Assembly: GCF_000196015.1 (NCBI RefSeq)
Contig: NC_007973.1
Location: forward strand, 3,782,001 to 3,846,000
Length of the DNA: 64,000 nucleotides
Origin: Cupriavidus metallidurans CH34
GTDB taxonomy: Bacteria > Pseudomonadota > Gammaproteobacteria > Burkholderiales > Burkholderiaceae
Direction of reading: 5' to 3'
Each line of letters opens with the position of its first letter. Position 1 is the first letter of the stretch. A model generated the notes under the pieces. It saw nothing but the letters and a program-made list of their open reading frames with translations, searched no databases and was not told the DNA's origin. The translations under genes and the position numbers were made by a program. Below, in pieces: positions 1-64,000 of this stretch.

Positions 1-617
1 GCCTGGGCCCCGGCTTCGATCTGCGCGTTGAGGTACGCGGACACGGCGGTAGCATTGATGTCGAGAATGCGATGCATCAGGTCGGGCCGGGCGTACATCA
101 TCGCCTTGACGGTGCGGAAGTCGTCCGAGCCACCACCTTCGACCATATAGCAGGCCAGCGTCCACGGGCTGCCCGAGAAACCGATCAGCGGCACACGCTG
201 ACGGCCGTCCTGCACCAGCGCCTTGCGGATTTCGCTGACCGCATCGAACACGTATTGCAGCGACGCCATGTCCGGCACCGCGAGCTTGGCCACGTCGGCT
301 TCCGTGCGCAACGGATGCGCAAAACGCGGGCCCTCGCCCTGCGCGAACGACAGGCCGAGGCCCATCGCATCGGGTACGGTGAGGATGTCCGAGAAGAGGA
401 TCGCGGCGTCGAGCGGGTAGCGGTCGAGCGGCTGCAGCGTCACCTCGGTGGCGTAGGCCGGGTTCTTGGCCAGGCCGAGGAAGCTGCCGGCGCGCGCGCG
501 CGTGGCGTTGTACTCGGGCAGGTAGCGACCCGCCTGGCGCATGAGCCAGAGGGGTGTGTATTCAGTGGGTTGCCGGCGCAGCGCCCGCAGGAAGGTGTCG
601 TTCTGCAATGCGGTCAT
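1..617 (-). CDS. hemE: Uroporphyrinogen decarboxylase, N-terminal part (cut by window edge)
   Basis: Cytosolic haem-biosynthesis enzyme that removes the four acetate carboxyls of uroporphyrinogen III to give coproporphyrinogen III. About 205 N-terminal residues are present; the rest lies beyond the left edge. The translated start ([17 protein letters not shown]) and the following [13 protein letters not shown] stretch are the HemE signature that binds the substrate carboxylates. [15 protein letters not shown] and [16 protein letters not shown] are further family blocks. The start at 617 is preferred because GAGG lies six bases upstream; an ATG two codons earlier (623) is possible. The gene runs away from the esterase gene upstream with a 115 bp gap. 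Identification is secure; the full length is not visible. Confidence 0.95.
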
Positions 618-732
618 GGTCATCCTCGTGAGACCGACATTCTAAGGGATGCCCGCACCCGCAAGCCCTATGGCGAGTGATATCCACACGAATGCTTGCG
701 CTGGATCGGGCCTCAGCGGTCCTCGGCGGTCC

Positions 733-1689
733 TCAGAGGTCGTCGAACACACCTGTGAACGCCTCGGCGGCGCGGCGCATCCACTCCCGTGCGCGTGGTG
801 CGTCCGGTTGCAGACGCGCAAAGCCATGTGTCATACCTGACGCCTCGATCGTGATCACCGGTGCATCGTGGCGCACGAGGAAGTTGGCGTAGGCCAGGCC
901 GTCATCACGCAGCACGTCATTGGCCGCCACAAGCACGACGCTGGCGGGGGGCAACATGGCGGGCGGCGATGCCATCAGATGGATCCGGGGATCGTCCTGC
1001 TCGGCGCCCTTGGCCAGTTCTTCGGCGCCGATGAACTGCGTCCAGTACCACGCCATTTCGTCTCGGGTGAGACCAGGCCCGTTCGCGAACGCCCGATAGC
1101 TCTCGGTCGTGAGCAATGGCGCAGCCACGGGGTAGATCAGCAACTGCGCCTGGACGATATGCGCACGGCGCTGTTCGTTGACGACGCGGGCCGCTGCCGC
1201 AGCCAGATGCGCGCCTGCGCTGTCGCCAGCCACGGCGAGAAAATCTGGATGCACGCCAAGCGACTCGCGCGATGCAGCGAGCCATTGCACGGCTGCCACC
1301 GCATCGTCGCAAGGGGTTGGAAACGCGTATTCCGGGGCCAGCCTGTAGTCGACACTGGCAACGACGCACTGTGTGTCGGCTGCCAGCAGCGCCGCCACCG
1401 TGTGATGCGTTTCCGGCGAGCCGACGACCCAGCCACCACCGTGGAAATAGACAATCAGTCGAGGCTGCTCAACATTGGCGGGCCTGAACAAGCGCACCGT
1501 CAACGCCGCGCCGTCCACGGGGATCGCGAGATCGGTGACGGAGATCTCCTCGGTGTCCGGCTGTCGCGAGCGCGCGGCCACATCCTCGAAGCGCGAGCGC
1601 CGCGCTGCGGCATCCTCGGGAATGGGTTCGTTGGCGTACAGGTCCGCCATCTGGCGGTAGTAGCTGAGTAGCTGGGGGTCGATGGCCAT
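733..1689 (-). CDS. HSL-family alpha/beta-hydrolase esterase
   Basis: 318 residues. The oxyanion-hole motif HGGGW (near residue 85) and the nucleophile elbow GDSAG (near 155) place it in the hormone-sensitive-lipase group (bacterial class IV esterases). These hydrolyse short-chain carboxyl esters with a Ser-Asp-His triad. The late Asp (in ANDVLRDDG) and His (in GMTHGFARL) complete a plausible triad. There is no signal peptide, so it is probably cytosolic. It stands alone between hemE and a long non-coding gap, so the context does not reveal the substrate. Family assignment is firm; the substrate is unknown. Confidence 0.85.
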   Translation of the reverse strand: MAIDPQLLSYYRQMADLYANEPIPEDAAARRSRFEDVAARSRQPDTEEISVTDLAIPVDGAALTVRLFRPANVEQPRLIVYFHGGGWVVGSPETHHTVAALLAADTQCVVASVDYRLAPEYAFPTPCDDAVAAVQWLAASRESLGVHPDFLAVAGDSAGAHLAAAAARVVNEQRRAHIVQAQLLIYPVAAPLLTTESYRAFANGPGLTRDEMAWYWTQFIGAEELAKGAEQDDPRIHLMASPPAMLPPASVVLVAANDVLRDDGLAYANFLVRHDAPVITIEASGMTHGFARLQPDAPRAREWMRRAAEAFTGVFDDL

Positions 1690-2115
1690 CGGAAACTTCG
1701 AAAATCGCTTTGCTAACCGTTTCGAATCGTAACGCTGAATGCGCTGCCGAACACAAAATCAGAAACCCGATTTTTCTTATCCCCCGAATGTGGGGAACAC
1801 GGCGTATTAATGGGCAGAAAACGTAATGCATTCAAGACACTAGCAAGTCTTCATTTTTGCACTTCCTGGCGCACATTATGACGGAACACGCGATGAAAAC
1901 GCTTTCAAGCAAGCCGCAAAGTGTTTAGAACGACGTATCCATACGCGGTCGCCTTTCAACTACTTGCAAAACGATACATTTTGTTACTGCCATGGCCAGA
2001 AGTTTCCCCCACAATGCATTGACAGACCGATGCTTGGTGTGAGGAGCCCCCCGCCGCTAAAGCATTGAAAAATATGGGGCGCTGAAGAAAGCCCCTCAGG
2101 TAGTGACCAGATTTA

Positions 2116-2301
2116 TCCGGACCAACCCAGCAGACGTTGCAGGTTGATCCGGAAAACCAGGAAGACCGGCGCGCAAGTTGCGGAGAGAACACTCCGATGC
2201 GCGTGTAAGAGTAGCCTGGACCGAACCCGTTCCTTCGAATTGACCCCTCGAAGGGATTTTCCCGTCCGCGCGGAGCCTCCCCGGCCCGCGCGCTTTTTTT
2301 T
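2116..2301 (+). ncRNA. Candidate structured small RNA
   Basis: Four consecutive inverted repeats are visible: 2116-2127 with 2142-2153 (12 bp, one mismatch), 2170-2175 plus 2181-2185 with 2192-2196 plus 2198-2203, 2232-2238 with 2248-2254, and 2267-2273 with 2286-2292. The last is followed by eight T residues, the form of a rho-independent terminator read on the plus strand. The 5' end is not known and no good promoter was found. It does not match the 6S, tmRNA, RNase P or SRP signatures I know. On the minus strand the first stem pairs fully with a G-U, so a minus-strand leader or readthrough RNA is the alternative. Confidence 0.35.
2267..2301 (+). terminator. Rho-independent terminator (plus strand)
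   Basis: A 7 bp GC stem (2267-2273 with 2286-2292) is followed after one base by eight T residues. It lies back to back with the atpC terminator and could end the candidate small RNA. Confidence 0.55.
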
Positions 2302-2336
2302 GTGGTCCAGGCCACGAAATATAGCGCCCGTCAGAT

Positions 2337-2366
2337 AAAAAAGGCAGCCCGCGGGCTGCCTTTTTT
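2337..2366 (-). terminator. ATP synthase operon terminator
   Basis: A perfect 15 bp inverted repeat, GC core flanked by A6 and T6, 46 bp past the atpC stop codon. The symmetry means it could stop transcripts from both sides. Confidence 0.9.
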
Positions 2367-2412
2367 AGTGCCGCGCCAAAAATACAACAGCGCGGCAGTA
2401 CGACTTAAATGC

Positions 2413-2829
2413 TTACTTCTTACGACGCAGGCGGGCGATTGCAGCAAGCTGCGCAGCGGCCACGGCCAGTTCGCTCTGGGCGCGCGCCAGATCCAGATCG
2501 CTGCTCTGATTCTGCAGCATTTCCTCGGCCGCGCGCTTGGCTTCGCTAGCCTTGGCTTCATCCAGATCCGTACCGCGAATCGCGGTATCGGCCAGCACAG
2601 TAACGTGCTGGGGCTGCACTTCAAGAATGCCGCCGGCAACGAACACGAACTCTTCGCCGCCGTCTTCCTTCTCGATGCGCACCGCGCCCGGCTGGATGCG
2701 GGTAATCAGCGGCGTGTGACCCGGCAGGATACCCAGTTCACCCGACTCGCCCGGCAGCGCCACGAACTTCGCCTGACCGGAGAAGATCGACGCTTCCGCG
2801 CTGACGACGTCTACAAGAATGGTTGCCAT
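2413..2829 (-). CDS. atpC: ATP synthase epsilon subunit
   Basis: 138 residues, the usual length. Epsilon is part of the central stalk of F1, links gamma to the c-ring and inhibits ATP hydrolysis through its C-terminal helices. Visible are the N-terminal beta-sandwich ([14 protein letters not shown] start, [16 protein letters not shown] block) and the Ala-rich C-terminal helical pair ending in RLRRKK. It is the last gene of the atp operon, 138 bp after atpD, and is followed by a strong terminator. Confidence 0.97.
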
Positions 2830-2967
2830 ATTTGATCCTTTCTTCAGAAAGCGTTGGCTTCCCGAAATCAGGAAGCATGTGTCTCGCCCTCATGCTCGCG
2901 GCTGCCACGTACACCGGCTGACTTCGCCAGGACAGCCGCAACGGCGCATGAAGGCGAAAGACGCCGC

Positions 2968-4404
<1,437 letters not shown>

Positions 4405-5280
4405 TTAGACCGCAGCGGCACCGCTGACGATTTCCGACAGTTCCTTCGTAATCGCTGCCTGACGGGTCTTGTTGTAGACCAGTTGCAGTTCGCCGATCAC
4501 GTTCTTGGCGTTGTCGGATGCAGCCTTCATGGCCACCATACGCGCGGATTGCTCCGACGCCATGTTCTCGGCCACGGCCTGGTACACCAGCGCTTCGACG
4601 TAGCGGACGAGCAGCTCTTCCACAACGGTCTGGGCGTCGGGCTCGTAGATGTAATCCCACGAGTAGGCGCGCTTTTCATCTTCGGTCTGGCTCAGCTTGT
4701 CCGCTGCCAGCGGCAGCAGTTGCTCGACCATCGGCTCCTGCTTCATCGTGTTGATGAACTTGGTATATGCCAAGTACACCGCGTCGACTTCGCCGTTGGT
4801 ATAGGCGTCCAGCTGAACCTTGATCGCGCCGATCAGCTTTTCCAGATGCGGGGTGTCACCCAGCTGCACCACATGCGAGACCACCTTGGCGCCGATGCGG
4901 CCCAGGAACTGCATGCCCTTGGTACCGATGGCGGTCGCTTGCACGTTCACGCCCTGGCCCTGCAGGTCCTTCAGTTCGTTGGTCACCGCGCGCAGCACGT
5001 TGGTGTTCAGGCCACCGCACAGACCCTTGTCGGTCGTCACCACGATCATGCCGGCACGCTTGACGTCGCGTGCCACCATGAACGGATGCTTGAACTCGGG
5101 GTTGGCAGAGGCCAGGTGCGCCGCGATATTCCGCACTTTCTCGGCGTAGGGGCGGGCGTTGCGCATCCGTTCCTGCGCCTTGCGCATCTTGGATGCGGCG
5201 ACCATCTCCATCGCCTTGGTGATCTTGCGCGTGTTTTGCACGCTCTTGATCTTGGTTCGAATCTCTTTCGTTCCGGCCAT
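4405..5280 (-). CDS. atpG: ATP synthase gamma subunit
   Basis: 291 residues, the normal size. Gamma forms the rotating coiled-coil shaft inside alpha3beta3. The N-terminal helix begins [20 protein letters not shown], and the C-terminal helix contains [19 protein letters not shown], the conserved gamma signature. The GLCGGLN block is also typical. It sits between atpA (70 bp gap) and atpD. Confidence 0.98.
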
Positions 5281-5350
5281 ATCTTCCTCTCCACTCGTGC
5301 CGCGCCGCGCGCCTTACGGCGCGCCCGGCGCAACACATGGAATCACGCGG

Positions 5351-6892
5351 TTAGAACGCGGCGGACTTCCTGAAATCCTCGATCGCTGCACGCAGGGCGG
5401 CTTCGTCTTCCTTCGACAGATCCTTGGTATCTTCGATGCGGTTGACGAGGTCGGCGAACTTGGTCTTCAGGTGGTCGTGCAGGCCCTTCTCGAACGGCAG
5501 AATGTCCTTCACGTCGACGTTGTCGAGGAAGCCGTTGTTGGCGGCATACAGCGACGCGGCGAGTTGCCACACCTGCAGCGGCTGGTATTGCGGCTGCTTG
5601 AGCAGTTCGGTCACGCGGCGGCCGCGCTCGAGCTGCTTGCGGGTAGCGTCGTCCAGGTCCGAAGCAAACTGCGCGAACGCAGCCAGTTCACGGTACTGGG
5701 CCAGGTCGGTACGGATACCACCGGAGAGCTTCTTGATGACCTTGGTCTGCGCTGCACCACCCACACGCGACACCGAAATACCGGCGTTGATAGCGGGGCG
5801 GATACCGGCGTTGAACAGGTCGGTTTCCAGGAAGATCTGACCGTCGGTAATCGAGATCACGTTGGTCGGCACGAATGCGGACACGTCACCGGCCTGCGTT
5901 TCGATCACGGGCAGCGCGGTCAGCGAACCGGTCTTGCCGGTAACGGCGCCGTTCGTGAACTTGGCCACGTAGTCTTCGTTCACGCGGGCAGCGCGCTCGA
6001 GCAGACGCGAGTGCAGGTAGAACACGTCGCCAGGGTAGGCTTCGCGGCCCGGCGGGCGGCGCAGCAGCAGCGACACCTGACGGTAGGCCCAGGCCTGCTT
6101 GGTCAGATCGTCATAAACGATCAGCGCGTCTTCACCGCGGTCGCGGAAGTATTCGCCCATCGTGCAGCCGGCGTAGGCAGCCAGGTACTGCATGGCGGCC
6201 GAGTCCGAAGCCGTTGCGGCCACGACGATCGTGTACTCCATGGCGCCGTGCTCTTCCAGCTTGCGCACCACGTTGGAGATCGTCGAAGCCTTCTGGCCGA
6301 TTGCCACGTACACGCAGAAGACGCCCTTGCCCTTCTGGTTGATGATCGAGTCAACGGCCACGGCGGTCTTGCCCGTCTGGCGGTCGCCAATGATCAGCTC
6401 ACGCTGGCCACGGCCAATCGGCACCATCGCGTCGATCGACTTCAGACCGGTCTGCACCGGCTGGCTCACCGACTGACGCGCAATCACGCCCGGAGCGACC
6501 TTCTCGATCACGTCCGTTTCCTTGGCGTTGATCGGGCCCTTGCCGTCGATCGGCTGACCCAGCGTGTTCACCACGCGGCCCAGCAGTTCCTTGCCAACCG
6601 GCACTTCCAGAATGCGGCCGGTGCACTTGACCGTATCGCCTTCCGAAATGTGTTCGTACTCACCCAGAACCACGGCACCCACCGAGTCGCGCTCGAGGTT
6701 CAGTGCCAGGCCGTAGGTGTTACCCGGGAATTCCAGCATCTCGCCCTGCATCACGCCAGACAGGCCGTGCACGCGGCAGATACCATCGGTCACGGAAATT
6801 ACCGTGCCGGTGTTGCGCACTTCAGCGTCGGCGCCAAGACCCGAGATGCGGGACTTGATCAGCTCGCTGATTTCTGAGGGGTTCAGTTGCAT
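5351..6892 (-). CDS. atpA: ATP synthase alpha subunit
   Basis: 513 residues from the ATG at 6892. A GTG one codon upstream is also open, but AGGAG lies eight bases before the ATG, which fits better. Alpha carries the non-catalytic nucleotide sites; Walker A GDRQTGKT is at 169-176. The conserved QLNPSEIS N terminus docks to delta. The catalytic arginine-finger region [10 protein letters not shown] is present. It lies in the operon between atpH (39 bp) and atpG. Confidence 0.98.
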
Positions 6893-6931
6893 CACAATGC
6901 TCCTAATTCTTCAATCCGTCGGCCGTTGCGG

Positions 6932-7474
6932 TCAGGCGGTCAGCGCGGCTTGCATGGCAGCCAGACGCGAGCGCACGGAGGTGTCGAGCACTTCGTCACC
7001 GACCTTGACGCTTACGCCACCGATCAGCGACGGGTCCACCGCCACCTTTGCGTACAGCTTGCGGCCGAACTTGCGTTCGAGTGCGGCGACCAGTTCGTTC
7101 GTCTGCGAGGCGTCCAGCGGGAATGCACTGGTGATCTCGACGTCGGACGAGCCCTCGCGGGCGTTCTTGAGCGCATGGAACTGTTCGGCAATTTCCGGCA
7201 ACGCTGTCAGGCGGCTGTTTTCCACCAGCAGCTTCACGAAGCGGCGAGCTTCGTCGTTGACCGGGCTCTTAAGCACCGACAGGAACACTTCCTCGAGCTT
7301 GTCGCCGGAAATGTTCGGGTCGGTGGCGAGCGCCTGCATGTCGGGATTGGCGGCAACCTGCCCCATTTCCGACACCAGCTCGGACCATGCACCCAGGTTG
7401 CCTGCACCGGCTTCACTGGCGACGCGGAAGAGCGCCTCCGCGTAGGGACGGGCAATGGTTGCGGTTTCAGCCAT
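6932..7474 (-). CDS. atpH: ATP synthase delta subunit
   Basis: 180 residues, normal for a bacterial delta (OSCP) subunit. It joins the b-dimer of the outer stalk to the top of F1. The start [14 protein letters not shown] is the family signature, and the C-terminal [21 protein letters not shown] block is the conserved end. Its start is only two bases after the atpF stop, so translation is probably coupled. Confidence 0.97.
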
Positions 7475-7476
7475 GA

Positions 7477-7947
7477 TTAGAGCTCAGCCTTGAGTTGATT
7501 GAGCAGGTCTGCGTGGACCTGCGCGTTCACTTCACGCTTGAGGATCTGCTCTGCACCCTTCACGGCCAGCACGGCGACCTGGTCGCGCAGCGATTCACGC
7601 GCGCGGGTCACTTGCTGTTCTGCTTCGGCCTTGGCCTGAGCGATGATGCGTGCGGCTTCTGCCTGGGCGTTCTGCTTGATCTCGTCGGCGGTCAACTGGG
7701 CACGCTTTTCAGCGTCGGCCACACGTTGGGCGCCTTCGGTGCGGGCTTCGGCCATAGCCTGGTCCACACGCTTGTTGGCGAGTTCAAGCTCCGCCTTGCC
7801 TTTTTCGGCAGCGGCGAGGCCATCGGCGATCTTCTTTGCGCGTTCGTCGAGCGCCTTCACCAGCGGCGGCCAAATGAATTTGGCAACAACCCACCACAGG
7901 ATGAAGAACACGACCATCTGCGCAAAAAACGTTGCGTTCAGATTCAT
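7477..7947 (-). CDS. atpF: ATP synthase b subunit
   Basis: 156 residues. One N-terminal membrane helix (about residues 8-26, [18 protein letters not shown]) is followed by a long charged, Ala-rich amphipathic helix that forms the b2 outer stalk. This is the standard architecture of a single-b F-type enzyme (no b' gene is present). It is placed 105 bp after atpE. Confidence 0.97.
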
Positions 7948-8052
7948 GGTGTGTTCCTTTCGGTAATCAAACTACAGATAAATGCACAAGGGCGGCCAGG
8001 CCATCGGACTGAGGCCCACGCCGCCCGTCAGCATCATGCAGACCGAAAAGAC

Positions 8053-8334
<282 letters not shown>

Positions 8335-8350
8335 TTAGAGAGACTTAGAA

Positions 8351-8380
8351 CCAAAAAACCAAAAAACCAAAAACCGAAAA
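8351..8380 (-). promoter_or_regulatory. U-rich repeated leader upstream of atpE
   Basis: In the mRNA sense this gap carries repeats of GG followed by five or six U, just before an AGGAG ribosome site ahead of atpE. In E. coli a U-rich sequence ahead of atpE acts as a translational enhancer that raises c-subunit output. The position and base content match that idea; function here is inferred. Confidence 0.4.
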
Positions 8381-9250
8381 TCAGTGGTGATCGTGAGCCT
8401 GGCCGATGTACACCAGCGTCAGCATCATGAAAATGAATGCCTGCAGCAGAACGATCAGGATGTGGAAGATGGCCCAGACGGTACCGGCAACCACATGTCC
8501 GACGAAGCCCAGCGCGCTCAGGTCAGCACTGAACGTCCAGATGGAACCCAGCAGCGCGATCAGCAGGAACACGAGTTCGCCGGCGTACATGTTGCCGAAC
8601 AACCGCATGCCGAGCGAAACGGCCTTGGCCAGGAATTCGATGATGTTCAGGACCAGGTTGAACGGGGCCAGGTACCACTTGGCGCCGAACGGGGCCGAGA
8701 ACAGTTCGTGCATGAAACCGCCCGCGCCCTTGATCTTGAAGCTGTAGTAGATCATCAGCACCAGGACCGAGCACGACATGCCCAGCGTGCCGTTCAGGTC
8801 GGCCGTGGCCACTGCGCGGTGGTGCGGAAGATGAATGTGGAAGATGCCCAGCAGACCGTTCAGGCCCGTGACCCAATCCACAGGAATCAAGTCGATCGCG
8901 TTCATCATGGTGATCCAGCAGAACACCATCAGCGCCAGCGGAGCGATCCACGAGCGGTCGCCGTGAATGATTCCCTTGGCCTGGTCGTCCACCATCTCGA
9001 CGATCATTTCCACGAAGGCCTGGAAACGGCCCGGCACGCCGGCCGTCACACGGCGAGCGGCCATGTAGAGGAACAGGATGGCGATCACGCCGCACAGCAC
9101 CGACCAGAACACAGTGTCGTAGTTCAGGACACTGAAATCGACCACGGAATGCTGCTTGCCGCCGACCGAATTAAAGTTCTGCAAGTGCTCGGCGATATAG
9201 CCTGAGGGTGTGAGCACGTGCTCCGCGCCTTGAGTAGCTTCAGCTGACAT
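8381..9250 (-). CDS. atpB: ATP synthase a subunit
   Basis: 289 residues, polytopic. It forms the two proton half-channels of Fo against the c-ring. The essential arginine is in [14 protein letters not shown]. The partner helix block near the C terminus ([16 protein letters not shown]) is also conserved. The His-rich end (QAHDHH) is common in beta-proteobacteria. It lies 234 bp after atpI. Confidence 0.97.
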
Positions 9251-9484
9251 GTCGAAACGAACCGTATATTGCGAAATCTGACATCGGAAACCCGCCTTCG
9301 GCCGATTCCCGGTACACGTCTTGCTTAGCCTTCGGTCACATGACCGGTCACCGCTTGGAGCAAGTACGCCTTGTTATTCTTGGCAAACCTTAGTCACGCG
9401 ACACGGCACCGTTGTGACGCATCGCGTTTGAAACCTCTTGATTTCCCTGGGGGCTGCCTCATCTGCATCCAGTGCCCGCACCGC

Positions 9485-10027
9485 CTAGCGAATCGCGAGC
9501 GCCACCCAGTAAGTCTTCAACACCAGCAAGAACGTGACGAGCATCGGTATCCAGCGCAGATCGCGGTACAACACCACCACAAGCACGAACAGTGCGACGG
9601 TGCTGAACACCTTGATTGCCTCGCCGGCCACCAGGCCGCCAACCGTCGGCTGCCTGCGCGACATCCACAGGCGCAGCGCAAAGAAGCCACTGGGAACAAC
9701 ACACACCATGCCGCCGAACAAGGCCGACCAGCCCGACGGCGCATGCTCATGCGCGAATATCGCCCAAGCAAGCGCCGACAACAGCGTCACAGCGACCTGT
9801 GCCAGTACCACTTTGCCGGGCGTCATGCGCGATGGGCGCAATGCACGTTCGCCAAGCAGCTTCACCGCTTCAGCATGTGACAGCGGATCGACAGCTACTT
9901 CCTCGCGCTCGGCGCTATCATCCCAATCGTCGTCACGCCACACATCTTGCTGGCGCTCATCTCGACGATCGTTTCCGGACGCCTTGCCGGCTTGCGAACG
10001 GTCCTGCTGACGGTCTCGAACCACCAC
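9485..10027 (-). CDS. atpI: ATP synthase subunit I (AtpI family)
   Basis: 180 residues. The N-terminal 60 or so are hydrophilic and charged. Four hydrophobic segments follow, as in AtpI, a small membrane protein that helps assemble the c-ring. The start is a GTG (a second GTG follows directly); no ATG lies upstream of the first membrane segment, so GTG use seems real. It is the promoter-proximal gene of the operon. The unusually long acidic N terminus (RDDDWDDSAEREE) is the only oddity. Confidence 0.85.
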   Translation of the reverse strand: MVVRDRQQDRSQAGKASGNDRRDERQQDVWRDDDWDDSAEREEVAVDPLSHAEAVKLLGERALRPSRMTPGKVVLAQVAVTLLSALAWAIFAHEHAPSGWSALFGGMVCVVPSGFFALRLWMSRRQPTVGGLVAGEAIKVFSTVALFVLVVVLYRDLRWIPMLVTFLLVLKTYWVALAIR

Positions 10028-10086
10028 CTGCCCTGCCTCATTCCAGGCCGGAACTTTTCAGGCCCGGCCAGAATTCAAACCGCACG

Positions 10087-10116
10087 ATTCTATTAGGAAT
10101 CGCTAACATCAGTCAA
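10087..10116 (-). promoter_or_regulatory. Probable ATP synthase operon promoter
   Basis: On the minus strand TTGACT (10111-10116) and TAGAAT (10087-10092) are separated by 18 bp, about 60 bp before the atpI start. A 7 bp dyad (10114-10120 with 10125-10131) overlaps the -35 box and could be an operator. Prediction by eye only. Confidence 0.5.
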
Positions 10117-10349
10117 TCTGCTTTCAGATTGCTTGCAGTGAATTTCGCACAACGGCTGCTATCACGCCTTCATGATGGCTGGCCGGATATTGCGCCGCAA
10201 CGATCTGAAACGTAATTGGATTGCGCCAGCACTGGCGCGCATGATGTCGGATCCGTCAGCGACTGCACGACGGTCATTCCCGTCGACGGCGTTCGGTAAT
10301 CGCGCAGATCAGCGGGTCGCTGTATACGTGTCGCGTGAGACCGACAACC

Positions 10350-10381
10350 TTCCGGCAACCGCAAGGAATAGGTTGCCGGAA
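10350..10381 (-). terminator. Hairpin after parB
   Basis: An 11 bp perfect stem with a 10-base loop, starting 13 bp past the parB stop. There is no U-tract, so it may be a transcript-stabilising hairpin or a weak terminator separating parB from the atp promoter. Confidence 0.5.
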
Positions 10382-10394
10382 TGTATGGAACAGG

Positions 10395-11297
10395 TTAGGC
10401 GCTGGCTTGCGGTTCGCGCAGGCGCGTGAGCACGCCGTCCAGTGCGTCGTTGCTGGCGAAGTGAATCGTGAGCTGGCCCTTGCCACGCGCGCCGAGCTTG
10501 ATCTGCACAGACAGGCCCAGCGTATCGGAAAGCTCTTCTTCGAGCCGCGCCACATCGCGCGTGCCATTGCCCGATTTCTGCTTGAGGGACTTCAGATCGA
10601 ACGGCTTGAGCGTCGATGCCACCAGCTTCTCGGTCTCGCGCACGGACAGCCGCTTGTTGACGATCTGGTTGGCCAGCGTGATCTGATTCGCGCCGTCGAC
10701 TGCCAGCAACGCGCGCGCGTGCCCCATGTCGAGATCGCCGGCCATCAGCATGGTCTGGACGGGCGCGGCAAGATTGAGCAGACGCAGCAGATTCGATACC
10801 GCACTGCGCGAGCGGCCTACGGATTCGGCAGCCTGCTCGTGCGTAAAACGGAATTCGCGGATCAGGCGCATGATGCCTTGCGCCTCTTCCAGCGGGTTCA
10901 GGTCTTCACGCTGGATGTTCTCGATCAGCGCCATCGCGGCCGCAGCCTCGTCGGCGACGTCCTTCACGAGCACCGGCACCTTGTCGAGACCCGCAAGCTT
11001 CGAAGCGCGGTAACGGCGCTCACCGGCGATGATCTCGTAGCGATCGGGCTCGGCCACGCGACGCACCAGAATCGGCTGCATCAGCCCCTGAGCGCGAATG
11101 CTCGCGGCCAGTTCCTGGAGCGCGCCTTCGTCCATGCGCGTGCGCGGCTGGTACTTGCCAGGCTGAAGCTGATCGACGCGCAGCACAGACGGCGCGCCCT
11201 CCTGCTTCGAGGTTTCAACGATCTCTGCAGGGCCGCCGAGCAGTGCTTCCAGCCCCCGACCCAGTCCCTTCTTCTTTGCGGTACTCATCGTCGCCAT
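10395..11297 (-). CDS. parB: Chromosome partitioning protein ParB
   Basis: 300 residues. CTP-dependent DNA clamp that loads at parS and spreads. The start carries KKGLGRGLEALLG, the usual ParA-contacting N terminus. The CTP-binding box GERRYRA is near residue 100, the helix-turn-helix FTHEQAAESVGRSRSAVSNLL is near 150-172, and a C-terminal dimer domain follows. GGAAGGGA lies before the ATG at 11297; an ATG three codons in is also possible. It is last in an mnmG-rsmG-parA-parB order, with four matching parS sites 2-5 kb upstream. Confidence 0.97.
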   Translation of the reverse strand: MATMSTAKKKGLGRGLEALLGGPAEIVETSKQEGAPSVLRVDQLQPGKYQPRTRMDEGALQELAASIRAQGLMQPILVRRVAEPDRYEIIAGERRYRASKLAGLDKVPVLVKDVADEAAAAMALIENIQREDLNPLEEAQGIMRLIREFRFTHEQAAESVGRSRSAVSNLLRLLNLAAPVQTMLMAGDLDMGHARALLAVDGANQITLANQIVNKRLSVRETEKLVASTLKPFDLKSLKQKSGNGTRDVARLEEELSDTLGLSVQIKLGARGKGQLTIHFASNDALDGVLTRLREPQASA

Positions 11298-11333
11298 CCT
11301 TGCTGTCCCTTCCCTGCTGTTTCAGTGACGTGC

Positions 11334-12107
11334 TCAGCCGAGCTGTCGCACGCGCGCGATCATCTCCGCGCCGAAATCGAGATACGCCTTCGCGCCCTTG
11401 GACGAGGCATCGAACGCCACGCCCGGCATGCCATAGGAAGGCGCTTCGGCCAGACGCACATTACGCGGAATCACAGTCTTGAATACCTTGTCGCCGAAAT
11501 GGGCCTCGAGCTGGGCCGACACCTGCTGCTGCAGCGTCACGCGCGGATCGAACATGACGCGCAGCAACCCGATCACCTTGAGGTCGCGATTCAGGTTCGC
11601 ATGTACCTGCTTGATCGTGTTGACGAGGTCCGACAGTCCTTCGAGCGCGAAGTACTCGCACTGCATCGGCACGATCACACCGTGCGCCGCGCACAGGCCG
11701 TTCAGCGTCAGCAGCGACAGCGACGGCGGGCAATCGATCAGCACGAAGTCGTACTCCTCGTCGACTTCGGCCAGCGCCTGCTTGAGCCGACGTTCGCGCT
11801 GGTCGAGCTCGACCAGCTCCACTTCGGCACCAGCCAGTTCACGGTTGGCGGGCAGCACGTCATAGCGCCCCGATTCGGATCGCTGGCGCGCCTCGGGCAC
11901 GGTGGCGAGCCCCACCAGTACCTGGTACACGCTGTGCTGCAGCGCCTGCTTGTCGATGCCCGACCCCATCGAGGCATTGCCCTGCGGATCGAGGTCGACC
12001 AGCAAGACGCGCTGGTCCTGCGCTGCCAGGCCGGCGGCCAGGTTCACCGTGGTGGTGGTTTTGCCGACGCCGCCCTTCTGGTTTGCGATCACGAATACCT
12101 TGGCCAT
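11334..12107 (-). CDS. parA: Chromosome partitioning ATPase ParA (Soj)
   Basis: 257 residues from the ATG at 12107; a longer open frame exists but MAKVFVIANQKGGVGKTTT is the standard start. The deviant Walker A motif KGGVGKT is at 11-17, and LIDCPPSLSLLTLN carries the Walker B region. It is a DNA-binding ATPase that moves ParB-parS complexes. It has no N-terminal DNA-binding extension, so it is the chromosomal type. parB follows after 36 bp. Confidence 0.97.
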   Translation of the reverse strand: MAKVFVIANQKGGVGKTTTTVNLAAGLAAQDQRVLLVDLDPQGNASMGSGIDKQALQHSVYQVLVGLATVPEARQRSESGRYDVLPANRELAGAEVELVELDQRERRLKQALAEVDEEYDFVLIDCPPSLSLLTLNGLCAAHGVIVPMQCEYFALEGLSDLVNTIKQVHANLNRDLKVIGLLRVMFDPRVTLQQQVSAQLEAHFGDKVFKTVIPRNVRLAEAPSYGMPGVAFDASSKGAKAYLDFGAEMIARVRQLG

Positions 12108-12178
12108 ATGCGCTTGCAGCTCCTCAGTGCACAATTCCGCCATGCGGAACACGTGCTCAATAAATTACCCAACCGATT

Positions 12179-12886
12179 TCAACGCCGGGACAGCACCACA
12201 AGGTGCCGTTCCACATCGAGCTCAGGTACTACCAGTTTCGGTACCGCTTCGACCTGCCAGTCAGCCATCAGACCGGCCGCTTCCATTCGATCGATCTCCG
12301 CCTGTGGATAAACTCCCTTCATGGCGATCAGCTTTCCGCCCGGCGCCAGCAGGTGGCCGGACAACGTCACGAAGTCGGTCAATTCTGCGAATGCGCGCGA
12401 GGTGATCACGGCATAGCCCTGCTCGTCGTCGATCTTTTCCACAGGCCCCCAGTGGGCAGCCGCATTGGTCAGGTGCAGCTGGGCACGGCACTGCGTCAGG
12501 AATGCGGTCTTTTTCTGCACGATGTCGACCATCAGCACCGACACATCCGGGCACGAAATCGCCAGCGGCATGCCCGGCATCCCACCGCCCGAGCCGACGT
12601 CGAGCACCCTGCCCCGCGCGCCTTGCGCCACGTTTGCGGAGCGAGCGGCTTCGGCCAACGCCGGAACAGCCGTCAGCGAATCGAGCAGATGATGCGTGAG
12701 CATTTCGTCGGGATGACGAATCGCGGTGAGGTTGTAGACGCCGTTCCATTTGCGGAGCAGCGTCAGGTACGCGAAAAGCGTATCGACCTGGGCTGGTGTC
12801 AGTGCCAGCCCGATCGCGTCCAGTCCGGCTTCGAGCCGGCGGCGTTGCGCGGCGTCGTCGACCGCGAAATGTCGGGAACCACCCAC
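12179..12886 (-). CDS. rsmG: 16S rRNA m7G527 methyltransferase
   Basis: 235 residues. SAM-dependent methylation of G527 in 16S rRNA; its loss gives low-level streptomycin resistance in several bacteria. The YNLTAIR and HLLDS blocks and the SAM-binding VLDVGSGGGMPG (about 94-105) identify it. The start codon abuts the mnmG stop, so the two are co-translated. A perfect DnaA-box sequence (12303-12311) falls inside the coding region, possibly by chance. Confidence 0.96.
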   Translation of the reverse strand: MGGSRHFAVDDAAQRRRLEAGLDAIGLALTPAQVDTLFAYLTLLRKWNGVYNLTAIRHPDEMLTHHLLDSLTAVPALAEAARSANVAQGARGRVLDVGSGGGMPGMPLAISCPDVSVLMVDIVQKKTAFLTQCRAQLHLTNAAAHWGPVEKIDDEQGYAVITSRAFAELTDFVTLSGHLLAPGGKLIAMKGVYPQAEIDRMEAAGLMADWQVEAVPKLVVPELDVERHLVVLSRR

Positions 12887-14851
12887 TCAGGCAGCCTCCT
12901 GTCCATTGCCGGCCACCGGGGTTGCCGATGTCTGAGCCGCGGCGCGCCCCATGCCCTTCTTCTTCAGGTGTACCAACAGCAGCGAGATAGCCGCAGGCGT
13001 CACGCCGGAGATACGCGAAGCCTGACCCAGCGTTTCCGGGCGATGCTGGTTCAGCTTCTGGCTCACCTCGAAGCCCAGGCCACGCACCTCGGTATAGTCG
13101 AAGTTCGGCGGCAACTTGGTCGACTCGTTGGCTTCGAGTTTGTCTACTTCGGCAGCCTGGCGTGCGATATAGCCGTGGTACTTGATACCGATCTCGATCT
13201 GCTCGCGAATCTGCTCGGCAAGCATCGTGTCATCGGCGAGCGGCGTCTCTGGTGCAAAACGGCCATCCTGCAGCGCGACAAGCGCCTCATAACGGACTTC
13301 GGGACGACGCAGCAGATCTGCGAGCGAGTATTCGCGCTCGATGCCCTTACCGAGCAGCGGAACGGCATCTGCTTCAGGCAACAAGGTCGGATTGACCCAG
13401 GTGCTCTTGAGTCGCTCTGTTTCACGTGAAACAGCGTCGCGCTTCCGATTGAAAGCATCCCAGCGCACATCGTCGACCACACCGAGTTCACGACCGATTT
13501 CGGTCAGACGCATGTCCGCGTTGTCCTCGCGCAGGCTCAGGCGGAACTCCGCGCGGCTGGTGAACATGCGGTACGGCTCGGTCACGCCTCGCGTGATCAG
13601 GTCATCGACCAGCACACCGAGATATGCCTGGTCGCGGCGCGGCGTCCAGGCGTCGCGTTCGCGTACGTAGCAACCGGCGTTTATCCCGGCCAGCAGACCC
13701 TGTGCTGCCGCTTCCTCATAGCCGGTCGTGCCATTAATCTGGCCGGCGAAGAACAAGCCCTCAATTGCCTTGCTCTCCAGCGACGACTTCAGCCCGCGCG
13801 GGTCGAAGTAGTCATACTCAATCGCATAGCCCGGACGCAGGATATGCGCGTTCTCCAGTCCGCGAATCGAGTGGACAAGCTCAAGCTGTACGTCGAAAGG
13901 CAGGCTCGTCGAGATGCCGTTCGGATAGAACTCGTTGGTCGTCAGCCCTTCGGGCTCCAGGAAGATCTGATGGCTTTCCTTGCTGGCAAAGCGATGGATC
14001 TTGTCCTCGATGCTCGGGCAGTAGCGCGGCCCTACTCCTTCGATCACACCGGTGTACATCGGCGAGCGATCGAGCCCGCCGCGGATGACGTCGTGGGTAC
14101 GGCTATTGGTATGGGTGATCCAGCACGGCAGTTGCTGCGGATGTTGCTCCGGACGGCCCAGGAACGAAAACACCGGCACCGGGTCCAGGTCGCCGGGCTG
14201 CTCTTCCATCACCGAAAAATCGATCGTGCGGCCGTCAATGCGCGGCGGTGTACCGGTCTTCAGGCGACCTTGCGGCAGCTTCAGTTCCTTGAGACGCGCC
14301 GACAACGACACGGCTGCAGGGTCGCCCGCACGACCGCCCGTGTAGTTATCGAGTCCGACGTGGATCTTGCCGTCCAGGAAGGTACCAGCCGTCAGCACCA
14401 CCGCGCGCGCGCGGAAATCGATGCCAACCTGGGTACGAGCACCGACCACGCGGTCACCCTCCACCATCAGATCATCCACGGCCTGCTGGAATAGCATCAG
14501 GTTTGGCTGGTTCTCCAGCCGCGTCCGGATGGCCTTGCGATACAGCACTCGGTCCGCTTGGGCACGGGTCGCCCGAACGGCCGGGCCCTTGCTGGAGTTC
14601 AGGATGCGGAACTGGATGCCCGCCTCGTCCGTGGCGGCTGCCATCGCGCCGCCCATGGCGTCCACTTCCTTGACGAGATGACCCTTGCCGATGCCACCGA
14701 TCGACGGATTGCAGCTCATCTGCCCCAACGTTTCGATGTTGTGGCTCAGAAGCAGCGTCTGGCAGCCCATGCGCGCGGCGGCGAGGGCTGCTTCGGTGCC
14801 GGCGTGACCACCGCCGACGACTATGACGTCGAATTCTTTCGGGTAAAGCAT
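12887..14851 (-). CDS. mnmG: tRNA uridine-34 carboxymethylaminomethyl enzyme MnmG
   Basis: 654 residues. FAD protein that, with MnmE, makes cmnm5U at the wobble position of tRNAs. The FAD motif [12 protein letters not shown] is at about 11-22 and [15 protein letters not shown] at about 48-62. The C-terminal helical domain ends with the conserved [18 protein letters not shown]. The gene contains a perfect parS site at 13418-13433. It is first in the mnmG-rsmG-parA-parB run. Confidence 0.97.
13418..13433. promoter_or_regulatory. parS site inside mnmG
   Basis: A perfect 16 bp copy of the ParB target TGTTTCACGTGAAACA, within the mnmG coding sequence. The same word recurs three more times in the next 1.7 kb. 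Confidence 0.93.
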
Positions 14852-14938
14852 GGGACACCTCCTCCGGGAGGCTGGGCGGGAAAAATCGGGATGTCGAATT
14901 ATAGCGGCAATCGATTCCCCGCCTTCGGTCGGACATGA

Positions 14939-14954
14939 TGTTTCACGTGAAACA
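14939..14954. promoter_or_regulatory. parS site
   Basis: A perfect 16 bp parS palindrome in the leader upstream of mnmG, about 90 bp from its start codon. Confidence 0.95.
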
Positions 14955-14985
14955 TGGCGTGTGCGGTACCTGGCGAGGCAAAGTG

Positions 14986-15001
14986 TGTTTCACGTGAAAC
15001 A
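14986..15001. promoter_or_regulatory. parS site
   Basis: A perfect 16 bp parS palindrome, 31 bp after the previous one. ParB here could also influence mnmG-rsmG-parAB transcription. Confidence 0.95.
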
Positions 15002-15019
15002 CTCCCGAGCCAAAAGAAG

Positions 15020-15043
15020 AAGGCCCCGCTTCCGCGGGGCCTT
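15020..15043 (-). terminator. Rho-independent terminator
   Basis: A 10 bp GC-rich stem with a four-base loop, followed on the minus strand by a T-rich run. It ends the amidohydrolase transcript and lies among the parS sites. Confidence 0.8.
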
Positions 15044-15067
15044 CCCTCTGCTCTTCTCTGCCTCACA

Positions 15068-15083
15068 TGTTTCACGTGAAACG
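15068..15083. promoter_or_regulatory. parS site (one mismatch)
   Basis: 15 of 16 bases match parS; the last base is G in place of A. It lies directly after the 3' end of the amidohydrolase gene. Confidence 0.85.
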
Positions 15084-15088
15084 TGGTC

Positions 15089-15967
15089 TCAGATCTGGCT
15101 CCGGATGTACGTCGCCACCTTCTCGCTCAGCATACCCAGGTCTCGTTGCAGGGTTTCGAAACCAGCATTCGGCACCTTGCTGGCTTCATCCATGTAAAGC
15201 GGCCGCCGGATCTCAATCTGCAGGCTATTGCGCCGCTCGGCCGGGCGGCCAATCTGCGCGATCAGCTGCACGCCCTTGTACGGGTCATTACGTGCGACGG
15301 TGTAGCCCATGCCCCTCAACTCCCGCTCGACCAGATCGACGATGCCGGGCTCGCAGGTGGTCCCGTCACGGTCTCCGAGCACGAAGTCAGCCAACGGATG
15401 CGGGCTCTGGATCTTCAGGCGCTCATAGGCATTGTTCGGCATCGAATGCAGGTTCAGATGCCAAACCGCACCGAAGCGCGCGTACGCAGACTCCACCGCT
15501 GTCGACAGCGCAGCATGGTACGGACGGTAATAGCGATCGATCCGGTTCCGCACCTCGTCCACTGTCAGCTTACGATCGTAGATCGGGGTGGCAGCATCGA
15601 TATTGCGCCAGACCAGACCGTAGCCGAGCCTGGTCTTCTCCCCTGGCGACAGGGGTGTCGGCCACGATGTTGCCAGCAACTCCGGATCCAGATCGTCGAG
15701 CATCCGGTTCGGATCGATATAAACGCGCGGAAAGGTCGCCCCGATCAGCGTGCCGCCGACCTTCGGGATGGCGGACCACAAGGCATCGATATGCGTATCT
15801 TCCCCGCCACGCAGCCGCTGCAGAGGCACGGCCGCACCGAAGTCCGTCGGGTAGTGGATGCCACTATGTGGCGAGTCACAGACCAGCGGCAACGCCGTGC
15901 CTTCGGGCGCAAACAAGAGGAACGGCCCCACCGGCGCGTCGCCCCGCACTGCTTCAAACGTCGTCAT
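15089..15967 (-). CDS. N-formylglutamate amidohydrolase-family protein
   Basis: 292 residues. The family hydrolyses N-formyl-L-glutamate (last step of one histidine degradation route) or related N-acyl amino acids, using a bound metal. Visible metal-site blocks are CDSPHSG near residue 30, GGEDTHID near 55, and NLHSMP near 170. No hut genes are nearby. It overlaps nothing but is only 3 bp from the Bug receptor gene upstream, so the two are probably co-transcribed. Joint work on one organic acid is plausible but unproven. Confidence 0.8.
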   Translation of the reverse strand: MTTFEAVRGDAPVGPFLLFAPEGTALPLVCDSPHSGIHYPTDFGAAVPLQRLRGGEDTHIDALWSAIPKVGGTLIGATFPRVYIDPNRMLDDLDPELLATSWPTPLSPGEKTRLGYGLVWRNIDAATPIYDRKLTVDEVRNRIDRYYRPYHAALSTAVESAYARFGAVWHLNLHSMPNNAYERLKIQSPHPLADFVLGDRDGTTCEPGIVDLVERELRGMGYTVARNDPYKGVQLIAQIGRPAERRNSLQIEIRRPLYMDEASKVPNAGFETLQRDLGMLSEKVATYIRSQI

Positions 15968-15970
15968 GGC

Positions 15971-16990
15971 TTAGTCCAGCTTGATGTTGGCGGCCTTGAC
16001 CACACGCGCGTAGCGGGCGATCGATTGCTGGATCTGTGCCTTGAACTGATCAGGCGTCGTCGGCACCAGCGTGCCACCCGACTCCTCCACCTTCCGCTTG
16101 AATTCGGGGTTCTGCATGGCCTTGTGGATCGCGGCATTCAGCTTGTCGATCACCGGCTGGGGCGTGCCGGCGGGCGCAACGATGCCGAACCAGCCGCCCT
16201 CGCCCATGTCCTTGAAACCGAGTTCGGCATAGGTCGGCACATTGGGCAACTGTGCCGAACGCTGCGTGCCGAGCACCGCCAGCGCACGCAGTCGGCCCGC
16301 TTTCACGTGGGGCAGCGTCGACGACAGGTTGTCCGTGATCGCATTGACCTGCCCCGCCACCGCATCGTTGAGCGCCAGACCCGCGCCCTTGTACGGCACA
16401 TGCAGCAGATCGATCTTGGCCAGCATCATGAAGTTCTCGATGTTCACGTGACCCAGCGACCCCGCGCCCGGCGATGCGAACGTGTACTTGCCCGGGTGCG
16501 CCTTCGCCAGGGCGATGAACTCCTGCATCGTCTTGGCGGGCACGCTCGGATGCACGGCGAACACACTCGGAATCGCTACCACGTTGGTCACCGGGGCGAA
16601 GTCCTTGATCGGGTCATAGCCGAGCTTCGGATAGACCGCCGGGTTGGACCCGTGCGTGCTGACCGTGGCCATGCCGATCGTGTAGCCGTCCGGCGTGGCA
16701 CGAGCCACCTGCTCCATGCCGATCGAACCACCCGCCCCGCCCTTGTTGTCGACGACGATGGTCTGCCCCAGCTCACGCCCTGCGAACTCCGCTACCAGGC
16801 GCGCCGACAGATCCGTCGAGCCACCCGCGGCGAATGGCACAACCAGGCGGATCGGCTTGTTTGGATAGTTGGATTGCGCGAAAGCCGACGCCGTCAAACC
16901 AACCGTGGCGAGCGTACCCACTGCAGCGGACACGGCGGTGGAAAGCAGGAAATGCCGGCGCGTGCTGGCAGCATTGCGGACTCGGGTCAT
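15971..16990 (-). CDS. Bug/TctC-type periplasmic solute-binding protein
   Basis: 339 residues from the ATG at 16990; the frame is open much further upstream but this start gives a clean signal peptide with Arg-Arg (RRHFLLSTA) ending ASAFAQ. The mature start NYPNKPIRLVVPFAAGGSTD is the Bug signature, which binds carboxylates of organic acids. No TctA/TctB membrane genes are near, which is common for the large Bug family in Burkholderiales. It is divergent from a LysR regulator and followed by an amidohydrolase gene. The ligand is unknown. Confidence 0.9.
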   Translation of the reverse strand: MTRVRNAASTRRHFLLSTAVSAAVGTLATVGLTASAFAQSNYPNKPIRLVVPFAAGGSTDLSARLVAEFAGRELGQTIVVDNKGGAGGSIGMEQVARATPDGYTIGMATVSTHGSNPAVYPKLGYDPIKDFAPVTNVVAIPSVFAVHPSVPAKTMQEFIALAKAHPGKYTFASPGAGSLGHVNIENFMMLAKIDLLHVPYKGAGLALNDAVAGQVNAITDNLSSTLPHVKAGRLRALAVLGTQRSAQLPNVPTYAELGFKDMGEGGWFGIVAPAGTPQPVIDKLNAAIHKAMQNPEFKRKVEESGGTLVPTTPDQFKAQIQQSIARYARVVKAANIKLD

Positions 16991-17120
16991 CTGATCAAAC
17001 TCCTCTTCTCGTTCTCGAATTTCGGGGTACCGAGCAGCGAGTGTCGGGAGTTTACCGGCCCTGCACAAACGACTATATTGCACGCTTCCATTACCAAAGT
17101 TCATCCTAGGCGGTCCGGTC

Positions 17121-18023
17121 ATGCGCATCCGTTCCCCGTCGATGTCAGAGCTGCACGCATTCGCCACGGCGGCCCGGTTGGGCAGTTTCACGCGTGCGGC
17201 CGAGACACTGTGCGTCACCCAGGGCGCCATCAGCCGGGCGATCTCTCGCCTGGAATCCCACTTCGGCCAACCGCTGATCCATCGCAACGCCCATCGTCTG
17301 ACCCTGACCGACGCCGGCCGCAGCTATCTGGAGGCGATCGCGGTGCACTTGGCAGCCATTGAGACCGCCAGCGCATCCATGCTTGCGACGGATCGCCGCC
17401 ATCATCTGATCCTGTCCGCCGTCCCCACGCTGGCCAGTGTCTGGCTCGTGCCGCGCCTGCCGGACTTCCACCGTCGCCACCCAGAGATTCACCTGGACTT
17501 CGTCCCCTATCGGCGCGACGAGGATTTCTCAGGCGCCCGACCGGATGCCGCGATCCTGGCGGGCGAAGCGGGCCAGTGGCCGGGCTGGCAGGCCGATTAT
17601 GTGATCGGACGTGAAATGGTGCCGGTCTGCCACCCTGCCCGCGCCGAGACGCGGCAGTGGCAATCGCCGGACGAGTTGCTCGACGAACCCTTGCTCTACC
17701 ACACCACTGCACCCGCGAACTGGCAGAACTGGCTGCGCGCGGCCGGCGTACCCAGTGCCGCGCCCACACTTGCCAGGGGCTTCGACCAAGTCTCGATCCT
17801 GCTCGAGGCCGTGAAGGCCGACATGGGCGTGGCGGTCCTCCAGAGATGCCTGGTACGCGATGCACTACAGGCTGGCCAGGTCATCGCGCCTTTCGATCTG
17901 CCGATCCGGCTCAATCGCGGTTACTTCTTGTGCGCGCCACGTGAAAGACGTGACCATCCTGCCCTGACTGCCTTTCGAGATTGGCTGCTCTCAGCCGCAG
18001 CAATAGATATTGGCTCGAAGTAA
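17121..18023 (+). CDS. LysR-family transcriptional regulator
   Basis: 300 residues. The N-terminal winged helix-turn-helix contains ELHAFATAARLGSFTRAAE and VTQGAISRAISRLE; the GcvA-like effector domain follows. It is divergent from the Bug receptor gene with about 130 bp between starts, the usual arrangement for a LysR protein controlling its neighbour. An internal ATG at 17142 is a possible alternative start. Confidence 0.92.
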   Translation: MRIRSPSMSELHAFATAARLGSFTRAAETLCVTQGAISRAISRLESHFGQPLIHRNAHRLTLTDAGRSYLEAIAVHLAAIETASASMLATDRRHHLILSAVPTLASVWLVPRLPDFHRRHPEIHLDFVPYRRDEDFSGARPDAAILAGEAGQWPGWQADYVIGREMVPVCHPARAETRQWQSPDELLDEPLLYHTTAPANWQNWLRAAGVPSAAPTLARGFDQVSILLEAVKADMGVAVLQRCLVRDALQAGQVIAPFDLPIRLNRGYFLCAPRERRDHPALTAFRDWLLSAAAIDIGSK

Positions 18024-18083
18024 AACCAATTACACATCCATTATACGAATGATCATCAATTTCTTATATGCTCAACAAATAAA

Positions 18084-18106
18084 GACGACGCCATTATGGC
18101 GTCGTC
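18084..18106. terminator. Bidirectional terminator between lysR and livF
   Basis: A 10 bp perfect stem with a three-base loop, with AT-rich flanks on both sides, between two convergent genes. Confidence 0.75.
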
Positions 18107-18133
18107 AATCAAACACAAGAATATAAAAGCAGG

Positions 18134-18877
18134 TCAGGCCGCTTTCTTCGTCAGCCCCAGGTACGTCTCGATCACCTTTGGATTGCTCGCCAACGCCGAC
18201 GCTTCGCCTTCCATAGCCATGTCGCCGGTCTCGATCACATACCCGTAGTCAGCCACCTGCAACGCCGCCCGCGCATTCTGTTCGATCAGCAGCGTCGCCA
18301 CGCCGGTTTGCCGAAGGTTGTGGATGATGTGGAAGATCTCCTTAACGATCAGCGGCGCGAGACCAAGGCTCGGCTCATCGAGCATCAGCAACTGCGGCTT
18401 GGCCATCAGCGCGCGCCCCACGGCGAGCATCTGGCGCTCGCCACCGGACAGCGTGCCCGCCTCCTGCTTCGCACGCTCCCGCAGACGCGGGAACAGGTCG
18501 TACACCACATCCTTCTGGTCCAGATAGTTGCGCTCCCCAGCGCGCTTGCGCCGGAATGCGCCGAGCAGCAGGTTGTCCTCGACGGTCATCGACGCGAACA
18601 GTTCACGCTTCTCCGGCACCAGACACATCCCGCGCGCCACGCGCCCCTCCACCGGAATCCCCGCCATGTCATGGCCGAGGAACCGAACCGATCCGGTCGA
18701 TGACCCGCTGACGGGCAGCGCGCCCATCACGGCATTCAGCATCGTCGACTTGCCGGCCCCGTTCGGCCCGATCACGGTCACGATCTTGCCTGCCTCAACC
18801 TTGAGGTTCGCGCCATGCACCGCCTCGACCTTCCCGTAGCGGACATGCAAGTCCTTCACTTCCAGAATCAGACTCAT
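18134..18877 (-). CDS. livF: Branched-chain amino-acid ABC transporter ATPase LivF
   Basis: 247 residues. Walker [10 protein letters not shown] near 37-45, signature LSGGERQML near 140, Walker B LLMLDEPSLGLAP. It is one of the two cytosolic ATPases of a LivFGHMK importer. It is last in the operon livK-livH-livMG-livF, nine bases after the fused livMG. The real substrate could be another amino acid, amide or aromatic acid, since HAAT-family systems vary. Confidence 0.93.
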   Translation of the reverse strand: MSLILEVKDLHVRYGKVEAVHGANLKVEAGKIVTVIGPNGAGKSTMLNAVMGALPVSGSSTGSVRFLGHDMAGIPVEGRVARGMCLVPEKRELFASMTVEDNLLLGAFRRKRAGERNYLDQKDVVYDLFPRLRERAKQEAGTLSGGERQMLAVGRALMAKPQLLMLDEPSLGLAPLIVKEIFHIIHNLRQTGVATLLIEQNARAALQVADYGYVIETGDMAMEGEASALASNPKVIETYLGLTKKAA

Positions 18878-18886
18878 CTCATATCC

Positions 18887-20740
18887 TCAATCAATGCCGC
18901 CCAGATAGGCTTCCAGCACTGCCGGATTCTTCTGGACCTCCTCCGGCACACCTTCGGCGATGCGCGTGCCGAATTCCATCACCACGAGCCGGTCGGTCAG
19001 GTTCATCACAAAGTCCATGTCATGCTCGACAAGCAGCACGCTCATGCCCTCGCCCTTCAGCTTGCGCAACAGTTCCGCCAGCGCCTGCTTCTCCTTGTAG
19101 CGCAGCCCCGCGGCAGGCTCGTCGAGCAGCAGCAGCGCGGGATCGCAACACAATGCGCGCGCGATCTCCAGGATGCGTTGCTGACCCAGCGCAAGGCTGC
19201 CAGCCTCGAGGTACATGCAGTCGGCCAGTCCAACACGCTCCAGCTGCCGCTTCGCCTCGAACAGCAGCTTCTGCTCCTCCATCTTGTTCATGCGCAGGAT
19301 CGCCGCCGACACACCGCCCTGCGCGCGGAAATCGCCGCGCAGATGGGCGCCGATGGCGACGTTCTCGAGCACCGTCATCGTCGGCAACAGATGCACGTGC
19401 TGGAAGGTCCGGCCCACGCCACGCCTGACGATCTCGCGCGACGGCAAACCGGAGATCACGTCGCCCCGATAGCGCACTTCGCCCGATGTCAGCGGCAGCA
19501 CGCCGGTCACCAGGTTGAACGTCGTCGACTTGCCCGCGCCATTTGGGCCGATCAGGCCAATGATCTCGCCGGCCCGCACCTGGAAGCTCACGTCGTTCAC
19601 CGCCACAAGCCCACCGAACTGCTTGCGCACCGCGCGCACGTCCAGAATCAGCTCACCGGTCTCGGGCTTCTGCCGTACCGGCAACGGCGGCGCAGTATCG
19701 GGGGCCAGCACCGGCGGCCCGGCCGGCATCAGCTTGCGCACGAACGGCCAGATGCCATCGCGCGCGTACTGCAGCAGCAGCACAAGCAGCACGCCGAAGA
19801 CGATGATCTCGAAGTTGCCGTCGGAGCCAAGCAGCTTCGGCAGCAGCCCTTGCAGCACATCCTTGAGGATCGTCAGCACGCCAGCGCCCAACACCGCTCC
19901 CCAGACATGTCCCACCCCGCCGACCACGGCCATGAACAGGTACTCGATGCCGTAGTTGAGACCGAACGGCGTCGGGTTCACGGCGCGTTGCAGATGCGCA
20001 TACAGGAAGCCCGACACACAGGCCAGCATCGCCGCGACGACGAAGATCACCACCTTCATCCAAGCGGTGTTCACGCCCATCGCCTCGGCCATCGTGCCAC
20101 CGCCCTTGAGTGCGCGAATGGCACGACCCGGGCGCGAGTTCAGCAGGTTGTGCATCGCCACCACGGCGAGCAACACCACCGCCCAGATCAGATAGAACAT
20201 CGAGCGGCCCGATTGCAGCTCGATGCCGAACAGCGACAGCACGGGGATACCGTTCAGGCCATCGTACTTGCCAAGGAAATCGAGATTGCCGAACAGGAAG
20301 AACAGCGACAGTCCCCACGCGATCGTGGCCAGCGGCAGGTAGTGCCCGGACATGCGCATCGTGATCAATCCGATGACATAGGCGCACAGCACGGTGATGA
20401 TCAGACCCACGACCAGACCGATCCACGGCGAGAGGCCGAACTGCGTCGTCAGGTATGCCGTGCTGTACGCACCGAGCCCGACGAACGCGGCCTGCCCGAA
20501 CGACGTCATGCCGCCAACGCCCGTCAGCAGCACCAGCCCGATCGCCACGATGCTGTACAGGCCAATGTAGTTGCCGAGCGTGATCCAGAACTCCGGCGTC
20601 GGCAGTACCGGCAGCAACGCCAGCACGATGACGAATGCCAGCGTCGCAATGCGATTGCGCAATGCGCCCGTGCCGCGAACTGCCGGCGCTTCACGCGAAC
20701 CCATGTCCTTCTCCATCTGCTTGTCGGTGAGCATCGTCAT
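18887..20740 (-). CDS. Fused LivM permease - LivG ATPase
   Basis: 617 residues. The N-terminal ~330 form a LivM-type permease with eight or more hydrophobic segments ([19 protein letters not shown] block). A Pro-rich linker ([17 protein letters not shown]) follows, then a LivG ATPase with Walker [10 protein letters not shown] near 405 and Walker [13 protein letters not shown]. The ABC signature reads LALGQQR in place of LSGGQ, similar to the divergent motifs of other LivG proteins. The fusion is in frame with no stop. livH lies 3 bp upstream and livF 9 bp downstream, so one operon supplies the whole inner-membrane complex. Confidence 0.93.
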
Positions 20741-20743
20741 GGC

Positions 20744-21796
20744 TTACTCCTCTTCCTCGACATGCCGGCTCGTGAGCGAGCGCCACAACAGCACCGGAAG
20801 GATCAGCGTGAAGACGATCACCTCCTTGAACGCGCTGGCCCAGAACGACGAATACGATTCAAGCAGCCCCACCAGCAGCGCGCCAAGCGCGGCCACCGGA
20901 TAGCTGACAAGACCGCCGACGATCGCTCCAACGAAGCCCTTGAGACCAACCAGGAATCCGGACTCGTAGTAGATCGTCGTCAGCGGCGCGATCAGGATGC
21001 CGCACAGCGCGCCCATCGCCGCAGCCAGCGTGAACGACAGGCGGCCCGCCTGCGTGGTACCGATGCCGACCAGACGCGCGCCAAGCCGGTTCACCGCCGT
21101 GGCACGCAATGCCTTGCCCTGCAGCGTGCGATCGAAATAGAACCAGAGCGCGCCAATCAGCAATGCCGACACCGCCACGACCCAGAGGCTTTGCCCCGAT
21201 ATGGTGAGACTGCCAACTTCGAAGCGCGCATCGGAGAACGCCGTCGTGCGCGACCCTTCCGCGCCGAACATCACGAGCCCCAAGCCCACCAGTGCGAAAT
21301 GCACCCCAACGGATACGATCAGCAGCACCAGCGTGCTCGCCTCCGCCAAGGGCTGGTACGCGAGCCGATACAGCATCGGTCCGAGCGGAATCACAACGAG
21401 CAGCGTCAGCGCGATCTGCGCGAGCATCGGCAAGGGTTGACCACCGTACTGCTGCACCACCAGATGCACGGCACCCGGAAACAGCAGGTACTTGCCCGCG
21501 AGAATCGCCAACCTCCGCGGCGCGGTACTGCGCAACTCGGGGCTGCGCATCACGGTCACGCACTCATAGAGAAATGTCAGCACGCCCATCGTGAGCAACA
21601 GCCACGTCGTCTTGGGTGCATGGCCGGCCTGCATCGCTGCAAGCGTCAGCGCGCCGTATGCAACAAACTCGCCCTGGGGGATGAAGATGACGCGCGTCAC
21701 CGAGAACACCAGCACCAGCGCCAGTGCCAGCAGCGCGTAGATCGCGCCGGAGGTGATGCCGTCCTGCGCCAGAATGGCCGCAATCGATAGGTCCAT
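20744..21796 (-). CDS. livH: Branched-chain amino-acid ABC permease LivH
   Basis: 350 residues, longer than the common ~300. The N terminus ([23 protein letters not shown]) is the LivH start. An extra stretch of about 50 residues follows the second segment (residues 70-115). The GxxGA-rich coupling region [13 protein letters not shown] is present near 275. It is directly upstream of livMG. The terminator between livK and livH suggests that part of the livK transcripts stop there. Confidence 0.9.
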
Positions 21797-21901
21797 TGTC
21801 TACTCGTGTCTACTCGTTGTCATGGATGAAGCAAGGCAACGCGATTCCCTCTGCTGCCTCCACTGCCGTCAAACGTGGCCGCCCGGATGCGGAGGTAAAA
21901 A

Positions 21902-21931
21902 AAGGGCGCATGGCAAACTCCATGCGCCCTT
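21902..21931 (-). terminator. Terminator between livK and livH
   Basis: A 12 bp perfect stem, six-base loop, then seven T on the minus strand. It probably trims transcripts so that the binding protein is made in excess over the membrane parts. Confidence 0.88.
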
Positions 21932-21967
21932 CCGTACCACGCTTACCCCGCGCGACTTATCTCCCGC

Positions 21968-23116
21968 TTACTTCTGCAGCTTCCACTTGCCGTCGACGAT
22001 CTGCACCATCACGCGCGCGCGCTGGTCCATGCCGAGGTGGTCGGTGGGGGTCATGTTGATGATGCCGTGCGACACCGGCAGGTTCGTGGTCTTCTCGAGC
22101 GCATCGCGCAGCGCCTTGCGGAACTCCTTCGTGCCGGGCTGACCCTTCTTGAGCGCTTCAGGAATCGCGTTCTGCAGCAGCAGGCCCGCGTCCCAGGCAT
22201 GGCCGCCGAACGTCGACACCTGACCGCCGAAGGCCTTCTCGTAAGCCGTCTTGTACGTCAGGGCCGGCTTCTTGACCGGATTGCTGTCAGGCAGTTGCTC
22301 GGCCACCAGCAGCGGGCCGGCAGGCAGGAACGTGCCTTCGCAGTCCTTGCCGCACACGCGCAGGAAGTCGGGGTTGGCCACACCGTGCGTCTGGTAGATC
22401 TTGCCCTTGTAGCCGCGCTCCTTGAGCGCCTTCTCCGGCAGCGCGGCCGGCGTACCCGAACCAGCGATCAGCACCGCATCCGGATTGGCGCCCATCATCT
22501 TCAGCACCTGCCCGGTCACAGAGTTATCGGTGCGCGCAAACCGTTCGTTGGCGACCACCTTGATCTTGCGCATCTCGGCGACCTTGGCGAACTCCTGACC
22601 CCAGCTATCGCCATAGGCATCCGCGAAGCCGATGAACGCCACCGTCTTCACGTTGTTGTTGGTCATGTGCTCGGCGATGGCGGTGGCCATGTGCGAGTCG
22701 TTCTGCGGCGTCTTGAAAATCCACGCGCGCTTGGCATCCATCGGTTCGATAATGCGCGCCGACGCGGCCATCGAGATCATCGGCGTTTCACTCTCGGCGG
22801 CAACGTCCACCATCGCCAGCGAGTTCGGCGTGACGGTGGAGCCCACCACCACGTCTACCTTGTCCTCGCTGATCAGCTTGCGCGTGTTCTTGACCGCCGT
22901 GGTCGTGTCGGTGGCGTCGTCGAGCACGATGTACTCGATCTTCTTGCCTGCGATCTCCTTCGGCAGCAGCGTGAACGTATTCTTCTCGGGAATGCCGAGC
23001 GATGCGGCAGGGCCCGTGGCCGATACCGTGACTCCAACCTTCACCTGGGCGTTGGCTGCGCCGGCGAACAGGCTGGCGGCGGCAAGAGCCAGCAAGCTGG
23101 CACGCTTGAATGTCAT
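21968..23116 (-). CDS. livK: Leu/Ile/Val-type periplasmic binding protein
   Basis: 382 residues from the ATG at 23116, chosen because it gives a typical signal peptide (FKRASLLALAAASLFAGAANA) followed by mature QVKVGVTVSATGPAASLG. Type I periplasmic-binding fold, homologous to LivJ/LivK. A pair of Cys (VCGKDCEG) near residue 280 may form the family disulphide. It is the first gene of the livK-livH-livMG-livF cluster. A terminator-like hairpin lies only 30 bp before the start codon. Confidence 0.92.
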   Translation of the reverse strand: MTFKRASLLALAAASLFAGAANAQVKVGVTVSATGPAASLGIPEKNTFTLLPKEIAGKKIEYIVLDDATDTTTAVKNTRKLISEDKVDVVVGSTVTPNSLAMVDVAAESETPMISMAASARIIEPMDAKRAWIFKTPQNDSHMATAIAEHMTNNNVKTVAFIGFADAYGDSWGQEFAKVAEMRKIKVVANERFARTDNSVTGQVLKMMGANPDAVLIAGSGTPAALPEKALKERGYKGKIYQTHGVANPDFLRVCGKDCEGTFLPAGPLLVAEQLPDSNPVKKPALTYKTAYEKAFGGQVSTFGGHAWDAGLLLQNAIPEALKKGQPGTKEFRKALRDALEKTTNLPVSHGIINMTPTDHLGMDQRARVMVQIVDGKWKLQK

Positions 23117-23146
23117 TGCGTCTCCTTCGGTTCCAAAAACGGAAAA

Positions 23147-23179
23147 AGGCATCCGCCGGCTTCCGGCCGGCGGATGCCT
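23147..23179 (-). terminator. Terminator-like hairpin in the livK leader
   Basis: A 13 bp perfect stem followed on the minus strand by T5-CCG-T5. It lies between the TSUP gene and livK, 30 bp before the livK start. It is either the TSUP gene's late terminator or a leader attenuator of livK. The plus-strand side also has a T-run. Confidence 0.75.
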
Positions 23180-23452
23180 CCAGTTTTTTGTTGCGGCCCG
23201 TTGTTCGGGCTCTCTGGCAGATGCAGCGCCGGCATCCGCGTCACTATCGGGAACGTCGAAGATCGCCCCGTTTTTTCCCGTCCTGCGCTTTTTACCCCCG
23301 GTTGCGCAGCTGCATTTCCCGACCGCGCGGTCGGGAATGCGAATTGAGTCTAACACAGCGATCTTGTAGCGAAAGCGGGATTAACCCGCAGCCGCGCGAG
23401 CGCAACAGTTGAGGGTTGTTGCTCCCCTGTTGCCCCACGCCGACCACCATGC
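23180..23452. other. Gap between TSUP permease gene and livK leader hairpin
   Basis: About 270 bp without a gene. It should hold the livK promoter on the minus strand. A small GCCCG-type hairpin lies near 23187-23200. Nothing else is recognised. Confidence 0.4.
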
Positions 23453-24211
23453 TCAACGCAGGAACGCGTCGTAGGCCGTCTTCAGGATCAGCGCGCTCAC
23501 CACGGCGATGAACACCTTGCGCACGAAGGCGCTGCCATGGCGCAGCGCAAGCTTGCTGCCCACCTGGCTGCCGGCAACGTTTGCCGCGGCCATGATCAGG
23601 CCAAGCTGCCACCAGATATGTCCCTTGGATGCCAGCAGCAGCAGCGCCGCAAGATTGGTGGCCAGGTTGACGACCTTGGCCGACGCCGACGCGTGCAGGA
23701 AGTCGTAACCAAACACCCGTACGAAAACGATCATCAGGAAGCTGCCGGTACCCGGACCGAAGGCACCGTCATAGAAGCCAATCACCGCGCCCGCGAGCAA
23801 GGCGGCCACGCGCTCACGCGTCCCCGTCAGGGTTGGCGCGTGCTCTGCACCCAGGTTCTTCTTGGCTACGGTGTAGATCAGCAGCACCAGCAACACCAGC
23901 GGCAGTGCCTTGCGTAGCGGCTCAGCCGGAATCTTGGTCAGGGTCCAGGCCCCGGCCATCGCCATCACGAATGCGGCAAGCATTGCCGGCGCCGTGGCGC
24001 CCCAGTAAATCCGCACCTTGCGCGCATAGCGTGTCGCGGCGTTGGCGGTGCCCGCCAGCGACGCCACCTTGGTGGTGCCGATCAGCGTGGCGGGCGACAT
24101 ATTGGGATAAGTGGAAAACAGGGCCGGTACCTGCACCAGCCCGCCGCCGCCAGCGACAGCATCGATCACTCCGGCCAGAAAGGCGGCCGCGGCCAGAAAG
24201 ACAAACTCCAT
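23453..24211 (-). CDS. TSUP-family (TauE/SafE) membrane permease
   Basis: 252 residues from the ATG at 24211, with seven to eight hydrophobic segments. The paired motifs GVIDAVAGGGGLVQVPAL near the start and GFYDGAFGPGTGSFLM in the second half are the duplicated signature of TauE/SafE sulphite/organosulphonate exporters. The substrate cannot be inferred from neighbours. It lies 34 bp after the small unknown gene and may be co-transcribed with it. Confidence 0.9.
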   Translation of the reverse strand: MEFVFLAAAAFLAGVIDAVAGGGGLVQVPALFSTYPNMSPATLIGTTKVASLAGTANAATRYARKVRIYWGATAPAMLAAFVMAMAGAWTLTKIPAEPLRKALPLVLLVLLIYTVAKKNLGAEHAPTLTGTRERVAALLAGAVIGFYDGAFGPGTGSFLMIVFVRVFGYDFLHASASAKVVNLATNLAALLLLASKGHIWWQLGLIMAAANVAGSQVGSKLALRHGSAFVRKVFIAVVSALILKTAYDAFLR

Positions 24212-24245
24212 GGATGAACAATCAGGAAGGGTTCGGAAGCGCCTG

Positions 24246-24734
24246 TCAGCCCAGATGCTTGGCTGTCGGTACGAGGTTGCCGCGCCAGAGGCCTTCGGCC
24301 CCCCGCACGAAGCCGGCTGGCGCGCGCGCGGCATCGGCGATCAGTCCGGGTGCCAGCATGGCGTGACGGATGCCGTGAGCCCGGCACCACTCGGCCAGCA
24401 CGATGCAGCACTCGGCCAGCCAGTCGTCGGCATCGCCGGATTCCGGCGGCCACCACTCGGTCACCATTGCCATCCTCCCACCTGTGGACAAGCTGTGGAC
24501 AAGCACCACGGGCAATAGCGCGCGCACCGCGTCGATGCCTGCGATCAGGCAGATGCCGTGTCCGCCCTGCTCCAGCAAGGCGTCCAGCGCCAGCCGCCGC
24601 CCGCGCGCCTCGGGCACCGCCAATGGCGCGCGCGCCATCAGCCAGGCGTCCAGGACGGGCGCGTCGGCTGCCACGCCTGGGCGTACCCAGCGCTGCGTTT
24701 CAATGGGAATCGGGGAGTCGGGATGGACGGACAT
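24246..24734 (-). CDS. Hypothetical protein, possibly GNAT-like
   Basis: 162 residues from the ATG at 24734 (AAGG eight bases upstream); an ATG at 24761 would add nine residues. It is soluble, with no signal peptide. The layout (N-terminal WVRP... DAPVLDAWL, central VVLVHSLSTGGRMAMVTEWW strand pair, helix DDWLAECCIVLAEWCRAHGI) resembles an acetyltransferase fold, but no clear acetyl-CoA loop is seen. It is upstream of the TSUP gene. Function unknown. Confidence 0.65.
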   Translation of the reverse strand: MSVHPDSPIPIETQRWVRPGVAADAPVLDAWLMARAPLAVPEARGRRLALDALLEQGGHGICLIAGIDAVRALLPVVLVHSLSTGGRMAMVTEWWPPESGDADDWLAECCIVLAEWCRAHGIRHAMLAPGLIADAARAPAGFVRGAEGLWRGNLVPTAKHLG

Positions 24735-24871
24735 GACCGGGCCTTGGAAGCTGGCCGGCATTGTCGCATGGGGCTTTGCGGACGGTCATGCCGAAGTTGC
24801 ATCACCCGCACTTCCCATCGACATGAACGCTGGAGAAGTGACTGAAAGTTGATATTCAGGCGCCAGAAATG

Positions 24872-24910
24872 AAAAAGGCGTTGCTGGGGATCACCCGGCA
24901 ACGCCCTTTT
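24872..24910 (-). terminator. Terminator after second liv operon
   Basis: An 8 bp GC stem (24877-24884 with 24898-24905) with A5 and T4 flanks, the bidirectional form. It is about 175 bp beyond the livM stop, in a 350 bp gap that otherwise shows no gene. Confidence 0.7.
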
Positions 24911-25084
24911 ATCGTATTGGCTGCTGCTACCCGACACCGGGTGCGCGCCTGTCGTCTCCTCGCTTCCGCCTCCAAGTAACCTGCGAAAACCGTATATGGA
25001 ATGTAACGAAGCGGTGCGTATGAAACAAGTCAGCAATAACCCTAGCCCCAAAATCGGGCATGTCGACCCGTCTTCACACCCTTG

Positions 25085-26122
25085 CTATTTCTTCCGGCTC
25101 GTGAGTGCGATCAGCTCGCCCATGATCCCGCGGCGGAACGTCAGCACGCAGATCACGAAGATCACGCCCGTCACCATCGTCACCGATTCGCCCAGCGAAT
25201 TGAACCAGTCGAGGCCGGTCACCGAGGCCAGGAACGTGCCGATATCGCCCAGCTTGTTCTCGAGCGCCACCACCACGAACGCACCGACGATCGGGCCGGA
25301 CAGTGTGCCCAGTCCGCCCACCAGCGTCATCAGGATCACCGAGCCCGACATCGACCAGTGCACGTCCGTCAGCGTCTCGAAGCCGAGCACCAGCGCCTTG
25401 ATCGAGCCCGCCAGACCGGAGAGCGCTGCCGAAAGCACGAAGGCCAGCAGCTTGAAGCGGTCGACATCGTAACCCAGAGAAATGGCACGCGGCTCGTTCT
25501 CGCGGATGGCCTTCAAGATTTGGCCGAACGGCGAGTGCACCGTGCGCACGATCAGCGCGAACGCCGCCACGATGATGACCAGGGCCACGTAGTAGAGGGT
25601 CAGGTCGTCGGAAAGCGGCAGCACGCCAAGCAGCTTGCCGCGCGGAATGCCCTGCAGCCCGTCCTCACCACCCGTCAACGGCACCTGCAGGCAGAAGAAG
25701 AACAGCATCTGCGCCAGCGCCAGCGTGATCATCGAGAAGTAGATGCCCTGGCGGCGAATCGCCAGCGAGCCCACCACGTAGCCGATCGCCGCGCCGCTCA
25801 GCGTGCCGAAGATCAGGCCGAGCTCGGGTGTCACGCCCCAGACCTTCATCGCGTGCCCTGCCGCATAGCCCGCGCCGCCGAAGAACGCCGCGTGGCCGAA
25901 CGACAGCAGGCCCGTGAAGCCGATCAGCAGGTTGAAGGCGCACGCGAACAGCGCGAAGCACAGCACCTTGAGCACGAACACCGGGTAGGCGCCGGCCAGC
26001 GGCGCCGCGATCAGGCCCAGCAACAGCAGGCCATACAACACTTTCTTCTGCACGCCCGTTCCTTCCTTGAAGCCCTTGGCCTCCACGGCCGCAGTCGTTT
26101 GTCCGGTCGGTCCACTCATCAC
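25085..26122 (-). CDS. livM: Branched-chain amino-acid ABC permease LivM
   Basis: 345 residues, polytopic. LLIGFTGLLSFGHAAFFGGAGY is the LivM signature, and the EAA-like coupling loop IRENEPRAISLGYD is present near 230. It is last in livG-livF-livK-livH-livM. Its start overlaps the end of livH by four bases, a translational coupling. Here permease and ATPase are separate, unlike in the other liv cluster. Confidence 0.94.
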   Translation of the reverse strand: MMSGPTGQTTAAVEAKGFKEGTGVQKKVLYGLLLLGLIAAPLAGAYPVFVLKVLCFALFACAFNLLIGFTGLLSFGHAAFFGGAGYAAGHAMKVWGVTPELGLIFGTLSGAAIGYVVGSLAIRRQGIYFSMITLALAQMLFFFCLQVPLTGGEDGLQGIPRGKLLGVLPLSDDLTLYYVALVIIVAAFALIVRTVHSPFGQILKAIRENEPRAISLGYDVDRFKLLAFVLSAALSGLAGSIKALVLGFETLTDVHWSMSGSVILMTLVGGLGTLSGPIVGAFVVVALENKLGDIGTFLASVTGLDWFNSLGESVTMVTGVIFVICVLTFRRGIMGELIALTSRKK

Positions 26123-27003
26123 TTTTCCCTCCCGAACAGCCCTGCCGGGCGCAGCATCAGCACGATCACCATGATGAAGAACACCACAGTCGACGATGCT
26201 TCAGGGTAGAACACCTTGGTCAGGCCTTCGATCACACCGAGCCCCAGGCCCGTGATGATCGATCCCATGATCGAGCCCATGCCGCCGATCACCACCACCG
26301 CGAACACGATGATGATCAGGTTCTGGCCCATCAACGGCGACACCTGGATGACCGGTGCCGCCAGCACGCCGGCAAACGCTGCCAGCGCCACGCCGAAGCC
26401 GTAGGTCAGCGTGACCATCAGCGGCACGTTGATACCGAACGCCTCGACGATCTTGGGGTTCTCGGTGCCGGCGCGAAGGTACGCGCCGAGCTTGGTCTTC
26501 TCGATCACGAACCAAGTGGCCAGACACACCACGATCGAAGCGGCCACCACCCATGCGCGATAGTTCGGCAGGATCATGAATCCGAGATCGGTGGCGCCCT
26601 GCAGCGCATCGGGCGCCGAGTACGGCAGCCCCGACACCCCGTAGATCGAGCGGAACACGCCTTCGATCACCAGCGTGATGCCCAGCGTGAGCAGCAGGCC
26701 GTAGATGTGATCGAGCTTGTAGATCCAGCGCAGCATCGTCTTCTCGATGATGACGCCCAGCACGCCGACCACGAGCGGCGAGAGGATCAACATCACCCAG
26801 TAATTGAGTCCGACGTACTCCATGCCCGCCCATGCCAGCACGGCACCGAGCATGAAGAGCGCGCCGTGCGCGAAGTTGATCACGTTGAGCAGGCCGAAGA
26901 TCACGGCCAGCCCAAGGCTCAGCATCGCGTAGAAGGCGCCGTTGACCAGGCCCAGCAGCAGCTGGGACAGCATGGCGGGTAGCGGTATTCCGAAAATATC
27001 CAT
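26119..27003 (-). CDS. livH: Branched-chain amino-acid ABC permease LivH
   Basis: 294 residues, the standard size. The start LSQLLLGLVNGAFYAMLSLGLAVIFG with VINFAHGALFMLGA is the LivH signature. The coupling loop RAGTENPKIVEAFGIN lies near 180. It pairs with LivM to form the channel. It is separated from livK by 173 bp holding REP-like repeats. Confidence 0.94.
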   Translation of the reverse strand: MDIFGIPLPAMLSQLLLGLVNGAFYAMLSLGLAVIFGLLNVINFAHGALFMLGAVLAWAGMEYVGLNYWVMLILSPLVVGVLGVIIEKTMLRWIYKLDHIYGLLLTLGITLVIEGVFRSIYGVSGLPYSAPDALQGATDLGFMILPNYRAWVVAASIVVCLATWFVIEKTKLGAYLRAGTENPKIVEAFGINVPLMVTLTYGFGVALAAFAGVLAAPVIQVSPLMGQNLIIIVFAVVVIGGMGSIMGSIITGLGLGVIEGLTKVFYPEASSTVVFFIMVIVLMLRPAGLFGREK

Positions 27004-27024
27004 GGCTTAAGTTGCCTTCTGGGT

Positions 27025-27150
27025 CTCCCCTCTCCCACAAGTGGGAGAGAGGTCGGGGGAGATCGTCTGGCGGACCAATTTGCCGCCCTCGCATACTGAT
27101 GTGCTGACCCTCTCCCCCTGCCCCTCACCCGCACGCGGGAGAGGGGAGCA
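27025..27150. repeat. REP-like palindromic repeats
   Basis: Two GC-rich imperfect palindromes built on CCCCTCTCCC...GGGAGAGGGG lie in the gap between livK and livH (about 27034-27053 and 27121-27146). A related element occurs at 60189-60215. Such elements usually stabilise the upstream mRNA, which would favour more binding protein than permease. Confidence 0.75.
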
Positions 27151-27176
27151 AACCATCTCGGGTTCGCCTGCTTCGC

Positions 27177-28385
27177 TTACTTCTTCAACAGCGCGCACTT
27201 CGACTCGGCCGGCGTCGTGAACGCCTGGTCGCCCGGGATCGTCGTTACGATCTTCAGGTAGTCCCACGGCTTCTTCGAATCGGCCGGCGCCTTCACCTGC
27301 ATCAGGTACATGTCGTGGATGTTGCGGCCATCGGCACGGATGTAGCTCTTGTTGTAGAAGTCGCTGATCTTCATCTTCTTCAGCTCGGCCATGACCTTGT
27401 CCGGATCATCGGTCTTGGCGGCTTCCACGGCCTTCAGGTACGTGCTGATCGCGGAGTAGTCGGCTGCCTGCAGGCTGCTCGGCATCTTCTTCATCTTGCC
27501 GAAGAAGCGGTTCGCGAACTTGCGCGTGTCGTCGTTCATGTCCCAGTACCAGCTGTCGGTCATCAGCAGGCCTTCGGTGTTCTTCAGACCCAGCGAGTGA
27601 ATGTCGTTGATGAACATCAGCAGGCCGGCGATCTTCATGTTCTTCGTGATGCCGAATTCCTTGGCCGCCTTGATCGCGTTGATCGTGTCGCCACCGGCGT
27701 TGGCCAGGCCCAGGATGTCAGCCTTTGACGACTGCGCCTGCAGCAGGAACGACGAGAAGTCCGATGCCGACAGCGGGTGGCGCACCGAACCCACCACCGT
27801 GCCGCCGTTGGCCTTCACCACGGCTGCCGTGTCGTTCTCGAGCGAGTGACCGAATGCGTAGTCGGCAGTCAGGAAGAACCACTTCTTGCCGCCCTGCTTG
27901 ACCACCGCGCTGCCGGTGCCCTTGGCAAGCGCCACCGTGTCATAGGCGTAGTGCACCGTGTACGGCGAGCACTCTTCGTTCGTCAGTCGGGCAGTGCCCG
28001 CGCCCACGTTGAAGTAGACGCGCTTCTTCTCCTGCGCCACCTTGTTCATGGCCAGGCCGGTAGCCGAGTTGGTGCCGCCCAGCAGCATGTCCAGACCCTG
28101 CTGGTCCATCCACTCGCGCGCCTTCGAGGCGGCGATGTCGGCCTTGTTCTGGTGGTCGGCCGAAACCAGTTCGATCGGCTTGCCCAGCACCTTGCCACCG
28201 TGATCCTCGATGGCCATCTTCACCGCTTCCAGGCCGCCCGGGCCGTCGATGTCGGCGTACAGGCCCGACATGTCGGTGATGTAGCCGATCTTTACCGTGT
28301 CACCCGAAACCTGCGCCGAAGCGCCGCCTGCAAACGCACCAAGGACAGTCGCCGCCACTGCGACGGCCAGTCGAGTCATCTTCAT
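27177..28385 (-). CDS. Branched-chain amino-acid-type periplasmic binding protein
   Basis: 402 residues from the ATG at 28385. The signal peptide MKMTRLAVAVAATVLGAFAG ends in ASAQ. Type I binding-protein fold; the mature start is DTVKIGYITDMSGLYADIDG. The Cys pair (EECSPY and C-terminal SKCALLKK) is typical of a subgroup that often binds ligands other than Leu/Ile/Val. It lies inside its operon, 99 bp after livF. The ligand is unknown. Confidence 0.9.
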   Translation of the reverse strand: MKMTRLAVAVAATVLGAFAGGASAQVSGDTVKIGYITDMSGLYADIDGPGGLEAVKMAIEDHGGKVLGKPIELVSADHQNKADIAASKAREWMDQQGLDMLLGGTNSATGLAMNKVAQEKKRVYFNVGAGTARLTNEECSPYTVHYAYDTVALAKGTGSAVVKQGGKKWFFLTADYAFGHSLENDTAAVVKANGGTVVGSVRHPLSASDFSSFLLQAQSSKADILGLANAGGDTINAIKAAKEFGITKNMKIAGLLMFINDIHSLGLKNTEGLLMTDSWYWDMNDDTRKFANRFFGKMKKMPSSLQAADYSAISTYLKAVEAAKTDDPDKVMAELKKMKISDFYNKSYIRADGRNIHDMYLMQVKAPADSKKPWDYLKIVTTIPGDQAFTTPAESKCALLKK

Positions 28386-28484
28386 TTGTTGTCTCCTGAG
28401 TTGCGGCAGCGCAGTCACGCCGCCCGTTCCTGCCACCAATGCGAGTTAAATGCGACCACGGCACCGCAGACGCGGCGCCGTCGA

Positions 28485-29210
28485 TCAGACCCCAAGCAGT
28501 TCGTTGAGCACGGGCATCTTGGCCTGCAGCTCGTTCGCGGCGAAGCGTTCGACGATCGCGCCGTGCTCCATCACGTAGAAGCGGTCAGCCAGCGGCGCGG
28601 CGAAGCGGAAGTTCTGCTCCACCATCACCACCGTGTAGCCCTTCTTCTTGAGCATCAGGATCATGCGGGCCAGCGCCTGCACGATGACCGGCGCGAGGCC
28701 TTCGGAAATCTCGTCGAGCAGCAGCAGGTTCGCGCCAGTGCGCAAGATGCGGCCCACTGCCAACATCTGCTGCTCGCCGCCCGAGAGGCGCGTGCCCTGG
28801 CTCTGGCGCCGCTCCTTGAGGTTCGGGAACATCTCGTAGATCTCGGCCTCGCTCATGCCCTTGCCTGCGTTGGCGCCCTTGAGCATCGGCGGCAGCAGCA
28901 GGTTTTCCTCACACGACAGGCTCGAGAAGATCGCCCGCTCTTCCGGGCAGTAGCCGATGCCGAAGTGCGCGATCTTGTGCGTGGGCAGGCCGATCGTCTC
29001 GTGTCCGTTGACCTTGATCGATCCCTTGCGTGCGCCGGTCAGGCCCATGATCGCGCGCATGGTCGTGGTGCGGCCGGCGCCGTTACGGCCCAGCAGCGTG
29101 ACCACTTCGCCGCGGTTCACGGTCAGGTCCACGCCATGCAGGATGTGCGACTCGCCGTACCAGGCGTGCAGGTCCTTGATCTCTAGCGCGGGAGTGTTGT
29201 CGTTCGCCAT
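28485..29210 (-). CDS. livF: Branched-chain amino-acid ABC transporter ATPase LivF
   Basis: 241 residues. Walker A reads GRNGAGRTTT near 38-47; the usual Lys of GKT/S is Arg here, a conservative but notable change shared by some LivF proteins. Signature LSGGEQQMLAVGRIL and Walker B LLLLDEISEGLAP, where the common Pro after Glu is Ile. It is second in the operon, 12 bp after livG. The altered Walker A Lys could lower ATPase activity. Confidence 0.92.
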   Translation of the reverse strand: MANDNTPALEIKDLHAWYGESHILHGVDLTVNRGEVVTLLGRNGAGRTTTMRAIMGLTGARKGSIKVNGHETIGLPTHKIAHFGIGYCPEERAIFSSLSCEENLLLPPMLKGANAGKGMSEAEIYEMFPNLKERRQSQGTRLSGGEQQMLAVGRILRTGANLLLLDEISEGLAPVIVQALARMILMLKKKGYTVVMVEQNFRFAAPLADRFYVMEHGAIVERFAANELQAKMPVLNELLGV

Positions 29211-29222
29211 GGTCCGTCTCCC

Positions 29223-29996
29223 TTAATGCGCGCCCTGCAGCTCGGCGTCGGCCGTGCCCATGTACGCTTCCATCACGCGCGGGTCCTTCGACACCTCCGC
29301 GTACGGGCCCTCGGCCAGGATCGCGCCGCGCTGCAACACCGTGATCTTGTCGGCAATCGACGACACCACACTCATGTTGTGCTCGACCATCAGGATCGTG
29401 CGGCCGGCGGAGACTTTCTTGATCAACTGCGTCACGCGGTCCACGTCCTCATGGCCCATGCCCTGCGTGGGCTCGTCGAGCAGCATCAGTTCCGGCTCCA
29501 TCGCCAGCGTGGTGGCGATCTCCAGCGCGCGCTTGCGGCCATAGGGAAGATTGACGGTGACGGTCTCGGCGTACTCGGTCAGGCCCACCTGATCGAGCAG
29601 CTCCATCGCACGCCCGTTGAGCACATCGAGCGAACGCTCGCTACGCCAGAACTGGAACGCGGTGCCAAGCTGGCGCTGCAGGCCGATGCGCACGTTCTCG
29701 CGCACGGTCAGGTGCGGGAACACTGCCGAAATCTGGAACGAACGGATCACGCCCCGGCGTGCGATCTGCGCGGGCTTCTCGCGCGTGATGTCGATGCCGT
29801 TGAACAGGATCGTGCCGGTCGTCGGCTCAAGGAATTTCGTGAGCAGATTGAAGCAGGTGGTCTTGCCCGCGCCGTTCGGCCCGATCAATGCGTGAATCGA
29901 ACCGCGTCGCACCCGCAGGTTGACGTCGCTTACCGCGGTGAACCCTTTGAATTCCTTCGTCAGGTTCTTCGTTTCCAGGATAGTTTCCTGAGTCAT
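29223..29996 (-). CDS. livG: Branched-chain amino-acid ABC transporter ATPase LivG
   Basis: 257 residues from the ATG at 29996 (a longer frame exists, but the homologous start is TQETILETKNLTKEF). Walker A GPNGAGKTT near 36-44, signature region NLPYGRKRALEIA, Walker B LMLLDEPTQGM. First gene of livG-livF-livK-livH-livM. A 359 bp gap upstream must contain its promoter. Confidence 0.93.
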   Translation of the reverse strand: MTQETILETKNLTKEFKGFTAVSDVNLRVRRGSIHALIGPNGAGKTTCFNLLTKFLEPTTGTILFNGIDITREKPAQIARRGVIRSFQISAVFPHLTVRENVRIGLQRQLGTAFQFWRSERSLDVLNGRAMELLDQVGLTEYAETVTVNLPYGRKRALEIATTLAMEPELMLLDEPTQGMGHEDVDRVTQLIKKVSAGRTILMVEHNMSVVSSIADKITVLQRGAILAEGPYAEVSKDPRVMEAYMGTADAELQGAH

Positions 29997-30327
29997 AGTC
30001 TCCTGCCCGCCCTCTTGCTGCGATGCCGGATTTTTGCCGGCAACTGACAATGGTTCGAACTCCGGCGCTGTGTCGCCATGGTTGCCGCTTTGTAGGTGTG
30101 ATTCGGCGCGGCTGCCGGACTGGCGCGGTGGCGCAGCACCAAGTGGAGCCTGCGGCACCGATATGCCGGCGACTATTGTGTGCGCCTGCTGCGTCGCAAA
30201 ACATCGGGGTTTGCACTAGGCGTAATACATGCACGATATGTCACCCACGCGACAGACGTGCGAGCGCGTACCGACGTCTGCGAGAGACGTCGAAACTGCG
30301 TGAAGATGATGTAATCAGCAGGTCTTC
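29997..30327. other. Upstream region of the second liv operon
   Basis: About 330 bp without a gene. It contains a dyad (30253-30259 with 30274-30280) and the nested GACGTC words at 30273-30292, possible operator sites for the liv promoter. No firm promoter is called. Confidence 0.35.
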
Positions 30328-30350
30328 ATGCGGTGCGTGTCGCACCGCAT
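30328..30350 (-). terminator. Hairpin after the GMC oxidoreductase gene
   Basis: A 10 bp perfect stem with a three-base loop, five bases past the stop codon. The U-tract is missing, so termination is uncertain. Confidence 0.5.
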
Positions 30351-30355
30351 ACTGA

Positions 30356-32023
30356 CTATGCAGTGACTGCTGGTGACGGCGCCGTGACGATGTCCGGATT
30401 ACCAGCGCTTGCCTTGCGATCCGCGCGGATCATATCGCTGGCGCGCTCGGCAATCATGATCGTCGGCGAGTTCGTATTGCCGGACGTGATCAACGGCATC
30501 ACCGACGCATCGACCACGCGCAGACCACTGATGCCCCGCACGCGAAGGCGGTTGTCGACGACGGCGTCGGCATCGTCCGCGCCACCCATGCGGCAAGTGC
30601 CGACGGGATGGAAAATTGTCGTGCCGATCGCGCCAGCAGCTTCCGCCAGTTCCTCGTCGGTCTGGAATGTTGCGCCGGGCAGATACTCCTGCGGCTTGTA
30701 GCGCGCCAATGCCGGCGAAGACACGATGCGCCGCGTCAGGCGGATCGAATCGGCGGCGACCTTGCGGTCTTCCTCGGTGGACAGATAGTTCGGCGCGATC
30801 AATGGCGCGCGACGGAAATCGGTGTCTTCGATATGCACGCTGCCGCGCGACGTGGGGCGCAGATTGCAGGCGCTCGCCGTGAAGGCATTGAAGCTGTGCA
30901 ATGGATCGCCGAACTTGTCCAGCGACAGCGGCTGCACGTGGTATTCGATATTGGCGCGAGGCTGCTCCGGATCGCTGCGCGCGAACGCGCCGAGTTGCGA
31001 CGGCGCCATGCTCATCGGCCCGCTCTGGTTGAAGGCGTATTGCAGGCCGATGCCAAGCTTGCCCCACCAATGCGCCGCCTGCGTGTTGAGCGTGCGCACG
31101 CCCTGGACCTTGACCACCGAACGCAACTGCAGGTGATCCTGCAGATTCTCGCCCACACCGCGCAGCGCGTGGCGCACGCGGATGCCCAGCGCCTGCAGCC
31201 GGTCTGGCTGGCCGATGCCCGCGAGCTCCAGCAACTGCGGCGAGCCAATCGCGCCGGCAGCAAGTATCACCTCCTGCTTCGCGCGCGCCTCGTGGGGCTG
31301 GCCACCGCCCAGGTATTGCACGCCGGTGCAGCGCAGGCCGTCCGGGCTATCGAACGTCAACGCGCTGACCTGCGCGCCGGTGACGATGGTCAGGTTGGGC
31401 CGTTCCGCCGCACGGCGCAGGAACGCCTTCGACGTATTCCATCGAATGCCGCGACGCTGGTTGACCTCGAAATATCCCACGCCGAAGTTGTCGCCACGAT
31501 TGAAATCGTCGGTACGGGGAATGCCAGCCTGCTCGGCGGCCTCGATGAAGCACTCGAGGATTTCCCAGCGCAGCCGCTGCGCTTCCACGCGCCATTCGCC
31601 GCCGGCCCCGTGGAACTCGTTCGCGCCACGGTGATGGTCCTCGCTGCGTTTGAAGAACGGCAGCACGTTGTCCCAGCGCCAGCCGTCATCGCCAGTGATG
31701 CGTGCCCAGTCGTCGTAGTCCTCGCGTTGGCCACGCATGTAGATCATGCCGTTGATCGACGATGACCCGCCCAGCACACGGCCACGCGGATAGCCGAGCG
31801 AGCGGCCGTTCAGGCCGGCTTCGGCCACGGTGCGATAGAGCCAGTCGGTGCGCGGATTGCCGATGCAATAGAGATAGCCGACTGGAATATGAATCCAGTG
31901 ATAGTCGTCCTTGCCGCCCGCTTCGAGCAGCAGCACGTTGACATCGCTGTCCTGCGTCAGCCGGTTGGCCAGCACACAACCCGCCGAACCCGCACCCACG
32001 ATGATGTAGTCGAACGTCTCCAT
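30356..32023 (-). CDS. GMC-family FAD alcohol/choline dehydrogenase
   Basis: 555 residues. FAD-binding motif VGAGSAGCVLANRL at about 10-23, GMC signature 1 GRVLGGSSSINGMIYMRG near 82-99, and signature 2 GAIGSPQLLELAGIG near 255. The C-terminal catalytic His region is FHPVGTCRMGG, and NTNSPTIMIAERASDMI closes the FAD site. Family members oxidise alcohols such as choline or medium-chain alcohols. No choline transport or betaine genes are near, so the substrate is open. It stands upstream of no obvious partner; an alpha/beta hydrolase gene is 80 bp upstream. Confidence 0.92.
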   Translation of the reverse strand: METFDYIIVGAGSAGCVLANRLTQDSDVNVLLLEAGGKDDYHWIHIPVGYLYCIGNPRTDWLYRTVAEAGLNGRSLGYPRGRVLGGSSSINGMIYMRGQREDYDDWARITGDDGWRWDNVLPFFKRSEDHHRGANEFHGAGGEWRVEAQRLRWEILECFIEAAEQAGIPRTDDFNRGDNFGVGYFEVNQRRGIRWNTSKAFLRRAAERPNLTIVTGAQVSALTFDSPDGLRCTGVQYLGGGQPHEARAKQEVILAAGAIGSPQLLELAGIGQPDRLQALGIRVRHALRGVGENLQDHLQLRSVVKVQGVRTLNTQAAHWWGKLGIGLQYAFNQSGPMSMAPSQLGAFARSDPEQPRANIEYHVQPLSLDKFGDPLHSFNAFTASACNLRPTSRGSVHIEDTDFRRAPLIAPNYLSTEEDRKVAADSIRLTRRIVSSPALARYKPQEYLPGATFQTDEELAEAAGAIGTTIFHPVGTCRMGGADDADAVVDNRLRVRGISGLRVVDASVMPLITSGNTNSPTIMIAERASDMIRADRKASAGNPDIVTAPSPAVTA

Positions 32024-32103
32024 TTCCCTGCGATCCTATTCAGACACCGGCAGTTACTGCTGGAATGCCCGAAATCATCGCACGACTCGGGGTGCTTCCG
32101 CCG

Positions 32104-33024
32104 TCAGTGCTTTGCCGGAGTCTCCAGGCGCTGCCGCAGCCAGCCGGTCAGTGCCGCAAACACCTCGCCGCGCAACGGCTCAGCTTCATTGAATATCTCG
32201 TGATAGCCAGTGTCGAACCAGACCATCTCGCGCAGATCCTCTGGCGCGCTCTCGAAGAAGATGCGGCTGCCCTCCGGATCGACGATGCGGTCCGCGCCAC
32301 CCACGAGCATCAGCATGGGCGCTTCCAGCCGCGGCGCATCAGCCAGGGCCTGCGGCATTCCCCGGATGAATGTCTCCAGCACGCTGGCGCTGATCGTCCC
32401 CTGCACCAGCGGATCGGTGCGATATGCGCGCCCCACTTCGACATCGTGGGACAACAGCCGGGCATCAATGGGATTCGGCACACGAATACGAGGCATCAAA
32501 GCAAGTAGCACTCGATGCATCGTAAGCATAGAATTGGACAGACGAAGCGCCAGCGCGGGCGACGACAGCACCAGCGCGCGGATCGGCCGCACGCGCGCGG
32601 TGGCAAAGCGCGCAGCAATGAGTCCGCCCATGCTGTGCCCGAGCACGATCGGCAATTCGTTCCATTGCCGCATTGCACCATCGTAGATTTCGGCCAGATC
32701 GTCGAGATAGCTGTCCGGCGTGGGCGCCACCATGCGCGGCCCGCCACTCGCGCCGTGGCCGCGATGGTCGTAGGCCCGCACGCGCAGGCCGAGCGCGCAA
32801 AGCGCTGCAGCAACGTGGCCATAGCGCCCGCTATGCTCGGCCAGCCCATGTACCAGCAGCACCGTGCCAAGCGGCTCGGCAAAGCGTTGGGGATCAGGCA
32901 GCCAGGTGCGCAGCAGCAGTTCGGTGCCATCGCGCATTCGTTGGCGTGTTTCGGTGGGTACGGCTCCGGTTACGGCGGATTCGCGCGCGCCTGGAAGGCC
33001 AGCGGCGGTCACAGGTTCATTCAT
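32104..33024 (-). CDS. Lysophospholipase/monoacylglycerol lipase-like hydrolase
   Basis: 306 residues. Alpha/beta-hydrolase of the Hydrolase_4 type. Oxyanion segment VLLVHGLAEHSGRYGHV near 55-71, YDHRGHGASGGPR, and nucleophile LGHSMGG near 127. Asp (GGADRIVDPEGS) and His (TGYHEIFNE) complete the triad. Homologues cleave monoacylglycerols or lysophospholipids. No signal peptide is seen. It lies between the GMC oxidoreductase and cueR. Confidence 0.88.
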   Translation of the reverse strand: MNEPVTAAGLPGARESAVTGAVPTETRQRMRDGTELLLRTWLPDPQRFAEPLGTVLLVHGLAEHSGRYGHVAAALCALGLRVRAYDHRGHGASGGPRMVAPTPDSYLDDLAEIYDGAMRQWNELPIVLGHSMGGLIAARFATARVRPIRALVLSSPALALRLSNSMLTMHRVLLALMPRIRVPNPIDARLLSHDVEVGRAYRTDPLVQGTISASVLETFIRGMPQALADAPRLEAPMLMLVGGADRIVDPEGSRIFFESAPEDLREMVWFDTGYHEIFNEAEPLRGEVFAALTGWLRQRLETPAKH

Positions 33025-33130
33025 CCCACACGTCTCCTCGTCGGGTACGCCTGCTTGTTGTTAGTGATCTGGATCTGGATCCTTCAGTCCCGCTGACGCC
33101 TGCGCTCCCCCGGCCCCGGGCCGCCAGCAC

Positions 33131-33550
33131 TTAGTGATGGCAGGCCGGGCGATCCTCGCTGTCGGCACGGGCCATATCCGACAGGATCGGGCAGTCGGGC
33201 CGGTCATCCCCCGTGCACGCTTCGGCCAGCGACCGCAGTGTGTCGCGCATCGCAGCGAGTTCGGCGATGCGGACCTCCAGGTCGGCCACGTGCTTGAGCG
33301 TCAGCGCCTTCACATCCGCGCTGGCGCGCGCCCGGTCATGCCAGAGCGACAACAGACCGCGAATCTCGTCGAGCGAGAATCCGAGATTACGGGCCCGTCG
33401 CACGAAGCGCAAGGTGTGCACCGCGCGTTCGTCATACCGCCGATACCCGCCCTCGCTGCGCGGCGGCGCATCGACCAGTCCGATCGACTCGTAGTGGCGA
33501 ATCATCTTTGCGGAAACGCCCGAGGCTTCCGCGGCTTCTCCGATGTTCAT
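33131..33550 (-). CDS. cueR: Copper-responsive MerR-family regulator CueR
   Basis: 139 residues. The MerR winged helix starts [20 protein letters not shown]. The dimerisation helix is followed by a metal loop with Cys112 and Cys120 (CTGDDRPDC), the same numbers as the Cu(I) ligands of E. coli CueR. The His pair at the C terminus is also seen in CueR relatives. It overlaps the copA stop by four bases, so the regulator is translated together with the pump. It is expected to twist the 19 bp-spaced promoters at 36.0-36.1 kb when Cu(I) is bound. Confidence 0.93.
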
Positions 33551-35988
33551 TGCGTTACCTCCTTGTGGCCACTGCCTGCGAGCGGATGCCAGCGGCGCAG
33601 CAGCAGTGCGTTGCTGACCACGCTGACACTTGAAAATGCCATGGCGGCGCCCGCCACGACCGGATTGAGCAGACCGGCCGCCGCGAGCGGAATGCCGATC
33701 ACGTTGTAGATGAAGGCCCAGAACAGGTTCTGGCGAATCTTGCGCACCGTGCGATGCGACACGGCCAGCGCATCGGCAACCAGCGCCGGGTCGCCACGCA
33801 TCAGCGTGATGCCGGCCGCGTGCATCGCCACGTCCGTGCCAGTGGACATGGCGATGCCAACATCGGCCGCCGCCAGCGCGGGGGCATCGTTGATGCCGTC
33901 GCCCACCATCGCCACCACGGCCTCTCCACCGCGCTTGAGTGCGACGACGCGCGCCGCCTTGTCTTCCGGCATCACCTCGGCCTGTACTTCGTCGAGCCCC
34001 AGTTGCTTGCCCACACGCGCCGCGGCGCCTGCGTTGTCGCCCGTCAGCATCACCGTGCGGATGCCGGCCTCACGCAGGCGTGCGATCGCGGCAGCGGCGC
34101 CCGGCTTGAGCGCGTCGCCGAATGCCACCAGCCCCAGCACGCGGCGCTGGTCTGTATCGATCAGCCAGGAGACGGTGCGGCCTTCGCCACGCAGCCGCTC
34201 GGCTTCGGTCTGCAGCGCCCCCGCATCGGCCTGCAACGAGGCACGCAGGCCATCGCTGCCGAGTTGCAGCGCCTGCCATGCAACGATGCCAGCGATACCG
34301 CGTCCTGGCAGCGCGCGCACGTCAGTGACCGCTGGCACGGTGATGCCACGTTCCGTGGCAAGCGTCGTCACCGCGCGTGCCAGCGGATGCTCGCTGCCGG
34401 CCTGGAGTGCGGCCAGCTTCGCCAGCAATGCGGGCTCGTCGCCATCGGCGGCATGCAACGCCACCACCTCGGGCTTGCCCACGGTCAGCGTCCCGGTCTT
34501 GTCGAAAGCCACTACCGATACGCGATGCGCCACCTCGAGCGCCTCCGCGTCCTTGATCAGGATGCCCGCGCGGGCGCCCGCGCCAGTGCCCGCCATGATC
34601 GCGGTCGGCGTGGCCAGACCCAGCGCGCACGGGCAGGCGATCACGAGCACCGCCACGGCGTTGAGCAATGCGGTGGTCCAGTCGCCCACGACCAAGCCCC
34701 AGCCAAGCAGCGTCGCCAGCGCGATCACCAGTACGATTGGTACGAATACCGCGCTGACCTGGTCAACCATGCGCTGAATCGGCGCCTTCGCGGCCTGGGC
34801 ATGTTCGACCATGCGGATGATCTTCGCCAGTACGGTCTCGGCGCCGACGGCCGCCGTGCGTGCCACCAGCAACCCGTCGTAGTTGATGGAGCCACCGGTC
34901 AACCTGTCGCCGGGCTGCTTGGGCACGGGTACCGATTCCCCGGTCAGCATCGATTCGTCGGCATGGCTGCTGCCTTCCACGACATCGGCGTCTACCGGAA
35001 TCCGCTCGCCGGGACGCACCACGATCTCATCGCCAACACGCACGCTGGCCAGCGGCACGGTCTGCTCCACGCCGTTGCGGCGTACCTGTGCGGTATCGGG
35101 GCGCAAGGCAGCCAGCGCGCGGATCGCGTCGGCCGTCTGGCGCTTGGCCCGTGTCTCGAGCCATTTGCCCAGCCGCACCAGCGTGATCACCACGGCCGCG
35201 CTTTCGAAATAGAGATGTGGCATGGCATCGCCAGCCTCGGCCATCTGCCAGATCGACAGAAAGTACGCCGCCGAGGTGCCGAGCGCGACCAGCAGGTCCA
35301 TATTGCCGGCACCGGCGCGCACCGCCTTCCAGCCCGCCTTGTAGAAGCGCCAGCCGAACACGAACTGCACCGGCGTGGCCAGCGCCCATTGCACCCAGCC
35401 CGGCAGCATCGCGTGAATGCCGAACCATTCGAACACCATCGGCATCACCAGCGGCAACGACAGCGCTGCCGAGATCACCACCGGCCACGGGCCGGCCCAG
35501 AAACCGGGACCGGCCTCGGCCGTACCCACCGCTGCGGCAGCGGCTTCGACCACCGGCGTGGCGCCGTACCCGGCACGCTCCACGGCGGCGGCCAGCGTCG
35601 CCACATCGGCCGCGCCGCGCAGCACGGTGACCGTGGCACGCTCAGTGGCCAGGTTCACCTGCGCGTCCACCACGCCCGGCACGGCGCGCAACGCACGCTC
35701 GACACGGCCCACGCATGACGCGCAGGTCATATCGGCGATATTGAGTTCGATCTCGGCGCGCGGCACGTCGTAGCCGGCATCGGCCACGGCCTTGGCAGCC
35801 GCGTTCAGCACTTCGGGGCTATCCGCTTGCAGCGTGGCCTGCTCGGTGGCCAGATTGACCGCGACGTCATGCACGCCGGGCACCTTGGCCAGCGCCGTTT
35901 CCACGCGGCGCACGCACGAAGCACACGTCATACCCTCAACAGGTAGACGCCATTCGGATGGTTGGAGAGATGCGGCAGGATGGGTCAT
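33547..35988 (-). CDS. copA: Copper-exporting P1B-type ATPase
   Basis: 813 residues. Two N-terminal heavy-metal domains with MTCASC (Cys22/25 and Cys89/92), then the transmembrane Cu(I) site CPC in [13 protein letters not shown]. The phosphorylation motif is DKTGTLT, the TGES loop LTGES and the hinge [10 protein letters not shown]. The last helix carries MxxSS (MAFSSVSVV). These are the marks of a P1B-1 Cu(I) exporter. It is divergent from copZ across a 182 bp gap with two CueR-type operators. Confidence 0.96.
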
Positions 35989-36034
35989 CGGAGTCGTGGA
36001 ATCTGAGCGACGGAGCGCGACAACTGCACTGTGA

Positions 36035-36055
36035 ACCTTACCACCATTGGAAGGT
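36035..36055 (-). promoter_or_regulatory. CueR-type operator for copA
   Basis: A 21 bp dyad with ACCTT and AAGGT ends. On the minus strand TTGACC lies at 36053-36058 and a weak -10 (CACAGT) follows after 19 bp, the stretched spacing typical of MerR-family promoters. It is about 45 bp upstream of copA. Confidence 0.85.
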
Positions 36056-36086
36056 CAAGGATTTGTTGAGTCGCACGCGACACTTG

Positions 36087-36107
36087 CGCTTCCCATGGTG
36101 GGAAGGT
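36087..36107 (+). promoter_or_regulatory. CueR-type operator for copZ
   Basis: A second dyad (CTTCCC...GGGAAGG) with -35-like TTGCGC at 36084-36089 and a 19 bp spacer, on the plus strand about 65 bp upstream of copZ. Together with the first site it forms a divergent copper-induced pair. Confidence 0.8.
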
Positions 36108-36170
36108 TCACACTTCAGCCTGTCGTCGAGATTCATTGCTCACCGATCCAACCCAACAGGAGTCATCACC

Positions 36171-36371
36171 ATGATCCAGTTCCAAGTCGAAGGCATGTCC
36201 TGCAACCACTGTGTCGGTTCCATCACGCGCGCCGTGCAAGCCGTGGACCCGGCTGCTCGCGTATCGGCCGATGTGCCAACCCAATCGGTCAAGGTCGAGT
36301 CGGCTGCGGACCGCCAGGCGCTGCAGCAGGCCATCGAAGGTGCCGGCTACCCGGTCAAGTCGGCAAGCTGA
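36171..36371 (+). CDS. copZ: Copper chaperone CopZ-like (HMA domain)
   Basis: 66 residues, one heavy-metal-associated domain. The Cu(I) site is Cys11 and Cys14 in GMSCNHC. The following helix and beta strands (VDPAARVSADVPTQSVKVES) fit the ferredoxin-like fold. It probably hands Cu(I) to CopA or CueR. The start at 36171 was chosen because the upstream open frame lies over the operator. A strong terminator follows. Confidence 0.93.
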   Translation: MIQFQVEGMSCNHCVGSITRAVQAVDPAARVSADVPTQSVKVESAADRQALQQAIEGAGYPVKSAS

Positions 36372-36389
36372 TCGTCGCCGCCAAACAAG

Positions 36390-36415
36390 AAAGGGCACCC
36401 GAGGGTGCCCTTTTT
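36390..36415. terminator. Bidirectional terminator between copZ and ompW
   Basis: An 11 bp perfect stem with A and T flanks, shared by the two convergent genes copZ and ompW. Confidence 0.88.
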
Positions 36416-36435
36416 CACGTCCGCGCCGGAAAGGC

Positions 36436-37161
36436 TCAGAAGCGATAGCCGACGTTCAGGTACGTCACGACCGGATCGATCTTGATCTTCGTGTGCGACT
36501 GGACCTGCGCGCCGTTGGCCAGCGTCGTCGTGAAATTGGCCGTGGTGGTGACCGGCACGTACGACACCGAGAAGCCGACGAACCAGTTGTCGGTCACGGC
36601 GTAGCTGGCGCCGACGTTGAACACCGGGTTCCACGACGACTTGGCGCTTGCGGTCATGTGCGAGCCCGGACCGAATTCACCTTGCACGAACGACTGGTTG
36701 GTCACGGATTCGCCCGTGAACCAGGTGTAGTTCACACCGAGACCGACGTACGGGCGGAACTTGGTCTTGGCGTCGAAGAAGTGCCACTTGGCCACGATGG
36801 CCGGGCTCCACTGGCGCACTTCGCCCAGCTTGCCGTACTTCTCGTAGCCGCGATCGCCGCTCACGTTGTGCTTCGGCGGCACGCCGAGCACGAATTCCGC
36901 CGAAATATTGTCGGTAAAGAAGTGGGCGAAGGTCAGGCCGAGCGTATCGGCCGAATCGATCGTCGCGCCCGTGTTCGGCTTCTGCGCGCCGACCGGGAAG
37001 CCACCAATCGAATCAATGGTCAGAAATTCCGAGTGGCCCGTCGGCATGATCCGCATCCAGCCAAAACTGACCATATTGCTGCCTGCCGATTGAGCCTGTG
37101 CAACACCAGCCAGTGCCATGGCGGCGCCTGCCACCAGCATCTTCTTATAGATCGTCTTCAT
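36436..37161 (-). CDS. ompW: OmpW-family outer membrane protein
   Basis: 241 residues with a signal peptide (MKTIYKKMLVAGAAMALAG ending AQAQ). It contains alternating beta-strand patterns and ends in YLNVGYRF, a C-terminal aromatic suited to the BAM complex. It is an eight-stranded barrel of the OmpW type, often thought to let small hydrophobic molecules through the outer membrane. It stands alone, and its link to the copper genes is only positional. Confidence 0.9.
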   Translation of the reverse strand: MKTIYKKMLVAGAAMALAGVAQAQSAGSNMVSFGWMRIMPTGHSEFLTIDSIGGFPVGAQKPNTGATIDSADTLGLTFAHFFTDNISAEFVLGVPPKHNVSGDRGYEKYGKLGEVRQWSPAIVAKWHFFDAKTKFRPYVGLGVNYTWFTGESVTNQSFVQGEFGPGSHMTASAKSSWNPVFNVGASYAVTDNWFVGFSVSYVPVTTTANFTTTLANGAQVQSHTKIKIDPVVTYLNVGYRF

Positions 37162-37449
37162 TGTTCCTCTTACTCCGTCCTTTGGTTACAACGCACTGCT
37201 AGGGGCGCATTATCCTGCGCGCCGGGCCCCGACTGTTTCAAACAGGTTACCCAACGGTAGAAGATTTGCCCTAAAGACAGGGTTAACCCAAAGTCTGAGT
37301 AGGAATTTTCGGATTTTTGCCTACGCATCGACGCTTCCGCGCAACGGTTCTGTTTCAAGCATGAAAGACCATTTCGAAAAAATGGCCCTTCCGGCGTCAT
37401 CAGCCCGTCCTCAAACACCCGTTCGGGTATTGTGCGGAGGCACTTTGTG

Positions 37450-38427
37450 TCACTTTTTGCTGGCCAGCGCGCAGGCTGCAAGATCCCAGAGCGCGTAGCC
37501 CACGCTCTTGAACACGAGGGGACTCCCGGTCCGCGCACGCAATGCGTCAGCCTCCAGGATCGCCGTCTCGAATGGCTGCACGGTCTGCCAGTCGATGCCG
37601 GCCTGCAGCAGATCTCCCGCTTCGTCCTCGATTCCGAAAAGCGTGTCCGCCAGCAGACGTCCACTGGCCGCCGCCGCATGGCAAAGCCGCGGGGGCAATT
37701 CGCACATTTCCGGTCGGAATGCGCCAACTGCAGCAATGAAATGGCGGTCGGTCCACAGGCCGCTGTCGAGATCGGGCAGGACCGGCGTGCGGCTCGATGT
37801 CACCGTCACCACCATCGACACACGCGGCAGCACCTCCGCCACATCGTCGATCACCGTGGCCGAGACGCCTAGGCGCCCAGCGTGCTCCGCCAGCGCCTCG
37901 GCCTTGTCTCGCGTGCGCGAATGCAGCCAGACCTTGCGAACGGGTAAGCCAGCCACGAACGCCTCCAGATGCGTCTGCGCCTGCACGCCTGCTCCGACGA
38001 TCAGAAGCTCGCCATCCGGCACCGGCGCGAACGACTGGGCCGCGAGCAGCGACACGGCAGCCGTGCGGCGGCCCGTGACGGTCGGGCCATCGAGCAATGC
38101 GATCCGTTCGCCAGTGTGTGCGTTGGCGACGACCACCTCGCCGAGGATATTGGGCAGCCCTCGCTGCGGATTGTCGGGATGCACCGTGATGTTCTTGGTC
38201 ATCACGATGTCGCGGTTGCGTGCCGGCATGACCAGCAGCGTGCCATGCCCGCGCTCGGCGTCACCGACCGGCAGCGCGATGCGCGGCGGCGCCATGGCGG
38301 TCCCGTCGCGCAACTCGGCCAGCATGGCCGCGATGGCCTGGGCCAGTTCCGGATAAGGCAGGCGTGCCGCCGTGGCGGCGGCATCCAGGGGGACGAACGA
38401 AGCGGCGGGAGCGGTCATCGGCAACAA
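37450..38427 (-). CDS. Ornithine cyclodeaminase / mu-crystallin-family enzyme
   Basis: 325 residues. The Rossmann motif GAGVQAQTHLEAF is near 145, and GTLLVMPA...MTKNITVHPDN carries the family's substrate-side Lys and Asn. Members act as ornithine cyclodeaminase or as delta-1-pyrroline/piperideine-2-carboxylate reductase (proline, hydroxyproline or lysine routes). The neighbours do not decide which. The start at 38427 is followed by ATG at codon 4 as an alternative. Confidence 0.85.
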   Translation of the reverse strand: MLPMTAPAASFVPLDAAATAARLPYPELAQAIAAMLAELRDGTAMAPPRIALPVGDAERGHGTLLVMPARNRDIVMTKNITVHPDNPQRGLPNILGEVVVANAHTGERIALLDGPTVTGRRTAAVSLLAAQSFAPVPDGELLIVGAGVQAQTHLEAFVAGLPVRKVWLHSRTRDKAEALAEHAGRLGVSATVIDDVAEVLPRVSMVVTVTSSRTPVLPDLDSGLWTDRHFIAAVGAFRPEMCELPPRLCHAAAASGRLLADTLFGIEDEAGDLLQAGIDWQTVQPFETAILEADALRARTGSPLVFKSVGYALWDLAACALASKK

Positions 38428-38512
38428 GGCGGTTTGGCAAACGAGACCGCCATTGTCGCCGAGAGTCGCCGAGAGTCGCCGGAAGTACGCCGCGCCGATG
38501 ACTCGGTTCCGA

Positions 38513-39511
<999 letters not shown>

Positions 39512-39571
39512 CTGGAAGCTCCTCAGGATAGGTACTTCAGCGAACCCCGCGATGATACGCGCGTCGTGCGG

Positions 39572-41791
39572 CTATTGCCGGACCGGCCCCGCAGGCGTCT
39601 TCCGTGGCGCCGCCGTCTCACGAACGCCCGCGCCGCGCACCTCGATGCCGATCTCGTGCACTACCTTCCCCGCCGCATCGACCAGTTGCACGCGATGCCG
39701 GCCCGGCCATGGCAACCAGGCAACCTGCCCGCCCTTGCCGAGCGGCTTGCCGTCCATGCGCCAGCTCACCGCGCGCGCGGTCTGACCCGTCAGCCCATCG
39801 GCATGAAACCAGATCCGCTGCGCGGCCGGAGGAATATCGGGATCGAGTGCGAAGATCGTGCCGTCGGCCGGGCTGGCGATAGCCGGCATCGTGTTGCCCT
39901 GCTCCGTCGTGCCCACACTGACGCGCCGCATCCCGGTGCCGCTCAGGAATACCTCCTGCCGTGCTGGCTCGAGTTCGTCGTCGAACGTCAATGCCACACG
40001 TTCGACGCCTGATGGCATCGCCGGCGCGCGGCTCGGCGTGCGCTGATGCAGCGCTTCCATGACCTCGTGCCATACGGGCGCCGCGCCAGACACTCCCGAT
40101 ACGTCGTGCATGCTCGCGCCGCTGGCATTGCCGACCCACACGCCCACTGTGTAGCGCTCCGACCAGCCGACGCACCAGTTGTCGCGCATGTCCTTGCTCG
40201 TGCCGGTTTTCACTGCCGTCCAGAAACGCGTGGTCAGCGGACTGTCGAGCCCGAACGTACGCGCCCGCGCGTGGCGATCAGACAGCACATCCCCGATCAC
40301 GAACGTCGCCGCCGGCATCATCACGTTCTGCTTCGACGGCACGGCGGCATTCAGCGTCATCCGCGATGGCGCATACGCGCCCTGGTTGGCGAAGCTGCGA
40401 TAGGCATTGGTCAGCGACAGCAGCGACACATCCGCACTGCCCAACGCAAGGCTATAGCCGTAGTAATCGCCTGATTGCGTCAGCGGCAGGCCGAGCGCCA
40501 CCAGCCGTTGATGAAAGCGGTGCGGCGTCACCATCACCAGCGTGCGCACCGCCGGCACGTTCAGTGACGAACCCAGCGCGGCGCGCAGACTGACCCAGCC
40601 TGCGTAGCGATGGTCATAGTTCTGCGGAATGTAGAGGCCACCGCCAGTGGGAAGATTCACCGGACGATCGTCAAGCAGCGATGCCGCGGTCAGCCTGCGT
40701 TCCTCGATGGCCTGCTCATAGAGGAATGGCTTCAACGTCGAACCGGCCTGCCGCAGCGCCGCCGCGTGATCGACCTGTGACGCCGCGGACAGGATGCCTG
40801 AAGAGCCGACATAGGCCAGCACGTCACCGCTGGCGTTGTCGATCACCACCACGGCGCCGTCCTCGACATTGCGCCCCGCCAGCTCGCGCAGATGGCGATC
40901 GAGGCTGGTCACTGCCACGCGTTGCAGCCCGGCATCGAGGGTGGAAGTGATGCGCGGTGGCACCGGCTTGCCGGACTCTCGCGCCTGCGCGATAACGGCA
41001 CGAGCCAGATGCGACGCGAGATTGGCGTTGCGGGCCTGCGGGCCGGTCTGCGCACTGGCTGACTTCACCAGCACCAGCGCGGTGAAACCGTCGAGCCCCT
41101 CGCATTCGCGCGGCTGGCCCATGTCGCGCAGAATGCCGCACGCACGCTTGGACACCTGCGCGGCCGAGGCATTGGGCGCGCGCACGAGCGCGACGGCCAC
41201 TGCCGACTCACGCGCGTCGAGCCCGCTCGGCACCTTGCCGAACAGCGTCTGCGACATCGCGGAGAGCCCCACCAGTTCGCCACGGAACGGCACCAGATTC
41301 AGGTATGCCTCGAGGATCTGGTCCTTGCTCCAGCCACGCTCGAGTGACGCCGCGCTGACCGCCTGCTCGACTTTCTGCCCGATGCTGCGACCACGGCCCG
41401 CGCGCAAATCCTCGTCGAGCAACCCGGCGAGCTGCATCGTCAGCGTCGAAGCGCCACGTGTGCGGGTGTTCCACAGATTGGCCCATGCGGCAGCCGCCAC
41501 GCCCTGCCAGTCGACGCCGCTATGCGCGTAGAAGCGCTTGTCCTCGGATAGCACGATGGCGGTGCGCAAGGCCGGCGATGTATCGGTCAGCGTCACCCAG
41601 TCGCCGCGCCGCGCGCGGAAGTCGTCACGCACGCGGGCCACGGTTTCGCCGTGGCGATCCACCACCACGATATCGGCGCTGCGCCAGTTGGCGCGAACCT
41701 CTCGAAACGTGGGCACGGCCTGCGCGGCGCCCGCGAATAACAGCAGCGCCACAGCAACATGAATCCCACCACGCTTCAGCACGAACCCCAA
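39572..41791 (-). CDS. pbpC: Penicillin-binding protein 1C
   Basis: 739 residues. The signal-anchor start is followed by a GT51 transglycosylase domain (EDKRFYAHSGVD near 83-94; GASTLTMQLA). The transpeptidase domain has SxxK in GSTLKPF, SxN in SSLN and KTGT. The C-terminal BiPBP_C-type beta domain is present (PAIASPADGTIFALDPDIP). It polymerises and cross-links peptidoglycan in the periplasm. It starts only four bases after the YhhN-like gene, and the alpha-2-macroglobulin gene is upstream, as in the E. coli yfhM-pbpC pair. Confidence 0.95.
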   Translation of the reverse strand: MGFVLKRGGIHVAVALLLFAGAAQAVPTFREVRANWRSADIVVVDRHGETVARVRDDFRARRGDWVTLTDTSPALRTAIVLSEDKRFYAHSGVDWQGVAAAAWANLWNTRTRGASTLTMQLAGLLDEDLRAGRGRSIGQKVEQAVSAASLERGWSKDQILEAYLNLVPFRGELVGLSAMSQTLFGKVPSGLDARESAVAVALVRAPNASAAQVSKRACGILRDMGQPRECEGLDGFTALVLVKSASAQTGPQARNANLASHLARAVIAQARESGKPVPPRITSTLDAGLQRVAVTSLDRHLRELAGRNVEDGAVVVIDNASGDVLAYVGSSGILSAASQVDHAAALRQAGSTLKPFLYEQAIEERRLTAASLLDDRPVNLPTGGGLYIPQNYDHRYAGWVSLRAALGSSLNVPAVRTLVMVTPHRFHQRLVALGLPLTQSGDYYGYSLALGSADVSLLSLTNAYRSFANQGAYAPSRMTLNAAVPSKQNVMMPAATFVIGDVLSDRHARARTFGLDSPLTTRFWTAVKTGTSKDMRDNWCVGWSERYTVGVWVGNASGASMHDVSGVSGAAPVWHEVMEALHQRTPSRAPAMPSGVERVALTFDDELEPARQEVFLSGTGMRRVSVGTTEQGNTMPAIASPADGTIFALDPDIPPAAQRIWFHADGLTGQTARAVSWRMDGKPLGKGGQVAWLPWPGRHRVQLVDAAGKVVHEIGIEVRGAGVRETAAPRKTPAGPVRQ

Positions 41792-41795
41792 CCTC

Positions 41796-42497
41796 TCACG
41801 CGTCCCGCTCGGCCACCACGCCCGCCACCAGCAGCACCTGTGCGATGGCGTAGGTCCACCAGATGCCGAGTTGGTACGTGTCGAACAACGACAGGAATTT
41901 CGCGATACCGATCATCGCGTCCGACGCCACGAAAAACAGGGCGCCGATTGCCGCCAGCGCCGTCGGCAGCGATGCCAGCATCGTCGTGCAGGCCATCGCC
42001 GCCAGCACGCAGATGTAGACCGTGACCGGCCACATCAGATCGCCGAGATTCGGCCAGAAGCGCCCAAGCAATGCGCCCGCCGCGCCGATGATCAGACCAC
42101 AGCCGATCAGCCGATGCGGCCGCAGGTCTCCCATCATCGGCACGAACAGGCGCAGATAGGCCAGGTGCGCCATCAGGAACGCCCCGAGCCCGCCAATGAA
42201 CGAGATCTTCAGACCGGGCAGCGCCAGCAATAGATCTCCCAGCGCGGAGAAGAGCAGCGCGGTCACGAGCCAGCGCCGCTCTCCTAGCGGGCGATGGAAC
42301 CACGCCGCGCGCGCGAGCATGACCGCCATCGCGGTTTTCCAGATCGGCTGATAGGCGATCTGGCCCGTCAACGGCGTGCCGGGAGGCAAGTACGCGGACA
42401 CCTGGATCAGCATCACGCCGTATGTCACGCCGGCCAGCACGCCGGCAATCCACCATTCGCGCACGCGTGGGGGCATCCGCATGGCGATCCAGCTCAC
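41796..42497 (-). CDS. YhhN/TMEM86-family membrane protein
   Basis: 233 residues with about eight hydrophobic segments; SALGDLLLALPG and GALFFVASDAMIGI are the paired motifs with conserved Asp that mark YhhN proteins. The animal homologue TMEM86B is a lysoplasmalogenase. The start may be the first ATG (4 bp overlap with the macroglobulin gene) or an internal ATG a few codons later. It is fitted between the macroglobulin gene and pbpC in one coupled operon. Its role there is unknown. Confidence 0.88.
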   Translation of the reverse strand: MSWIAMRMPPRVREWWIAGVLAGVTYGVMLIQVSAYLPPGTPLTGQIAYQPIWKTAMAVMLARAAWFHRPLGERRWLVTALLFSALGDLLLALPGLKISFIGGLGAFLMAHLAYLRLFVPMMGDLRPHRLIGCGLIIGAAGALLGRFWPNLGDLMWPVTVYICVLAAMACTTMLASLPTALAAIGALFFVASDAMIGIAKFLSLFDTYQLGIWWTYAIAQVLLVAGVVAERDA

Positions 42498-45400
42498 GGT
42501 TTGGCCCCCACCGTCATCTTGGCGTTCGGCGTCTCACCGAACACATCGGGCGCGTACAGCGCTTCAACGCGCGTGGGTGGCAGCGTGAACTCGCCGGCGT
42601 TGTTCAGGCGCACCGTGTACTCGACCGACAACGCCCCCTTCGGCACATAGCCGAAGTACTCGCGATAGACCGCAGGTGTGCGTTCCGTGAAGGCAGACCA
42701 CGACTTCTTTTCGTCACGCGTTGCGATTTCCGAATCGCGGCCCAGGCCGCTGCCGAGAATCGTCGCCCCGGTTGGCACCGGATCGCTGACCACCACCCAA
42801 GTCATGTCGGCCTGCGCGTCGATGTCGAGCTTCACCCGATAGGTATCGCCACGCGACCACTTGCCTGCCACCGCCTGATCCACCGGCGTCACGGTACGGC
42901 GCACGCGATAGCCCGCAGACACCGGTTCGGTCGGCGGTACCGCCGCCAGCGCGCGCACAGTGGCCCACGGACGACCCGAGCCCTGCTGTTCAACCTGCAG
43001 CGTAGCCGGTGCCGTCGATGTCTTGGCCGGCCACGGCAATTCGACCATGCCGCTGGCCACGCCATCCTTCTGCGTGGCCTTCGACCATTCGAACGTGCGT
43101 GACGCATCGCCCAGCGCAACGCGCGCCGCGCCTGCCACCGGCGTCTTCTCGTACACCTGCGCATAGCGCTGGATCGCCAGCACGCCCCAGGCGTTGGCCG
43201 TGGTCGTCATCCACGCGCCGCGCGTCTGCCGGCCGAGCAGCCCCGTCACCAGTTCGGGCACATCGCCCTTCCAGTCTGGTAACTGTGTCGCCAGCGCGAG
43301 CAGCTTCGCGGCGTTCACATCGCCACCAGACATCAGCCACCACCAGTTGTCGGTGCGCTCGGTGGAGAACACCAGTCGCGTGCCCTGGACCGTCAGGCGA
43401 CTGCGCAGCAACTGCGTGGCTTCGGCCATGCGCTTGTCACGCTGCGGGATATCCTGCACGCGCGACAGGATGCCGAGCCAGTCGATCAGCGCCGACGTCG
43501 GCCACTGCTCGGGCAGGATCTGGATTGACCCGAGCATCCGCGCCTGCGCATGGCCGGTGCGCGACAACGCATCCAGCGCGGCAAGCTTGCGCACGTCGAG
43601 ATCCATCGTCGCCGAAGACGGCGCCCAGCGCGGAGGCGTGATGCGGCCTTCGACAAAGGCAGTCAGTCCGCGCTCCATCTGATCGCGCAGCGCGTCCGGC
43701 ACGCGCATCGGCAGGCCAGCACGCGCAGCCTCGTCGGAGATCGAGAGCAGATACGCCGTCAGCACTTCGCTGCCGTAGCTTCCATCGCTACGCAGCGGGA
43801 AGTACGCGGCCAACCCGTTACTGTCCAGGTAGGACGGCAACTGCACCATCAATGCATCCCACGCGGCGGCATCGCCAAGGCCGAGCGCCTTCGACGAGCG
43901 TTGCTCGAGGCACGTGAACGGATAGTTGCGGAACCATTCACGCACCCCGGGCATGCCGCCAGCCAGCGACGACTGCAACGACACCTGCATCCCGCCCCGC
44001 ACCTGGCCCTTTGGATCCGCCAGCGCGCCAGCCGGTGCCTGCACTGGCATCGACGCGTTCGGCGTCAATTGCGCCAGCACTGCCTGCTGCACCGTCACCG
44101 GGATGGCAGGAACGATCTGTTGCGAGACCTTGAGCTTGTCGCTGGCAGTGCCGGTGCCCTTCTCTGTCGCGCCCACTTCCCAAAGGATCGACCCGCCGCG
44201 GCTGAACGCCAGCAGTGCCGGCGCGGTGATGTCCCAGCCGATTTCTCGCGCTTCACCGGCAGGAATCTGCACGGTCTGCGCGGGCAGCGTCTGCGCGTCG
44301 ACCAGCGTCGCGCGCGCGGTGGCTTCCACGGTCATCGCACGCTGCGTGGTATTGCGCAGCGTGAACATTGCGCGGTACTTGTCATCCTCGCGCACCAGCA
44401 GTGGCAGGCCGGCGATCATCTGCAGGTCTTGCGTCGCGGCGATCGACGCGCTGCCGCTGCCGAAGCGGCCCGCGCCAAGATCGGCCACGGCGACGATGCG
44501 GAAGCTGGTCAGCGAATCGTTGAGTGGCACGTCGAGTGCGGCTTTGCCTTCCGCATCGAGCTGCACGCGCGGATTCCACAGCAACAGCGTGTCGAACAGC
44601 TCGCGCGTCGGGCTCTTGCCGCCACCACCGCCCGCGGCCACGGCCTTGCGGCCATAGTGGCGGCGGCCAATGATCTCCATCTGCGCGGTCGAGGTCTCCA
44701 CCCCATAACTGCGCCGCTGCAGCATCGCATCGAGCAGGTTCCAGCTTGTGTTCGGCATCAGTTCGAGCAGCGACTGATCGACCGCCGCCAGCGCGACCTC
44801 GCCATTCGCCGCCGGCTTGCCGTCGGGCAGCTTCACCTGCACCACCACATGCGCCTTGCCGCGCACCGGATACGTGGCCTTGTCAGGTGTGACAGTCACG
44901 TCGAGCCGGTGTGCTTCGTTGCCGACGCGGATTTCCGCCAGACCGAGCCGGAACGCCGGCTTCGACAGATCGACCAGCGGCGACGGCGCCACGTATTCCT
45001 TGCCCTCGCTGCGGAACGCGTGCCACCAGTCCAGCGGCTGACGCCATCCCCACGTAAAGAACGAGTACCAGGGCACCTCGCGCAGACGTCCGCGAATGCT
45101 TAGCACCGAGACATACACGTTCGGGCCCCACTCCGGCTTGACCTTGAGCTTGATGGTCGGATCGGTGCCGTTCAGCTCGACCACTTCGGTGTCCAGGATG
45201 CCTTCGCGCTCGATTGCGACCAGCGCCGTCGCGCGGCGGAACGGCATCCGTACCTGAAACACCGCGGTGTCGCCCGGCGCGTAGGCCTTCTTCTCCGGCA
45301 GCACGTCCATGCGGTCGTGGTTCTCGCCGCCGAACCAGAGTTCGCCCTGGCGCGTGACCCAGACGGTCGTCGCGGCCTGTGTCACGCGTCCATCGCCATC

Positions 45401-48400
45401 GCGCGCGTTGGCTACCAGTTCCACTTCACCCGCCTGCGACAACGCCACCTCGCAACGCGCGCGGCCCTGTGCGTCGGTACGCGTCTCGCACACCACGCCG
45501 AGGTCCTTCGTTTCGCTGCGATTGTCGTAGCGATAGAAGCCACCCACCACGCGCTTGCGCGCTGACGTGGTGATCCGCGCGCTCGCCTTGACCTGTACCG
45601 GCGTATCAGCAATCGGCTTGCCCTGCGTGTCGAGCACCACACCGTACACGGCCAGCTTCTGTGACACCGATACCCAGTTCGCGGCGCGAATGCCCGCCAC
45701 CACGGCCGACGGCCACAACGGCACGGTCTGCCGCAGCGTCTGGATCTCGCCATTCGGATCGGCAAAGCCCGCTTCGAGCACGAGGTCGCCCGGCACGTTC
45801 ACCTTCGGCAGCTTCTTGATCGTGACCTTGCCATTGCCGTCCTTGTCGAGCGTCAACGGCAGCTTGTCGGCAACGAGCTTCTCCGCTTCGTCACGCGAGC
45901 TCTCGCCTTCCTGGTCTTCCTCCTCGTCACCGCTGGCGCTCTGCTGCTGCTGCGGCCGTGGCGCGTTGAACGAGAAATCGTCGTAGTCGGCAAAGTTCAC
46001 GTACTTGTTTCGCATCAGCGCCGACACGCTCACCGGCAGCCCGGCCGCGCCACCACCGTTCGTGTAGTGGATCTCCACGCCAACCGGTACCTCGGCGGGT
46101 GCCACAAGGGCATTGCCCTTCGCCTTCGGATCCTTGGTCACCGACAGCGTGCCAGCCAGCACCGGCAGTCGGAACGCTTCCACGCGGAAGCTGCCGCTGC
46201 TCAGCGTGCGCCCATCGCCATAGACCAGCGCCACATCGTAGACGCCAAGCTTGGCCGCCTGAGGCACCTGGAAGGCGTTCTCGGCACTGCGGCCACCCGT
46301 AGCCGTGTTGCGCCACGCCAGCGGCAGTTCATAGGTCTGGCCACTACCTTCGTGCGTGATGACCATCTTGTCCGGCATCGCGGCAGGCAGCGCGAATCCC
46401 TGTGCGGTCTCCGTGCGGATCAGGTGCTTCATCGACACCGTTTCGCCCACGCGCAGCAGCGTGCGATCGAAGATCGTATGCGCGCGCACGGTCTGGTTCG
46501 GGCTCAGGTCGGTCGGCACGTTGAAGCGCCACGTTTCGATGCCACGATTCCAGTCGGACATCACGAACGCCATATCGGCCTTGCCGCGCGCTTGTGGATG
46601 GTCCGCCGCAATGCGCGCGGAGACGAAGTAGCCGTCCATGCCGTTCGCGCAATCCTTGTAGCGGCGATCGGGCAGCTTTGCGAAGCGAACGACGCCGGTG
46701 GCATCGGTCGCGCCTTCGCCCAGCAACTCACCATCGCAGCTACGCACGGCCACCTTCGCATTGGCCACGGGCTTGCCGTCATCCAGCGATGTGACCCACG
46801 CCAGACCGCTCATGTCGCCATCGGCCAGGCCACGCGCGAGCTTGAAATGCACACCGAGGTTGGTCACCAGTACCGCCGTGCGCACATACATCGGCGCCTT
46901 CCGGCCGAGCAGTGCTTCGCCCAGCATTGGCGAAGCGATCTCAACCACATGGAAGCCAGGTTCCGGCAGCGGAATACCGACCACTTCGAACGGCCGAGGC
47001 GAGGTGTCGTTCGATTTCGGAATCGCCAGCGTCTTCGCGCCGGATACGCCTTCAAGCAACGATACCGAGCGGGTCTCGATAGATGGCGCGTTGCGCGGGC
47101 TGCGTGCTTCCGACGGCGATTTGCCTGCGCGGATCGCATCCAGCTCCTGACGCGTCCACGAGTTCTCGTGCATACGCTTGACCATGCCGAACCAGCGCAG
47201 GATCGCGCCGTCGTCATCGACCTTGAGTCGTGCGACCGTACCGGCTTCGGCCCGCGCCGACAGCGCCGGCAGATCAGCCTCGACGTTGCGCAGCGTGACT
47301 GGCAGCAGCGGCGGATAGTCAGCCGGCGACTTGCCGCGCGGCACATCGGCAAAACGTTCGACCACGCCAAACGGCGCGGCGGCGAACTTGGCCAGCGGCG
47401 GCAGCGCGGCGGTGGTCAGCTTGATGGGAAACAGGTCGGCATTGGACAGCGAGCGACCGCTCTCGTCCTTCAGATCCTTCGGCGCCTCGATAGTGAGGCT
47501 GGCCTTCTCCGGGAAGGGGCCGGGGAACGTGACCGACGACACCGGAGCGTCCCTGGCGTCGTCGCTATCGAACTTCGGCGCACGCGGGCCGGACGGCGTC
47601 TTGAGCACGATGTGCTCGGCCAGCTTGCGCGGTACCGGTGCGGTGAAGGTGACGACCAGCGGCCGCAGCGGCGTGCATGGGGCTTCGGCACGTTCGCGCT
47701 CGCAGGTGAAGCCCGCGGCAAACGGTTCGCGTACCTGATAGTCGAAACGGCGCGGCGCGGTAGTGGCCAGCCCGGACGGGGTGGAGATGCCGGCATCGAG
47801 CACGAGCTGCATGCGCGCGCCAGCGGGCAGACGCTGCTGGCAGGCCAGCAGGTGCACGGCTTCGGGGTTTTGCTTGACGATGTCGTTCCAGCGCACCGCT
47901 TCGATGACGCCATCCCGCTCCTTGCCCGTCAGCAGCCTGACCGGGATCCGCTCGCCGAGGCCTTCGGCCTGGCACCACGCATGTTCACGAATCGATCCCG
48001 CCGTTGCCGCGCCGTTGAAGCGCAGCACGAACACCTGGTCTTCCTCGATCTGTCCACCCGACGGGCGCGCCGAGATCACGAATGGGCCGCCGGTCTCGAA
48101 CCTGTATTCCGGTTTGCCGGCGTAGGTCTTGCCAGCCACACTCTTGAGGCCTGCCGACATCCGCACCGAGCATCGCACGCCCGGGGGCAGGTCACGCTCG
48201 AAGTCGTAGACCCAGTTGGTAGCGTTGACCCATCGCCCGCTGCCGCCAACGCTGCCACCGGTACAGGACACAGCCGCTGGCGGTGCAGCCTTGAGATCGC
48301 CCATCGGCACCATCGCCTCGTCGAAGCGGATCGCCACCTGCCGTACCTGCGGGACCACCCCTTCGGGTGAAAAGCGCGTGATCTGCGCGGCCGACGCCAT

Positions 48401-48514
48401 CGGCGCCCACAGCACTGCCCCCAGCACAAGACCTGCGGCGGCGGTTCCAACCGCCGTGACGATCTTCGACATCATCTTGCCCTTTCCGGATTTGCCACCG
48501 GGCGAGGGTGACAT
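42494..48514 (-). CDS. Bacterial alpha-2-macroglobulin
   Basis: 2006 residues, longer than E. coli YfhM (about 1650). The signal peptide is in residues 15-42 and ends ASAAQ, with no lipobox Cys, so it is probably periplasmic and not lipid-anchored. MG domains follow, with an acidic, Gln-rich insert near 880. The thioester motif CLEQ is present with Cys at about residue 1535, so it can trap proteases covalently. It then continues as an alpha-alpha barrel thioester domain and a receptor-like C-terminal domain. It is first of three coupled genes, with pbpC third, which fits envelope defence against attacking proteases. Confidence 0.95.
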   Translation of the reverse strand: MSPSPGGKSGKGKMMSKIVTAVGTAAAGLVLGAVLWAPMASAAQITRFSPEGVVPQVRQVAIRFDEAMVPMGDLKAAPPAAVSCTGGSVGGSGRWVNATNWVYDFERDLPPGVRCSVRMSAGLKSVAGKTYAGKPEYRFETGGPFVISARPSGGQIEEDQVFVLRFNGAATAGSIREHAWCQAEGLGERIPVRLLTGKERDGVIEAVRWNDIVKQNPEAVHLLACQQRLPAGARMQLVLDAGISTPSGLATTAPRRFDYQVREPFAAGFTCERERAEAPCTPLRPLVVTFTAPVPRKLAEHIVLKTPSGPRAPKFDSDDARDAPVSSVTFPGPFPEKASLTIEAPKDLKDESGRSLSNADLFPIKLTTAALPPLAKFAAAPFGVVERFADVPRGKSPADYPPLLPVTLRNVEADLPALSARAEAGTVARLKVDDDGAILRWFGMVKRMHENSWTRQELDAIRAGKSPSEARSPRNAPSIETRSVSLLEGVSGAKTLAIPKSNDTSPRPFEVVGIPLPEPGFHVVEIASPMLGEALLGRKAPMYVRTAVLVTNLGVHFKLARGLADGDMSGLAWVTSLDDGKPVANAKVAVRSCDGELLGEGATDATGVVRFAKLPDRRYKDCANGMDGYFVSARIAADHPQARGKADMAFVMSDWNRGIETWRFNVPTDLSPNQTVRAHTIFDRTLLRVGETVSMKHLIRTETAQGFALPAAMPDKMVITHEGSGQTYELPLAWRNTATGGRSAENAFQVPQAAKLGVYDVALVYGDGRTLSSGSFRVEAFRLPVLAGTLSVTKDPKAKGNALVAPAEVPVGVEIHYTNGGGAAGLPVSVSALMRNKYVNFADYDDFSFNAPRPQQQQSASGDEEEDQEGESSRDEAEKLVADKLPLTLDKDGNGKVTIKKLPKVNVPGDLVLEAGFADPNGEIQTLRQTVPLWPSAVVAGIRAANWVSVSQKLAVYGVVLDTQGKPIADTPVQVKASARITTSARKRVVGGFYRYDNRSETKDLGVVCETRTDAQGRARCEVALSQAGEVELVANARDGDGRVTQAATTVWVTRQGELWFGGENHDRMDVLPEKKAYAPGDTAVFQVRMPFRRATALVAIEREGILDTEVVELNGTDPTIKLKVKPEWGPNVYVSVLSIRGRLREVPWYSFFTWGWRQPLDWWHAFRSEGKEYVAPSPLVDLSKPAFRLGLAEIRVGNEAHRLDVTVTPDKATYPVRGKAHVVVQVKLPDGKPAANGEVALAAVDQSLLELMPNTSWNLLDAMLQRRSYGVETSTAQMEIIGRRHYGRKAVAAGGGGGKSPTRELFDTLLLWNPRVQLDAEGKAALDVPLNDSLTSFRIVAVADLGAGRFGSGSASIAATQDLQMIAGLPLLVREDDKYRAMFTLRNTTQRAMTVEATARATLVDAQTLPAQTVQIPAGEAREIGWDITAPALLAFSRGGSILWEVGATEKGTGTASDKLKVSQQIVPAIPVTVQQAVLAQLTPNASMPVQAPAGALADPKGQVRGGMQVSLQSSLAGGMPGVREWFRNYPFTCLEQRSSKALGLGDAAAWDALMVQLPSYLDSNGLAAYFPLRSDGSYGSEVLTAYLLSISDEAARAGLPMRVPDALRDQMERGLTAFVEGRITPPRWAPSSATMDLDVRKLAALDALSRTGHAQARMLGSIQILPEQWPTSALIDWLGILSRVQDIPQRDKRMAEATQLLRSRLTVQGTRLVFSTERTDNWWWLMSGGDVNAAKLLALATQLPDWKGDVPELVTGLLGRQTRGAWMTTTANAWGVLAIQRYAQVYEKTPVAGAARVALGDASRTFEWSKATQKDGVASGMVELPWPAKTSTAPATLQVEQQGSGRPWATVRALAAVPPTEPVSAGYRVRRTVTPVDQAVAGKWSRGDTYRVKLDIDAQADMTWVVVSDPVPTGATILGSGLGRDSEIATRDEKKSWSAFTERTPAVYREYFGYVPKGALSVEYTVRLNNAGEFTLPPTRVEALYAPDVFGETPNAKMTVGAKP

Positions 48515-48568
48515 GCGCGGATGGCAAGCGCAAGCCTCTGCACATTTTGTTCAGATCGCGTGACCGTT

Positions 48569-49048
48569 TCAGCGCAAATGTGAAAGTGGCAGCGGTCCTT
48601 CGCGTTTGAGCGCGGTCAGCACAATGTTCGACCGGATGCTCTCCACACCGGGTACGCGCATCAGGCGTTTCATCGTGAATTCGGCCAGCGTGGGCAGATC
48701 CGCCACCACTACGCGGATCAGGTAATCGGCCTCGCCCGCCACCGAGTAACACTCCTGCACTTCCTCCAGCAGCAGGATTTCCTCGGCGAAGCGCTCGATG
48801 ATCGTGTCGCCATGGTGCGCCAGCTTGACGCTGATGAAGACCAGCACCCCCAGGCCCAGGGCTTGTGGCGACAGGTTTACGCGATAGCCAGTGATCACCC
48901 CGTCGGCTTCGAGCCGCGCCAGACGCCGGCCGACCTGGCTCGGCGACAGGTGCACGCGCTCGGCCAGTTGCTGATGGGTGGATCTGCCATCGGCTTGCAG
49001 CGCCGCCAGCAAGGCCAGGTCGAAGGGGTCCAGGTCGGCGTGGTTCAT
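48569..49048 (-). CDS. Lrp/AsnC-family regulator
   Basis: 159 residues from the ATG at 49048. The N-terminal helix-turn-helix contains LLAALQADGRSTHQQLAERVHLS and a C-terminal RAM ligand-binding domain follows (GVLVFISVKLA...YSVAGEADYLIRVVV). It is divergent from phhA with a 138 bp AT-rich gap, so it probably senses an aromatic amino acid and controls phhAB. A MRT start at 49057 is possible. Confidence 0.92.
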   Translation of the reverse strand: MNHADLDPFDLALLAALQADGRSTHQQLAERVHLSPSQVGRRLARLEADGVITGYRVNLSPQALGLGVLVFISVKLAHHGDTIIERFAEEILLLEEVQECYSVAGEADYLIRVVVADLPTLAEFTMKRLMRVPGVESIRSNIVLTALKREGPLPLSHLR

Positions 49049-49186
49049 GGTTCGCATCAATCCCGCACTGAATGTTAAATATGCGCAGATTATATGCATT
49101 AAGAACCGGAATATGGCCAATTTTGCGGCCTGAATGCAGCATCCGATCGCTAGACTATGCAGAAATTCCGCATACAGGAGACATAG

Positions 49187-50119
49187 ATGATCGCCACGGC
49201 CGCCCCGCAGGAAATCGACACCGCCTTTGCCGGCACGATGACCGCCAAGCTCAAGGAACAGTTCGACGAGGGCCTGCTATCGGGCCAGGAACTGCGCCCG
49301 GACTTCACCATCGCCCAGCCGGTGCACCGCTATACGGATACCGACCATGCGATCTGGCGCAAGCTGTACGACCGCCAGGCTTCGATGCTCCAGGGCCGCG
49401 TGTGCGACGAATTTCTCCAGGGACTGGCCACGCTGGGCATGGAACGCAACCGCGTGCCCGAATTCGACCAGCTCAACGAAACGCTGATGCGCGCCACCGG
49501 CTGGCAGGTCGTGGCCGTGCCGGGCCTGGTGCCGGACGAGGTGTTCTTCGACCACCTGGCCAACCGCCGCTTCCCGGCAAGCTGGTGGATGCGCAAGCCG
49601 GAGCAGCTTGATTACCTGCAGGAACCGGACTGCTTCCACGACGTGTTCGGCCACGTGCCGCTGCTGATCAACCCGATCTTCGCCGACTACATGGAGGCGT
49701 ACGGCAAGGGCGGCCTCAAGGCGGCCAAGCTCGGCGCGCTCGACATGCTGGCGCGCCTGTACTGGTACACCGTGGAATTTGGGCTGATCCGCACGCCCGC
49801 GGGCCTGCGCATCTTCGGCGCCGGCATCCTGTCCAGCCAGGGCGAGTCGATCTACAGCCTGGATTCGGCCAGCCCGAACCGGATCGGTTTCGACCTGCAC
49901 CGGATCATGCGCACGCGCTACCGCATCGACACGTTCCAGAAGACCTACTTCGTGATCGACAGCTTTGAACAGCTGTTCGACGCCACCCGCCCCGATTTCA
50001 CCGCGCTGTACCCGGAACTGCGCACCCTGCCGACGCTGGGCGCCGGCGATATTGTCGAGGGCGATCGCGTGATCAACGTTGGCACCCGCGAAGGCTGGGC
50101 CGACAGCGAGGACATCTGA
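49187..50119 (+). CDS. phhA: Phenylalanine 4-monooxygenase
   Basis: 310 residues. Non-haem iron enzyme that makes tyrosine from phenylalanine with tetrahydropterin and O2. Iron ligands His151 and His156 are in [12 protein letters not shown], and a Glu in YTVEFGLI completes the facial triad. It has a catalytic domain only, without the regulatory ACT domain of animal PAH. A good AGGAG precedes the ATG. phhB follows and supplies cofactor recycling. Confidence 0.97.
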
Positions 50120-50231
50120 GCGGCGCGCATCCCGCCAGCCGCTTTGTGAAACAATGCCGGCAAGCCCGGCCGCTCGCGGCCCGGGCGGGCCGGCCTTCGT
50201 CTTACCCTACTCTTCAGATCGAGCCCCCATC

Positions 50232-50531
50232 ATGACTCCTCTCTCCCAAGAGGCCCGCGCGAGCCTGCTCGCCGGCCTGCCTGGCTGGACCCCGGTCCAG
50301 GACCGTGACGCCATCCAGAAATCGTTCCGTTTCGCCGATTTCAACGCGGCGTTCGGCTTCATGACGCGCGTCGCGCTGCAAGCCGACAAGGTGGACCATC
50401 ACCCCGAGTGGTTCAACGTGTACAACCGCGTGGACATCACACTGTCCACCCACGATGCCAACGGGCTGACCCAGCGCGACATCGACCTGGCCACGTTCAT
50501 CGAGAAAGCCGCCGCCGGTCTGGCGCGCTAA
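50232..50531 (+). CDS. phhB: Pterin-4a-carbinolamine dehydratase
   Basis: 99 residues. It dehydrates the 4a-carbinolamine formed by PhhA and so regenerates the pterin. The family motif is [21 protein letters not shown] (KVDHHP core) with a late Asp. The longer open frame upstream is not used; the ATG at 50232 follows directly on the phhA 3' gap of 112 bp. The phhA-phhB order is the same as in Pseudomonas. Confidence 0.95.
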
Positions 50532-50631
50532 CACGCCAGGGAAGGCGCTGTAGGGCAACTGAAAGGCAGACAACGGGGCGTCCCTGTACAATCAGCGGCA
50601 TCCCTCCTACGAGTCTCGTTGTCTTGCTCCC

Positions 50632-51336
50632 ATGCGTATCCTGCTGATCGAGGACGACCGTCAAATCGCCAGCGGCGTGGAGGCCGGTTTGTCCCGCGCC
50701 GGCCATCAGGTACGCGTGGTGCACGACGGTGTCTACGCCACCGACCATCTGCTGCGCGAGCAGCACGATCTCGTCATCCTCGACCTGGGCCTGCCCGGCA
50801 TCGACGGCATGACGCTGCTGGCCCGCTACCGCGCCCGTAACCGCACCACCCCCGTCATCATCCTGACCGCCCGGGATGAACTCGAGGACAAGCTTTCCGG
50901 CCTGAACGCCGGCGCCGACGACTATCTGGTCAAGCCCTTCGCACTGCCCGAGCTGGAAGCACGCGTGCGTGTGCTGCTGCGCCGCAGCCAGCACGGCGAG
51001 GCCGCGCCGGAGCGCGATGTGCGCCTGGGCAGGCTCCGCCTGTCCGGCAACGACCGCCGCATGTTCGTCGATGGCCGCCCGCTGGAACTGTCGCCCCGCG
51101 AATTCGCCGTGCTCGAACTGCTGCTGCAGCGGCAGGGCCGCGTGGTCAGCAAGGCACAATTGCAGGACCATCTGGCCACGTTCGCGCACCCGGCCGGTGA
51201 AGGCGGCGACACCGTGGGCGACACCGCCATCGAGGTCTACGTGCACCGCGTCCGCAAGAAGCTCGAAGATGGCGACGTCGAGATCGTCACCGTGCGCGGC
51301 TTCGGATACCTGCTCCAGATTCGTGCCGGCCACTGA
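50632..51336 (+). CDS. OmpR-family response regulator (QseB/TctD-like)
   Basis: 234 residues. The receiver domain has the acidic pair at 8-9 and the phosphorylation site Asp51 in VILDLGLPG, and the conserved Lys is in LVKPFAL. A C-terminal winged helix follows (SPREFAVLELLLQRQGRVVSKAQL...VYVHRVRKKL). It contains an insertion with Gly/Asp (AHPAGEGGDTVG) in the winged helix. The kinase gene starts 34 bp downstream. The regulated genes are unknown. Confidence 0.93.
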   Translation: MRILLIEDDRQIASGVEAGLSRAGHQVRVVHDGVYATDHLLREQHDLVILDLGLPGIDGMTLLARYRARNRTTPVIILTARDELEDKLSGLNAGADDYLVKPFALPELEARVRVLLRRSQHGEAAPERDVRLGRLRLSGNDRRMFVDGRPLELSPREFAVLELLLQRQGRVVSKAQLQDHLATFAHPAGEGGDTVGDTAIEVYVHRVRKKLEDGDVEIVTVRGFGYLLQIRAGH

Positions 51337-51370
51337 GGGAAGCAAATTCCCCGGGATGCCCTGAATCGCC

Positions 51371-53053
51371 ATGTGGCCGCGCTCGTCTTCCTCCTCGGCG
51401 CAAGCCGGTGACACGCCCGCAACGACCGCGACCGGCAAACGCCTGCGCGGCGGCGGCAATCCCAAACCGACGTCGAACCCGAGCCTGCGCGTTCACCTGC
51501 TGCGCGCGCTGGCCACGCCGCTGTTCGCCCTCGTTCTGACCAGCGGTTCGCTGTCGTACTGGCTGGCGGCCCACTACACCACTCAGGTATTCGACCGCGC
51601 GCTGTATGGCGTGGCGAACAACATCGCCCAGCAGATCCGCATCGCCGGCCCACGCCTGGAGCAGGACATCCCGATGATCGCCCAGACCCTGGTGGAAGCC
51701 GAAGGCTCCGACCGGATCTACTGGCGCATCCACGGGCCCGACGGGCTGATCGGTGGGATGGATACCTGGCTCGGCTACGGCACGGGCCAGACCACGCTGC
51801 ATGACGCCCGGCTGTTCTATGCCTGGTTCAGCGGTCGGCAGGTGCGCGCGGTACGGCTGCCGGTCAACCTGCCGCCGCCCAGCCCCGATGAAGCGGGTAC
51901 AGGCGGTGAGACCAGCACGATGCGCGGGCCGATCGTCATCGAAGTGGCCGAACTCCTCGACCGGCGGGAAACTGCAGCCAACGAGATCCTGCTGTCGGTG
52001 TCGGTGCCGCTGATCCTGCTGCTGTTGGTAGGTAGCCTGATCCTGTCGCACGTGCTCAAGGAAGAGCTCGTGCCGCTGCAGATCCTGACCGACAGGCTCA
52101 ACCGCCAGACCGCGCGCTCGCTGGCGGCGCTGGACGAATCCCAGATGCCCGCCGAAGTCGAACCGCTGATTCGCGCGCTGAACGCGTTGCTCTCCCGGCT
52201 GCGCGACGCGCTCGACGCCCAGCGCAAGTTCATCGCCGATGCCGCCCACCAGCTCCGCACCCCGCTGACCGCCGTCAAGCTCCATGCCGACCGCGCGGTG
52301 GATGCTGATTCGCTCGAAGTGGCCCGCCAGGCCCTGCGGGAGGTACAGACCGCTGCGGATCGCGCCGTGCGCCTGTCTAACCAGTTGCTGTCGCTGGCCC
52401 GCGCCGAACCAGGGTTGTCGCTCGAACGGCTGGGACCGGTCGAGCATTTCGATCTGGCCGAGATGGCCTTCGAGATCGGTGCCGAATGGGTGCCGCAGGC
52501 GCTGGCAAGGCGTGTGGATCTTGGATTCGAGGTGCTGCCCGGCCCCACCTTCACCGGCGGCGCGCCGGCCGTGGTGCGTGGCAACCGTCTGCTGATGCGC
52601 GAGGCGCTGTCGAACCTGATCGACAACGCGGTGAAGTATGTGCCTGCCGGCGGGCGGATCACGGTGCGCGCCGGCGGCGAGACTTTGGGTCATCGCGGCA
52701 TGGCCGTGGTGATGATCGAAGACAACGGGCCCGGCATTCCTGCGACACGCCGCGAGGAAGTGTTCAAGCGCTTCTTCCGTGGCGATCACACGCCGGGCGC
52801 GCAGCCGGCCCAGGCCGCGCCGAGCGGCGCTGGCCTTGGGCTGGCCATCGTGCATGAAATCGTGACCCTGCACCAGGGCACGATCCGCATCGAGGATGTG
52901 CCGGCGCCTGCCGGGTCGCGGGCGGCACTGGCAGTCGGATCCGAAAAGATCGATGAGGAGAGCGGCGAGGCAATGGGCGAGCAGCCGGAGCGCCCGCCGA
53001 CCATGCGTTTCGTGATCCGGATTCCGTGCGAAGCCCCCGGCACCGCAGCCTGA
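51371..53053 (+). CDS. Sensor histidine kinase (TctE/QseC-like)
   Basis: 560 residues. A Ser/Thr-rich cytosolic start, membrane segment near 50-70, a ~130-residue periplasmic sensor of the 2CSK_N type, a second membrane segment near 215, HAMP-like linker, and H-box with His293 in DAAHQLRTPLTAVKLHADR. N-box NLIDNAVKYVP, G1 DNGPGIP, G2 GAGLGLAIV. An acidic insert (SEKIDEESGEAMGEQPE) precedes the last strand. Pair with the upstream regulator. TctE relatives respond to tricarboxylates; the ligand here is not shown. Confidence 0.92.
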   Translation: MWPRSSSSSAQAGDTPATTATGKRLRGGGNPKPTSNPSLRVHLLRALATPLFALVLTSGSLSYWLAAHYTTQVFDRALYGVANNIAQQIRIAGPRLEQDIPMIAQTLVEAEGSDRIYWRIHGPDGLIGGMDTWLGYGTGQTTLHDARLFYAWFSGRQVRAVRLPVNLPPPSPDEAGTGGETSTMRGPIVIEVAELLDRRETAANEILLSVSVPLILLLLVGSLILSHVLKEELVPLQILTDRLNRQTARSLAALDESQMPAEVEPLIRALNALLSRLRDALDAQRKFIADAAHQLRTPLTAVKLHADRAVDADSLEVARQALREVQTAADRAVRLSNQLLSLARAEPGLSLERLGPVEHFDLAEMAFEIGAEWVPQALARRVDLGFEVLPGPTFTGGAPAVVRGNRLLMREALSNLIDNAVKYVPAGGRITVRAGGETLGHRGMAVVMIEDNGPGIPATRREEVFKRFFRGDHTPGAQPAQAAPSGAGLGLAIVHEIVTLHQGTIRIEDVPAPAGSRAALAVGSEKIDEESGEAMGEQPERPPTMRFVIRIPCEAPGTAA

Positions 53054-53086
53054 TGTGTCACGCGGGGCCCTTGCGCCCCGATTGCC

Positions 53087-53599
53087 TTACTTCTTGTCCT
53101 TCGGCGCCAGCATCGTGCCACGGCACTTGGGGCTGCCGCAGCGGCACTCGTATTCCTGCTTGAGCTTCTTTGTGTAGCGCGCGTCGATCACCAGACCGTA
53201 GTCGTAGAACAGTTCCTCGCCCGGCTCGATATCGCGCAGTGCGTGGATGAACACGCGCCCCTTCTTCTCGCGCGCCTCGCAGTTCGGATCGCAGGCGTGA
53301 TTGATCCAGCGCGCGCGGTTTCCGCCGAACTTGGCGTCGATCACGTCGCCGTCGTCCAGACTGAAATAGAAAGTGTGATTCGGGTCGTTCGGATCGTGCG
53401 GATGGCGCTTGAGCGCTTCCTTCCAGGAGATGTGCTCGCCCTTGTACTCGATCACGCGCTCACCCTCGGCGATTTGGCCGATCGCGTAGACGCCCTTGCC
53501 ATGCACGCCCGACTGGCGCACCTCGATGCGATCACTGGCGGTCTTCTTCTTTCCCGCCTTCTTCTCTTTATCTTTGGTGTCCGTGCCCTTGTCCGACAT
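53087..53599 (-). CDS. SET-domain lysine methyltransferase
   Basis: 170 residues from the ATG at 53599. A Lys-rich tail (KDKEKKAGKKK) is followed by a SET domain: GVHGKGVYA near 31-39, RWINHACDPNCEA near 97-109 (the NHxCxPNC core), and GEELFYDYG near 127-135. A post-SET Cys cluster CxCx4C (Cys152, 154, 159) together with Cys107 could bind one zinc. This is the layout of eukaryotic histone methyltransferases. It is next to, and divergent from, the HU gene. The substrate is not known; HU or another basic protein is possible. Confidence 0.93.
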   Translation of the reverse strand: MSDKGTDTKDKEKKAGKKKTASDRIEVRQSGVHGKGVYAIGQIAEGERVIEYKGEHISWKEALKRHPHDPNDPNHTFYFSLDDGDVIDAKFGGNRARWINHACDPNCEAREKKGRVFIHALRDIEPGEELFYDYGLVIDARYTKKLKQEYECRCGSPKCRGTMLAPKDKK

Positions 53600-53672
53600 G
53601 TGCTGATTCCCGTGGCGATGGCGGCCGGCCCAGTCCGGCGCGAACCGGATGATACCCGTGCTGCCCACTCAG

Positions 53673-54225
53673 GTATACGCACGACGGACGTATACCTCAC
53701 CGCCGCCAATGTGGATAACCAAGGCTATTTCTGTGGATAAGCGCGCGCGTTTGGTGTGGGTTTACTGGGGCTGACATGGGGACGGCGCAGGAACAAGTCG
53801 ACACGTATACGCGCACTGCCTCATGCGAATGGCTGAGTCATCCACGCCGCCCAGCCGTTCATCCCTGTGGTTTTGGTATACGTAAACGCTTGATTCACTT
53901 GACGTATACGCGGTTATCCACAGAAACGGGCGCCGTTTACCTACTACTACTATCTGTATACATGAAAAGAAGATGTAAACCATACGCATGAGACGCGCCG
54001 TCGAGGCGTATACCTCTGGGCATCGCAACCCATCGACTCGAATCCGGAATTCAGAAGGCCGATCAAAAAACAGGCAGGGGTGCCCAGCAAGCGCCTGAGC
54101 CTCTACCCGCTCCGCTGCACCTCCCAGGCAACGTATACGCCCCAGGAGGCGCTCACAGGGCCGTATACGTCCCTGACAGCCTCCAGGAGGGGCCAGGAGC
54201 CTCTGTGGCCGTATTCGCCGTATAC
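53673..54225. repeat. Array of ten GTATAC palindromes
   Basis: GTATAC starts at 53673, 53690, 53805, 53876, 53904, 53956, 54008, 54133, 54163 and 54220, mostly within the longer word CGTATACG. In this GC-rich DNA one copy is expected about every 10 kb. The ten copies lie in 553 bp between the SET gene and hupB. They are not part of a direct tandem repeat; spacings vary, though two adjacent gaps are both 52 bp. It is likely a binding array for an unknown protein. Confidence 0.85.
53710..53952. other. Origin-like element: DnaA boxes, GC spacer and CTA repeats
   Basis: Perfect DnaA boxes lie at 53710-53718 and 53732-53740 (minus orientation) and 53914-53922 (plus). The last is followed by a GC-rich spacer and CTACTACTACTA at 53941-53952, then a more AT-rich stretch. 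This box / GC / trinucleotide order is that of the basal unwinding system with DnaA-trios described in bacterial origins. Whether it fires as an origin is not known; dnaA is not in the window. Confidence 0.6.
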
Positions 54226-54432
54226 GCACTCACAGGGCTTCCAGAACGTCTCCAATCCCCGCCATCCCTTTGCTGACGCGGCCGTGCAAACGTAACCGGT
54301 AACAATCTTGTTTCCGGTGCACTTTGCCCGACACGGTATGATGTGGCCCGCGGCGTCTTTGCCAGAGCGGCTTCCAGGGTGAAGTCTCCGGGCTGGACGC
54401 TGGTGTTTTTTCAACTCGATACGGAGTGAAGC

Positions 54433-54711
54433 ATGACGAAAACTGAACTGATCGACGCAATTGCAGCAGGCGTGGACGGTCTGACCAAGGCGAAGGCCGA
54501 GCAAGCCCTTAACGTGACCCTGGGCGCCATCATGGACGCCGTGGCCAAGGGTGAGACCCTGAGCCTGATCGGCTTCGGCACCTTCAGCAAGGGCGAACGT
54601 GGTGAGCGCATGGCGCGTAACCCGCGTACCGGTGAAGAGATCAAGGTGGAAGCTGCAAAGACCGTGAAGTTCAAGGCCGGTCAGAAGTTCAAGGACGCAG
54701 TCAACCAGTAA
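54433..54711 (+). CDS. hupB: DNA-binding protein HU
   Basis: 92 residues. The bacterial HU fold starts MTKTELIDAIAAG; the DNA-binding arm contains RMARNPRTGEEIKV and the end is GQKFKDAVN. The Lys-rich body suits nucleoid binding. It also helps origin opening by DnaA in E. coli. It is flanked upstream by the GTATAC/DnaA-box region and downstream by another DnaA box. AGTGAAGC supplies a modest ribosome site before the ATG. Confidence 0.96.
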   Translation: MTKTELIDAIAAGVDGLTKAKAEQALNVTLGAIMDAVAKGETLSLIGFGTFSKGERGERMARNPRTGEEIKVEAAKTVKFKAGQKFKDAVNQ

Positions 54712-54803
54712 TGCCTGCGGGCGTCTCCAGCCCGTATCGCATGACCCCGCCGTGCCGCCGCCAGACGCCAGAACTGGCGCAGGTGCGCGCCAGGCGGGGG
54801 ACG

Positions 54804-54812
54804 TTATCCACA
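54804..54812 (+). promoter_or_regulatory. Perfect DnaA box between hupB and the lipoprotein gene
   Basis: TTATCCACA, in the 238 bp gap after hupB. It is the fourth perfect copy within 1.1 kb. Confidence 0.7.
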
Positions 54813-54949
54813 AAGGATTTCCTGCGACGCCGCGGGTAGAATCTCACAGTCGGCATCGCCACTTTCGTGATGGCCGATAATCCCTGAATAATGCCATCCA
54901 GCCTTGTCTGATCAAGGCATTGCGGGATGTCGCGACGCATGGACCCGAC

Positions 54950-55930
54950 ATGCTGCCCCGCTTGCTGCCGCGCAGATTTCCACAGCGTTATTCACAGCGC
55001 TTTCCACATAAGGCTCCACAGTCTTCTCCACAGGCGCTGGCGCAGAGACTGACGGCGGCAATTGCCCTTGCCGTGCTTTGCGGCTGTACCACGACGCCCC
55101 CGAGAACGGCTCGCCCGCAGGCCGTGCCGTTCCCCGACTATCAACAGGTGACCACGCCGCCTGGCGCTACGCCGCGCGAGCGCATTGTCGATATCGCCAT
55201 GCAGGAATGGCGCAAATGGGGGCAGCAGGTCGTGCATATCGGGCGCGACGATAGCGCCTGCGTCACACAGAGTCCGCTGCCCGCTCCGATGACTGCCGGA
55301 CCTGAAAAGGCATCGGACGGCGGTGACGTCAGCAGCCAGGCGTCTGCGGATACCGAAAATGACGAGAACGGCCGGGAAGCGGACTGCGTGCGCTTTCCCG
55401 ATGGCACCGGTATGGAAGCCACGCCCCGGGGCTGCCGGATGGCACAGGGGTACTGGGGCATCGTCGGTGAGGCGCCGGATTGCCGTCAGATCACCCAGGG
55501 CGCCTGGGCGTGGTCGGCCGTGTTCATTTCGTGGGTGATGCGCAAGGCGGGACTCGACAATGACCAGTTCCTGACCGGCCAGTCACATTCGATGTATGTG
55601 GTGGACGCACGCGATGGCATCCTGCCCCGCCCTGCCTTCCATATCGAGCCGATGCCGGCAGTACCGAGACCAGGCGACGTCGTTTGCGCCGCCCGCGGGC
55701 GCGACAAGTACATCTCCAACGTGGCCGAGATCGGTTTCGGCACCACGCCGATGCATTGCGACATCGTGGTCGAAGTGGATCCCGCCGCGCGCGTGGTCAA
55801 GGCGATTGGCGGCAACGTCCAGCAGTCGGTGTCGATGGACGTGATCGACATGAACGATGCTGGCCAGCTCGACGGCTTCACGAACTCGCACATGCCGTGG
55901 CTGCTCCTGATGCGCAACAACCTGCAGTAG
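54950..55930 (+). CDS. DUF2272-like lipoprotein
   Basis: 326 residues from the ATG at 54950 (54920 is an alternative). The N-terminal region is long and basic, made by five four-residue repeats (such as RFPQ, RYSQ). A hydrophobic segment then ends in the lipobox LCGC, so it should be lipidated and attached to an envelope membrane. The C-terminal domain (WAWSAVFISWVMRKAGL, SHSMYVVDA, PGDVVCAARG, HCDIVVEV) has the order Cys/Ser-His of an NlpC/P60- or CHAP-like hydrolase, as expected for DUF2272. A disordered Asp/Glu-rich linker lies between. The function is not known. Confidence 0.8.
   Translation: MLPRLLPRRFPQRYSQRFPHKAPQSSPQALAQRLTAAIALAVLCGCTTTPPRTARPQAVPFPDYQQVTTPPGATPRERIVDIAMQEWRKWGQQVVHIGRDDSACVTQSPLPAPMTAGPEKASDGGDVSSQASADTENDENGREADCVRFPDGTGMEATPRGCRMAQGYWGIVGEAPDCRQITQGAWAWSAVFISWVMRKAGLDNDQFLTGQSHSMYVVDARDGILPRPAFHIEPMPAVPRPGDVVCAARGRDKYISNVAEIGFGTTPMHCDIVVEVDPAARVVKAIGGNVQQSVSMDVIDMNDAGQLDGFTNSHMPWLLLMRNNLQ
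54976..55035 (+). repeat. Five tandem 12-bp DnaA-box-like repeats
   Basis: Units start at 54976, 54988, 55000, 55012 and 55024, each carrying TTTCCACA, TTATTCACA or CTCCACA at the same position, with exact 12 bp spacing. They lie inside the first codons of the lipoprotein gene and code for four-residue repeats. The central unit TTATTCACA fits the relaxed DnaA consensus; the others differ by one to three bases. Confidence 0.8.
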
Positions 55931-56000
55931 TGATCTTCAATAACTCAGATGGATGGGTGCCGATGAATTTAATTATCGATCATTCGTTCTGGAAATAGTT

Positions 56001-56034
56001 ATACGGCTAATGCTTGCGATCTATTAGCCCGTAT
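56001..56034 (+). terminator. Terminator-like hairpin after lipoprotein gene
   Basis: An 11 bp stem with one bulged base, followed by GGCTTTTATTTAT. It lies 70 bp past the lipoprotein stop. Confidence 0.6.
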
Positions 56035-56108
56035 GGCTTTTATTTATAAATGTGATGGATGTGTTTTGCTGCTGATTACGTGATCTCATTTCTTGTGGGA
56101 ATAGTTTG

Positions 56109-56134
56109 AGGCCTGCCATTCAGGCCTGCCATTC
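56109..56134. repeat. 13-bp tandem duplication
   Basis: AGGCCTGCCATTC occurs twice head to tail upstream of the MIP channel gene, a recent slippage-type duplication. Confidence 0.85.
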
Positions 56135-56237
56135 GATACCGGCAGTTCGTTCACTACATCCCGGCGCGGCATTGACGGGGTTTGCTCCCGCGCGGAACAC
56201 TGCGCGGTCGCAGTTCCCCCACGATTCAGCCCGCGCC

Positions 56238-56990
56238 ATGCCAGACACCACCCCCACGATGCGTACCCCGACGACCGCCCGCCGGCTCGTTGCCGAAGGA
56301 CTGGGTACGGCCTTGCTGATTGCGATCGTAGTGGGGTCCGGCATTCGTGCCGAGCGGCTTGCCGCTGGAGATACCGCGCTCGCCCTGCTCTGCAACGCCC
56401 TGGCCACTGGTGCCGGGCTCGTAGCGCTGCTGGTGTCGCTTGGCCCCGTGTCAGGCGGTCATTTCAATCCGGTGGTCACTCTGTCGAACCTGATCCAGGG
56501 CAATCTGTCGCCGCGCGAAGCGCTTGGTTATGTGCTGGCGCAGTTGTCCGGCGCGGTGTTCGGCGTGATGGCCGCGCACGCCATGTTCGGTCTGCCGCTG
56601 CTGGCCGCGGCCACGCAGGCGCGCACCGGTCCGCCCATGTGGTGGAGCGAATTCCTGGCGACGTTCGGGCTGATCGGTCTGGGTCTGGCCACCAGCCGCC
56701 ATCGGCCGGGACTCGTGCCATTTGTCGTGGCGGGCTATATCACGGCGGGATACTGGTTCACATCGTCCACGTCATTCGCCAATCCGGCGCTGACAATCGC
56801 CTGCGCGCTGACCGACACCTTCACAGGTATTCGTGCGATTGATGCTTCGATGTTTATTCTGGCGCAGATATTTGGTTCCGCGAATGCTGCGTTGCTGTTC
56901 CAGTGGCTCTGCCCTGCCCCCATGGCAGCGGCCTCAAGCCCGCCAGCCCAACGCTGGCAAGGCCGCACGGAGCTTACCAGCGCCGATTGA
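56238..56990 (+). CDS. MIP/aquaporin-family channel
   Basis: 250 residues from the ATG at 56238 (a start 132 bp upstream is open but lacks homology). Six membrane segments and two half-helices: the first pore motif is NPV (GHFNPVVTLS) in place of NPA, the second is NPA (FANPALTIA). NPV variants are seen in aquaglyceroporin-like bacterial channels, some for metalloids. The start LVAEGLGTALLIAIVVGSGI is typical. The substrate is not shown. Its last 17 bases overlap the 3' end of the convergent porin gene. Confidence 0.9.
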   Translation: MPDTTPTMRTPTTARRLVAEGLGTALLIAIVVGSGIRAERLAAGDTALALLCNALATGAGLVALLVSLGPVSGGHFNPVVTLSNLIQGNLSPREALGYVLAQLSGAVFGVMAAHAMFGLPLLAAATQARTGPPMWWSEFLATFGLIGLGLATSRHRPGLVPFVVAGYITAGYWFTSSTSFANPALTIACALTDTFTGIRAIDASMFILAQIFGSANAALLFQWLCPAPMAAASSPPAQRWQGRTELTSAD

Positions 56991-58704
56991 GCTGAACGCC
57001 GAAGATCGAGCCGGATGTCTGGGATGCCCAGGCATCGGCTGGCGAGGCGAAGGTGATGCCATCCACATCATTGGCACGGCTGTAGGTATAGAACGCACGC
57101 AGGTTGGCGTTGCCGGCCGATTTGCCGAGCGTCAGTGTCGGCGCCACGGTGAACGCCGTGCGCTGACCGCCAACGCCAAACCCAGACGAGATCTGGTCGT
57201 GCGCGACCTCGAACGTCAGCCGGAACTGGTCGTTGGCAACGAACGCCGGTCGGACGCGCGTGGCGGCCCATTGCAGCGTGCCGATGCCCGAATGATCGAG
57301 CTGCAGGCTGGACTCCACCGAACCCGCCAGGCCTGTCCGGCTCTTCCATTCCACCGAATCCGATACCCGAACGCGTGACAGATCGTTGCCCATGCCCGAA
57401 TAGCCGGTCATGGCCACGCGCGATCCCTGTCCATACTGCAGGCCAAGCCGGTTGGTGCCATAGAGCACGCCCTTCTGCTCGTGCATGGCCGATGCCCACC
57501 ATGCGCCGCCCGAGTTCTCGATTTCCTGCATGGCTTCCACGCGGGTGAAGCCTACCTGGACCGAACCCTTGTCATTGGTGCCGATCGGCGCCGATCGGAC
57601 TGTGTGATAGCTGGGCAGCTTGGCGCCATTTAGTTCGTTACGTGCAGTGTATTGATAACTCAGCCCGAAATCGCCCACTTTGGCGTTGTCGACGCCGAAA
57701 CGCATCGATGGCGAACTCGGCGGCAGCAGGCCCGACGACATCAGGAATGGATTGCTGTCGCGGCGGCCAGCCCAGACGCTGGCTTCCTGCAGCATGGGTG
57801 TTCCCGAGAGGCCGCTGACGGAGGTATAGAAGTTCTGCACCAGCGCGTAAGGGTCCACCGCCGCGGCATTGCCGTTGACCGATGTCGTATCGGTGCCCTT
57901 GGCCTGCGCGACGAGCTGGACCTGCGTGCCGCCTCCCATATCCATCAGAGACTCGCGAATCTTGACCTCGCCCGAGCTGGTGCAGGCAAGCCCCCTGCCA
58001 AAGCCGGCCGAAGGCGTGCCACCGCCGGCGCAGGCGTGTTGCAGGCCTGACCGGTCCTCTACGGCCGCACGGCCGCTATAGCCGAGTTGCCAAACGGAAT
58101 CCCCGGCCAGATTGTCTGCCGGCAATTGCGAGCGCAGGACCGGCGGCACGTCGGAAGGGGTTGGCGCGGATGCGGGGTCGCCGGTCCCTTCGCCTTGCGG
58201 CGCAGCGGCCTGCGCGGGGAACTCTCCCAGGCGGCGCGGGAACAGGACGAGTGGCGGAGGTGGTGGCGGCGGCGGCGCCAGCGAGTCGGGCGGGCCGACG
58301 AAATCCGGATCGACGGCATTTGTCGCTTCGACGGGCTTCGAGCTATCCGGGGGCGTTGCTGCTTCCGGGGAAGTTGTCGCGTTAACGGGCGGCGAGGCCT
58401 CGGGCGGACTGGCCGCCTCGGCGGGCTTGGCAGCTGCATCCGTCGGCGCAGACGACAGAATCAGGTCGCCAAGCGGATCGGCCGAGACTGCTGGTGCGGC
58501 AACTGGTTCAGGAACTGCCGCCGCAGGCTCCAGGGACGCCATCACCGAGGCCTTGGGCGACACCGTGCTCTCCGCGATGAACGGTGGCGGGGCGACGGAA
58601 CTGCCGGTATGCGCGCACGCACCCAGTCCCCACGCGGCCAGTACGGCAAACGTGAGGCGACGACGGGCAAGCAGACGATGGGGGCGCAAAGCAGATAGCA
58701 GCAT
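56974..58704 (-). CDS. Maltoporin-like protein with proline-rich lipoprotein-type N terminus
   Basis: 576 residues from the ATG at 58704. The N terminus has a basic start, a hydrophobic stretch and a lipobox-like LGAC at about residue 30. About 150 Ala/Pro/Ser/Glu-rich residues follow, including a run of eight prolines. The rest is a LamB-type carbohydrate porin (VWQLGYSGRAAVE, EASVWAGRRDSNPF, IFGVQLNRRW end). An outer-membrane barrel with a long periplasmic or surface linker would be unusual. It is shorter than standard LamB in strand count, but the end is intact. Confidence 0.75.
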   Translation of the reverse strand: MLLSALRPHRLLARRRLTFAVLAAWGLGACAHTGSSVAPPPFIAESTVSPKASVMASLEPAAAVPEPVAAPAVSADPLGDLILSSAPTDAAAKPAEAASPPEASPPVNATTSPEAATPPDSSKPVEATNAVDPDFVGPPDSLAPPPPPPPPLVLFPRRLGEFPAQAAAPQGEGTGDPASAPTPSDVPPVLRSQLPADNLAGDSVWQLGYSGRAAVEDRSGLQHACAGGGTPSAGFGRGLACTSSGEVKIRESLMDMGGGTQVQLVAQAKGTDTTSVNGNAAAVDPYALVQNFYTSVSGLSGTPMLQEASVWAGRRDSNPFLMSSGLLPPSSPSMRFGVDNAKVGDFGLSYQYTARNELNGAKLPSYHTVRSAPIGTNDKGSVQVGFTRVEAMQEIENSGGAWWASAMHEQKGVLYGTNRLGLQYGQGSRVAMTGYSGMGNDLSRVRVSDSVEWKSRTGLAGSVESSLQLDHSGIGTLQWAATRVRPAFVANDQFRLTFEVAHDQISSGFGVGGQRTAFTVAPTLTLGKSAGNANLRAFYTYSRANDVDGITFASPADAWASQTSGSIFGVQLNRRW

Positions 58705-59040
58705 GACAACGGCGAAACCGGCTTGGCACGAACACCGGAACAAGGGCTCAGGTTTTATCAGGTGAACTGTTGGACTACAAGGCGGGTTACAAAATCCGCC
58801 GAAATGCTCGACTTCCCACATTGCGAAAGGCCGCGGGCCGGTCCGGCCATGCCCTGCGCACCGTTTCCGAACATGCCGGTTATCCGTTGCAGAAGTGCGA
58901 ATTCCTAGCGAAAACCCCCATTCTGATGGGGCTCCGTGCCCAAAACGCCACCGCTATAATCGACCGGCCTGTCTTTCCGACAACACATCCGGATTCCCGA
59001 CAGTTCTGCATACATACATATCAATAACGAGGAGATGTCC
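58705..59040. other. Divergent promoter region of the porin and TRAP receptor genes
   Basis: 336 bp without a gene. A perfect -10 word TATAAT is at 58955-58960, 80 bp before the TRAP receptor start; the -35 is not clear. Nothing decisive is seen for the porin promoter. Confidence 0.4.
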
Positions 59041-60180
59041 ATGGAACGTCGTTCCTTCCTGTTGAAAGCGTCCGCCGTGGCCGCCACCGGAGCGCTCGCC
59101 GCTTGCGGCAAGGAAGAAAAGCCCGCCGCGCCGGCAGCATCGGCCAGCGCCCCAGCCGCCCCTGCTGTCATCGGCAGCAACCCGGCAGTGGAATGGCGGA
59201 TGGCGTCGAGCTTTCCGAAGTCGCTGGACACTATCTATGGCGGTGGCGAACTGCTGGCGCAACGTGTGAAGGAACTGACGGACGGCAAGTTCAATATCAA
59301 GGTATTTGCCGCAGGTGAAATCGTGCCGGGCCTGCAGGTGCTGGACGCCGTGCAGAACCAGACCGTGCAGATCGGCCATACCGCCGGCTATTACTACTTC
59401 GGCAAGAACCCGACGCTGTGCTTCGACACGACGATTCCGTTCGGCCTGACCGCGCGCCAGCAGAACGCCTGGATGCTGCAGGGTAACGGCATGAAACTGA
59501 TGCGCGAGTTCTTTAAGGAATACAACGTCGTCAACTTCCTCGGCGGCAACACCAATGCGCAGATGGGTGGCTGGTTCCGCAAGGAAATCAAGAGCGTGGC
59601 GGATCTGCAGGGTTTGAAGTACCGCATCGCCGGGTTTGCTGGCGTGGTGCTGTCGCGCCTGGGCGTGGTGCCGCAGCAGATCGCCGGTGGCGATATCTAC
59701 CCGGCGCTGGAAAAGGGCACGATCGACGCAGCCGAATGGGTGGGCCCGTACGACGACGAGAAGCTCGGCTTCTACAAGGTGGCGCCGTACTACTACTACC
59801 CGGGATGGTGGGAAGGCAGCGCTCAGCTCTCGTTCTATGCGTCGGCACCCGAGTTCGAGAAGCTGCCCGCGCTGTACAAGCGCGCGCTGGAAACGGCCAC
59901 CATCGAGGCCCACACGAACATGATGGCGAAGTACGACACCGTGAACCCGCAGGCGCTGGCCCGTCTGCTGGAAAACGGCGTGAAGCTGCGTCCGTTCTCG
60001 AAGGAAATCATGGAAGCCTGCTTCAAGGCCACCCAGGAAGCCTACGCGGACGAAAGCGCCAAGAACCCGTCGTTCAAGAAGATCTTCGACGACTGGCGCG
60101 TGTTCCGTAACAACGAAGCCGCGTGGTTCAACGTGGCCGAGCAGGCATTCTCGCAGTTCAGCTTCGCCCGCAAGCTGTAA
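59041..60180 (+). CDS. TRAP-transporter-type solute receptor (DctP family)
   Basis: 379 residues from the ATG at 59041 (GGAG six bases upstream; ATG at 59035 overlaps it). The twin-Arg start ERRSFLLKASAVAATGALAAC also ends in a lipobox, so it may be a Tat-exported lipoprotein. The DctP-type receptor body includes WRMASSFPKSLDTIYGGGE, GGWFRKEIKS and WVGPYDDEKLGFYKVAPYYY. Such receptors bind carboxylic acids such as 2-oxo acids. No DctQ or DctM gene is near, so it must share a permease elsewhere. Confidence 0.92.
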   Translation: MERRSFLLKASAVAATGALAACGKEEKPAAPAASASAPAAPAVIGSNPAVEWRMASSFPKSLDTIYGGGELLAQRVKELTDGKFNIKVFAAGEIVPGLQVLDAVQNQTVQIGHTAGYYYFGKNPTLCFDTTIPFGLTARQQNAWMLQGNGMKLMREFFKEYNVVNFLGGNTNAQMGGWFRKEIKSVADLQGLKYRIAGFAGVVLSRLGVVPQQIAGGDIYPALEKGTIDAAEWVGPYDDEKLGFYKVAPYYYYPGWWEGSAQLSFYASAPEFEKLPALYKRALETATIEAHTNMMAKYDTVNPQALARLLENGVKLRPFSKEIMEACFKATQEAYADESAKNPSFKKIFDDWRVFRNNEAAWFNVAEQAFSQFSFARKL

Positions 60181-60188
60181 GCCACAAA

Positions 60189-60215
60189 CGCCCCTCTCCC
60201 GCGCGGAGAGGGGCG
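60189..60215. repeat. REP-like palindrome
   Basis: An 11 bp perfect stem built on CGCCCCTCTCC with its complement, just past the TRAP receptor gene. Same family as 27025-27150; probably also ends transcription. Confidence 0.75.
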
Positions 60216-60330
60216 AGTGGAGAGGGCCGGCACTTTATCCGCTTGCCACGCCCGAAAGGCGCTCACACGCGCTTTCTCCCGCCCCGGTAGAATCCGCCCA
60301 CAACCGGACATCTACCCGGGACATTTCCCC

Positions 60331-61245
60331 ATGCAACTCGGCATCTTCTACGCGCTGCTCGCGTACATCATCTGGGGCCTGCTGCCCCTCTACATCAAAT
60401 CCCTGCACGGCGTTGCGCCGCTGGAAATCCTGCTGCATCGCATGGTGTGGTCGCTCGTGTTTCTCGGGGCGATCCTGCTGTGGCGCCGGCATTTCGGCTG
60501 GCTTCGCGAGGTGGCGGCCAACCCACGCCTGGTGCTCAATTTCGGAGCCAGCGCGGCCCTGCTCTGCTGCAACTGGTTCCTTTATATCTGGGCCGTTTCC
60601 GCCGATCGGGTGGTCGACGCCAGCCTGGGCTACTTCATCAATCCCCTGTTCAGCGTGCTGCTTGGCGTGTTGCTGCTGCACGAGCGGCTGCGCCCCGTGC
60701 AATGGCTATCGATCGCGATTGCCGCGGCCGGGGTGATCTGGCTCACGGTGACGGCTGGGCAGTTGCCGTGGATCGCGCTCGGTTTGGCGGCATCGTTCGG
60801 CGGCTATGGACTGTTGCGCAAGACCGGTGCCCTGGGGGCGCTGGAAGGGTTGTCACTGGAAACACTACTGCTGTTTCCGTTTGCCGCCGCCGCGCTCGCC
60901 TTTCTGTTTCTGACGGGTCAGGACACCACGCGCGCCGCAGCACCGGGTACGCAGGTGCTGCTGGTGATGGCGGGTCCGATTACCGCCGTGCCGCTGCTGT
61001 TCTTCGCGGCAGGCGCACGGCGCATTCCGCTGTCGCTGCTCGGGCTGCTGCAGTACGCCGGCCCGACACTGCAACTGGCGCTCGGCATCTGGCTGTACCA
61101 CGAGCCGTTTCCGCCGCAAAAGCAGATTGGCTATGCGCTGATCTGGGTATCTCTGGCTATCTACGCTGCTGAAGGCCTGCTTGTCAGCAAACTGCTGCAG
61201 CGGAAAATTATTAGCGTTAAGAATGAAGTCAGCGAAAGCACATAA
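60331..61245 (+). CDS. rarD: EamA-family transporter RarD
   Basis: 304 residues from the ATG at 60331. Ten hydrophobic segments; the start GIFYALLAYIIWGLLPLYIKSL and EILLHRMVWS, WAVSADRVVDASLGYFINPL are strongly RarD-like. In E. coli rarD was named for chloramphenicol sensitivity, and the substrate is not known. It stands upstream of dinB but has its own start region. Confidence 0.92.
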   Translation: MQLGIFYALLAYIIWGLLPLYIKSLHGVAPLEILLHRMVWSLVFLGAILLWRRHFGWLREVAANPRLVLNFGASAALLCCNWFLYIWAVSADRVVDASLGYFINPLFSVLLGVLLLHERLRPVQWLSIAIAAAGVIWLTVTAGQLPWIALGLAASFGGYGLLRKTGALGALEGLSLETLLLFPFAAAALAFLFLTGQDTTRAAAPGTQVLLVMAGPITAVPLLFFAAGARRIPLSLLGLLQYAGPTLQLALGIWLYHEPFPPQKQIGYALIWVSLAIYAAEGLLVSKLLQRKIISVKNEVSEST

Positions 61246-61320
61246 AGATCAATCTATTAAGTAAATAATTTGCGGGAGAGCCAGCTGACAGGCCCTCCGC
61301 AAAATCCGGGCGCGGCACTA

Positions 61321-61340
61321 TACTGTACGTTTATACAGTA
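61321..61340 (+). promoter_or_regulatory. LexA (SOS) box of dinB
   Basis: A perfect CTGT-N8-ACAG operator with matching TA outer bases on both sides, 21 bp before the dinB start. This predicts SOS induction of Pol IV. Confidence 0.9.
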
Positions 61341-61360
61341 CACGATTTTCCCCTTCGTCC

Positions 61361-62542
61361 ATGTCCTCATCCGCACGGCGCATCGCCCATCTCGACATGG
61401 ATGCCTTCTATGCGTCCGTCGAACTGTTGCGCTACCCGGATCTGCGCGGCCAGGCCGTCGTGATCGGGGGCGGTCGCAACGCCGTGCCCGAGGACCTGCC
61501 CGACGGCACGCGCCGTTATGCGCGTCTGCGCGATTACGCCGGACGCGGCGTCGTGACCACGTCCACCTACGAGGCCCGCGCGCTTGGCGTGTTTTCCGCC
61601 ATGGGGATGATGAAGGCCGCCAAGCTGGCACCCGACGCGATCCTGTTGCCGACGGACTTCGACGCCTACCGGCGTTACTCCGGGTTGTTCAAGGCTGCAG
61701 TCAGATCATTCACCGAACAAATAGAAGACCGGGGAATCGACGAGATATATATCGATCTGACTGATATTGATGGTGAGGCACGCGATGTGGCGGCCCGTAT
61801 CAAGGCCGCCGTGAACGCCGCCACCGGGCTGACCTGTTCGATCTGCGTGGCGCCAAACAAGCTGTTGGCCAAGATCGGTTCCGAACTCGACAAGCCAGAC
61901 GGCCTGACGATCCTGACGCCGGCCGATATCCCGACACGAATCTGGCCGCTGGCAGCCCGCAAGGTCAATGGCATCGGCCCCAAGGCGGCGGAGAAGCTGG
62001 CGGCTATCGGCATCGAGACCGTGGGGCAACTGGCGGAGGCCGACATCGCGCTGCTGCAGGCCCATTTCGGCCGCAATTACGCAAGCTGGCTGGCCGAAGT
62101 GGCGAATGGGCGCGACGAGCGGCAGGTCGTGGTCAGCTCCGAACCCAAGTCGATGAGCCGCGAAACCACGTTCGAGCGTGATCTGCATCCGCGCGGCGAT
62201 CGTCCGGTACTGTCCGAGCAATTCACCCGGCTTTGCATGCGCGTGGCCGAAGATCTGCGGCGCAAGGGCTACGTGGGGCGCACCGTCGGCATCAAGCTGC
62301 GTTTCGACGACTTCCACACCGTTACGCGCGACCTGACGCTGACCGCCCACACCGCGGACGGCGCGACGATCCGGCATGGCGCCACCGAGTGCCTCAAGCG
62401 TATCCCGCTGGAACGACGCATCCGGCTGCTCGGCGTACGCGTCAGCGCGCTGATCCCGGCCGCCGATCAGGGCGATGACCCCGCGCCGGTCCAGGAGGAA
62501 TTGCGCTTCGATGCCGAGCCGGATTCCCCGGTTTTCCGTTGA
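61361..62542 (+). CDS. dinB: DNA polymerase IV (DinB)
   Basis: 393 residues. Y-family translesion polymerase. N-terminal metal-binding HLDMDAFYASVE, VTTSTYEARALGV near 67-79, and the second acidic motif as GIDEIYIDL (most have SIDEAYLD; the Ser is Gly here but both acids are kept). HhH region VNGIGPKAAEKLAAIGI, then the little-finger domain. The C-terminal QEELRFD may be a beta-clamp motif. A LexA box lies 21 bp upstream of the ATG. Confidence 0.95.
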   Translation: MSSSARRIAHLDMDAFYASVELLRYPDLRGQAVVIGGGRNAVPEDLPDGTRRYARLRDYAGRGVVTTSTYEARALGVFSAMGMMKAAKLAPDAILLPTDFDAYRRYSGLFKAAVRSFTEQIEDRGIDEIYIDLTDIDGEARDVAARIKAAVNAATGLTCSICVAPNKLLAKIGSELDKPDGLTILTPADIPTRIWPLAARKVNGIGPKAAEKLAAIGIETVGQLAEADIALLQAHFGRNYASWLAEVANGRDERQVVVSSEPKSMSRETTFERDLHPRGDRPVLSEQFTRLCMRVAEDLRRKGYVGRTVGIKLRFDDFHTVTRDLTLTAHTADGATIRHGATECLKRIPLERRIRLLGVRVSALIPAADQGDDPAPVQEELRFDAEPDSPVFR

Positions 62543-62602
62543 AGCGGGCTTGAATCCCCTGTGTCATACGGGCCTATCTATGTCCCGGTAGAATCGGCGG
62601 CC

Positions 62603-63799
62603 ATGACATCCGCCACCGCCCAACGCGCCGACGCCCCTGCCGCCTGGATCACTCCCCTCCTGGCCACCGCGTGCGGCATGATCGTCGCCAACCTCTACTA
62701 CGCCCAGCCACTGGTTGGTCCGATCGCGCGGGCGCTCGAGCTTTCTCCCGAGATCGCCGGCCTGATCGTCACGCTGATCCAGATCGGCTATTGCGTGGGC
62801 CTGCTGCTGCTGGTGCCCTTGGGCGATATCGTCGAGAACCGCAAGCTTGTACTGGCGCTGATCGCCGGCTGTGCGGTGGCATTGGTCGCGGCAGCGCTGG
62901 CTACGCACGCGAGCGTCTTCCTGATCGCTGGCTGCGCGATAGGCCTGTGCTCGGTGGCTGTGCAGGTACTGGTGCCGTTCGCGGCACACCTCGCGCCCGA
63001 ACATGCGCGCGGCCGGGCCGTCGGCAACGTGACCAGCGGCCTGCTGATGGGCATCATGCTGGCGCGCCCGGTATCGAGCCTGGTGGCGGACCTGTTCGGC
63101 TGGCATACGATCTTCGCCGCGTCGGCCGTGGCCATGGTGCTGCTTGGCGTGGTGCTGTCGCGCAAGCTGCCGCAGCGCCAGCCGGCGCCCGGCGTGAACT
63201 ATGTCGAGATGCTTGGTTCGATGGGGCACCTGTTGCGCACGCAGCCGGTGCTGCGGCGGCGCGCGATGTATCAGGCGAGCATGTTCGGCGTATTCAGCCT
63301 GTTCTGGACCACCACGCCGCTGTACCTGGCCGGGCCCGCTTTCCATATGTCCCAGACCGGCATCGCCGTGTTCGCGCTCGTGGGCGTGGCCGGCGCGATT
63401 GCCGCGCCGATGGCCGGCCGCTATGCCGATCGTGGCCACAGCCGCCAGATGACTGCCATCGCACTGGCGCTGGGCGCAGGCTCCTTCCTGCTGAGCCGCA
63501 TCGGCGTCGAAGGTTCGCTCATGTCACTGGCGGCCTTGACCGTCGCGGCCGTCGTGCTCGACTTTGCCGTGTCGGCCAACCTGGTGATCGGGCAGCGCGC
63601 GATCTTCTCTTTGTCCGCGGAACATCGCAGCCGCCTGAATGGGCTCTACATGGCCATCTTCTTCGTTGGCGGTGCGATCGGCTCGTCGGTTGGCGCATGG
63701 GCCTATGCGCGTGCCGGCTGGCCGCTGGCGAGCTGGATCGGCTTCGCCTTGCCGGCCATCGCCCTGCTCTATTTCCGAACCGAGCCTGCAAGCACCTGA
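62603..63799 (+). CDS. MFS transporter (DHA-type exporter)
   Basis: 398 residues from the ATG at 62603. Twelve hydrophobic segments. The A-motif-like loop GDIVENRKL lies between helices 2 and 3, and [21 protein letters not shown] start ([19 protein letters not shown]) is common in MFS members that export small metabolites or drugs. It is 60 bp after dinB and may share some readthrough. The substrate is unknown. Confidence 0.9.
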
Positions 63800-63943
63800 C
63801 AGCGGTTGAATCAGGCGCAAGACGTTCGTCTCCCGTGCACCAGACGTCGTCGTGTGCTCTACACTGTGCCAGCATATCGGTACCATCATTCCTGAATCCG
63901 TCGTCGCAGTACCCGCAAGATGCGGGCTTGCCGGAGACGTCCA

Positions 63944-64000
63944 ATGGCATGGCACAAACTGCTTCCGCGGCCGCGCTGGCTGCCGCGCGCGGCACTGATA
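63944..64000 (+). CDS. Start of an unidentified gene (cut by window edge)
   Basis: 19 codons are visible (MAWHKLLPRPRWLPRAALI). GGAG lies seven bases before the ATG, a good ribosome site. A second ATG at 63949 in another frame has poorer spacing. Too short for a function; the basic, then hydrophobic start may be a membrane protein. Confidence 0.4.
   Translation, partial: MAWHKLLPRPRWLPRAALI

What the first reader, a model, noticed from the sequence alone, without database searches (positions are those of the whole stretch)
53710..53990. Origin-like unwinding element (DnaA boxes + GC spacer + CTA trinucleotides) far from dnaA
Seen: three perfect DnaA boxes (53710-53718, 53732-53740, 53914-53922). 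The last is followed by a GC-rich spacer and four CTA units (53941-53952), then AT-richer DNA. Known: in bacterial origins the DnaA-trio (3'-[G/A]A[T/A]-5', here the complement of CTA) next to a DnaA box lets DnaA open the DNA. Inferred: this could be oriC itself or a second DnaA-driven melting site. A HU gene directly beside it and a parS cluster 39 kb away fit an origin region.
Basis: partly seen in the sequence, partly recalled or inferred. Interest (0 to 1): 0.82.

Follow-up and report, generated by a model that had tools for sequence, protein, structure and literature searches.

The report
Chromosome origin crowded with methylation sites
The spot is very probably where this metal-tolerant soil bacterium starts copying its main chromosome, as a genome paper had already suggested; it is also packed with target sites of one DNA-marking enzyme, and a weakened second copy of the start site lies roughly 150,000 bases away in most of the related genomes examined.

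Summary
The element (E1) lies between a SET-domain gene and a HU gene, 92 kb from dnaA, in what is by coordinates Cupriavidus metallidurans CH34 chromosome 1. The GC-skew change point (3,840 kb; support 3,833-3,853 kb) includes E1 and rejects dnaA. The 2010 genome paper already reported this skew switch and the three boxes in 213 nt, so "origin away from dnaA" is not new.

New here: (1) the box/IHF-like/box/spacer/DnaA-trio geometry is conserved in 36 aligned loci. (2) 14 GTWWAC sites, the m6A motif of an orphan methyltransferase in related species, lie in 553 bp (about 340-fold enriched); clusters recur in 25 of 25 Cupriavidus-type E1 loci and 27 of 27 measured chromosome-2 origins. (3) A second, attenuated box/trio/GTWWAC module (E2) occurs in 38 of 40 Cupriavidus genomes.

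Best reading: E1 is oriC1, opened by DnaA at the trio; GTWWAC methylation probably tunes initiation in a Dam/SeqA-like way. Methylation in CH34, a reader protein and E2's role are untested. In a Ralstonia-like genome the skew does not point at E1, and FtsK-site polarity slightly favours dnaA.

The parts
53600..54432 (.). E1: proposed oriC1, the intergenic region between the divergent SET and HU genes
   Evidence: Skew change point, model R1 219 bits at 53702-53999, conservation
53710..53718 (-). DnaA box 1, TTATCCACA
53732..53740 (-). DnaA box 2, TTATCCACA, 22 bp from box 1
53883..53895 (-). IHF-like site, exact match to the (recalled) consensus WATCAANNNNTTR; overlaps GTAAAC 53882-53887; the only exact match in the window
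53914..53922 (+). DnaA box 3, TTATCCACA, 182 bp from box 2
53923..53940 (+). 18-bp spacer between box 3 and the trios (GC-rich, then GTTTAC)
53941..53952 (+). Four DnaA-trios, CTACTACTACTA (3'-GAT-5' repeats on the bottom strand)
   Evidence: consensus 3'-GAT-5'
53941..53990 (.). AT-rich stretch (66% AT), proposed opening site
53956..53961 (.). GTATAC directly after the trios, invariant in all 36 aligned loci
53673..54225 (.). Cluster of 14 GTWWAC sites: 53673, 53690, 53760, 53805, 53876, 53882, 53904, 53935, 53956, 53975, 54008, 54133, 54163, 54220
53087..53599 (-). SET-domain protein gene
   Evidence: PF00856
54433..54711 (+). HU family gene
   Evidence: PF00216
13418..15083 (.). Four parS-like sites, about 39-40 kb from E1

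Best explanation
E1 (53600-54432) is the DnaA-dependent origin of chromosome 1. DnaA binds boxes 1-3, with the DNA between them bent by IHF or HU; from box 3 DnaA extends over the 18-bp spacer onto the 3'-GAT-5' trios of the bottom strand and opens the AT-rich DNA at 53941-53990. The 14 GTWWAC sites are substrates of an orphan adenine methyltransferase encoded between trpB and trpA; they become hemimethylated when the fork passes, and this most likely changes melting, or the binding of DnaA, IHF or a still unknown reader, so as to limit re-initiation, in the manner of Dam/GATC/SeqA. Shown: the sequence anatomy, its conservation, the skew change point, the site enrichment, the gene's synteny. 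Inferred: replication start, DnaA and IHF binding, opening, methylation in CH34, and every regulatory step. My split: origin identity about 0.9; sites methylated about 0.85; methylation controls initiation about 0.5. The confidence below is for origin identity plus the opening mechanism.
For: Skew change point includes E1 and rejects dnaA. Only two box-spacer-trio modules in 688 kb around it, and none in 18 other stretches, 355 kb. Geometry held in the 36 aligned loci, with GTATAC after the trio invariant. E1 found in 40 of 40 Cupriavidus genomes. GTWWAC: 14 in 553 bp against 60 in the other 802.5 kb sampled; 372 in 25 Cupriavidus-type loci, same-composition controls 3-30 each over all 35 loci. 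GTWWAC is methylated in C. necator H16, in R. solanacearum by RSc1982 and in B. cenocepacia, where origins are called methylation-rich. Methyltransferase between trpB and trpA in 10 of 10 loci. Chromosome-2 origins also clustered, 27 of 27 measured. Skew switch and boxes noted independently.
Against: KOPS polarity slightly prefers dnaA. In the Ralstonia-like genome G356 the skew change point lies 96 kb from E1 and KOPS favours dnaA. Ralstonia-type E1 loci have only 2-3 GTWWAC, so the cluster is not needed for origin function. The 18-bp spacer exceeds the 16-bp limit of the published BUS search. B. cenocepacia methyltransferase mutants showed no exponential-growth difference.
Confidence: 0.82

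Rival explanations
1. Replication starts at dnaA, and E1 is a DnaA-binding regulatory or titration site; the skew switch at E1 reflects an old rearrangement.
For: dnaA has boxes beside it (3927734 cluster); KOPS fits dnaA slightly better; the C. necator NH9 paper places boxes around a dnaA-linked origin (passages).
Against: Skew rejects dnaA strongly in CH34 (penalty 99.8); no box-spacer-trio module at dnaA in the scanned 688 kb; E1 conserved in 40 of 40 Cupriavidus genomes.
Confidence: 0.08
2. The GTWWAC cluster serves promoter control of the SET and HU genes, as proposed for the homologous Ralstonia region, and has no role in replication.
For: The Ralstonia methylome paper reports three conserved sites overlapping predicted -35 elements of both genes (passages).
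Against: In CH34 the sites spread over 553 bp around boxes and trio; the same clustering occurs at chromosome-2 origins and at E2, which is not between SET and HU; one site is fixed beside the trio in 36 of 36.
Confidence: 0.15
3. Not exclusive with the main reading: chromosome 1 has a multi-module system in which E2 is a conditional second origin, or a replication timer for DnaA or chromosome 2.
For: E2 in 38 of 40 Cupriavidus genomes; on one contig in 23, always inverted and on the same side, 134-220 kb away. In 23 E2s examined of 38: trio kept in 23, box 3 off by its last base in 23, GTWWAC within 1-5 bp after the trio in 23, 189 GTWWAC in 11.3 kb against 19 in 140.6 kb around.
Against: No skew minimum at E2 (penalty 105.6), so it is not a regular origin. 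Skew just right of E2 is flat (-0.008 over 60 kb), but other stretches vary as much. Two of 40 genomes lack it.
Confidence: 0.3
4. E2 is a decaying relict of a duplicated origin with no function.
For: Boxes are degenerate compared with E1; scores are less than half of E1's.
Against: Box 3, trio and following GTWWAC are conserved while the spacer between them varies; the GTWWAC density is kept.
Confidence: 0.2

Closest known systems
Predicted CHR1 origin of C. metallidurans CH34 (PMC2864759; passages seen)
   Same: Same place: skew transition near 3,837,500 and three perfect boxes in 213 nt
   Different: Passages mention no DnaA-trio, no GTWWAC cluster, no comparison across species and no E2
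Basal unwinding system (BUS) of bacterial origins (PMC6669920, PMC8287927; passages seen)
   Same: DnaA box, spacer, repeated 3'-GAT-5' trios, AT-rich DNA beyond
   Different: Spacer 18 bp with the second tandem box degenerate in Cupriavidus; unwinding not tested
SET-HU intergenic region of R. solanacearum (PMC5390034; passages seen)
   Same: Homologous region, GTWWAC-rich, methylated there
   Different: Read there as promoter control, not as an origin; 2-3 sites in my Ralstonia-type loci against 10-19 in Cupriavidus-type ones
Methylated origins of B. cenocepacia (PMC7364216; passages seen)
   Same: GTWWAC methylation near all origins, replication role suggested
   Different: Two methyltransferases (CACAG, GTWWAC); CACAG dominates; dense GTWWAC cluster and second module not described in the passages
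E. coli Dam/GATC/SeqA control of oriC (described in passages; details otherwise recalled)
   Same: Orphan adenine methyltransferase sites crowded in the origin and beside the melting region
   Different: Different enzyme class and motif; no reader protein known or searched for
DARS/datA elements of E. coli (recalled; listing only)
   Same: DnaA-box clusters on the chromosome away from oriC, compare E2
   Different: E2 keeps a trio and GTWWAC sites; as far as I recall DARS/datA have no trios
Putative double origins, R. pickettii 12D (PMC4403523; passages seen)
   Same: More than one origin-like region on chromosome 1
   Different: Those are beside dnaA and hemE; boxes near hemE in G356 have no trio

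Membership tests
Bacterial chromosomal origin (oriC) | Cluster of DnaA boxes | tested here: met
   Three perfect boxes in 213 bp
Bacterial chromosomal origin (oriC) | At the GC-skew switch | tested here: met
   CH34: inside the support interval. Not met in the Ralstonia-like G356
Bacterial chromosomal origin (oriC) | FtsK-site (KOPS) polarity switch at the origin | tested here: inconclusive
   65 sites; best split 3895-3928 kb, E1 deficit 4.1, dnaA deficit 2.0
Bacterial chromosomal origin (oriC) | Replication starts there; DnaA binds and opens it | not testable with these tools
   Needs marker frequency, ChIP, footprinting
Basal unwinding system (BUS) | DnaA box, then at least three trios reading away from it | tested here: met
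   Four trios, 3'-GAT-5'
Basal unwinding system (BUS) | Spacer of 0-16 bp, or longer when a second box lies in it | tested here: inconclusive
   18 bp; a degenerate second box is visible in Ralstonia-type loci, not in CH34; limits
Dam/SeqA-like origin control | Orphan methyltransferase sites crowded in the origin | tested here: met
Dam/SeqA-like origin control | Sites crowded in the dnaA promoter too | tested here: inconclusive
   0-2 sites within 400 bp upstream; at least one in 19 of 26 measured; 29 in 10.4 kb, but control ACWWGT gives 26
Dam/SeqA-like origin control | Sites methylated in this strain | not testable with these tools
   Methylated in C. necator H16; no CH34 data seen
Dam/SeqA-like origin control | A protein that holds hemimethylated origin DNA | not tested
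   No search for SeqA or another reader was made
DARS/datA-like element (for E2) | DnaA-box cluster that changes the DnaA nucleotide state without initiating | not testable with these tools
   E2 anatomy only

The most novel reading that the evidence does not exclude
Cupriavidus runs an epigenetic origin-control system of its own kind: one orphan methyltransferase marks dense GTWWAC clusters at both chromosome origins, and chromosome 1 carries a second, weakened DnaA-box/trio/GTWWAC module (E2), kept inverted 134-220 kb from oriC across the genus, acting as a conditional second origin or replication timer. Related modules in two to four copies per genome in many Burkholderiaceae would make a multi-module DnaA origin system a family trait.
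Probability: 0.3. Interest if true: 0.88.

Novelty: new variant of a known kind. Interest (0 to 1): 0.62.

Why it matters
How bacteria with two chromosomes start each one once per cycle is known in detail for few species. Here one methylation motif crowds both chromosome origins of a genetically tractable, industrially used genus, in a design parallel to Dam/SeqA but with a different enzyme. A conserved second DnaA-trio module on the same chromosome is unexpected, since bacteria are taken to have typically a single oriC (abstract), and its role can be tested by deletion. The result also gives a precise origin coordinate where the C. necator NH9 paper describes a dnaA-linked origin, and re-reads a hypermethylated Ralstonia locus that had been explained as promoter control.

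Tried and rejected
(a) Chance: rejected for boxes, trio and GTWWAC. GTWWAC over the whole 64-kb window is only mildly above shuffles (19 against mean 12; 4 of 100 shuffles reach it); it is the clustering that is extreme. (b) dnaA and hemE as origin in CH34: rejected by skew. In the Ralstonia-like G356 three boxes lie near hemE (3126361; hemE at 3126786-3127853) but no trio. (c) E2 as a regular origin: rejected by skew. (d) FtsK-site polarity: did not support E1. (e) Whether the Ralstonia-like E2 is the same locus: no tag hit in the stretches fetched, so they may not be positional orthologues. (f) dnaA promoter as a second methylation-rich site: weak, because a control motif is equally common there. 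(g) 'Not in print' for a GTWWAC cluster at a Cupriavidus origin and for E2 rests, over open PMC papers only; most subscription papers and all supplements were not searched. (h) Rows outside counts: 45 of 80 SET loci without a divergent HU within 3 kb. One of them, L070, does hold a GTWWAC cluster with two boxes (8 sites in 491-909, boxes near 776 and 980) about 4 kb from SET; its contig size matches the one that carries E1 in G307. In one search, 4 of 30 dnaA loci and 1 of 28 repA loci lacked usable upstream sequence; one search was a first version that read only plus-strand loci. 15 of 38 E2s were not examined in detail. Four of 36 E1 sequences were not scored for the IHF-like site. (i) One search was a useless alignment (wrong second sequence).

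Full report
WHERE IT IS. The window is C3:3782001-3846000 of a 6,913,352-base, four-contig genome; C3 is 3,928,089 bases with dnaA at 104. The coordinates that the CH34 genome paper gives for CHR1 in the passages seen fit: dnaA at 104, skew transition near 3,837,500, three perfect boxes in 213 nt, four weak boxes at 3,707,588-3,707,653 (my scan finds the last group at 3,707,589). So this is Cupriavidus metallidurans CH34 chromosome 1, and the finding sits at 3,835,710-3,835,990. (For CHR2 the paper's map places repA at 2.43 Mb, whereas here it is at the start of C4; that record is rotated.)

OBSERVATION. What it missed is the GTWWAC cluster: 14 of the 19 sites of the 64-kb window lie in 53673-54225. 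In an 803-kb sample of chromosome 1 there are 74 sites: 25 per kb inside the cluster, 0.075 per kb outside, and no other 600-bp window of that sample has more than 3.

IS IT THE ORIGIN? Over a contiguous 688 kb the GC-skew change point is 3,840,001 with support 3,833,001-3,853,001; E1 is inside (penalty 4.2), while dnaA, hemE and E2 are rejected (99.8, 114.9, 105.6). Stretches sampled elsewhere show positive skew from 0 to 1.4 Mb, mixed values at 1.6-1.8 Mb, and negative skew from 2.0 Mb to E1 with one exception near zero at 3.70 Mb. A scan for a DnaA box (at most 1 mismatch), 4-22 bp and at least three trios finds two modules in the 688 kb, E1 and E2, and none in 18 further stretches (355 kb) of chromosome 1. 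The genome paper had already proposed this place from skew and boxes, so that part is known. Against it, KOPS polarity fits a switch nearer dnaA slightly better.

ANATOMY AND CONSERVATION. Of 80 SET-protein loci kept by the search, 35 have HU divergent within 3 kb. With CH34 these 36 show box 1, 22 bp, box 2, 181-182 bp, box 3, spacer, trios, GTATAC; L076 lacks box 1. In the alignment the six bases of GTATAC after the trio are invariant in all 36; within the trio the last repeat CTA is invariant and the third is CTA with its T changed in a few. Some boxes carry one mismatch. An IHF-like site starts 31 bp before box 3 in all 32 loci scored, with 0-3 mismatches, exact in 7. Ralstonia-type loci hold a second degenerate box in the spacer, the tandem-box layout of the published unwinding system. 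A sequence-only model of the 305-bp core finds E1 in 40 of 40 Cupriavidus genomes, and something above threshold in 76 of 300 Burkholderiales genomes drawn evenly, searched with strict filters, many of them weak.

THE METHYLATION SITES. The 25 Cupriavidus-type intergenic regions carry 10-19 GTWWAC each (372 in all); the ten others, nine of Ralstonia type and L076, carry 2-3 (24 in all). Seven control motifs of the same composition give 3-30 each over all 35; the rest of those loci has 28 GTWWAC in 324,536 bp. GTWWAC is methylated in C. necator H16, in R. solanacearum by RSc1982 and in B. cenocepacia by BCAM0992, where origins are described as methylation-rich. The CH34 homologue (PF01555) lies between trpB and trpA, as do its relatives in 10 of 10 loci, the own one included. 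That it is the counterpart of the enzymes named in the papers is inference from homology and family-wide conservation; the 120 rows listed of 2256 protein hits bear only generic or RsrI-type methyltransferase names. The chromosome-2 origin upstream of repA (PF04796) is also marked: 11 sites in CH34 among the iterons, 5-13 sites in 27 of 27 measured loci, with a fixed four-site block in 24; 242 in 32.1 kb against 15 in 70.0 kb of gene and downstream DNA. Replicon C1 (233,720 bases) has 6 sites at 4888-5245 beside its Rep3 gene.

THE SECOND MODULE. The model hits C3:3683258-3683548 on the minus strand at 94 bits, against 219 for E1. Box 3 is TTATCCACG, the spacer is again 18 bp, the trio reads CTATTACTACTA, and nine GTWWAC lie in 235 bp. 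It stands between a methyladenine-glycosylase gene (tag-like, PF03352) and a LysE-type gene (PF01810); the tag homologue is in 23 of 23 E2 loci, the LysE homologue in 7. 38 of 40 Cupriavidus genomes have E2; where both modules are on one contig (23 genomes; in G328 only if the contig is closed to a circle) it is always inverted, on the same side, 134-220 kb away; G303 and G315 lack it. In the 23 examined, box 3 differs from the perfect box only in its last base (G in 21, T in 2), the trio is kept, a GTWWAC follows within 1-5 bp, and GTWWAC is 189 in 11,256 bp against 19 in 140,570 bp around, with controls at 1-10; a perfect box stands at the box-1 position in five (L226, L227, L228, L239, L240). 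Column conservation is high at box and trio and low in the spacer, which suggests selection on the module. A Ralstonia-like genome, G356, has three modules (E1, one at +23 kb, one inverted at -141 kb), and a second genome of that genus also has three matches. In 11 of the 41 family genomes a convergent pair stands about 3 kb apart (2.9-3.6 kb; counted).

HOW IT PROBABLY WORKS. DnaA assembles on boxes 1-3 and reaches onto the trios, as in the basal unwinding system. Fork passage leaves GTWWAC hemimethylated; with one site fixed beside the trio and one overlapping the IHF-like site in CH34, methylation state could set ease of melting or protein binding and so limit a second start. This step has no direct evidence here; B. 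cenocepacia mutants showed larger nucleoids but no exponential-growth difference, which argues for modulation, not an essential switch. E2, with a weaker box 3 and an intact trio, would be filled only at high DnaA; I think a timing or backup role more likely than none, but that is inference.

RESULTS AGAINST. In G356 the skew change point (3,276 kb; support 3,266-3,300 kb) is 96 kb right of E1 and 140 kb left of dnaA and matches no module (penalties E1 17.7, the +23-kb module 14.3, dnaA 14.9); KOPS there favours dnaA. So E1 as the origin is not shown for that genus. The DoriC listing for R. pickettii 12D gives hemE- and dnaA-adjacent origins. Ralstonia-type loci do well with 2-3 GTWWAC, and the module 141 kb left in G356 has none beside its trio.

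VERDICT. The new content is the conserved module geometry, the GTWWAC clusters at both chromosome origins, and E2. Papers were seen as passages, PMC8729776 also as abstract; none was read whole.

Noticed in passing
Outside the window: C3:3683258-3683548 (-), in L174:5258-5548: E2, a second attenuated box/trio/GTWWAC module, inverted, 152 kb from oriC; found in 38 of 40 Cupriavidus genomes.
   Followed up: partly
L134:20-905 (start of C4, chromosome 2): 11 GTWWAC sites among the RepA iterons upstream of repA; a fixed four-site block occurs in 24 of 27 measured relatives.
   Followed up: partly
L139:4888-5245 (C1, 233,720 bases): Six GTWWAC sites beside the Rep3-type initiator gene of the plasmid-sized replicon.
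   Followed up: no
54804-55032: A further group of three DnaA boxes (0, 1 and 1 mismatches) just beyond the HU gene, all on the + strand and without trios.
   Followed up: no
9285-9364 (-): Rfam Cupriavidus-1 RNA, 77.8 bits.
   Followed up: no
C3:3560900-3561190 (L217): The only other GTWWAC cluster of four or more sites per 600 bp in the 688 kb; gene context not examined.
   Followed up: no
C3:3707589-3707653: Four DnaA boxes with one mismatch each, all on the minus strand, as the genome paper says; no trio found there.
   Followed up: no
L186:1741-1871 (+) and 5227-5496 (-), Paraburkholderia tropica: Convergent pair of origin-like modules about 3.5 kb apart; similar pairs in 11 of 41 family genomes. 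The B. cenocepacia paper calls the exact origin there unclear (passages).
   Followed up: partly
G356 C1:3276 kb: In a Ralstonia-like genome the GC-skew change point matches neither E1 nor dnaA; unexplained.
   Followed up: partly
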